Assembly: GCA_027012955.1 (NCBI GenBank)
Contig: JALUYL010000086.1
Location: 1 to 34,127 of the forward strand
Source of the DNA: Sulfurovum sp.
GTDB taxonomy: Bacteria > Campylobacterota > Campylobacteria > Campylobacterales > Sulfurovaceae
Reading direction: 5' to 3'
Length of the DNA stretch: 34,127 nucleotides
Shown here: positions 1-34,127 of the stretch, piece by piece
Layout: every line of letters begins with the position of its first letter
How positions within the stretch are numbered: the first letter of the stretch is position 1
Notes under the pieces: generated by a model
Told to the model about the DNA's origin: nothing
Seen by the model: the letters and a program-made list of their open reading frames with translations, nothing else
Databases searched by the model: none
Translations under genes and position numbers: made by a program

Positions 1-10
1 TTATCCTTGG

Positions 11-56
11 ACGAAAGTGTCACCTGATGGGTGATAACAAAAAGTGACTCTTTCGT
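11..56. terminator. Long stem-loop, possible terminator of an upstream unit
   Basis: ACGAAAG-t-GTCAC (11-23) pairs with GTGAC-t-CTTTCGT (44-56), and the right arm is followed by a pyrimidine-rich stretch (TTCTTCTTTT). This fits a terminator for transcription entering from the left. The gene it would serve is outside the window, so the role is inferred. Confidence 0.4.
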
Positions 57-222
57 TCTTCTTTTACTGTATTATACGCTACTTCCTCTTGTTTGGTTAT
101 TTTTCTATTTCGTTATTGGGGTATTTATTTTTGATTAATAGTATATTGATACAATGTTACAATATTTTTTAGTATGGTTCTATTTTATGGGGCTTAGGCT
201 AAATATTGATTTAGAGGTATTT

Positions 223-1434
223 ATGAAAAAAACTTATGTGTTATTGGTTAGCTTACTCCTTACAACAGTGGCATCTTCTGCTGCAGTAAAAACAACAAAA
301 CATGCGATTAAGAACGGTGAAACGCTTTATACTATCGCCCATGCAAATCACACGACGATAGAAGAAGTGAGAAAAGCTAATGGTTTAAAAAAAGGTGAGA
401 AATTAAAATTGGGACGTGTTTTAACGGTACCTAAAGATACGTATTTCCCAAACAAAAAGAAGAGCAGTACAAAAATTGCAAAAGTTACTAAAAAAGCATC
501 TCCCAAAATAGTAAAACATAAAATAAAAAATGGTGAAACACTCTACACTATTGCCCATGCAAATCATACAACGATAGAAGAAGTGAGAAAAGCAAATGGT
601 TTAAAAAAAGGTGAGAAATTAAAATTGGGACGTGTTTTAAAAGTACCTAAAAATACGTACTCCCCAAATAAAAAGAAGAATACTAAAAAAGTTGCTAAAA
701 AAACTTCCAAAAAATCAACTAAAAAACTAGCTAAATATCGTATTAAAAAAGGGGATACCCTCTCTTCTATAGCACATAAACATCATACAACGATTGCAAA
801 AATACAAAAAGACAATCATATGAAAAAAGGTGAAACACTTAAGCTTGGGCGAACACTCAAAGTAGCATCTGCAAAAAAGACAAGACCTAAAAAAGTAAGA
901 GTTACAAAAAAAGCATCCAAAAAATCAAATAAAAAACTTGTTGCATCACTTTCTAAATTGGAAACAGTGAAACTAAAAAAACAGGTCAAAGTAAAAAAGA
1001 AAAAATCAAGCAGTTTTTCTTTAGGTGATATTTTCTTTAGTAGTAAAAAAACCAAGGTAAAAAGTAGTCGTATTACCTCTTTGGCAAAAACAAAGTTAGG
1101 ACGTAGATATGTATGGGGTGCAAGTGGTGCCAAAAATACGTTTGACTGTTCTGGGTTTACAACATATGTCTATAAGAAAAATGGTATTAAACTTCCAAGA
1201 AGAGCTATCGCACAGTCAAAATATGGGAAATATATCTCTAGAAAGAACCTTCAAAAAGGTGACTTAATCTTTTTTGATACTTCTAAAAGACGCAGAGGTT
1301 ATGTAAATCATGTAGGAATATATCTGGGGAATGGAAAGTTTATTCATGCAAGTTCTGCTAAGAAAAAAGTCGTGATTACAAGCCTGAAAAACTTTTATGC
1401 AAAGCGTTATAAAGGTGCAAGACGACCTTCTTAA
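223..1434 (+). CDS. Secreted triple-LysM / NlpC-P60 peptidoglycan hydrolase
   Basis: Probable cell-wall endopeptidase (403 aa). A Sec-type signal peptide covers residues 1-20 (MKK, hydrophobic core, ASSA). Three LysM domains (about 26-70, 98-142, 170-214) would bind peptidoglycan glycan and are joined by very Lys-rich linkers. The C-terminal NlpC/P60 domain (about 283-400) carries the cysteine-peptidase triad: Cys309 in FDCSGFT, His363 in NHVGIYLG and His375 in FIHASS. NlpC/P60 enzymes usually cut the D-Glu to diamino-acid bond of stem peptides. I chose ATG 223 because AGAGG precedes it by 5 nt and it begins the signal peptide. The frame is open upstream to an ATG at 154, but that would bury the signal peptide. 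LysM 1 and 2 are nearly identical. The gene is monocistronic and ends in a shared terminator. Confidence 0.9.
   Translation: MKKTYVLLVSLLLTTVASSAAVKTTKHAIKNGETLYTIAHANHTTIEEVRKANGLKKGEKLKLGRVLTVPKDTYFPNKKKSSTKIAKVTKKASPKIVKHKIKNGETLYTIAHANHTTIEEVRKANGLKKGEKLKLGRVLKVPKNTYSPNKKKNTKKVAKKTSKKSTKKLAKYRIKKGDTLSSIAHKHHTTIAKIQKDNHMKKGETLKLGRTLKVASAKKTRPKKVRVTKKASKKSNKKLVASLSKLETVKLKKQVKVKKKKSSSFSLGDIFFSSKKTKVKSSRITSLAKTKLGRRYVWGASGAKNTFDCSGFTTYVYKKNGIKLPRRAIAQSKYGKYISRKNLQKGDLIFFDTSKRRRGYVNHVGIYLGNGKFIHASSAKKKVVITSLKNFYAKRYKGARRPS
301..678 (+). repeat. Recent tandem duplication of a LysM-linker unit
   Basis: Two 162-nt units, 301-462 and 517-678, lie 216 nt apart in frame. They encode 54-residue blocks that differ at only four positions by my count (A/K, T/K, D/N, F/S). 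The DNA is also nearly identical over long stretches. The third LysM (about 730-865) is clearly diverged, so the first two come from a later duplication or are kept alike by gene conversion. Confidence 0.85.
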
Positions 1435-1448
1435 AAGGTGTACCTAAA

Positions 1449-1471
1449 AAAGGAGCGTATGTCGCTCCTTT
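1449..1471. terminator. Bidirectional terminator between the hydrolase gene and ilvD
   Basis: A perfect 9-bp stem, AAAGGAGCG (1449-1457) and CGCTCCTTT (1463-1471), closes a 5-nt loop. A-rich sequence lies on the left and T-rich on the right, so it can end both the rightward hydrolase gene and the leftward ilvD (stop at 1479). Confidence 0.8.
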
Positions 1472-1478
1472 CCCTTTC

Positions 1479-3167
1479 TTACTCAGCTTCCAATACAGCA
1501 CCAAAACTGGCATTTGTGACCAATGCTCTATACTGTCTTAACCATTTACTTTTCAACGGCTTCACAAGAGGTGTAAAGTCTGCACGTCTTTTAGCTATCT
1601 CTTCCTCACTTAAGTTTGCTTGTAAGATGTATTGATCTACATCGATGTGAATCTCATCACCATCTTCAAGTAGTCCTATGAGACCACCTTCTGCAGCTTC
1701 TGGGCTCACGTGACCGATACTCGCCCCTCTAGTAGCACCTGAGAATCTACCATCAGTAATGAGCGCCACTTTATCACCAAGTCCCATACCCATAATGAGA
1801 GAAGTAGGGCTTAACATCTCTTGCATACCGGGACCTCCACGAGGACCCTCATAACGGATAACCACAACATTGCCAGCTTTGACTTTGCCTGCCAAGATAC
1901 CTTCTATCGCTTCATCTTGGGAGTTAAAACATACAGCCGTTCCAGTAAAAACTCTGTCCCCTGTAATCCCTGCAGTTTTAATCACAGCACCTTGCTCAGC
2001 GAGGTTACCATAAAGAATGGCAAGTCCACCTACTTCTGAGTAAGGGTTGTCAACTGTATGAATGATGTTGGTATCAGTAATCTCTGCATTTTTTACTTTT
2101 TCATACAGTGTTTCCCCTGTAACAGATAAGTTGTCAGCTAAGATATTATCACCACGTTTCATCATCTCATGCATGACTGCATTGACGCCACCGGCTTTAT
2201 TGATGTCTTCCATATGTACGGTTGAGAGTGATGGAGAGATTTTAGCGATGTGCGACACACGTTTAGAGATGGCATTGATGTCAGAGAGGTTAAAGTCAAC
2301 TTCAGCCTCTCTAGCAATAGCAAGCATATGAAGTACAGTATTTGAAGACCCACCCATAGCCATATCTACAGCAAATGCATTGCGTACAGCATTTTCATTG
2401 AGGATATTTCTCATACGGTACTTTTCACGCTGGGCTGCATCAGCTTTTGCTATCTCACAGATGCGACGCGCAGCTTTTTTGTAAAGCTCTGTTCTCTCAG
2501 GTGTCAATGCCAAAATTGTTCCATTTCCAGGCAGTGCAATTCCCATGGCTTCCATGAGTGTGTTCATAGAGTTTGCTGTAAACATACCAGAACATGACCC
2601 CCCACTTGGACAGGCATTACATTCGATGTCAAGAAGCTCTTCATCTGTAATCTCACCCGTTTCGTGCTTTCCAACAGCCTCGAAAGCAGTTGCCAAGTCA
2701 ATCGGTGTACCATCTTTGGTGTAACCCTTCTCCATAGGTCCACCAGAAACAAAAACAGTAGGTACATCTACACGTAACGCACCCATAATCATCCCTGGGA
2801 CAATCTTGTCACAGTTAGGGATGGCTATCATCGCATCAAGTTTATGCGCATTCATCACTGTCTCGATAGAGTTGGCAATGATCTCGCGGCTTGGAAGAGA
2901 GTAAAGCATACCATCATGCCCCATAGCGATACCATCATCCACACCAATGGTATTAAACTCAAATGGCACACAGCCATTTACACGAATTTCTTCTTTGATG
3001 ACTTCTGCCACTTTGTTTAAGAAAAAATGCCCTGGAATGATTTCTATAAATGAGTTGGCCACCCCAATAAATGGTTTAGCAAAATCTTCATCTTTTACAC
3101 CCGTTGCTCTTAACAAACTTCTATGAGGGGCTCTGTCAAAACCCTCTTTTATCTCGTTACTTCTCAT
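1479..3167 (-). CDS. ilvD: Dihydroxy-acid dehydratase
   Basis: Catalyses 2,3-dihydroxy-isovalerate (or -methylvalerate) to the 2-oxo acid, the penultimate step of valine and isoleucine synthesis, in the cytoplasm. The protein is 562 aa, full length for the IlvD/Edd family. Visible family motifs are [25 protein letters not shown] (Cys119) and [11 protein letters not shown] (Cys192). The position that is Cys in many [2Fe-2S] dehydratases reads Gly (IIPGHFF), as I recall for the E. coli [4Fe-4S] enzyme. An in-frame ATG lies 9 nt further upstream (3176), but the AAAGG motif abuts it. The ATG at 3167 (MRSNEIKEG) has the proper spacing and matches relatives. The gene stands alone, and its leader contains a palindromic element. 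Confidence 0.95.
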
Positions 3168-3189
3168 AATTTTCATCCTTTAATCTATA

Positions 3190-3349
3190 GACTTCTTGCA
3201 AAATGCTATACATACTTATACTTTTTATTGCACATCATCTTTCATGAAATAGTCTCTTGACTTAGCTATGGCTAGGACTTCGAGCCTACTTCATAAAATC
3301 TAATGCACACTAAAAAGTATCTGTAAAATATAGCATTTTGCAAGAAGTC
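3190..3349. mobile_element. 160-bp palindromic MITE-like element in the ilvD leader
   Basis: The two ends are perfect inverted repeats: GACTTCTTGCAAAATGC begins at 3190 and its complement ends at 3349, continuing for four more bases inward. The dinucleotide TA flanks both ends (3188-3189, 3350-3351) like a target duplication. Inward, the arms keep pairing imperfectly to about 3256 and 3283, for example ATACTTTTTA against TAAAAAGTAT. The tip carries TAGC-TATG-GCTA. There is no coding capacity. TA duplication and short terminal repeats suggest a miniature element mobilised by an IS630/Tc1- or IS5-like transposase; the family assignment is inferred. It begins about 20 bp upstream of the ilvD start codon. 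Confidence 0.7.
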
Positions 3350-3364
3350 TAAAATATTTTTTGG

Positions 3365-3411
3365 ATTATAGCACAAATACTATTTACATTTAAATTTTTT
3401 TAGGCTATAAT
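3365..3411. promoter_or_regulatory. Divergent promoters: ilvD (leftward) and tRNA cluster (rightward)
   Basis: Rightward: TTTACA (3383-3388), a 17-bp spacer and TATAAT (3406-3411), about 44 bp before tRNA-Gly. Leftward: the complement of 3365-3370 reads TATAAT, with only a weak TTTAAA-like -35. If the leftward box is used, ilvD mRNA starts near 3358 and carries the whole palindrome in its leader. Confidence 0.65.
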
Positions 3412-3454
3412 CGCACTCCAATTTTAAGCTAATGCTTAGATGCGGTATGGATGC

Positions 3455-3529
3455 GCGGGCGTAGCTCAGCGGTAGAGCATAACCTTGCCAAGGTTGGGGT
3501 CGACGGTTCGAACCCGTTCGCCCGCTCCA
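3455..3529 (+). tRNA. tRNA-Gly (anticodon GCC)
   Basis: A complete cloverleaf can be folded. The acceptor GCGGGCG/CGCCCGC, discriminator T and encoded CCA are present. The anticodon loop TTGCCAA has GCC at 3487-3489, and the T arm contains GGTTCGAACC. It is the first of four tRNA genes behind a near-consensus promoter. Confidence 0.97.
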
Positions 3530-3549
3530 TAATAGATGTCTTCTTAAAA

Positions 3550-3568
3550 ATTGGCATAGCCAATCTTT
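3550..3568 (+). terminator. Small hairpin after tRNA-Gly
   Basis: ATTGGC-ATA-GCCAAT (3550-3564) is followed by CTTTTA. It is a weak terminator or an RNA-processing stem. No separate promoter is obvious before tRNA-Leu, so partial read-through is likely. Confidence 0.4.
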
Positions 3569-3645
3569 TAATTCATCTCACTAAAGCTTCACCTAACGGT
3601 TCAGAAGTTTTAATTTAACATTACAACAATAAATGGTGCCAAGTT

Positions 3646-3733
3646 GCCCGAGTGGTGGAATTGGTAGACACAGGGGACTTAAAATCCCCCGGTCATTGCG
3701 ACCGTGCCGGTTCAAGTCCGGCCTCGGGCACCA
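3646..3733 (+). tRNA. tRNA-Leu (anticodon TAA)
   Basis: An 88-nt class II tRNA with a long variable arm. The acceptor GCCCGAG pairs with CTCGGGC, the discriminator is A and CCA is encoded. The anticodon loop CTTAAAA has TAA at 3680-3682. Confidence 0.97.
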
Positions 3734-3736
3734 TTC

Positions 3737-3792
3737 GATAAACCATCAAAAAAATATAATTTAAATCAAGTTTGTTTTTTTGATGGTTTATC
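3737..3792. repeat. Perfect 18-bp inverted repeat between tRNA-Leu and tRNA-Cys
   Basis: GATAAACCATCAAAAAAA (3737-3754) is exactly complementary to 3775-3792, enclosing a 20-nt AT-rich loop. It starts 3 nt after the tRNA-Leu CCA. Its outer arm carries T7 inside the stem rather than after it, so it is not a standard terminator. A pre-tRNA processing stem or a bidirectional attenuator is possible. Confidence 0.7.
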
Positions 3793-3808
3793 AACCTATA
3801 TATGTCAT

Positions 3809-3884
3809 GGAGCCATCGCCAAGTTGGTAAGGCCGTAGATTGCAAATCTGCTATTCACCAGTTCGAGTCTGGTTGGCTCCTCCA
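3809..3884 (+). tRNA. tRNA-Cys (anticodon GCA)
   Basis: The acceptor GGAGCCA pairs with TGGCTCC, with discriminator T and encoded CCA. The anticodon stem GTAGA/TCTGC closes the loop TTGCAAA, giving GCA at 3842-3844. The T arm contains GTTCGAGTC. Confidence 0.96.
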
Positions 3885-3935
3885 TATAAACTAGATTTTA
3901 TCTACATTTAGATAATATTCTATTCTTCAAAATGT

Positions 3936-4023
3936 CGGGAGATGTCAGAGTGGTCGAATGTGCCGGTCTTGAAAACCGGTGAGGGTTATACCTCCGGGGG
4001 TTCGAATCCCCCTCTCCCGGCCA
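3936..4023 (+). tRNA. tRNA-Ser (anticodon TGA)
   Basis: An 88-nt class II tRNA. The acceptor CGGGAGA pairs with TCTCCCG, with discriminator G and encoded CCA. The anticodon stem CCGGT/ACCGG closes the loop CTTGAAA, giving TGA at 3970-3972. It ends the tRNA cluster. The DNA immediately downstream looks like the edge of an integrated element. Confidence 0.96.
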
Positions 4024-4113
4024 TACTTAATTTCAATAAGATTCAACACAATCCACTAAACCCCATAAATACGAGCTTTCATCAACTTTTCATTCCAAAG
4101 AGGTCCAACTACA

Positions 4114-4135
4114 TTTACGGTAATCTTTACGGTAA
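4114..4135. repeat. Tandem TTTACGGTAA repeats downstream of tRNA-Ser(TGA)
   Basis: TTTACGGTAA occurs at 4114-4123 and again at 4126-4135, a 12-bp period. Short direct repeats about 100 bp inside a tRNA-embedded att site are typical of tyrosine-integrase arm sites. The abiEii stop codon (4127-4129) lies inside the second copy. No integrase gene remains here, so the att role is inferred. Confidence 0.45.
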
Positions 4136-5017
4136 GAATTGAATTTGTTCAATTATTTCCATAAAAAATTCCTTACTCCAAAAATCTAAAACACTCTTAT
4201 CTGATAAGAAAACTTCTACATCTCGTTTAGCCATAGAAATATCTAAATCTTTTATGCGTAGTTGTAATAACTCTAAAAGATACTCTTTGTCTATCTCTTT
4301 TTTTAAGACAATGCCTTTATTTTGAAACCAAGTACAATTTTGTTGAAGCCTTGCATTTAAATGTCCTAGGTCTAGCTCATATTCATGGGCGATATACCAC
4401 ACCAAATCATACCAGTCTCGACCTTTTGGACGTGTTGACCAATTACGGCATAAAATGGCGTGCATCTTTCCTGCAAAGAGTGAAGGTAGTGTCATCGTGT
4501 TGATAGTAAATGGTGAAGGCACAAGAAGAGTCTTTTTTTCACTCTCAAAGTCAAGTGGTGGTTGAGTATCTACTTCAAACTTGATTTTGACAAGTCTGCC
4601 TTGTCCAAAGGTTTTTACTATGTCGTCTGGAGCTTCTATATTGAGCAGGTGTTGGCTTGTATTGCCTTTGAGGAATGCTGACTTGATATTGCTTTCAGTG
4701 TTTTTCATCTGTATAGTCACTTCAAATCCAAAAGAGTGTAGGGCTTCAATGACAGCATCTGCATAAACAGAGAGATCAAAGTTTTCATTTGGAGCTATAA
4801 GTGAAAAGTCTAAATCTTCTGAAAATCTATCTAATCCATGTAAGATACGTAATGCAGTACCACCATAAAAAAGAGCATGGTCAAAGAAGCCTGCACGAGA
4901 TAGTCCAAGCAGAACAATCTCTTGAAGTATTTCACGTAAAGCTTCGTAGGTTTTGTCTGCTGTTGATAGATCATACTTTTCTAACATTTTGGCAATGGCA
5001 GGATGCATATTAGGCAC
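4127..5017 (-). CDS. AbiEii/AbiGii-family nucleotidyltransferase toxin
   Basis: 296-aa toxin of a type IV-like AbiE toxin-antitoxin pair. The family transfers nucleotides (tRNA is a known target of related enzymes) and causes growth arrest or abortive phage infection. Visible motifs are GGTALR (52-57), RFSEDLDFSL with the metal-binding pair Asp68/Asp70, and the later family motif RPKGRDWYDLVWY. Translation probably starts at GTG 5017: AAGGA lies about 7 nt upstream, while the ATG at 5008 is too far from it. The start overlaps the end of the antitoxin gene by 8 nt, implying coupled translation. The C-terminal codons run into the tandem repeats beside tRNA-Ser(TGA). Confidence 0.9.
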   Translation of the reverse strand: MPNMHPAIAKMLEKYDLSTADKTYEALREILQEIVLLGLSRAGFFDHALFYGGTALRILHGLDRFSEDLDFSLIAPNENFDLSVYADAVIEALHSFGFEVTIQMKNTESNIKSAFLKGNTSQHLLNIEAPDDIVKTFGQGRLVKIKFEVDTQPPLDFESEKKTLLVPSPFTINTMTLPSLFAGKMHAILCRNWSTRPKGRDWYDLVWYIAHEYELDLGHLNARLQQNCTWFQNKGIVLKKEIDKEYLLELLQLRIKDLDISMAKRDVEVFLSDKSVLDFWSKEFFMEIIEQIQFLP

Positions 5018-5660
5018 TTTGTTTCCTTTTGTTTATGAGTTTTACTAAGTTATGCAGATTAGATGATGTATATGCAGTGGCAATAGCTTCTATAAGTTTT
5101 ACATCTAGGGTAAAGAGTTGATCCATGTCTATACGTAAGTCATGCTCTAAATACATTTCTAGTTTAGCTTGTGACAATCTACCTATGCCTCTATCTGATT
5201 TTATTTTATCACATAGAGCTTTTTCGGCTGTGGCAATCAGTTTCCCCCCATGTGTTTTATCATAACTCCAATCAACACCTAAAGCATAAGCTTGAAGCGG
5301 AACTACTTTATAGGAAAATCTACCTACTGGTGTGGAAAATTCTTTTTTCATTCGCATCGTAGCAGAGGTGACTTCATAGACTCTTTCGGGGATGAGTCCA
5401 TAGTAAGAGAGGGCATACTCAAAGGATACATAAGAAGGTGCATAAAGTATATTGGCAACACTAATCATATCTATAGGGGTTGTTCGATATTCCTCTCCCA
5501 AAGTATAGACTCCTTTTTTAAGACGCAGAAGTTCACCTTTTTTAACCATATAAGAAATTTTTGCATTTACATTGTTTACATGTGGACTTAAAATAGCTTC
5601 TATTTGATTATGTGTAAATATTGATACTGGTATTTGCTTGCTCAATTGATGTATGTTCAT
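5010..5660 (-). CDS. AbiEi-family antitoxin / transcriptional autoregulator
   Basis: 216-aa partner of the downstream AbiEii toxin. The N-terminal 80 residues (HQLSKQIPVSIFTHNQIEAI ... VKKGELLRLKKGVYTL) fit the AbiEi winged-helix region, which binds the operon promoter. The middle (YVSFEYALSYYGLIPE) and the rest fit the AbiEi C-terminal antitoxin domain. I prefer ATG 5660 (MNIHQLSK). The frame is open to 5705, but the extra 15 residues are hydrophobic and AT-driven. On this strand a TATAAT lies just 6 nt before ATG 5660, so the message may be nearly leaderless. Operator repeats were not identified with certainty. Confidence 0.85.
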   Translation of the reverse strand: MNIHQLSKQIPVSIFTHNQIEAILSPHVNNVNAKISYMVKKGELLRLKKGVYTLGEEYRTTPIDMISVANILYAPSYVSFEYALSYYGLIPERVYEVTSATMRMKKEFSTPVGRFSYKVVPLQAYALGVDWSYDKTHGGKLIATAEKALCDKIKSDRGIGRLSQAKLEMYLEHDLRIDMDQLFTLDVKLIEAIATAYTSSNLHNLVKLINKRKQSA

Positions 5661-5782
5661 GACTAAATTATATCCTAAATTACTAATTATATATAGATAA
5701 TACAAATTATTTATATTATCAATGTGATAAATGTATTGATTTTGGAAAATTTAGAAAATACTTACTTTAGGAAAATTAGTGA

Positions 5783-5812
5783 TTACACTTTACTAAAAAT
5801 ACACGCTATAAT
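5783..5812 (+). promoter_or_regulatory. Promoter for doxX
   Basis: TTACAC (5783-5788), an 18-bp spacer and TATAAT (5807-5812), about 30 bp before the doxX start. The region left of it to abiEi (5661-5782) is very AT-rich with no other clear feature. Confidence 0.55.
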
Positions 5813-5842
5813 CATATACTTTTTACGGCTAAAGGAATATAT

Positions 5843-6226
5843 ATGTCAGACAGTATTGGAAAACTTATTTTACGAGTTATGCTTGGCAGCATGATGCTTT
5901 TTCATGGGATAGAGAAGGCTTTGCATGGTATTGGGTTTATAAAGGGCTTAGTGCATACACAAGGAGTACCGGATATGTTGGCATATGGTGTGTATGTGGG
6001 TGAGATACTTGCACCTATTTTTTTGATATTAGGATGGAAGAGTCGCATATGGGCAGGGGTGATTGCGCTCAATATGTTTGTAGCGATTTACCTTACTCAG
6101 ATGGGAGCTTTTCTGAAATTAGGAGGCCATGGAGCTTGGGCAGTGGAAGTACCAATGTTTTATCTTTTGACAGCTTTGGCTTTGGTTTTTTTAGGTTCTG
6201 GGAAATACGCTGTGCATCAAGACTAG
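5843..6226 (+). CDS. DoxX-family inner-membrane protein
   Basis: 127-aa membrane protein with four predicted helices (about 6-28, 43-64, 68-88, 101-121). It starts with the DoxX-like run LILRVMLGSMMLFHGIEKAL and contains GVYVGEILAPIFLILG. DoxX proteins are linked to quinone-dependent or thiol redox processes, but the biochemical role of this small class is unsettled. AAAGGA lies 6 nt before the ATG. The next gene, an exported methionine sulfoxide reductase, starts 62 nt later on the same strand. A shared oxidative-stress role is plausible but unproven. Confidence 0.85.
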   Translation: MSDSIGKLILRVMLGSMMLFHGIEKALHGIGFIKGLVHTQGVPDMLAYGVYVGEILAPIFLILGWKSRIWAGVIALNMFVAIYLTQMGAFLKLGGHGAWAVEVPMFYLLTALALVFLGSGKYAVHQD

Positions 6227-6288
6227 TACATAAGTAGTACACAATATCTTTGTATAGTTGCGTCAGAAATCTATAAAAGGTAAAATAA

Positions 6289-6756
6289 ATGAAAAAAATA
6301 TTGATATCAGTATTTATATTCGGGGTAACATTTCTTTGGGCTGAAGGCTTTCAGCCTTGGGAAAGTAAGATTAATACACTCTCAAGCTTTGAAAAAAGTG
6401 TACTTATAGACAAAGGTACAGAACGTGCTTTTTCGGGTAAATATGTGCATACAAATAAAGAGGGTGTCTATAAATGTAAAGTATGTGGAGCAGCACTCTA
6501 TAAGTCAAATGATAAATTTGATTCTCATTGTGGGTGGCCAAGTTTTGATGATGCTATACCTGGCGCCATAAAGGAAACTTTAGATGCTGATGGTAGACGG
6601 ATAGAAATCACCTGTGCAAACTGTGGTGCGCATATGGGGCATGTATTTAAAGGTGAAGGGCTCACCGCTAAAAATACACGACACTGTGTAAATTCTGTTT
6701 CTCTCACTTTTGAAGAAAAGCATGCAAAAGTATCCAAAGATACAAAACCTAAATAA
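6289..6756 (+). CDS. msrB: Exported peptide-methionine (R)-S-oxide reductase
   Basis: Reduces the R epimer of methionine sulfoxide in proteins. The 155-aa product has a signal peptide (1-18, MKKILISVFIF ... WAEG), so it acts in the periplasm. The SelR/MsrB domain spans about 30-145. Zinc is held by Cys63/Cys66 (CKVC) and Cys109/Cys112 (CANC). The catalytic Cys133 is in RHCVNSVSL, and a resolving-type Cys81 sits in HCGWPSF. All key residues are present. It follows doxX on the same strand and converges on the globin gene, with which it shares a terminator. The electron donor outside the cytoplasm is not visible in this window. Confidence 0.93.
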   Translation: MKKILISVFIFGVTFLWAEGFQPWESKINTLSSFEKSVLIDKGTERAFSGKYVHTNKEGVYKCKVCGAALYKSNDKFDSHCGWPSFDDAIPGAIKETLDADGRRIEITCANCGAHMGHVFKGEGLTAKNTRHCVNSVSLTFEEKHAKVSKDTKPK

Positions 6757-6767
6757 GTTTAGGTTTT
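6744..6767. terminator. Shared terminator of msrB and the globin operon
   Basis: AAAACCTAAA (6744-6753), loop TAAG, TTTAGGTTTT (6758-6767): a perfect 10-bp stem with A and T outer ends, usable in both directions. The msrB stop codon is in the loop, and the globin stop codon is in the right arm. Confidence 0.8.
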
Positions 6768-7230
6768 AATCTCTTGCGTTAATCATCCATTGAGAAAACA
6801 CATTGAGATAGTTCCAAAAACTTTGTATATTTTCTTCTGAACTAAGCTTGTTTTTTATGATAGGTTGCAACGCCTCTTCATACGTAGTTAACCAATGCAA
6901 TCTCGCATGGGGAGTGATGTGAAATGGGGCATGTCTCCCACGCATTTGAGGTGCACCTCTATTTTGATTAAAATATGCCGGTCCTCCACAGATCTGTATA
7001 AAAAAGTCTGCAGAATGTCCTGCTGCGATTAACATCTCTTCTTTACTCTCTGGAAATATGTCTTTGATAGGACTCTCATATAGCCCCATATAAAATCTTT
7101 CAAGCAAGTCACGCATACCTTGTTCTGTAAGCTCTTGTAAAAATGCAGGGTTTGGTTTGGTAACGGGAGGGTTGACACCTTCTGTATAAGGGAGTATGGA
7201 AAAGTCTAATGAAGAGGAACCGAAAGTCAT
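6766..7230 (-). CDS. Truncated haemoglobin, group II-like
   Basis: A 154-aa globin of the 2-over-2 fold with a roughly 25-residue N-terminal extension. The segment CGGPAYFNQNRGAPQMRGRH followed by APFHI matches the group II (TrHbO) F-helix region, with His100 the likely proximal haem ligand. A Trp near residue 139 could be the G8 Trp. Related globins handle oxygen or nitric oxide. I start at ATG 7230 because AAGG lies 6 nt upstream. The frame is open to 7290, but that extension overlaps the upstream gene. It is the last gene of a four-gene leftward operon after the zinc-ribbon gene (37-nt gap). Confidence 0.85.
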   Translation of the reverse strand: MTFGSSSLDFSILPYTEGVNPPVTKPNPAFLQELTEQGMRDLLERFYMGLYESPIKDIFPESKEEMLIAAGHSADFFIQICGGPAYFNQNRGAPQMRGRHAPFHITPHARLHWLTTYEEALQPIIKNKLSSEENIQSFWNYLNVFSQWMINARD

Positions 7231-7267
7231 AATATGCCTTTTTGATAGCGTTATAACATGAGTAAGC

Positions 7268-7543
7268 TTAACGACACCCACCTGACCCACAAGATGAGTC
7301 TGAGCTGTCTACAGCAAAACTATTGGTATACCCACAAGAGAGACACTCAAAAGAGAGTAACTGTGGTCCAGAACAGCCTCCTGAACGTTTGTCGGTAAGT
7401 TCTATGGTGTCTTGCTTACAGTGGGGGCAAAAGCCTCTACGTATGCTGTCGAGTTGGTCTTTTTTTTCTTTAAGATAGTAAATATATACAAGTACTGAAC
7501 CTATTAGTATGATGAGTAGAAATGCGAGAAGATAGATGTCCAT
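7268..7543 (-). CDS. Small membrane-anchored zinc-ribbon protein
   Basis: 91 aa, not recognised as a named family. One N-terminal transmembrane helix (about 3-24) precedes a basic linker, a four-Cys ribbon (Cys39/Cys42 in CPHC, Cys67/Cys70 in CLSC, with an extra Cys57) and a Ser/Gly/Cys-rich tail containing CGSGGC. The ribbon should face the cytoplasm or periplasm as a metal-binding or redox-sensing unit; direction is not certain. Start ATG 7543 has AAGG 6 nt upstream. It sits 8 nt after the YgjP gene and before the globin in one operon. No catalytic motif is visible. Confidence 0.75.
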   Translation of the reverse strand: MDIYLLAFLLIILIGSVLVYIYYLKEKKDQLDSIRRGFCPHCKQDTIELTDKRSGGCSGPQLLSFECLSCGYTNSFAVDSSDSSCGSGGCR

Positions 7544-7551
7544 AATAAGCC

Positions 7552-8223
7552 TTAAGTAGTAAAGTTTTTCAATTGGGTTACGAGCATAGAATAGTTGGGT
7601 AAATAAGACTTTACACAGTCCCAAAATGCTTTTTGATGGTGTTTATGTAGTATATGTGAGAGTTCATGGACTACCACATATTCTATAATAGGTAGTGGAA
7701 GTTTCATGAGCATAGTGTTAAAGCTCAAGTCATTTTTTGCAGAACATGAACCCCATTGCCGTTTTGTTTTTCGAAAGCGAATACTTTGAAAATCAACCTG
7801 CATTGTTTCTGCCCATTGGGCAACTAACTTGGGAAGATATTGTGTAATTTCTTGTTTATAAAAAGCATCGATATGTTTTTGAAATATCTTTTTATCCCAT
7901 GTACTGTAGTAAAGTGTAAAAGTCTCTCCATCAAAAGTTAGTTTTGTCCGTTTTTTGTTGTAAGGTACTAAGTCTAATATATGCGCTTCCCCTAAAAAAT
8001 AGAGTTCAGCTATCCCCTTAAAGTCAATACTCTTTCCTTTTTTGGCATCAAACTTTTTACGAGCATTGGTAATCCAGGCAGCCTTTTTGAGTAAAAGCTT
8101 TTCGATATGTGACTGGGAGATTTTGGGAGACTTGATGACGAGTGTGCCCTCATCATCAAAACTGAGGTAGATATGTTTCAGTTTTGGCTTGATAATGTGG
8201 ATATAGTGAGGGATGATAGACAT
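7552..8223 (-). CDS. YgjP-type (DUF45) zinc metallopeptidase-like protein
   Basis: 223-aa cytoplasmic protein of the YgjP/WLM gluzincin group. The C-terminal third carries the metal-site motif HELSH (186-190), a third ligand His196 followed by QKAFW, and the family signature KRQWGSCSAKNDLSFN (about 154-169). The substrate of this family is not established. The start at 8223 lacks a clear ribosome-binding site but lies only 10 nt after the stop of the lipoprotein gene, so translational coupling is likely. The 3' end is 8 nt before the zinc-ribbon gene. Confidence 0.9.
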   Translation of the reverse strand: MSIIPHYIHIIKPKLKHIYLSFDDEGTLVIKSPKISQSHIEKLLLKKAAWITNARKKFDAKKGKSIDFKGIAELYFLGEAHILDLVPYNKKRTKLTFDGETFTLYYSTWDKKIFQKHIDAFYKQEITQYLPKLVAQWAETMQVDFQSIRFRKTKRQWGSCSAKNDLSFNTMLMKLPLPIIEYVVVHELSHILHKHHQKAFWDCVKSYLPNYSMLVTQLKNFTT

Positions 8224-8233
8224 AGGTTAATGG

Positions 8234-8683
8234 CTAGTTGATAATTTTTCCATTTTTAAAGACCACTTTTTTATATACACTACCATCTTTGTTAAATGAT
8301 TGTGCAACTCCTTGTCGTATACCCTCAACATATGGTACTAGAGCAAAGGTATCACCATTTGGGTAAAGCTCCGTTAGCGTACCGTGGATGCGTCCATTTT
8401 TATATGGAACACGTCTTACAAGACGCCCTTTTTGGTCAAACCATTTTTCAACACCATTTTTTACACCATTACGTATCACGATAGTAGATGTAATCTTTCC
8501 ATCATATCCATAGGTTTTTAGAAGACCATTTTGACCACTATCATTATCCATAATAAATTCGGTACGTATCTTTCCACCTGTAAAATATTCTTTTTTCACA
8601 TTCTTACCAGCGACTTCAGGAGAGTCACACCCTGTAAAAGAAAGCAAAACTAAGATAGAGAGCCATAACGAGAGTTTTTTCAT
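8234..8683 (-). CDS. Lipoprotein with MORN-like / YwqK-type repeats
   Basis: A 149-aa predicted lipoprotein. The signal peptide ends in a lipobox LSFTGC with Cys19 as acylation site. The mature part consists of short repeats of the form YxxGxxxGxxxxxxxxG (EYFTGGKIRTEF, PYKNGRIHGTLTELYPNG, PYVEGIRQGVAQSFNKDG), typical of MORN/YwqK proteins. Despite their frequent database label, these are not demonstrated antitoxins. The likely role is an envelope-attached structural or binding protein. AAGG lies 7 nt before the ATG. It heads the leftward operon with the YgjP, zinc-ribbon and globin genes. Confidence 0.8.
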   Translation of the reverse strand: MKKLSLWLSILVLLSFTGCDSPEVAGKNVKKEYFTGGKIRTEFIMDNDSGQNGLLKTYGYDGKITSTIVIRNGVKNGVEKWFDQKGRLVRRVPYKNGRIHGTLTELYPNGDTFALVPYVEGIRQGVAQSFNKDGSVYKKVVFKNGKIIN

Positions 8684-8780
8684 GAAGTTACCTTGTCATA
8701 ATAATATTGGGCTTAGTATACTATAAAATTCTTTGGGTTTTTAAATGAGTGGAATGGAAGAGTGAAAAGAAGTAGTTCCG

Positions 8781-8805
8781 CTGGCTGAAAGGAGTGGGAA
8801 ATTAG
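8781..8805. repeat. Degenerate att-like repeat, left of hip genes
   Basis: The 25 bases beginning CTGGCTGAAAGG match 21 of 25 positions of 10693-10717, which in turn contains the last 17 nt of tRNA-Ser(GGA). With that copy it brackets the three hip genes. It is read here as an old attachment remnant. Confidence 0.55.
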
Positions 8806-8949
8806 CAGCTAATAGTGCTAGTGATATGGTATGTGGAGTATGTATATAAGTATATTATATGATACTTAATACTCATTTAAACATTGTAAGGTATATGTTA
8901 CATAGACATAAGGGACTGGTAACAACTAACAACCCTATAAAATAAAAAT

Positions 8950-9030
8950 ATTTACACTATATTATAAATAAAACCTAATTTTTAAATAAAATCTACCACA
9001 TTTTATAATTATTTATGCTATAGTGTAAAT
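8950..9030. promoter_or_regulatory. Paired operator-like inverted elements and hip promoter
   Basis: A 22-bp element at 8950-8971 (core ATTTACACTATA) recurs inverted at 9009-9030 with two mismatches, centres 59 bp apart. The right copy carries TATAGT on the plus strand and ends 15 nt before the hipB ATG, so a repressor there would block initiation. HipB-type repressors bind such repeats. The pairing with this HipB is inferred from position. Confidence 0.6.
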
Positions 9031-9045
9031 AAAAAGGTCTAAACT

Positions 9046-9252
9046 ATGGACTTAAAAGCAGAGATAGGTCTGAAAATAAAGCAAAGACGTAAAGAGCTAG
9101 GGCTAGAACAGGTAGATTTATGTGAGATGGCAGAGATAGGGTCTACCACACTTTCAAAACTAGAGCAGGGCAAGGGTAACATAACATTGGATGTACTAGA
9201 AAAGCTTATAGAAGTGCTAGGTCTTGCATGTAGTCTAGAGATTAAAGGATAG
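9046..9252 (+). CDS. HipB-like XRE-family repressor / antitoxin
   Basis: 68-aa DNA-binding protein made almost entirely of a Xre/Cro helix-turn-helix (residues about 7-62: LKIKQRRKELGLEQVDLCEM ... TTLSKLEQGKGNITLDVLEKLIEVLGL). It should repress its own operon by binding the paired repeats just upstream. AAGG lies 8 nt before the ATG. The next gene begins 4 nt after its stop. In three-gene HipBST systems the repressor stabilises the complex, while the antitoxin role can pass to the small HipS protein. Confidence 0.85.
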   Translation: MDLKAEIGLKIKQRRKELGLEQVDLCEMAEIGSTTLSKLEQGKGNITLDVLEKLIEVLGLACSLEIKG

Positions 9253-9256
9253 ATAG

Positions 9257-9592
9257 GTGCAAAATGCAAAAGTATATAGGAATGGTGAGGAGATAGGTTT
9301 GCTTCAGAAAGATGATGCAGGGGTATACTCCTTTCAGTATGCATCTGGCTATTTGCAAAACAAAGAAGCTTTGAGCATCTCTGTGCATTTTCCATTGAGA
9401 GAAGAAGTTTTTAGTTCAGATATACTTTTTCCTTTCTTCTTTAATCTTTTGGCTGAAGGTAGCATCAAAGAGATGCAGTGTAGAGAACTTAAAATAGATT
9501 CGGATGATCATTTTACGAGACTCGTTAAAACAACAGAGTTTAATACTATAGGGTCTATCACTTTAAAGGAGATATCAGATGAGATGTCATAG
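9257..9592 (+). CDS. HipS-like protein: free HipA N-terminal subdomain
   Basis: A 111-aa protein covering only the HipA N-terminal (Couple_hipA) region: VYRNGEEIGLLQKDDAGVYS, then LSISVHFPLREE, then FPFFFNLLAEG and a closing SITLKEI. In canonical HipA this region is fused to the kinase. As a separate protein it corresponds to HipS of HipBST systems, where it acts as antitoxin. It starts at GTG 9257 with AGGA about 6 nt upstream. It ends at TAG 9592, overlapping the kinase gene by 14 nt. The two reading frames differ, so a frameshifted hipA is the alternative. The kinase gene having its own strong ribosome-binding site argues for a true split. Confidence 0.8.
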   Translation: MQNAKVYRNGEEIGLLQKDDAGVYSFQYASGYLQNKEALSISVHFPLREEVFSSDILFPFFFNLLAEGSIKEMQCRELKIDSDDHFTRLVKTTEFNTIGSITLKEISDEMS

Positions 9593-10625
9593 TTGTATGG
9601 TAGAGACAGCTAAGATATATTGTCCTAAGTGTACCAAAGAGCTTTTTGATGGTAAAAAAGTCCAAGCACTTACTTTTGATAAACAAGAGTTTTATCAAAA
9701 ACGCAAAGAGTATGCAAAACGTATCTCTATCTCTGGAGTACAGGATAAACTCTCTTTAACCTTTGATGAGAATAACACGTTAATTACTACAGATATAGAA
9801 GGACACTATATCCTCAAGCCTGCTCCTATTGAAGAACAGGTTGATAACAGCCATGACATTTGTGCGAATGAACACTTAAGTATGCAGATCTCAAAGCAGA
9901 TATTTAACATACCTACGGCTGGCTCTGCACTCATTCCTTTTAGTACGGGTGAACTAGCATATATTACTAAACGTTTTGACTATGCTAAAAATGGGCAGAA
10001 GCTCGACCAAGAAGATTTTGCAGCAGTACTTGAATATACCTCTGACAGGCAAGGACGAAACTATAAATATGAGTCCTCTTATGAAGCTTGTGCCAAAGCA
10101 ATACAGATGTATATTCCTGCATCGATGCCTGCGTTGGAAGATTTCTATAAGCGTATAGTAGTTAATTATCTCATAGGCAATGCAGATGCACACTTAAAGA
10201 ACTTTTCACTCTATCGTGCAGAAGGGAGAAAAGACAGGAGTCTAACGCCTAACTATGATCTACTCTATACACGTTATCATATACCTAATGAAGAAGGATA
10301 TATGGGATTAGATTTATTTGAAGATGAAGGAGATAATCCTACAAAGGCTTTTGAAGCTATGGGATATTATACCTTGGAAGATTTTGAACTTTTTGCAGAT
10401 AAAATAGGTATTAAGACTAAACGCCTTGAAAAGATATTTGAACACATCCTTGTTAGTACTCCTAAAGTCATGGAGATGATAGAACACTCTTTTTTAAGTG
10501 ATGAGGGAAAAGAAGCGTATAGAAAAAACTATGAAGAACGTTTAAAATTGCATCTTTGTTATAGTATAGAGCAGTATGATTTTAATGCTAAGATGCGAAA
10601 AGTGATTGATAGGTTACCAATTTGA
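9579..10625 (+). CDS. HipT-like serine/threonine kinase toxin with N-terminal four-Cys motif
   Basis: 348-aa HipA-fold kinase. An N-terminal CHSC (3-6) and CPKC (15-18) pair suggests a small zinc knuckle. A Gly-rich loop RISISGVQDKLSL (Ser50, Ser52) resembles the SxS autophosphorylation loop of HipT. Lys80 in YILKP is the likely ATP-binding lysine. GNADAHLKNFSL holds the catalytic Asp203, and TPNYDLL the metal-binding Asp227. The active site is intact. Relatives phosphorylate aminoacyl-tRNA synthetases and arrest growth; the target here is unknown. AAGGAG lies 7 nt before the ATG, inside the end of the hipS-like gene. A terminator-like hairpin lies about 140 nt downstream. Confidence 0.85.
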   Translation: MRCHSCMVETAKIYCPKCTKELFDGKKVQALTFDKQEFYQKRKEYAKRISISGVQDKLSLTFDENNTLITTDIEGHYILKPAPIEEQVDNSHDICANEHLSMQISKQIFNIPTAGSALIPFSTGELAYITKRFDYAKNGQKLDQEDFAAVLEYTSDRQGRNYKYESSYEACAKAIQMYIPASMPALEDFYKRIVVNYLIGNADAHLKNFSLYRAEGRKDRSLTPNYDLLYTRYHIPNEEGYMGLDLFEDEGDNPTKAFEAMGYYTLEDFELFADKIGIKTKRLEKIFEHILVSTPKVMEMIEHSFLSDEGKEAYRKNYEERLKLHLCYSIEQYDFNAKMRKVIDRLPI

Positions 10626-10692
10626 TTTAACAAAAATATGAAAATGCGTGAAATGCCCAGTGTATCTGGCTTTGAAGCGATATGTAAATGTA

Positions 10693-10717
10693 CTGGCTGA
10701 GAGGAAGGGAAAATTAG
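10693..10717. repeat. att-like repeat (17 bp identical to tRNA-Ser(GGA) 3' end)
   Basis: TGGCTGAGAGGAAGGGA (10694-10710) is identical to 15517-15533, the 3' terminal 17 nt of tRNA-Ser(GGA) on the other strand, in the same orientation. It is the distal att site of the island that carries the integrase remnant and the ABC-3C genes. The 25-bp extension also matches the degenerate copy at 8781-8805. Confidence 0.8.
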
Positions 10718-10763
10718 AGACTATTTTTAGCATAATTCTTAAAGTCTCTTCAAACCTCTCTAT

Positions 10764-10785
10764 AGCCTACCATATGGGCTTTTTT
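10764..10785 (+). terminator. Terminator-like hairpin after the hip operon
   Basis: AGCCT (10764-10768) pairs with GGGCT (10776-10780), followed by a T6 run. It is suitable for ending rightward transcription from the hip genes, although it lies on the island side of the att-like repeat. Confidence 0.55.
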
Positions 10786-10852
10786 GAAGTTTTACTGTCT
10801 TATCATACTCACATCAAATATTTTCTAATTTAACAACAAATAGTTACTAATG

Positions 10853-10866
10853 GGTTACTAAAATGA
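10853..10866. repeat. Left copy of GGTTACTAAAATGA
   Basis: A 14-bp sequence identical to 15433-15446. A related TTACTAA lies 12 bp before it. Positioned between the distal att repeat and the integrase start, as expected for integrase arm-binding sites. Confidence 0.5.
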
Positions 10867-10917
10867 AGATTAAATTATATAGAATTAATTACATGAGATT
10901 AATACAAGGATTAGACA

Positions 10918-11545
10918 ATGATTTTCATAAATTCTAAAAAATATGGTTCATCCGTTCAGCATTATAAAAAAGTAAATGGAGACACATCATACTCCATTAC
11001 TTATAAAGACGAGTATAACAAATTGAAGAGATTAAAAATAGGAGATAAATCTATGGGGATTACAGAAGCATTTTGTAATCAAAAAAGAATAGAGGTTTTG
11101 AATAGTCTAAGGCTTGGAGAAGAAGCACCTATACTAGCTACGAGAAAAAGAAAAGTCATCATCACTTTAAATGAGATAGCAGATATATATTTTAAACAAA
11201 GAGAAGTATATGTAAAAGATAATGTGAGATCTTGTCAAAAGTATGCAACCAAATCAAAAAAAGAAATTTGGTAATGAAAATATTTACAGTATTACTACTG
11301 ATAAAATACTTGCTTATCAAGCAGAGTTAAAAAAGCAAGGGTTAGACCCTGCAACTGTAAATGATACGATAAACTTTTTAGGTACGCTTTTTAATGTAGC
11401 TATTGAAGAAAATCTTTTTAAAGAACGAAACCCAGTTAAAAGTAAGAAGATAAAAAAACTAAAAACAGATAATCAAAGAGAACGGTATTTAACAAAAAAA
11501 GAGATTGAAAAACTATATTCAAAAAAGAGAATATCAAGAAACTAA
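10918..11545 (+). pseudogene. Decayed tyrosine recombinase (integrase)
   Basis: The first frame (10918-11274) encodes an N-terminal arm-binding domain (SVQHYKKVNGDTSYSITYKD ... LRLGEEAP) with a good start (AAGGA 7 nt upstream). It is frameshifted in an A-run near 11262-11268 and continues as a SAM-like core-binding domain (TTDKILAYQAELKKQGLDPA, then NFLGTLFNVAIEENLFKERN). The protein stops at 11545, shortly after [12 protein letters not shown], where the catalytic domain should begin. The Arg...His-x-x-Arg...Tyr residues are therefore absent. It has both a frameshift and a 3' deletion, so it is inactive. Its place beside the distal att repeat fits the island integrase. Confidence 0.8.
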
Positions 11546-11756
11546 AAAAGAAGAAAGAAAGACCACTTCAAGAGGGGACTCAAATAATCCTTATGAAGTT
11601 TTAGGAATTGAAAAAACAGCTACAAAAAAAGAGATAAAAAAAGCCTATAGGCAATTAGCAAAAATATATCATCCCGATTTAGCACTTGTGAATACGGATA
11701 AAGCAAAAGAGATTTTTCAGAAGATTAATAATGCTTATGGAAAACTGTATTCGTAA
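11514..11756 (+). pseudogene. C-terminal J-domain fragment
   Basis: About 80 codons ending in a recognisable J domain: [34 protein letters not shown] with the HPD motif, and [13 protein letters not shown]. The preceding [11 protein letters not shown] linker looks like the tail of a longer protein. There is no proper start codon; its frame emerges from the truncated integrase. A deletion probably fused integrase and J-protein remnants. J domains stimulate Hsp70, but this piece may not be translated. Confidence 0.65.
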
Positions 11757-11787
11757 GAAAAATTTATTAAAATTAACTCATTTTAGG

Positions 11788-11818
11788 TATACTTTATAAG
11801 TTCTAAGTGGGAAGAGGG
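11788..11818 (+). promoter_or_regulatory. Promoter -10 and ribosome-binding site of the ABC-3C operon
   Basis: TATACT (11788-11793) lies 32 nt before the ATG, with no good -35. AGAGGG (11813-11818) is 7 nt upstream of the start at 11826. This suggests the three-gene unit has its own promoter inside the island. Confidence 0.45.
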
Positions 11819-11825
11819 TTACTAT

Positions 11826-13040
11826 ATGTCAAATTCTACACAATATGATAAAACAAGTGCCGATGCAATTGCTATAGCATTTGACTACCAATATTATTAT
11901 TTTTTGTATAAGCTTTTTAGCTTACAAAGTGGGCAGTCAGTTGGTTTGGAAGTTAAAGATGATGTTCATTCTGAACTAGAAAATGATATACAAATACTTG
12001 TACAAGTGAAGCATAGTGTCCGAAAAACTGCAACTGGAAATGTAGTTAATCTAACGACACTTGATATTGATTTATGGCATACTTTATACAATTGGTGTGA
12101 AGTTATAACTGATAGTGAGGATGGCAGAATCAACATTAATGAACAAGTTGATTTTTTAAAAAAAACTTACTTTGTTTTAGTTACGAATAAGTCTTCTACC
12201 GATAACAATACTTTTATTAAATTACTAGATGAGTTTAATACAGCTTCTTCTAATTTTACTACTTTAAAAACTAAAATTCATGATATTACTACAGACAATC
12301 AAGATATTATAAAGTATAAAGCAAAACTATTATCATTAGATGATAATGTATTGGAACAGTTTTTACAAAACATTGAGTTTAATTTAAATGAAATTAATTT
12401 AATTGATAAATGCAAAGAAGCTTTAAAGTCTGCGATGATACCTGCGGAGAGCATTGATGAGTTATTTAGAAATCTTGACTCAGATATTAGAAAAACAAAT
12501 TTTCGAACAGTGACAGATAATAAAAAAATTATTATTAACTTTGATGAGTATTATAAACAATATAGAATTTATTATGACCAAGCTCGAAATACAAATTTAC
12601 AAATTAAAAAATTTAATATTAAACTACCTGATAATCTGTTAGAACAAAATTTTATTCAACATTTAATAGATATAGATGATATTTCTGAAGATGATATTGA
12701 TGATATTATTGAATTTACAAAATTTAAACTACAAATACAAAACAACATAAATAGTTGGTTGTCTGAATCAGAGTTAACCATAGATCAACTTGAAGATTTT
12801 GAAAAAGAAGTTATAGCTATATGGCGAAATGAGTTCCGTTCAAAAAATAGAAGACCATTGTCAGAAGAGGGAATACAAGAAAAGGCACTTTTAATAGTTG
12901 ATAGTTTGAGGAAAGAAAAATTAGTGATTTCTTCATTAGAACTTGATACACAACATAGTAATGGTGAGTTTTATCATCTTTCAGATAATTTGAAAATTGG
13001 TTGGAGAAAAGATTGGGAAGAGAGGTACAGCAATGAATAA
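11826..13040 (+). CDS. ABC-3C system effector: nuclease-like domain plus C-terminal ABC-3C domain
   Basis: 404-aa protein, first gene of a tightly coupled trio. Residues about 12-65 fit a restriction-endonuclease-like core as in DUF4297/Cap4-type effectors: AIAFDYQYYYFLYKL, then GLEVKDDV (Glu42, Asp45, Asp46), then ILVQVKHS (Gln60, Lys62). The middle is helical and acidic. The last 25 residues (HLSDNLKIGWRKDWEERY) match the IGW-x-x-D-x-x-x-R tail I associate with ABC-3C effectors. In such systems an ATPase and a small middle component control the effector, probably against phage or plasmids. The stop overlaps the next gene by 8 nt. The nuclease assignment is by motif only. Confidence 0.7.
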   Translation: MSNSTQYDKTSADAIAIAFDYQYYYFLYKLFSLQSGQSVGLEVKDDVHSELENDIQILVQVKHSVRKTATGNVVNLTTLDIDLWHTLYNWCEVITDSEDGRININEQVDFLKKTYFVLVTNKSSTDNNTFIKLLDEFNTASSNFTTLKTKIHDITTDNQDIIKYKAKLLSLDDNVLEQFLQNIEFNLNEINLIDKCKEALKSAMIPAESIDELFRNLDSDIRKTNFRTVTDNKKIIINFDEYYKQYRIYYDQARNTNLQIKKFNIKLPDNLLEQNFIQHLIDIDDISEDDIDDIIEFTKFKLQIQNNINSWLSESELTIDQLEDFEKEVIAIWRNEFRSKNRRPLSEEGIQEKALLIVDSLRKEKLVISSLELDTQHSNGEFYHLSDNLKIGWRKDWEERYSNE

Positions 13041-13479
13041 CGAATTTTACAATAATATTGGTATTTGTTCATCTTCAATTATAGCAATACTAGAACAATT
13101 TAATGATGACATAGATATTACAAAAATACTTTTAATTATGCCTATTATCTCTCATAAACAATTATTAAATCATCTAAGTCATGCAAGTGTAAAAGTTTTG
13201 AGTTTAGATGGTTTGATTATTGATAAGAATAGGTATTTTTCAAATTTTAATAAAAGGTTTTATCAAAGTCTTCCATTAACTTTGAATACTTTACAATTTT
13301 TGAATGATATTGAAATTATTCAACTTAAAAAAAATAAGGTACGCTTACTAAAAAATATTCCTTATGATAAAAAGATGGGAAAGAGAGTTAATAAAATATA
13401 TAAGTCAGCTAAAAATATAGCAACAGTATTAAATGAAGGTACTGAAAAACTCTATTTAAATTTAAGGATTGAACTATGA
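13033..13479 (+). CDS. ABC-3C system middle component
   Basis: 148-aa protein matching the small middle component of three-gene ABC systems. It starts with the NNIGICSSSIIAILEQF helix and continues with ILLIMPIISHKQLLNHL, which resembles the LP-x-V-L-H-K region of the family. No catalytic residues are evident; it probably bridges effector and ATPase. I chose ATG 13033 because GAGAGG lies 7 nt upstream. The frame is open to 12997. It overlaps the effector gene by 8 nt and its stop overlaps the ATPase start in ATGA, so the three proteins are translated together. Confidence 0.7.
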   Translation: MNNEFYNNIGICSSSIIAILEQFNDDIDITKILLIMPIISHKQLLNHLSHASVKVLSLDGLIIDKNRYFSNFNKRFYQSLPLTLNTLQFLNDIEIIQLKKNKVRLLKNIPYDKKMGKRVNKIYKSAKNIATVLNEGTEKLYLNLRIEL

Positions 13480-15323
13480 AATTTTATTTCAAGAAAGTTA
13501 TTTTATGGTGTAATAATGGTACAAAAAGAGAAGTAGAATTTCAACCCAATAAAGTAAATGTGATTACTGGTGGTAGTGGTACAGGTAAAACAGCTATTTT
13601 ACAGATTATCGACTACTGTTTATTTGCAAGTGAACACAAAATATCAGAAGATGTTATTAATGAAAATGTAAAATGGTATGGAATTCATTTTGTGATAAAT
13701 GATAAAGATTATTTCATAGCCAGACAAGCACCCATTTTTAAAAAAGTATCAAATAACTATTATTTCTCATCATTAGGAGAAGAACCTATAGGTGAGCCTT
13801 CTATTACAGATACTGATGATAAAAAATTGAAAAAAAATTTAGAGTCAGAGTTTAGTATTACCAATAGTGTAATAATGCCCTATGGTGCTAATGGTATAAG
13901 AAAAGATACAAAAATATCTTTGAGATACTTTTTATTATTTAACACATTATCATACTCTACTATTGATAATGAAGATATATTTTTTGATAAACAAAATGTA
14001 CAAAGATATCGTGATGCATTAGGAAGAATCTTTGACTTGTCCTTAGGTATAGAAACAATAGAAAATATTGTACATAGAGAAACAAAAATAAAACTTGAAG
14101 AAAAACTAGAAAAACTGCAAAAGAAAGAAGATAATATCTCTATTAAACAAAATTCATTTTACAATGAAATTGCAGTGTTATTCAAGAAATCAAAAGAGTA
14201 TGGATTAATAGAAAGTGATGCAGATATTGAATATTCTGTAGAAAATTTAAATGCTATAGTCACTGATACATTAAATATTGTAAAAGAAAGAAAAACAGAA
14301 CAATATCAGTCTATAAAAAAAGATATATATTTATTTAGAAAAAAAATTGATAACTTAAGAGGTTTTGAAAACGAGTATATTTTATATAAAAATAATTTAC
14401 GAGAAACTGAAGATAGTTTAAAACCAATCATTTATCTTAATCAGAACGAAAATGAAATTATTAAAACATCAATTTTTACTATTATTATAGATGCACTTGA
14501 AAAAGATTTTGGAATTATTAAAAAAGCTATTAAAAATAAAACTCCTATTGATATAAAAGTAACTAATTTAATAAAAGAGTATGAGGGAAAAATCAGAAAA
14601 TTAGAAGAGAAATTAAAAGAAATCCCAGATCAAGTTAAAAATTTTGAAGATGATATTGAGATGTATGTGTTTTTAGGAGAAATTAAAAGTAAATTAGAAT
14701 TATATAATAACAAAGAACAAAGAATAATTCCTAAACAATATGATACCACTGAAATTGAAGATCAATTAAATAAGTTAGTTATTAATGATACTAGTGAACA
14801 GAAAAAATTAACAATCAGTTTTTTAGAAGAAATGATACAAGATGATATTAACTTTCTTAAAGATGCTTTAGATAACTATCAACATCATAGGTCAGCATTT
14901 AATTATAAAGATAAAAAACTTGAATTGAGACAACCTCATAGTGATAAAGTTGTTAATACTGGTAGTAGTTCTATAGATATGTTTTTACATATATTATTAT
15001 TTCTTGGAATACATAAAGTTATTTTATCAAATGAAGTTCCTTATATTGCCCCATACTTAATTATGGATCAACCCAGTAAACCTTATTATGGCGATGAAGG
15101 TGATGACTATAAGAATATAAAAGAAACTGACCAGTTTAAAATAGAATATGTATTTAAGTTACTTAATAATTTTATGAATAGTGTTATAAAGGATAATAAT
15201 GATTTTCAAATCATAGTGTTTGAGCATGTACCTACAACTCTATTTGATAAGTTAGAAAATATATATTTAGTTGAAGAATTTAGAAATGGAAATGCGTTGA
15301 TAAAAGAAAATAATAAGACATAA
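13476..15323 (+). CDS. ABC-3C ATPase (DUF3732-type, SMC/Rad50-like)
   Basis: 615-aa ABC ATPase. Walker A GGSGTGKT is at 32-39, in the typical start of SMC-like ATPases ([20 protein letters not shown]). A long charged helical insert spans about 190-470. The C-terminal lobe has Walker B YLIMDQPS (Asp531), close to the DUF3732 motif LILDQPSQPY, and a switch-like FEHVP (His584). All core motifs are present. It should sense a trigger, such as invading nucleic acid, and license the effector encoded upstream. ATGA overlap with the middle component gives 1:1-style coupling. It is the last gene before the tRNA-Ser att end. Confidence 0.85.
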   Translation: MKFYFKKVILWCNNGTKREVEFQPNKVNVITGGSGTGKTAILQIIDYCLFASEHKISEDVINENVKWYGIHFVINDKDYFIARQAPIFKKVSNNYYFSSLGEEPIGEPSITDTDDKKLKKNLESEFSITNSVIMPYGANGIRKDTKISLRYFLLFNTLSYSTIDNEDIFFDKQNVQRYRDALGRIFDLSLGIETIENIVHRETKIKLEEKLEKLQKKEDNISIKQNSFYNEIAVLFKKSKEYGLIESDADIEYSVENLNAIVTDTLNIVKERKTEQYQSIKKDIYLFRKKIDNLRGFENEYILYKNNLRETEDSLKPIIYLNQNENEIIKTSIFTIIIDALEKDFGIIKKAIKNKTPIDIKVTNLIKEYEGKIRKLEEKLKEIPDQVKNFEDDIEMYVFLGEIKSKLELYNNKEQRIIPKQYDTTEIEDQLNKLVINDTSEQKKLTISFLEEMIQDDINFLKDALDNYQHHRSAFNYKDKKLELRQPHSDKVVNTGSSSIDMFLHILLFLGIHKVILSNEVPYIAPYLIMDQPSKPYYGDEGDDYKNIKETDQFKIEYVFKLLNNFMNSVIKDNNDFQIIVFEHVPTTLFDKLENIYLVEEFRNGNALIKENNKT

Positions 15324-15432
15324 GTTGTATTGCAAGATAACTTTTGATCGTAGAGAAAATTAATAATGTGCATGATAATTTGGGTTAAAAGGTGTTACAA
15401 AAGGTCATTAGAGGGTAATTTTTTTGAAAATA

Positions 15433-15446
15433 GGTTACTAAAATGA
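15433..15446. repeat. Right copy of GGTTACTAAAATGA
   Basis: Identical to 10853-10866 and about 70 bp inside the tRNA-proximal end of the island. The rest of 15324-15516 is non-coding and contains no other feature I can name. Confidence 0.5.
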
Positions 15447-15516
15447 TTCTTTAGAAACCTTAAACTAGCTCAAAGTACGTGTACAAGGGGCATAGATGGG
15501 GGTTGTTGAATTTCTA

Positions 15517-15604
15517 TGGCTGAGAGGAAGGGATTCGAACCCTCGGTGAGTTACCCCACACAGACGTTCCAGGTCTGCACCTTCGACCACTCGGACACCT
15601 CTCA
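15517..15604 (-). tRNA. tRNA-Ser (anticodon GGA)
   Basis: An 88-nt class II tRNA. The acceptor TGAGAGG pairs with CCTCTCA, with discriminator G and encoded CCA. The anticodon stem CAGAC/GTCTG closes the loop CTGGAAC, giving GGA at 15568-15570. The T arm contains GGTTCGAATCC. Its 5' base is U, paired with A72, instead of the usual G. Its 3' end is the attachment site of the neighbouring island, and the gene is left intact. Confidence 0.96.
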
Positions 15605-15625
15605 ATACATTAATAAGACGTAAAA

Positions 15626-15696
15626 TGAACAAAGTTCATCTTTACTGCGCTGTCACTGTGACAATTTCAGCAGTTGGCTCATGCAACTGGTTGCAT
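15626..15696. repeat. Three short palindromes between ffs and tRNA-Ser(GGA)
   Basis: TGAAC-AAA-GTTCA (15626-15638), TGTCAC-T-GTGACA (15651-15663) and ATGCAAC-TG-GTTGCAT (15681-15696) follow one another in 71 bp. Each is a perfect dyad with a 1-3 base centre. They could be hairpins in an ffs-tRNA transcript or regulator sites. The one at 15651 resembles a TGTGA-type dyad, but no regulator is assigned. Confidence 0.6.
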
Positions 15697-15763
15697 TTGA
15701 CTGATTATATTATCGAACTAGAAAATAAAAAGTAATTTTAGATTATTGATTCGATTGTAGTAC

Positions 15764-15866
15764 CCCTCTCCAGATACCTGCGGCACCCAGTAAAGGAAGG
15801 TGGGCTGCTATGTTCCCATCCTGACCCGTTGTCTTCCAATCCCGTTGCACAGGTCTAAAAAGAGGC
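15764..15866 (-). ncRNA. ffs: Signal recognition particle RNA (small 4.5S type)
   Basis: On this strand the conserved domain IV core reads GTCAGG-at-GGGAA-cat-AGCAGCC, the Ffh-binding hairpin. The ends pair: CCTCT and AGACCTG near the 5' end against CAGGTaTCT and AGAGG near the 3' end. That gives an RNA of about 100 nt. TATAAT (complement of 15873-15878) lies about 7 nt before the predicted 5' end. The ends are approximate. Confidence 0.88.
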
Positions 15867-15906
15867 ACGCGAATTATAGCAGAGCGAAGCTTATGCAGGG
15901 ATAATG

Positions 15907-16029
15907 GACGCGTAGGGTGGATTGCCCATCGGAAATGCCCTTGGGGGTATATCCACCGTTTATGAGAAATTGGATTGAATCAGAGGATTGGATTTTTTTT
16001 TGACGGTGGGTGAACCCACCCTACGCGTC
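15907..16029. mobile_element. 123-bp inverted-repeat (MITE/REP-like) element
   Basis: GACGCGTAGGGTGG (15907-15920) is exactly complementary to 16016-16029. Inside are a GGTGGAT...ATCCACC hairpin on the left and a GGTGGG-TGAA-CCCACC hairpin on the right. GTAGGGTGGG-type repeats are widespread dispersed elements in bacteria. There is no coding content. Its right end overlaps the 3' end of the neighbouring ATPase gene. Confidence 0.65.
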
Positions 16030-17103
16030 TTCCTCATCATTGATGACTGACCACTCGTCAAAAGGCAAGGCTTCAAAGTGTAGTTTTTCTATAGTGTACT
16101 CATAAGCATTTGCGACAGTGATGATGGTGACTTTTTTGATGCCGTATTTTTTGTAGAGGCTAAATTTATTTTGTGACTTGACCCAAAGACTCTCTTCGCT
16201 CTCAAAGGGAGCAGGGATAATGAGTTCGTCCTCCTCTGTAATGTAGCCATGTATCCCCAATGTCTGTACTCCTATGTGATGTTTCATAAGTGCAAGAGCA
16301 ATCATGGTATCAAACTGTAGGATAAAGGGTTGTCCCAGTGTGAGGTATTTGGCAAAGGCAAAGTCAAAGAGGAGCATTTTTTTACCAGATTTCTGATAGC
16401 GATCATCGATGAAGAGTATGAGTTTCTCTTCGGTAAAATGTTTGATGGTTTTATAGAGCCAATCTTTTGAAATTTTGAATTTCTCTTTGGCAAAGGTATA
16501 AATTTGATGGGTTGTAAGATGTTTTGTGTGATGTTGTGCGAGAAGGAGCAGTAGTTTTTGTTCTTGTGTATCAAATGCGCTTTGAAAGAATGTTTTCATC
16601 GCGTGCTGGCTGTTTTTTTGAGAGCGCGCAAGAAGAGGTAGGGTTCCTGAACGTAGGAAATGGTTAAACCCACGATTTTGGGCAGCGCTGTTCTCGAAGG
16701 CTAGGAACTCTTCATAGTCTAGTGGGAATAGTTCTACACCTATAAAGTGCTTCTCTTTTATAGGTAAGCGTGTGACAAGGATGAGTTGTGTGACATTTGG
16801 AAATGAAGTAAACAAGCCCTCTACATAATGGTCTAAAACTAAAAGCTGAATGTTATGCTTATCTATATAATGTTGCAGCGTAAGTCTATCTAGTGTGTTA
16901 AAAATGAGATTTGGATCTTCTAGGTCTATGTAGAGGACTTGTTCTTCAGGAGTTTGAGATATATAGTCTAAAATAAGGGATGTCTTCCCTGCACCACGTA
17001 CACCATAGAGGTTGATGTCTCCCTCTGTGGGTAGATGGCATTTTCTGGGTACAAAAAAGTCACTGTTTGGTAGTTGGTTTTGGTAATATTCGAGTAATTG
17101 CAT
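16021..17103 (-). CDS. AAA/P-loop ATPase of the DUF4143-like class
   Basis: A 360-aa predicted ATPase. Walker A GVRGAGKT spans 34-41 and a Walker B-like run ends in LLVLDH near 93. FPLDYEEFL (about 128) is the phrase typical of archaeal/bacterial DUF4143-type ATPases, followed by a winged-helix region (about 190-245). The C-terminal part has the nuclease-like fold segment expected in this group, but I cannot name catalytic residues. Function is unknown; it is often mobile or accessory. The ribosome-binding site is weak. The last codon and stop (complement of 16021-16023) come from the inverted-repeat element, so the native C terminus may have been altered. Confidence 0.75.
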   Translation of the reverse strand: MQLLEYYQNQLPNSDFFVPRKCHLPTEGDINLYGVRGAGKTSLILDYISQTPEEQVLYIDLEDPNLIFNTLDRLTLQHYIDKHNIQLLVLDHYVEGLFTSFPNVTQLILVTRLPIKEKHFIGVELFPLDYEEFLAFENSAAQNRGFNHFLRSGTLPLLARSQKNSQHAMKTFFQSAFDTQEQKLLLLLAQHHTKHLTTHQIYTFAKEKFKISKDWLYKTIKHFTEEKLILFIDDRYQKSGKKMLLFDFAFAKYLTLGQPFILQFDTMIALALMKHHIGVQTLGIHGYITEEDELIIPAPFESEESLWVKSQNKFSLYKKYGIKKVTIITVANAYEYTIEKLHFEALPFDEWSVINDEEDA

Positions 17104-17177
17104 AGCTAAATACCTATATTGTTCCTTATTAAAAGGAAATATTTTTCAGTATTGTACCTATTTTGGGGTTAAAAGTA

Positions 17178-17206
17178 TTGCACCTTTCAAAAACTTTGGG
17201 TATAAT
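17178..17206 (+). promoter_or_regulatory. S10 operon promoter
   Basis: TTGCAC (17178-17183), a 17-bp spacer and TATAAT (17201-17206) form a near-consensus sigma-70 promoter ahead of the ribosomal protein cluster, which has no other obvious strong promoter before infA. Confidence 0.8.
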
Positions 17207-17212
17207 TCGCGT

Positions 17213-17306
17213 TCCTAAATTTATGTTAGAGGGTACATTCACTGTATTTGCCCTGTGTTTAGGCACCTTGGCTTTGCCTTGCTAACGAGTTCTTTAAAGG
17301 TAAAAT
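17213..17306 (+). promoter_or_regulatory. S10 operon leader
   Basis: About 94 nt of untranslated leader. A small stem AGGCA (17261-17265) and TGCCT (17275-17279) is visible. In E. coli L4 autoregulates through the S10 leader. Whether this shorter leader does so cannot be judged from sequence alone. Confidence 0.35.
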
Positions 17307-17618
17307 ATGGAAAAAATTAGATTAAAGCTTAAAGCTTACGATCACAGAGTGTTAGACAGATCAGTTGCTGCTATTGTAGATGCAGTTAAACGTACAGGTG
17401 CAGAGATTAGAGGGCCAATTCCAATGCCAACTAAATTGAAGCGTTATACTGTTCTTAAATCGCCACACGTAAACAAAGATGCACGTGAGCAATTTGAAAT
17501 CAGAATTCATGGAAGAATGATCGACATCGTTTCGGCTACTTCAGATACTATAGACTCTCTTATGAAGTTAGACTTAGCACCTGAAATCGAAGTTGAAATT
17601 AGATCAATGGACAAGTAG
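17307..17618 (+). CDS. rpsJ: 30S ribosomal protein S10
   Basis: 103-aa S10, full length, starting [19 protein letters not shown]. It contains the conserved GPIPMPTK and [20 protein letters not shown] segments. It binds the 3' major domain of 16S rRNA and, with NusB, takes part in antitermination. It is the first gene after the strong promoter; rplC follows after 9 nt. Confidence 0.98.
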
Positions 17619-17627
17619 GAGTAGAGA

Positions 17628-18209
17628 ATGGAATTTATTATTGAAAAAATTGGTATGAGCAGAACTGTTGATGTACCAAGTGTTCCAGTTACCCTTCTTA
17701 AAGTCATTGAAACGAAAGTTTGTGAAGTGAAAGAAGACGGTAAAGCACTTGTCGCGTACAACTCAAGTAAAAAACTTAATAAGAGCATCGAAGGTCAACA
17801 GACTAAATTTGGTGTATCTAAAGAGTTTAACAAATTTATGACTATCGAAGTTGCTGAAGGAACTGAAACTGGCGATTTAAGCACAGCGATTCTTTCTGAA
17901 ACTACATTGGTAAAAACATCTTTAGATACTAAGGGTAGAGGTTTTTCTGGTGGTATGAAACGTCACGGATTTGGTGGTGGACCTGCGTCACACGGGCACA
18001 GATTTGGTAGACGTATTGGTTCTATCGGTAATGCTGAGTGGCCTGGGCGTGTTCAAAAAGGTAAAAAAATGCCTGGACAATACGGTAATACACAAACAAC
18101 AGTAAAAAATGATGTTATTTCATTTGATGCTGAAAATGGTATTTTGGTATTAAAAGGTTCAATTCCTGGTCACAATGGGGCTAGAGGCTTAGTAAGGATA
18201 GTTAAATAA
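17628..18209 (+). CDS. rplC: 50S ribosomal protein L3
   Basis: 193-aa L3, which nucleates 50S assembly and reaches the peptidyl-transferase centre through its [20 protein letters not shown] loop. The glutamine methylated by PrmB in E. coli L3 (GQNQTPG) is replaced here by GNAEWPG, as I recall for Campylobacter, so that modification is not expected. GGAG lies 6 nt before the ATG. The stop overlaps the rplD start by one base (TAATG). Confidence 0.98.
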
Positions 18210-18799
18210 TGAAAACAACAGTAATTAAAACAACAGACCTTCCTGCATCATTTTTAGATGTTCACCCGCACAACCTTTACCTTTATTGTAAAGCGTATGC
18301 AGCTGGACTTAGAGCAAACACAGCACAGACTAAAACTAGATCTGATGTAAGTGGTGGTGGTAAAAAACCATGGGCTCAAAAAGGTGGAGGACGTGCAAGA
18401 GCAGGTTCAATAAGATCTCCTATATTTGTAGGTGGTGGTGTTGCATTTGGTCCAAGTACAAACAAAAACTATGATCAAAAAGTAAACAAGAAACAAAAAA
18501 GATTGGCATTGATGCATGCACTTGCAGATATGGCAGCGAATGATAAACTTTTAGTGGTAGATTCAATTGCGATTGAGTCTGGTAAAACTAAAGATGCTAT
18601 CGCATTTGTTAACGGGTTAGAGCAAAGAGATGTACTTGTAGTAAAAGAGATGATAGATGATAAGACTTTCTTAGCATTTAGAAACTTGCAAAATGCATAC
18701 CTTATCGAACCAAATGAGCTTAACGCTTACCTTGCAGCTGCATATCACTCAATTGTGATTGAAAAAGCAGTATTTGATAAATTGACAAAAGAGGCTTAA
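18209..18799 (+). CDS. rplD: 50S ribosomal protein L4
   Basis: 196-aa L4. The exit-tunnel loop is recognisable as [20 protein letters not shown] (about 49-68), where macrolide-resistance changes occur in other bacteria. The sequence there is the standard one. In some bacteria L4 represses this operon. It lies one base overlapped with rplC and 1 nt before rplW. Confidence 0.98.
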
Positions 18800-18800
18800 T

Positions 18801-19082
18801 ATGGCAGATATTACAGATATTAAAGCAATTATGTATACAGAGAAGAGTTTGGCTCTTCAAGAAGATGGTATCATCGTAGTTCAAACCACTCCTAGAATGA
18901 CTAAAAATGGTCTTAAAGAAGTGTTTAAAGAATTCTTTGGCATTAACCCACTTAGAGTGAACTCAATGAGAGTAAACGGTAAAGTGAAAAGATTTAAAGG
19001 TATCGAAGGTAAGAGAGTAGACACTAAAAAGTTCTACGTTAAACTTCCTGAAGATGCTAAAATCGAAAGCTTAGCGGTATAA
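18801..19082 (+). CDS. rplW: 50S ribosomal protein L23
   Basis: 93-aa L23, at the tunnel exit, where trigger factor and SRP dock. Recognised from [20 protein letters not shown] at the N terminus and [20 protein letters not shown] in the middle. Standard length and position between rplD and rplB. Confidence 0.97.
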
Positions 19083-19091
19083 GGATAGAAG

Positions 19092-19919
19092 ATGGCAATT
19101 AAAACATATAAACCAACCACACCTTCACGTCGTTATATGACTAACCTTGATAGCGGTGATATCACGGCTAAAGCAAGTGTTAGAGCACTACTTAAAAATC
19201 TTCCAAGATCTGCAGGTAGAAACAGTAACGGTAGAATCACTTCTCGTCACAGAGAAGCAGGTGCTAAAAAACTATACAGAATCATCGACTTTAAAAGAAA
19301 TAAGTTTAATATCGAAGGAACTGTTGCAACTGTTGAGTACGACCCGTACAGAAACTGTAGAATTTGTCTTATCAAATATGTTGATGGTGACAGAAGATAC
19401 GTAATTCAACCAAAAGGTCTTAACGTAGGTGATAAAATCATGTCTGCAGATGCTGGTCTTGACATCAAAACAGGTAACTGTATGAAGTTAATGAGCATCC
19501 CTGTAGGTACATTGGTACACAACATTGAGATGAGCCCAGGTCATGGTGGTCAAATCGCACGTTCAGCGGGTGGTTATGCACAAATCATGGGTAGAGATGG
19601 TAAATACGTTTCACTTAGACTTCCATCTGGTGAAATGAGATACATTCTTGGTGAGTGTTTGGCAACTATTGGTGCTGTTGGAAATGAAGACTTTTCAAAT
19701 ATAGTAATCGGTAAAGCTGGACGTTCAAGACACCTTGGTATCAGACCACAAACACGTGGTTCTGCGATGAACCCTATCGATCACCCACACGGTGGTGGTG
19801 AAGGTAAGACAAACTCTGGTAGACATCCAGTATCTCCATGGGGTACGCCTGCTAAAGGGTTTAAAACTCGTAAAAAACAAGCTAGTGATAAGTTAATTAT
19901 CTCTAAGCGTAAAAAGTAA
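19092..19919 (+). CDS. rplB: 50S ribosomal protein L2
   Basis: 275-aa L2, needed for subunit joining and peptidyl transfer. The highly conserved C-terminal motif [15 protein letters not shown], then GRHPVSPWG, is intact, including the histidine implicated in activity. The basic tail ends in [26 protein letters not shown] precedes the ATG. Confidence 0.98.
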
Positions 19920-19930
19920 GGGGCTAAGAT

Positions 19931-20209
19931 ATGGCAAGATCGACAAAAAAAGGTCCATTTATCGATGGTCACCTAATGAAAAAAGTATTGGCAGCAAAAG
20001 AGTCTGGCGATAAAAAAGCAATCAAAACTTGGTCAAGAAGATCTGTGATCTTCCCTGAGTTTATTGGTTTAACTATCAATGTACACAATGGTAGACAATT
20101 TGTACCAGTATTTGTAACTGAAAATCACGTAGGTTACAAACTCGGTGAGTTTGCACCAACTAGAACATTTAAGGGCCATAAAGGTTCTGTTCAGAAGAAG
20201 GTAGGTTAA
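19931..20209 (+). CDS. rpsS: 30S ribosomal protein S19
   Basis: 92-aa S19, in the 30S head with S13. Signature features are [39 protein letters not shown] and [12 protein letters not shown]. Standard length; 11 nt after rplB and 1 nt before rplV. Confidence 0.98.
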
Positions 20210-20210
20210 T

Positions 20211-20558
20211 ATGAGTAGAGCATTATTGAAATTTGTAAGAGTATCTCCTACAAAAGCTAGACTTATCGCTAGAGAAGTTCAGGGTATGAATGCTGAACTT
20301 GCACTTGCAGCGCTAGAGTTTATGCCTAACAAAGCAGCGGGTATCGTTTCTAAAGTAATTGCATCTGCAGTTGCTAACGGTGACTTTGAACCTGAAGAAG
20401 TAACGATTACTTCTTGTAGAGTTGATAAAGCAGCCGTTATGAAAAGATGGAGACCAAGAGCTAGAGGTACAGCTTCTAGAATCATTAAACCAACAGCACA
20501 CATTCTTGTAGAAGTTGGCGTAGCTGAAAAAACCGAAAATACTAAGAAGGACGCGTAA
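20211..20558 (+). CDS. rplV: 50S ribosomal protein L22
   Basis: 115-aa L22, whose beta-hairpin lines the exit tunnel. Recognised by [20 protein letters not shown] and the hairpin [20 protein letters not shown]. It overlaps the rpsC start by one base. Confidence 0.98.
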
Positions 20559-21256
20559 TGGGTCAGAAAGTAAATCCAATAGGTCTAAGACTTGGAATCA
20601 ACAGAAACTGGGAATCAAGATGGTTTCCAGCTAAAGGTAGAACTGCTGATTTTATCGCTGAAGATTATAAAATCAGAAAATTCTTAAAGAAAGAACTTTT
20701 CTATGCAGGTGTTTCTAACATCATCATCGAAAGAACAGTTAAAAAATTAAGAATCAACATCGTGACTGCTAGACCTGGTATTATTATCGGGAAAAAAGGT
20801 GCAGATATTGAGAAACTTAAAGCAACACTTATCAAAATGCTTGGTAAAGATGTAGCGATTAACATCAAAGAAGAGAAACGTCCACAAGCTTCAGGTCAAC
20901 TGGCTGCTGAAAACGTTGCGACTCAACTAGAAAGAAGAACTGCATTTAGACGTGCAATGAAAAAAGTAATCCAAGGCGCACTTAAATCAGGTGCAAAAGG
21001 GATTAAAGTTTCTGTTTCTGGTAGACTTGGTGGGGCTGAAATGGCTAGAACTGAGTGGTATTTAGAAGGACGTGTTCCTTTGCATACGCTTAGAGCTAAA
21101 ATCGATTACGGTTTTGCTGAAGCACATACTACCTATGGAATCGTGGGTATCAAAGTTTGGATCTTCAAAGGTGAAGTTCTTGCTAAAGGTATTCAAGCTG
21201 AAGCACCAGAAGAGAAAAAAGGTGGTCGTAAACCACGTCAAAAGAGAGGTGAATAA
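20558..21256 (+). CDS. rpsC: 30S ribosomal protein S3
   Basis: 232-aa S3, at the mRNA entry site. The N-terminal [20 protein letters not shown] is followed by a type II KH domain with [13 protein letters not shown] and the C-terminal S3 domain ([20 protein letters not shown]). It ends in a short basic tail. AAGGACGCGTA precedes the ATG. Confidence 0.98.
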
Positions 21257-21258
21257 TT

Positions 21259-21684
21259 ATGTTAATGCCTAAAAGAACAAAATGGAGAAAGCAGATGAAA
21301 GGCCGTAATCGCGGTAAATCTTTCAACGGCAACAAAATTGAGTTTGGTGACATTGCAGTAAAAGCGGTAACTGCTGGTAGAATTGACTCACGTCAAATCG
21401 AAGCTGCGCGTATTACAATGACTAGAAAAATTAACAGAACAGGTAAAACTTGGATTAGAGTTTTCCCTGATAAGCCTTTGACTGCTAAACCACTTGAAAC
21501 AAGAATGGGTAAAGGTAAAGGTCCTGTTGATAGATGGGTAATGAATATTAAGCCAGGAAGAATTATTTTCGAAATGGCGGGTGTTGAAGAAGAACTTGCA
21601 AGAGAAGCATTGACACTTGCAATTCATAAAATGCCATTTAAATGTAAAATTATCGCATTAAAGGACAGTAATGAACTATACTGA
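21259..21684 (+). CDS. rplP: 50S ribosomal protein L16
   Basis: 141-aa L16, contacting the A-site tRNA region. The start [19 protein letters not shown] is the usual form, so ATG 21259 is kept over ATG 21265. It contains [19 protein letters not shown] and [13 protein letters not shown]. The last 14 nt overlap rpmC. Confidence 0.97.
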
Positions 21685-21859
21685 TTTAAAAGATAAAAGT
21701 GTTGCTGATTTAGCAGCAATGCTTAAAGAGAAAAAACTTGAATTGTTCACATTAAATGCAAAGCAAAAAACGATGCAATTAACAAACACTTCTGAGTTAA
21801 GAGTAGCGAAAAAAGATATCGCTAGAATTCAAACAGCTATTACAGCTGCTACGAAGTAA
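21671..21859 (+). CDS. rpmC: 50S ribosomal protein L29
   Basis: 62-aa two-helix protein at the tunnel exit. Recognised from [20 protein letters not shown] and the second helix [19 protein letters not shown] is 5 nt before the ATG, within the end of rplP, so the pair is translationally coupled. Confidence 0.95.
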
Positions 21860-21869
21860 GGGGTCATTT

Positions 21870-22118
21870 ATGCCAAAAAGACAAATAACAGGTACTGTGA
21901 TTAAAAAGGCCGGAGACAAAACTGCTACTGTTTTAGTAGAAAGAAGAGTACTTCACCCAAGATATCACAAGACTGTAAAAAGATTTAAAAAATATCTTAT
22001 CCACGATGAGAAAAACGATATTAATGTTGGAGATACGGTATCTGCAGTTGAATGTAGACCACTTTCTAAAACAAAAAGTTTCAGACTTCTTGAGATAGTA
22101 AAAAGAGGAGAAGCGTAA
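21870..22118 (+). CDS. rpsQ: 30S ribosomal protein S17
   Basis: 82-aa OB-fold protein, an early 16S binder. Motifs are [39 protein letters not shown] and the closing [15 protein letters not shown]. One-base overlap with rplN. Confidence 0.97.
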
Positions 22119-22486
22119 TGATCCAAGGTTTTACTAGATTAAATGTAGCAGATAACTCTGGTGCTAAAGAGATCATGTGTATCAAGGTTCTTGGTGGATC
22201 TAAAAGAAGATATGCATCTGTAGGTGACGTTATCGTAGCTTCTGTAAAGAAGGCACTTCCAACTGGTAAAGTGAAAAAAGGTAAGGTTATTAAAGCGGTT
22301 GTTGTTAGAACAAAAAAAGAGATCCAAAGAGAAAATGGTTCACTTATTCGTTTTGATGACAATGCTGCTGTAATCATTGACGACAAAAAAGAGCCAATAG
22401 GTACACGTATCTTTGGTCCTGTGAGTCGTGAAACTAGATATGCAGGATTCATGAAAATTGTATCACTTGCACCGGAGGTATGGTAA
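22118..22486 (+). CDS. rplN: 50S ribosomal protein L14
   Basis: 122-aa L14, at the subunit interface. It starts [20 protein letters not shown] and ends IVSLAPEVW, both typical. It contains [20 protein letters not shown]. The stop TAA shares its last base with the rplX start. Confidence 0.98.
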
Positions 22487-22719
22487 TGGCAAAAACATTC
22501 AAAATCAAAAAAGGTGACCAAGTAATGGTTATCGCTGGTGATGATAAAGGTACAACAGGCGAAGTGCTTGAAGTACTTACTAAAAAAGAAGCAGTGATTG
22601 TTTCTGGTTGTAAAATGGCTAAAAAAGCTGTTAAACCAAGTGAACAAAACAAAGAGGGTGGATTTAGCAACGTTGAAATGCCAATCCACATCTCAAATGT
22701 AAAAAAAGTAGAGGCATAA
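22486..22719 (+). CDS. rplX: 50S ribosomal protein L24
   Basis: 77-aa KOW-domain protein, an initiator of 50S assembly: [25 protein letters not shown] (22474-22478) is 7 nt from ATG 22486 but only 1 nt from the in-frame ATG 22480, so the later start is chosen. Overlaps the rplN stop by one base. Confidence 0.95.
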
Positions 22720-22723
22720 TCTT

Positions 22724-23269
22724 ATGAGTAGAATGAAGCAAAAGTACAATGACATCGTTCCAGCACTCCGCGAAGAGTGTGGGATTAAAAACCCGATGCA
22801 GACACCTAAGCTTGAAAAAATAGTAATCTCTGTGGGTGCTGGTGAAGAGGGTAAAGACTCTAAACTTATTGCAAACATGGCAGATACTATCTCACTTATC
22901 GCTGGTCAAAAAGCAGTTGTAGTGAATGCTAGAAAATCAGTTGCTGGTTTTAAAGCTAGAGAAGGTGCTCCAACAGGTATTAGAGTAACACTTAGAGGTG
23001 CAAATATGTATAACTTCTTTGACAAACTCGTATCTATTGCTCTTCCAAGAGTAAAAGACTTTAGAGGAACACCTAGAAAAGGTTTTGACGGACGTGGTAA
23101 CTATAACTTCGGTCTTCAAGAGCAACTTATGTTCCCAGAAGTTGAGTTTGATAAAGTAATTAAAACACATGGTATGAACATTGTAATCGTTACAAGTACT
23201 GAATCTGATAAAGAAGGTTTCGCGCTTTTAGAAAAGCTCGGAATGCCTTTTGCTAAAGGGAGAAACTAA
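22724..23269 (+). CDS. rplE: 50S ribosomal protein L5
   Basis: 181-aa L5, binds 5S rRNA in the central protuberance. Motifs are [40 protein letters not shown] and the loop [19 protein letters not shown]. One-base overlap with the S14 gene. Confidence 0.98.
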
Positions 23270-23454
23270 TGGCTAAGAAATCAATGATAGCTAAGCAGAA
23301 GAGAGCACCTAAGTTCTCTTCTCAAGCATATACAAGATGTAACATTTGTGGTAGACCTCACTCAGTATACAGAGACTTTGGTCTTTGCCGTATATGTTTA
23401 AGAAAAATGGCTAACGAGGGTTTAATCCCTGGTATGCGTAAAGCAAGTTGGTAA
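23269..23454 (+). CDS. rpsZ: 30S ribosomal protein S14, zinc type
   Basis: A 61-aa short S14 with the zinc site Cys24/Cys27 (CNIC) and Cys40/Cys43 (CRIC), and the C-terminal end [10 protein letters not shown]. This is the zinc-dependent C+ form instead of the roughly 100-aa zinc-free form. It is commonly annotated as rpsN or rpsZ. Confidence 0.96.
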
Positions 23455-23466
23455 GGAAATAATAAG

Positions 23467-23862
23467 ATGATGACAGACATAATTGCAGACTCTCTTACTC
23501 GTATAAGAAATGCTGCGCAAAGAAGACTAGACGTTACAACACTTCTTCACTCTAAAACGATTGAAGCAACAGTATCTATTTTGGTAGATAAAGGTTACTT
23601 AGAGTCATTTAAAGTAAAAGAAGATGGAAACAAGAAAACGATTAAAGTAGTTCTCAAATATGACGAGAATGAAAAAAGCGTTATCAATGAGATTAAAAAA
23701 ATATCAAAGCCAGGGCGTCGTGTACACCAAGGTAAAGATGATATTAGAACATTTAAAAATGGTTACGGTACTTTGGTAGTTTCTACTTCTCAAGGTGTGA
23801 TTGCAAACGATGAAGCGTTTAAACGCGGTATCGGTGGCGAAGTAATCTGTAGTATTTGGTAA
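23467..23862 (+). CDS. rpsH: 30S ribosomal protein S8
   Basis: 131-aa S8, a central-domain assembly protein. In E. coli it autoregulates the spc operon. Motifs are [27 protein letters not shown] and [12 protein letters not shown], ending GGEVICSIW. Adjacent ATGs occur at 23467 and 23470; AAGGA spacing (8 nt) favours the first. Confidence 0.97.
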
Positions 23863-23871
23863 GGAGATAAG

Positions 23872-24408
23872 ATGTCAAGAGTAGGAAAAAGACCAGTAAC
23901 TGTGGCAAGTGGTATTGATGTATCACTAGACGGTACATGTCTCGTGGCTAAGAAGGGCAATCTTGAAAAAAGACTTGAAACTCACGGTAGAGTAGAAATC
24001 GCTATCGATGGCGCTGAAGTAACTTTCACTAGAGTAGGCGTTGAGAAACAAGATGCAGCGTTCTGGGGAACATACAGAGCATTGTTCAATAACATTATTA
24101 TCGGTTTAGACAAAGGTTATTCAAAATCTTTAGAAATCAATGGTGTTGGTTATAGAGCAGCTGTTCAAGGTAAAGTACTTAATCTTCAACTTGGGTTTTC
24201 TCATGATGTTAACTATGACATCCCTGAGGGACTTGAAATGAAAGTTGAAAAAAATGTTATTACCATTAACGGAACAGACAAGCAAGCCGTTGGTCAAGCA
24301 GCAGCTGAGATTAGATCATTCAGACCACCAGAGCCTTACAAAGGTAAAGGTGTGAAGTACACAGATGAAGTTATCATCAGAAAAGCTGGTAAAGCAGCTG
24401 GTAAGTAA
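23872..24408 (+). CDS. rplF: 50S ribosomal protein L6
   Basis: 178-aa L6 with two L6 folds. It begins [20 protein letters not shown], contains [21 protein letters not shown], and has the C-terminal signature [16 protein letters not shown]. It lies near the factor-binding site. A strong AAGGAG precedes the start. Confidence 0.98.
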
Positions 24409-24419
24409 GGGGCGATAGT

Positions 24420-24776
24420 ATGTTAAAAAGTATTCAAAAAAGAAAAAATAAACTTCGCGCTCAAAGAAAATCTAGAGTAAGAGGTAAGATCTTCGGAACA
24501 GATACTCTTCCTAGACTATCTGTATTTAAGTCTAACAAATCTTTCTATGCACAAGCTATCAATGATACTACTGGTGTTACATTGGCTTCTGTAGATGGTA
24601 GAAAACTTGGTTTAAAATCAAACCAAGAAGACGTTAAAAAAGTAGCGGCTGAAATGGCTAAAAATCTTGCTTCTAAAAACATTGAAAATGTAGTATTCGA
24701 CAGAAATGGTTACTTATACCATGGTGTTGTTGCATCATTTGCAGATGCTCTTAGAGAAGCTGGAATCAAGTTTTAA
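24420..24776 (+). CDS. rplR: 50S ribosomal protein L18
   Basis: 118-aa L18, a 5S rRNA partner of L5. It contains [38 protein letters not shown] and the C-terminal [20 protein letters not shown]. Standard length. Confidence 0.97.
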
Positions 24777-24782
24777 GGAACC

Positions 24783-25244
24783 ATGATGCAAAATAATAAT
24801 CAAAACGAAGAAATTGAAAAAGAATTCGAAGAAGTAATTGTTAATATCGGTCGTGTTACTAAAGTTGTAAAGGGTGGTAGAAGATTTAGATTTACTGCGC
24901 TTGTCGTCATTGGTGACAGAAAAGGTACTATAGGATACGGATTTGGTAAAGCCAAAGAAGTACCTGATGCGATTAAAAAAGCGGTAGATGATGCACACAA
25001 GAACCTTGTGAAAGTAAACATCAAAGGAACAACAATAGCACACGACATTGAACACAAATTCAATGCGAGCCGTATCGTACTTAGACCAGCGTCTGAGGGT
25101 ACAGGTGTTATTGCTGGTGGTGCTGCTAGACCAGTACTTGAGCTTGCAGGCATCCAAGATGTTCTTAGCAAATCAATCGGTTCTAACAACCCAAATAACC
25201 TAGTAAGAGCAACGATTCAAGCACTTACTAGAATCAAAGCGTAA
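24783..25244 (+). CDS. rpsE: 30S ribosomal protein S5
   Basis: 153-aa S5, involved in mRNA unwinding and decoding fidelity. Motifs are [39 protein letters not shown] and [20 protein letters not shown]. The N terminus is acidic ([15 protein letters not shown]). Two ATGs at 24783 and 24786 are possible. It is followed directly by rplO, with no rpmD in the 10-nt gap. Confidence 0.97.
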
Positions 25245-25254
25245 GGGGTAAAGT

Positions 25255-25653
25255 ATGGGTTTACATAATTTACAACCAGCTCCTGGTTCAACTAAAAATA
25301 GAAAAAGAGTTGGACGAGGGCAGGGTTCAGGAACAGGTAAAACAGCTGGACGTGGTAACAAAGGTCAAAAGTCAAGATCTGGTTATTCTAAGAAAAGAGG
25401 TTTTGAAGGTGGACAAATGCCACTTTACAAAAGATTGCCTAAAATAGGTTTCACATCTAGAGTTGAGAAACCTTATGTAATCAATGTAGAAAAAATCAAA
25501 GCAGTTGCAGAACTTGCTGAGATTACTATCGAATCTATCAAGTCTGTACATAAACTTGGTAAGTCAGTAACTAAAGTGAAGTTGATTGGTGCTAGCGCAA
25601 AAGATCTTGCGTCTAAAATCAAAGACGAAGCTGTTACAACAAGCGGAAAATAA
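25255..25653 (+). CDS. rplO: 50S ribosomal protein L15
   Basis: 132-aa L15, a late 50S assembly protein. The N-terminal half is the extended Gly/Lys/Arg segment ([20 protein letters not shown]), followed by the globular domain with [20 protein letters not shown]. Its start at 25255 is 10 nt after rpsE, and secY follows after 2 nt. Confidence 0.97.
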
Positions 25654-25655
25654 TT

Positions 25656-26918
25656 ATGGGCAATGCTTTAACTCAGAAAATTCTAATTACTTTAGGATTC
25701 CTTTTTGCGTACAGAGTTTTAGCCTATATTCCAACTCCAGGTGTTGACTTGGGTGTCATCAAAGCTTTCTTTGATGACAACTCAGGAAATGGTGTTGGTA
25801 TGTTAAACATGTTCTCTGGTGGTGCAGTAAGCCGTTTGAGTATCATATCTTTAGGTATTATGCCTTATATTACTGCTTCCATCGTAATGGAACTCCTCTC
25901 TGCTACTTTCCCTGCACTTGGTCAAATGAAAAAAGAGCGTGACGGTATGCAACAATATATGCAAATCATTCGTTATTTCACTATCTTTATTACTGTTATT
26001 CAGGCTATTGGTGTCTCTATGGGACTACAAAGTATGACAGGTCGTTCTGGTGCGAGTGCTGTGATGATTGACCCTATGACATTTACTATTTTGACAACAT
26101 TCTCAATGTTGACAGGTACCATGTTGCTTATGTGGATTGGTGAACAGATTACACAAAAAGGTATTGGTAATGGTATTTCGCTTATTATCTTTGCTGGTAT
26201 TGTTTCTGGGCTACCTGCTGCTATAGGAAATACTATCAGAGCAGTGAATGCAGGTGAGATGAACTTTATGGTTGTATTGGCTATTTTAGCCATTATGCTG
26301 ATTACGATTTTTGCTATTATTTATGTGGAACTTGGTGAGCGTAGAGTACCTATCTCTTACTCCCGTAAGACTATTATGCAGAACCAAACAAAAAGAGTGA
26401 TGAACTACATTCCTGTGAAAGTAAACCTTTCGGGTGTAATTCCTCCTATTTTTGCTTCTGCTGTATTGATGTTTCCGTTGACAGTATTGCAGTCAAGTAC
26501 GACACCATGGGTTGTGGCTATCGCCGATTCATTGGCTCCTGGTGGTTTGACCTTTAATGTGGTTACTTTCTTACTTGTGATGTTCTTTGCATTTTTCTAT
26601 GCGTCTATCGCATTTAATGCCAAAGACATTGCAGATAACTTAAAAAAACAAGGTGGATTCATCCCTGGTGTAAGACCAGGTGAGCACACTAAAGAATTTT
26701 TAAATGAAGTAGCAAGTAGATTGACTGGTTCAGGTGCTATATACCTAGCTATTATCTCTACTGTACCATTTGCCATTATCTCAGGTATGGGTGCGGCATT
26801 CTATTTTGGTGGTGTTTCCGTATTGATTATCGTCCAAGTTGCACTTGATACGATGAGAAAAATAGAAGCACAAAGAACTATGAACCAATACGATACTTTA
26901 GGTAACGTAGGTCTATAA
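25656..26918 (+). CDS. secY: Protein translocase subunit SecY
   Basis: 420-aa ten-helix channel of the Sec translocon. Recognised by the N-terminal RVLAYIPTPGVD, the plug and pore region NMFSGGAVSRLSIISLGIMP, YITASIVMELL and the cytoplasmic loop RRVPISYSRK. The ribosome/SecA loop between helices 8 and 9 carries FIPGVRPG. It moves precursors such as the LysM hydrolase and MsrB. It lacks a long cytosolic N-terminal extension. Its stop overlaps the map start by one base. Confidence 0.98.
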   Translation: MGNALTQKILITLGFLFAYRVLAYIPTPGVDLGVIKAFFDDNSGNGVGMLNMFSGGAVSRLSIISLGIMPYITASIVMELLSATFPALGQMKKERDGMQQYMQIIRYFTIFITVIQAIGVSMGLQSMTGRSGASAVMIDPMTFTILTTFSMLTGTMLLMWIGEQITQKGIGNGISLIIFAGIVSGLPAAIGNTIRAVNAGEMNFMVVLAILAIMLITIFAIIYVELGERRVPISYSRKTIMQNQTKRVMNYIPVKVNLSGVIPPIFASAVLMFPLTVLQSSTTPWVVAIADSLAPGGLTFNVVTFLLVMFFAFFYASIAFNAKDIADNLKKQGGFIPGVRPGEHTKEFLNEVASRLTGSGAIYLAIISTVPFAIISGMGAAFYFGGVSVLIIVQVALDTMRKIEAQRTMNQYDTLGNVGL

Positions 26919-27673
26919 TGGCGATTGCTATTAGAAAACCAGCCGAAATCGCCAAGCTCAAAGCAGCTGGCGAGATCGTTGGAAAAACACTCCAATATCT
27001 TCAAGATCTTGTTAAGCCAGGTATGACTCTTTCTGAAATAGATGCATTAGGTGAAGCCTATATCCGTGAACATGGTGCAGTACCATCGTTTAAAGGACTT
27101 TACGGATTTACTGGTTCTGTGTGTACTTCACTCAATGAAGTGTGTATTCATGGTGTGCCAGACGATACGGTTGTCCAAGAGGGTGATGTATTGGGTTTGG
27201 ATATCGGTACAAAACTAGATGGTTATTTTGGTGATGCAGCTATTACTATGGCTGTCGGTAAAATCTCTGCTGAGGATGAAGCCTTGATAGCGTGTTCCAA
27301 AGGGGCACTCTATCATGCGATTGAAAACATTAAACAGGGTATGCGTTTTAAAGAGCTTACAAAACTTCTTGAAGACTATATCACTGAAGCAGGCTTTGTC
27401 CCTTTACGTGACTATTGTGGTCATGGTATCGGTACAAAACCACATGATGAGCCTAACATCCCTAACTATCTGGAAGGTAAGCCTAACCAAGGACCCAAAA
27501 TTAAAAATGGTATGGTCTTTTGTTTAGAACCTATGGTATGTCAAAAGAGTGGGCAACCTGTGCTACTCGAAGACCAATGGTCAGTGATCAGTGAGGATCA
27601 ATTGAGATCATCTCACTATGAACACCAAGTTGCTGTCGTAGACGGGAAAGCTGTGATTTTGACTGAAGCATAA
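26918..27673 (+). CDS. map: Methionine aminopeptidase, type I
   Basis: 251-aa metalloenzyme that removes the initiator Met from nascent proteins. Metal ligands are visible in LGLDIGTKLDGYFGDAAIT, GHGIGTKPHDEPNIP, FCLEPM and a C-terminal YEHQVAV. The length fits type Ia without extra domains. Placement after secY is normal. A 68-nt gap with its own AAGGA-bearing leader separates it from infA. Confidence 0.97.
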   Translation: MAIAIRKPAEIAKLKAAGEIVGKTLQYLQDLVKPGMTLSEIDALGEAYIREHGAVPSFKGLYGFTGSVCTSLNEVCIHGVPDDTVVQEGDVLGLDIGTKLDGYFGDAAITMAVGKISAEDEALIACSKGALYHAIENIKQGMRFKELTKLLEDYITEAGFVPLRDYCGHGIGTKPHDEPNIPNYLEGKPNQGPKIKNGMVFCLEPMVCQKSGQPVLLEDQWSVISEDQLRSSHYEHQVAVVDGKAVILTEA

Positions 27674-27741
27674 TACAGATGTAGGGGCTTCACGATTTGA
27701 ACACAAAAGTTAAAGTAAAAAATTCATAAAGGAATTCAACC

Positions 27742-27960
27742 ATGGCTAAAGATGATGTTATTGAGATTGACGGTAAAGTTGTTGAAGCATTACCAAATGC
27801 AACATTTAGAGTAGAGCTTGACAATAAACACATTGTGCTTTGTCATATCGCAGGTAAAATGCGTATGCACTACATCAAAATCCTCCCTGGCGATACTGTA
27901 AAAGTGGAACTTACTCCCTACAGTCTTGACAAAGGTCGTATCACTTTTAGATACAAATAG
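27742..27960 (+). CDS. infA: Translation initiation factor IF-1
   Basis: 72-aa OB-fold protein binding the 30S A site. It is nearly consensus: [20 protein letters not shown], then [19 protein letters not shown] and the end [13 protein letters not shown] is about 8 nt before the ATG. It is followed by a terminator and an insertion that separates it from rpmJ. Confidence 0.98.
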
Positions 27961-27968
27961 TATAGAGG

Positions 27969-27993
27969 GTGTTGCCTTTTGGCAACATCTTTT
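27969..27993 (+). terminator. Terminator after infA
   Basis: GTGTTGCC-TTTT-GGCAACAT (27969-27988) forms a 7-8 bp stem followed by CTTTT. It ends the S10-spc transcript before the inserted segment, which suggests the alpha-operon genes downstream need their own promoter. Confidence 0.8.
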
Positions 27994-27995
27994 AT

Positions 27996-28150
27996 TCACC
28001 AACTCTTCTCATTAAGCTCCTTATATTTTAAAAGTTTTTCTTTCAAATCTGTAATTTTTACAGGTGGAACAAATTGTAATAGAGAAACACGCTGGACAAA
28101 TACACTTGCTAACTTAACTTTACTTTCAATACGTAAAAATATCCAAGCAT
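27996..28150 (-). pseudogene. Gene remnant, unrecognised (leftward)
   Basis: About 50 codons ending at 27996, with a protein-like composition: FLRIESKVKLASVFVQRVSL, then PPVKITDLKEKLLKYKELNE. There is no credible start or ribosome-binding site, and it abuts a second fragment on the opposite strand at about 28150. I do not recognise the family. It could also be chance coding. Confidence 0.3.
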
Positions 28151-28152
28151 AA

Positions 28153-28329
28153 AATTTTGATTTTGAGAAAAAGAAAGAAGCATATAAAAATAAAGATAAC
28201 TTGATCACTTCATTTAAAAATACACAGGATATATTAAGTTATTACAAATGGAATATTGAAGCTTTGAAACACAGAGAATCAGTCTTGATTAAGGTACTTA
28301 ACAGAAAGTTTGACTTGTTCGATTCGTGA
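28153..28329 (+). pseudogene. Gene remnant, unrecognised (rightward C-terminal piece)
   Basis: A 58-codon frame after a stop at 28150-28152, ending in TGA at 28327-28329, with no start. The translation (KKKEAYKNKDNLITSFKNTQ, then ILSYYKWNIEALKHRESVLI) looks like a real helical protein tail. It probably remains from a gene lost when the region was rearranged. Function unknown. Confidence 0.4.
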
Positions 28330-28345
28330 GCTAAACTATAATTTT

Positions 28346-28389
28346 TTTGATTATTTATAAAAATTTGATATACTAGAAGATATAGTATA
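28346..28389 (+). promoter_or_regulatory. Promoter with palindromic operator for the toxin-antitoxin pair
   Basis: TTGATT (28347-28352), a 16-bp spacer and TATACT (28369-28374). The -10 box is the left half of the dyad TATACTA-N7-TAGTATA (28369-28389), which ends 17 nt before the antitoxin ATG. The arrangement is typical of autorepressed type II modules. Confidence 0.65.
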
Positions 28390-28406
28390 AAATAATGGAG
28401 TTAAGT

Positions 28407-28634
28407 ATGACTACAATGACACTTACGATTGATGATAAAAATCAAGATGTAATCGAAGCATTTAAAACGATTGCTTCTAATTTTAAAGGTGTTTCATTTG
28501 AAATTGAAACGACCGAAACAAAAGAAGAAGTTTTAAACAGTTTTAGAACCGCTATGAAAGATATAGCTAGTGGTGAGGCTATTAAAAATGCTAGACCTGT
28601 TGAGGAGTTGTTCAAAGAATTAGCCAATGACTAA
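28407..28634 (+). CDS. RelB/DinJ-like antitoxin
   Basis: 75-aa small acidic protein, first gene of a type II toxin-antitoxin pair. The short strand-forming start (TMTLTIDD) and the C-terminal helical segment (SFRTAMKDIASGEAIKNARP, then VEELFKELAND) fit antitoxins that partner RelE/ParE toxins. The exact subfamily is uncertain. TGGAG lies 6 nt upstream of ATG 28407. An in-frame ATG at 28395 is part of that ribosome-binding site. It overlaps the toxin gene by 8 nt and probably binds the dyad in its own promoter. Confidence 0.75.
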   Translation: MTTMTLTIDDKNQDVIEAFKTIASNFKGVSFEIETTETKEEVLNSFRTAMKDIASGEAIKNARPVEELFKELAND

Positions 28635-28959
28635 AGTTGAATATATACCAAACTTTTATAGAAAAATAAAAAAGTTGAGCAAGAAAAATAAAAATCTTGC
28701 TAAAGATATTCAATCACTTGTAAAAGTATTGGAGAAAGAGCCGACTACAGGTACTTTTTTAGGTGATGATATTTATAAAATAAGAGTAGCAAATACAAGT
28801 AAAAATATTGGTAAAAGAGGTGGTTTCAGAGTCATTACTTATTATGTAGATAAAAATAATATAGTTTATCTTGTAGAGATGTATGAGAAAAACAGTATTG
28901 CAAATATACCTATTGAACAACTTGTAAAAATTATTCAAGAAGAAATTAAAAAGCCTTAA
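28627..28959 (+). CDS. RelE/ParE-superfamily toxin
   Basis: 110-aa basic protein of the RelE/ParE fold: YIPNFYRKIKKLSKKNKNLA at the N terminus, then IYKIRVANTSKNIGKRGGFR, then VITYYVDKNNIVYLVEMYEK. The GKRGGFRVI-Y and Y-L-V-E-M-Y-E-K strands are those of HigB/RelE-type mRNA interferases. Catalytic residues cannot be assigned surely, so RNase or gyrase targeting remains open. Translation starts inside the antitoxin gene (ATGACTAA), giving coupled synthesis. It is inserted between infA and rpmJ. Confidence 0.8.
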   Translation: MTKVEYIPNFYRKIKKLSKKNKNLAKDIQSLVKVLEKEPTTGTFLGDDIYKIRVANTSKNIGKRGGFRVITYYVDKNNIVYLVEMYEKNSIANIPIEQLVKIIQEEIKKP

Positions 28960-28994
28960 AACTCCTCATAAGAAAACATTAACAATCATTTCGG

Positions 28995-29000
28995 TATAAT
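28995..29000 (+). promoter_or_regulatory. Promoter -10 of the rpmJ-rplQ operon
   Basis: TATAAT preceded by CGG, about 140 bp upstream of rpmJ. No good -35 is present at the usual spacing. It is the only strong -10 after the infA terminator and the toxin gene, so it probably drives the alpha operon. Confidence 0.5.
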
Positions 29001-29047
29001 CCCCCTCCCTATTACTATTAGGTATAGGAAACTGCGCGAAGAATTTT

Positions 29048-29100
29048 TGATTAAGTGACACTGCTTACTCAAGAATTGGATGGATTTACATCATCCATCC
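29048..29100 (+). promoter_or_regulatory. Structured leader of the rpmJ operon
   Basis: Two stem-loops in an about 135-nt leader. The first is an imperfect TTGA-tt-AAG...CTTA-CTCAA stem (about 29048-29073). The second is a perfect GGATGGAT/ATCCATCC stem (29078-29085, 29093-29100) with a 7-nt loop. No T-run follows, so it is not a terminator. A ribosomal-protein (S4-like) autoregulatory leader is possible. Confidence 0.4.
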
Positions 29101-29141
29101 ACGCAACAAATGAAGTGTAAATACAACGTAGGAGTTAACCA

Positions 29142-29255
29142 ATGAAGGTTAGACCATCAGTAAAGAAAATGTGTGATGATTGTAAAATCATTAAACGCAA
29201 AGGTATCGTACGCGTGATTTGTAAAAATCCAAAACATAAACAAAGACAAGGATAA
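29142..29255 (+). CDS. rpmJ: 50S ribosomal protein L36
   Basis: 37-aa L36, zinc-binding type: [20 protein letters not shown], then [13 protein letters not shown], with Cys11, Cys14, Cys27 and His32 as ligands. GGAG lies about 8 nt upstream. It opens the alpha-type operon and is 2 nt from rpsM. Confidence 0.97.
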
Positions 29256-29257
29256 AC

Positions 29258-29620
29258 ATGGCTCGTATTGCAGGGGTTGATTTACCACAGAAAAAAAGAA
29301 TGGAGTATGCACTTACTTACATCTTTGGAATCGGTTTAAAGACATCAAGAGATATTCTGACAAGAACAGGTCTTGACTATAACATTAGAGTTCATGAGCT
29401 TACAGATGCACAAGCTGCACTTATTCGTAATGACATTCAAGAAAATGTAATGGTTGAAGGTGATCTTAGAAAAAAAGTAACTTTAGACATTAAAGCACTT
29501 ATGGACTTAGGATCATACAGAGGACTTAGACACAGAAGAGGGCTACCTTGTCGTGGTCAAAAAACAAAGACAAACGCGCGTACTCGTAAGGGTAAACGTA
29601 AAACTGTCGGCGCGGCATAA
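29258..29620 (+). CDS. rpsM: 30S ribosomal protein S13
   Basis: 120-aa S13, in the 30S head, contacting the P-site tRNA and L5. It starts [20 protein letters not shown], contains [11 protein letters not shown] and [20 protein letters not shown], and has a basic tail. Standard length. Confidence 0.98.
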
Positions 29621-29633
29621 GGAGTAGTTAAAT

Positions 29634-30008
29634 ATGGCTAAGAAAAAAGCAAAAAAAAGTATAGCGAAAGCTGTAGTGTATATAGCTGCAACTTTCAATA
29701 ACACTGTTATTACAGTAACAGATGAAATGGGAAATGTTATCGCTTGGAGTTCTGCAGGGTCTTTGGGTTTCAAAGGTTCTAAAAAATCAACACCATTTGC
29801 AGCAACAGAAGCAGTACAAGATGCTATGACTAAAGCAATGGAAAATGGCGTAAAAGAAGTAGGCATTAAAGTTCAAGGTCCTGGTTCTGGTAGAGATACT
29901 GCTGTTAAAGCAATTGGTGCAACAGAAGGAATTAGAGTAACATCTTTAAAAGATATTACACCACTTCCACACAATGGTTGTAGACCACCTAAGAAGAGAA
30001 GGGTATAA
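29634..30008 (+). CDS. rpsK: 30S ribosomal protein S11
   Basis: 124-aa S11, on the platform near the E site. Motifs are [40 protein letters not shown] and the conserved C terminus [18 protein letters not shown]. Confidence 0.98.
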
Positions 30009-30010
30009 GC

Positions 30011-30637
30011 ATGGCAAGATATAGAGGTCCAGTTGAAAGACTAGAAAGAAGACTTGGCGTTGATTTAGGATTAAAAGGTGAGCGTAGACTTGCTGGTAAA
30101 TCTGCATTAGAAAAAAGACCATATGCTCCAGGGCAACACGGTCAAAGAAGAACAAAGATTTCAGAATATGGTCTTCAACTTCAAGAGAAGCAAAAAGCTA
30201 AATTTATGTATGGTGTTTCTGAAAAACAATTTAGAGCACTTTACAAAGAAGCAAACTCAAAAGATGGTAACACAGGTGCAATCCTTATCCAACTTCTTGA
30301 GCAAAGACTTGACAACGTAGTTTACAGAATGGGTTTTGCAACGACTAGAGCGTCTGCTAGACAATTCGTAAATCACGGACATGTACTTGTAGATGGGAAA
30401 AGAGTAGATATTCCTTCATTTAGAGTAAAAGCAGGTCAAAAAATTGAAATCAGAGAGAAGTCTAAGACTAATCCACAGATTTTAAGAGCAATCGAATTAA
30501 CTAACCAAACTGGTATGGTTGAATGGGTTGACATGGATAAAGAAAAACTTTTTGGTCTTTTTACAAGAATTCCAGAAAGAGCAGAAATCGCAATCCCAGT
30601 TGAAGAGCGTCTAATCGTCGAGCTTTACTCTAAATAA
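30011..30637 (+). CDS. rpsD: 30S ribosomal protein S4
   Basis: 208-aa S4, a primary 16S binder and often regulator of this operon. It has the N-terminal S4 domain with [20 protein letters not shown], the S4 RNA-binding fold [20 protein letters not shown], and the end [10 protein letters not shown]. No N-terminal Cys cluster is present, so it is the zinc-free form. Confidence 0.98.
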
Positions 30638-30657
30638 TACATAAGTAAAGGCTATTA

Positions 30658-31659
30658 ATGAGAAAAATTAAAGTTGCACCATTTATGCCAACAGAGGTAG
30701 AAGTGAATGAAATCAGCGCTAACCGTGCTGAAATCATCGCGTATCCTTTTGAAAGCGGTTATGCTGTTACACTCGCACACCCACTAAGAAGACTCATTTT
30801 GGGTTCTTCTATCGGGTATGCACCAATTTCGATTAAAATCGAAGGTGCTGCACACGAGTTTGATAACATCAGAGGTATGCATGAAGATGTTGCTGTATTT
30901 ATTATCAACCTTAAAAACATTCGTTTTAAAATTAAAGACGAGAGTGATAGAGTTGAATTAAAATACAGTTTCTCTGGACACAAAGAAGTTTCAGCAGAAG
31001 ATCTTAACAATGATCAAATTGAAGTTGTCAATGGTGATTTACCACTAGCAATACTCAACGAAGATGCAGAGTTAAACTTTACCGTTGTTATCTCTAAAGG
31101 TATTGGTTATGTACCGAGTGAAGATCTTAGAGATGATGTAGATGGAGATGCTATCGCATTGGATGCCTTCTTTACACCTGTAAGAAAAGCAAACTATAAG
31201 ATAGACCCTGTACTTGTAGAGGACAATCCAAACTTTGAAAAGATTATTTTTGATGTGGAAACTGATGGTCAGATTGGTCCAGTTGAAGCATTTACAAATG
31301 CATTAGAAGTAATGAATAAGCAACTTTCTGTCTTTAATACGGTACTTGATTTAGATATCAGTGCAGCACCGGTTAAAAGAAGTAATGATGACAGCGAACT
31401 TAAACCTTTTATGCAAACTGTAGATAGTTTAGGTCTTAGTGCAAGATCATTTAACTCTCTTGATAGAGCTGGCATGAAATTTATCGGTGAATTGGTATTA
31501 ATGACTGAAAATGAAATTAAAAATATCAAAAATCTTGGTAAAAAATCTTTGGATGAAATCAATGAGTGTCTCGTAGAGCATGGATTTGGTTCAGACTTCG
31601 ATCTCGCAGATGTTACAAGAGTAAATCTTGTGAAGAAAATTGAGCAACTTAAAGCGTAA
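30658..31659 (+). CDS. rpoA: RNA polymerase alpha subunit
   Basis: 333-aa alpha subunit. The N-terminal dimerisation domain (about 1-230) contains YAVTLAHPLRRLILGSSIGY and YVPSEDLRDD. The C-terminal domain (about 250-325) carries LGLSARSFNSLDRAGMKFIG and KNIKNLGKKSLDEINECL for UP-element and activator contacts. Full length, in the usual place between rpsD and rplQ. Confidence 0.98.
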   Translation: MRKIKVAPFMPTEVEVNEISANRAEIIAYPFESGYAVTLAHPLRRLILGSSIGYAPISIKIEGAAHEFDNIRGMHEDVAVFIINLKNIRFKIKDESDRVELKYSFSGHKEVSAEDLNNDQIEVVNGDLPLAILNEDAELNFTVVISKGIGYVPSEDLRDDVDGDAIALDAFFTPVRKANYKIDPVLVEDNPNFEKIIFDVETDGQIGPVEAFTNALEVMNKQLSVFNTVLDLDISAAPVKRSNDDSELKPFMQTVDSLGLSARSFNSLDRAGMKFIGELVLMTENEIKNIKNLGKKSLDEINECLVEHGFGSDFDLADVTRVNLVKKIEQLKA

Positions 31660-31690
31660 GCTTTAGGTTATATTTTAAAGGAACAATATT

Positions 31691-32041
31691 ATGAGACATA
31701 AGCATGGTTATCGTAAATTAAACAGAACGTCTTCTCATAGAGCAGCGCTTCTTAAAAACCTTTCTATTGCTTTGACAAAAGAAGGTAAAATTGAGACTAC
31801 ATTGCCAAAAGCTAAAGAGCTTAGATCTTACTATGAAAAGCTTATTACTAAAGCTGCTTCAGGTGATTTCAATGCACACAGAGCTATTTTTGCAATGTTA
31901 CAACATAAAGAGGTTACAAACACTATCGTGAATGAAATCGCTCCAAAATACGCTGATAGAAACGGTGGCTACACTCGTATCATCAAAACACGTATGAGAA
32001 AAGGTGATGCAGCACCTATGGCAATTATCGAACTCGTATAA
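31691..32041 (+). CDS. rplQ: 50S ribosomal protein L17
   Basis: 116-aa L17: [20 protein letters not shown], then [18 protein letters not shown], ending in the typical [20 protein letters not shown] and MAIIELV. Last gene of the ribosomal operon, with AAGGA in front. Confidence 0.98.
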
Positions 32042-32063
32042 TTGTTTCTGCGTTATAGTATTT

Positions 32064-32079
32064 CAAGGCTTTTGCCTTG
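32064..32079 (+). terminator. Hairpin after rplQ
   Basis: CAAGGC-TTTT-GCCTTG forms a 6-bp stem 22 nt after the rplQ stop. The nearest T-run comes 13 nt later, so termination may be partial or factor-assisted. Confidence 0.5.
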
Positions 32080-32116
32080 GGTACGCTCTACTTTTTAAAA
32101 AATCAAACTTTTACCA

Positions 32117-32145
32117 TTGACAAAGAAACACTTTTTGTGTATAAC
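32117..32145 (+). promoter_or_regulatory. Near-consensus promoter for the nifU-like gene
   Basis: TTGACA (32117-32122), exactly 17 bp, then TATAAC (32140-32145). A second TATAAT (32190-32195) closer to the gene lacks a -35. Either gives a leader of 45-90 nt before the GTG at 32244. Confidence 0.7.
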
Positions 32146-32243
32146 ACAGCTAAAGCATATAGTACACAAAGAATTTACTATGGTTTTGTTATAATATTAT
32201 TAATTAGGATATCTAGTGTATAGGTATCATTTAAGGAGAAACA

Positions 32244-32522
32244 GTGATTCCATTTTCAGATGAAGAGTTACAACCAGCAGTCCAGAGCGTCATAGAGAAG
32301 GTAAGACCATCCATTAAACTTGATGGTGGAGATATTACCTTGTTAAAAATTGAGAACGGGAAAGTATATGTACAGCTTCAAGGTGCGTGTGTAGGGTGTG
32401 GGAGTTCTGGAACTACGATTAAATTTGGGGTAGAAAGACAGATGCAAACATTGATTCACCCAGAGATATCTGTGGTTAATGTACCACATGGCTTTGAAGA
32501 CAAATTGGACCAGTTAGGTTAA
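32244..32522 (+). CDS. NifU C-terminal-domain Fe-S scaffold protein
   Basis: 92-aa NifU-like domain that assembles and passes on [4Fe-4S] clusters. Helix VQSVIEKVRPSIKLDGGDIT is followed by the cluster site ACVGCGSSGTTIK with its Cys-x-x-Cys pair. Translation starts at GTG, with AAGGAGA about 6 nt upstream. The next gene starts 1 nt after its stop. IlvD in this window is one possible Fe-S client, but no specific link is shown. Confidence 0.9.
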   Translation: MIPFSDEELQPAVQSVIEKVRPSIKLDGGDITLLKIENGKVYVQLQGACVGCGSSGTTIKFGVERQMQTLIHPEISVVNVPHGFEDKLDQLG

Positions 32523-32523
32523 T

Positions 32524-33099
32524 ATGAGTAAAGTAAACCAAGAGTTATTGCTTGAACGTGCCGAACATGCGTTTCTTAAAGGGGACTATGCCAAAGCATT
32601 GCGTTCTTATGGGTTAATACTTAAAGATTATCCCACTTTGGATGAAGCAAAGATTGGTGTGTATTTGAGTGATCTTGGCGAGGAAAGCGAAGACGAAGCG
32701 CAGGCACTTTTTGACTACTATCAGTTGATTAAGACTGAGCAGGAAGATGCAGTTGAAATCATCGATGGGATTATAGAAAATCTTGATACCTCCAAAGAAC
32801 AAATACAAAAACTTTTACTTGACCCTATAAAAGAGCAAGTAGAGTATGGCGATGGCATTGGTTATAGTGACTTTTTAAAGTTGGTTGAGAGCAGAGGGTC
32901 ATTTAAAAAGACCTTTGAGGATATTATGTTTTCTACAAAAGTAGTCATCACGAATAAAGATGAATTTATAGACTTTGTGACACAGCTTTCAAATGAAGGT
33001 TTTGATGAAATGGCACTGGGCTACCTAGATGCATCAAGTCATCTTTTTGGTAACGACCAAGAGGTGCTTGCACTTTATCATGTGGTAAGTGGTAGATAA
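32524..33099 (+). CDS. TPR-like hypothetical protein
   Basis: 191-aa acidic, helical cytoplasmic protein. The first 45 residues (ERAEHAFLKGDYAKALRSYG) form one clear tetratricopeptide repeat, and a second is suggested at LSNEGFDEMALGYLDASSHL. No enzyme motif is seen. I do not recognise a named family. It sits between the nifU-like gene and murE with gaps of 1 nt each, so a cell-envelope or division-related adaptor role is possible. Confidence 0.7.
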   Translation: MSKVNQELLLERAEHAFLKGDYAKALRSYGLILKDYPTLDEAKIGVYLSDLGEESEDEAQALFDYYQLIKTEQEDAVEIIDGIIENLDTSKEQIQKLLLDPIKEQVEYGDGIGYSDFLKLVESRGSFKKTFEDIMFSTKVVITNKDEFIDFVTQLSNEGFDEMALGYLDASSHLFGNDQEVLALYHVVSGR

Positions 33100-33100
33100 A

Positions 33101-34127
33101 TTGAAATTAGACTTTAGTAAAGATGCCTATATGAGCATCACTGATGATACAAGTAAACTAGACAGCAAAACACTCTTTTTAAAAACGGCACAAAATTCTG
33201 GCTATTTTGATGCACTTGAGACAAAACCAGAGTACATTACCCCTTCTGAATTGATTGAAGCTTGGCAGATTGATGAAATGAAAGTAGTGGGTGTGACTGG
33301 AACCAATGGTAAAACGACTGTAACTGCGGCTATTTACTCTTTTTTACTCGATTTGGATGAGAAGCCTGCCTTGCAGGGTACACGTGGTCTATTTGCGCAG
33401 GAGAAGCGACTAGAAGAGAAGAGTATGACTACGCCATCCATACTAGAAACACTGCACAATATGAAGCAGACATTTGAGCTTGGATGTAACTATTTTATCA
33501 TGGAAGTAAGTTCTCATGCGATAGACCAAAAACGCATTGAAGGCTTAAACTTTGCACTCAAAGTACATACCAATGTCACCTCTGACCATTTGGACTATCA
33601 TGGTACGGTAGAAGAGTATAGACGTGTCAAAAGTCTCTTCTTTGCAGATGAGTCGCCAAAGCTACTCAATAAAGATGATATTAAGAACATTACCTATAAT
33701 CCTATTGGGGCACAAAGTTATGGTGTAGATGAACCTGCGACATTTAAAGTGCAGGCATTTTCGCTTTTGCACGGCATCACTGCAGGTATAAAACATCTAA
33801 AAACAGAAGCTACTTTCCATTCTCCTATGGTGGGGCTTTTTAACCTCTTTAACCTTATGGCTGCCATCGGTTCTGTACAGATGTTGACGGGTAGAAACAT
33901 TGAAGAGATCTGTGAAGTGGTAGCGTATTTTGCAGGAGTCTCTGGACGTATGGAGGTGGTGAGTCAAGACCCACTTGTCATTGTCGATTTTGCACATACC
34001 GATGATGGTATGCACGCTGTTTTAGAGTCCATGAAAGACAGAGATCTCTCTGTAGTCTTTGGGGCAGGTGGAAACCGTGACAAAGAGAAGCGTCCACGTA
34101 TGGGTGCAGTTGCAGGACGTTATGCCA
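33101..34127 (+). CDS. murE: UDP-N-acetylmuramoyl-L-alanyl-D-glutamate--2,6-diaminopimelate ligase, 3' end cut by window
   Basis: Adds meso-diaminopimelate to the peptidoglycan precursor in the cytoplasm using ATP. 342 codons are visible, running off the right edge. The Mur ligase ATP loop VVGVTGTNGKTT (Lys71) is present. The region FIMEVSSHAIDQKRIEGLNF and TNVTSDHLDYHG is typical of MurE. VEEYRRVKSLFF holds the Lys expected to be carbamylated, and SGRMEVV opens the C-terminal domain. The DNPR substrate-specificity motif would lie beyond the window. The start is TTG 33101 (LDFSKDAYM), 1 nt after the upstream stop; an ATG at 33131 is the alternative. Confidence 0.92.
   Translation, partial: MKLDFSKDAYMSITDDTSKLDSKTLFLKTAQNSGYFDALETKPEYITPSELIEAWQIDEMKVVGVTGTNGKTTVTAAIYSFLLDLDEKPALQGTRGLFAQEKRLEEKSMTTPSILETLHNMKQTFELGCNYFIMEVSSHAIDQKRIEGLNFALKVHTNVTSDHLDYHGTVEEYRRVKSLFFADESPKLLNKDDIKNITYNPIGAQSYGVDEPATFKVQAFSLLHGITAGIKHLKTEATFHSPMVGLFNLFNLMAAIGSVQMLTGRNIEEICEVVAYFAGVSGRMEVVSQDPLVIVDFAHTDDGMHAVLESMKDRDLSVVFGAGGNRDKEKRPRMGAVAGRYA

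Follow-up and report, generated by a model that had tools for sequence, protein, structure and literature searches.

A palindromic IS5-type MITE in the ilvD leader of a Sulfurovum genome, and a one-strand pairing signal in its family

What is the long palindrome that lies just upstream of ilvD in a Sulfurovum sp. genome, and does the gene's mRNA carry it as a hairpin with consequences for expression? The window, by which we mean the whole stretch of DNA analysed (34,127 nucleotides of contig JALUYL010000086.1), had been annotated from its letters alone as holding a palindromic MITE-like element of about 160 bp, with TA flanks, from which the ilvD mRNA might begin with a hairpin of about 70 bp beside the ribosome-binding site. 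The element is almost certainly a MITE, and we consider that overall it is probably an IS5-type MITE that works as a mobile RNA hairpin in the 5' UTR.

The palindrome and the ilvD leader

The palindrome is real: its DNA fold has a z of -8.1, which none of the shuffles equalled. The element spans 162 bp, without a gene of its own, and its limits, initially given as 3188-3351, are corrected to 3189-3350. We assign it to the minus strand, which is both the ilvD sense and the strand of the best RNA fold; read in this sense (3350-3189) it runs AGACTTCTTGC...GCAAGAAGTCT. Perfect ends of at least 17 bp had been claimed, and we measure 22: the perfect 22-bp terminal inverted repeats occupy 3189-3210 (ilvD-proximal, plus strand) and 3329-3350 (promoter-proximal, minus strand).

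The gene, encoding dihydroxy-acid dehydratase (1479-3167, minus strand; TIGR00110, E=5.7e-226), starts as in its relatives with ATGAGAAGT; the element lies 21 nt from this ATG at 3167, close to the gene as had been noted but not at the 20 bp then given, and an in-frame upstream ATG at 3176 is absent from the relatives' leaders displayed. Towards ilvD, the sequence passes from a TATAAT box (3365-3370, minus strand) through the short CCAAAAAATATTTT and the palindrome to ATAGATTAAAGGATGAAAATTATGAGAAGT; a probable Shine-Dalgarno sequence, AAAGG, is at 3177-3181 (minus strand), and a divergent tRNA cluster lies on the far side of the element from ilvD. The ilvD leaders of all 29 relatives retrieved from the genus lack the element, and the insertion point is visible: the empty site in the closest relatives is TTTGTGCTATAATCCAAAAAATATT-AATTAAAGGCTCAAAATCATGAGAAGT, where the window has TTTGTGCTATAATCCAAAAAATATTTT, the 162 bp and ATAGATTAAAGGATGAAAATTATGAGAAGT. 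Close relatives' leaders keep the Shine-Dalgarno sequence, the start and the promoter, including its -10 box, the TATAAT that had been considered as the possible ilvD promoter, so the insertion is placed in the 5' UTR and the hairpin is likely part of the ilvD mRNA. If transcription starts near 3358, as the position of the -10 box suggests, the 5' UTR is lengthened to about 191 nt.

As RNA in the ilvD sense, the element is predicted to fold at -80 kcal/mol with 67 pairs, against -60 kcal/mol and 62 pairs for the opposite strand. The pairs fall in runs of 23, 3, 10, 9, 13, 3, 1, 1 and 4, and they continue right to the tip, somewhat beyond the initial description of arms that pair almost to the centre. 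The ilvD leader RNA as a whole has a predicted fold of -84 kcal/mol (z = -11.2, no shuffle as low). The hairpin of about 70 bp first envisaged at the mRNA start is close to the 67 pairs predicted, given a start near 3358, and it would stand beside the ribosome-binding site, ending 7 nt before the Shine-Dalgarno sequence; the site itself is predicted to be largely single-stranded (unpaired value 0.81 when the element is present and 0.62 when the flanks are joined), and simple occlusion of the ribosome site is therefore not predicted. An Rfam scan gave no family match at the element. A six-codon frame in the right arm, MKDDVQ, was dropped, as its start is lost in the alignment of copies.

Copies, target duplication and IS5-type relatives

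The distribution of copies indicates that the element is mobile. A second copy in the same genome, 94% identical, lies on another contig (C109:21814-21977) within a perfect ACT/ACT duplication, and seven further copies of about 75-90% identity occur beside unrelated genes, away from ilvD, in 4 of 77 other genomes of the genus, two of the seven at the same place in two genomes. The initial annotation had held that a single copy conserved at ilvD would instead suggest a cis-regulatory RNA; the additional copies and the 29 empty leaders form the opposite pattern. The same ends at about 140-170 bp spacing are found in Campylobacterota MAGs (Nitratifractor, Sulfurimonas, HM1-3a) and also in Candidatus Fukatsuia, Emticicia, Brasilonema, Clostridiales and Bacillota, the closest named copies to the window element all being from Campylobacterota.

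The target duplication is a 3-bp ANT, not TA. Across 56 non-identical copies the flank consensus is ANT/AGACT...AGTCT/ANT, with A at base -3 in 48 copies, T at base +3 in 52, and a middle base shared by the two flanks in 86%, where 44% would be expected. The TA flanks first reported belong to this duplication, the apparent TA being formed by the T and A that meet at the element junctions. By comparison with the flanks of other copies, the window copy's own duplication has decayed to TAT (3186-3188) and AAA (3351-3353). An ANT target is reported to be consistent with bacterial IS5 transposons (PMC4482050).

An IS5-family transposase is also found between MITE-type ends. A 907-bp IS with ends AGACTTCTTTCATAACC occurs twice in the complete genome of an order-level relative, with AAT/AAT around both copies. 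Its two overlapping frames match HTH_Tnp_4 (PF13613) and DDE_Tnp_4 (PF13359) above the Pfam cut-offs, and also NCBIfam NF033581 (transpos_IS5_4), each single frame falling below the whole-protein cut-off of the latter; its ends depart from the MITE ends at base 10 and once more from base 13 onwards. In one congener (G051), several contigs break off inside an IS whose ends are exactly AGACTTCTTGCAAAACT and whose N- and C-termini are related, and in Brasilonema elements with ends AGACCTCTTGCAAAAGTC surround DDE_Tnp_4 genes. The search for an autonomous partner, as originally suggested, therefore succeeded in relatives and not in the host: no intact partner was found in the host MAG (76% complete), and no complete one in the genus, the G051 copies being fragmentary, so for the window's own genome we infer the partner.

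No autonomous IS was found in 20 stretches around exact ends in Candidatus Fukatsuia, which yielded for the most part MITEs of 120-170 bp or single ends, and the Fukatsuia DDE_Tnp_4 genes inspected do not have MITE ends around them. Among viral contigs that matched the 17- or 18-mer end, no transposase was found next to the ends inspected, and these matches are therefore probably due to chance. The IS N-terminus had no match among plasmids, and a 47-aa piece of it had none in Pfam or NCBIfam.

Some shorter traces were noted alongside these copies. Short or single MITE ends lie in the window's own genome at C107:10312-10333, C48:32433-32469, C40:7582-7596 and C13:12867-12889, and include a 22-bp palindrome of two fused ends and a 37-bp palindrome. 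The end TAGACTTCTTGCAA recurs about 200 times, with at most one mismatch, in Candidatus Fukatsuia symbiotica (NZ_CP021659); most of the copies examined belong to MITEs of 120-170 bp. For a DEAD-box helicase gene beside the second own-genome copy (523-1692 within C109:20000-24000), the stretch from the element to position 1692 offers neither ATG nor GTG nor TTG close to where the N-terminus is expected; the gene's start may be unusual or damaged.

Pairing on one strand across the family

The difference in fold between strands recurs in nearly all copies of the family. We compared 30 copies in a pairing register in which G.U and A.C receive equal scores, and counted events by parsimony on the tree. 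On the ilvD-sense strand the copies have 167 G.U cells against 41 A.C; changes from Watson-Crick pairs to G.U number 40 on the tree against 17 to A.C (p=0.003), with G.U:A.C events of 16:4 among copies from the window's genus and 27:8 among the remaining copies. The family also has 26 compensatory double changes from one Watson-Crick pair to another. A control family, the Fukatsuia MITEs with the same ends, has a G.U:A.C ratio of 60:51 and 5 double changes; the families differ clearly in double changes (Fisher p=2e-7) and at a borderline level in G.U:A.C ratio (Fisher p=0.048). The RNAalifold consensus is -51.5 on the ilvD-sense strand against -31.8 on the opposite strand. In this structure 29 of 60 pairs have changed on both sides and 95.4% of cells are paired, a value reached by 0 of 500 shuffles, which ignore relatedness and are set against a structure derived from the same alignment.

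These counts look as if selection has preserved the RNA fold of the hairpin, on one strand in particular, in the family's copies. Repair between the arms could yield double changes, but without favouring one strand. Strand-biased mutation may still contribute to the signal, the unpaired sites being few; transitions at these sites run in the same direction at 12:6 (26:13 in the control family). Tentatively, and with some doubt, the family may amount to mobile RNA: in this Campylobacterota MITE, selection would act on the hairpin as the RNA of one strand only, and the element would spread before housekeeping genes as a prefabricated stabiliser or processing site for their 5' UTRs. The recognised part may be the hairpin tip CTTAGCTATGGCTAGGAC (3261-3278, plus strand), a cap motif common to an unrelated repeat family.

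Orientation relative to genes gives a mixed picture. In the window's genus all 9 copies have the hairpin strand in the sense of the gene downstream (8 independent insertions, p=0.008, post hoc), but over all copies the ratio is 16:10 (p=0.33), and a general bias towards downstream genes was rejected as not significant. Several copies come to within about 12-50 nt of a start codon, and the genes that follow, named by eye from their translations, are rpe, ubiD-like, ychF and cca-like. Copies upstream of ychF in two different genomes (G018 and G088) are 79 and 37 nt away in the same orientation, with different genes on the other side; repeated insertion is possible.

Proposed mechanism, alternatives and known systems

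What can be read in the DNA itself is mobility, ends, target duplication, an empty site, a conserved promoter and the one-strand pairing excess. On the reading that we prefer, the MITE would be non-autonomous and mobilised in trans by a transposase of the IS5-family HTH_Tnp_4/DDE_Tnp_4 type, which would recognise the AGACTTCTTGC ends and duplicate ANT; insertion would have occurred between the ilvD promoter and the ribosome-binding site. An ilvD mRNA beginning near 3358 would then carry 7 unpaired bases, the 67-pair hairpin and, 7 nt beyond its end, the Shine-Dalgarno sequence. The 5'-terminal hairpin would alter the life of the mRNA and its output while the ribosome-binding site remains open, most likely because attack on the 5' end is blocked, because RNase III cuts the 23-bp basal helix, or for both reasons. 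We lean slightly towards a real effect on ilvD expression.

The main competitor is an inert IS5-type MITE, whose hairpin has no consequence for ilvD and whose strand bias in the family reflects a single ancestor, strand-biased mutation or repair between the arms. An insertion unique to the window genome, the mixed orientation over all copies and the 12:6 lean of the few unpaired-site transitions would all suit it. The bias, however, is in the event counts on the tree and not just in the ancestral state, and it is there in two separate subsets; and the control family has a similar bias at unpaired sites without the pairing bias. A hairpin of this size at the 5' end of an mRNA is also unlikely to be without any effect. 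We regard inertness as a possible explanation, though one that we doubt.

Other explanations fare much worse. A native cis-regulatory RNA of ilvD, such as an attenuator or riboswitch-like leader, would fit the leader position and the strong covarying RNA structure, but the element is missing from ilvD in 29 of 29 relatives, stands upstream of unrelated genes and matches nothing in Rfam; the empty sites contradict a native attenuator, and this explanation is extremely improbable. TA does stand at both ends of most copies, as would suit a MITE of a TA-targeting IS630/Tc1-mariner element, yet the base outside the TA agrees far more often than expected, which fits an ANT target, and elements with such ends encode IS5-family transposases; we reject targeting of this type on the ANT pattern and hold such an origin to be very improbable. 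Nor is the palindrome at all likely to be mainly a terminator or boundary, despite its place between divergent ilvD and tRNA genes: it lies downstream of the conserved promoter, inside the probable ilvD transcript, and relatives share the arrangement without it.

The IS5-type MITE with a transcribed hairpin has its closest worked example, by analogy of mechanism, in the CREE at mtrCDE of Neisseria: a CREE can lie between promoter and gene, form part of the mRNA and be bound or cut there by RNase III (PMC2649163). CREE/NEMIS are likewise inverted-repeat MITEs of similar size, their longer forms being 153-157 bp (PMC2649163). The ilvD element differs in its ends (AGACTTCTTGC..., without Correia repeat ends or core), its ANT target and its IS5-family relatives, and the IHF site and outward promoter of CREE/NEMIS are not features shown for it; it would work like a CREE without being one. 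The 907-bp relatives share size and two-frame layout with the ISL2 group of the IS5 family, such as ISCaa2 and ISCaa3, given in PMC3196728 as about 915 bp with two overlapping frames and a transposase of ~275 aa; an assignment to this group, suggested by layout and target alone, would concern these relatives, the ilvD element itself having no transposase. RUP, Nezha and MITECca01 of Cardinium are also short, non-coding and dispersed with IS-like ends, but the parts of PMC3733652 and PMC9769881 that describe them report no strand-specific RNA pairing signal, and MITECca01 comes from IS982 (PMC9769881), unlike the IS5-type ilvD element.

A search of open-licence papers did not find the MITE family described. 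Its kind, an IS-derived MITE in a 5' UTR, is already known; the one-strand RNA pairing signal is unexpected. The locus offers a clean natural experiment: among close relatives, a conserved biosynthetic promoter and ribosome-binding site can be compared in leaders that have a 162-base hairpin between them and in leaders that do not. Comparing G.U with A.C changes in palindrome arms is a simple sequence test of whether a bacterial MITE works at the RNA level or is just a DNA palindrome, and could be extended to many MITE families.

A second palindromic repeat family, of about 266 bp with ends GGGCACCTCTAATAATAGGTG, occurs in the window's own genome on contigs C50, C22, C82, C66, C55, C52, C48 and C25. 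Its inner hairpins carry the cap GTCCTAGCCNTAGCTAAG, which is also the centre of the ilvD MITE. The reversed control of the cap motif CTTAGCTANGGCTAGGAC gave 0 matches, while the motif itself has 13 copies in the window's own genome and turns up in 30 of the genus's 78 genomes, with as many as 26 copies in one genome.
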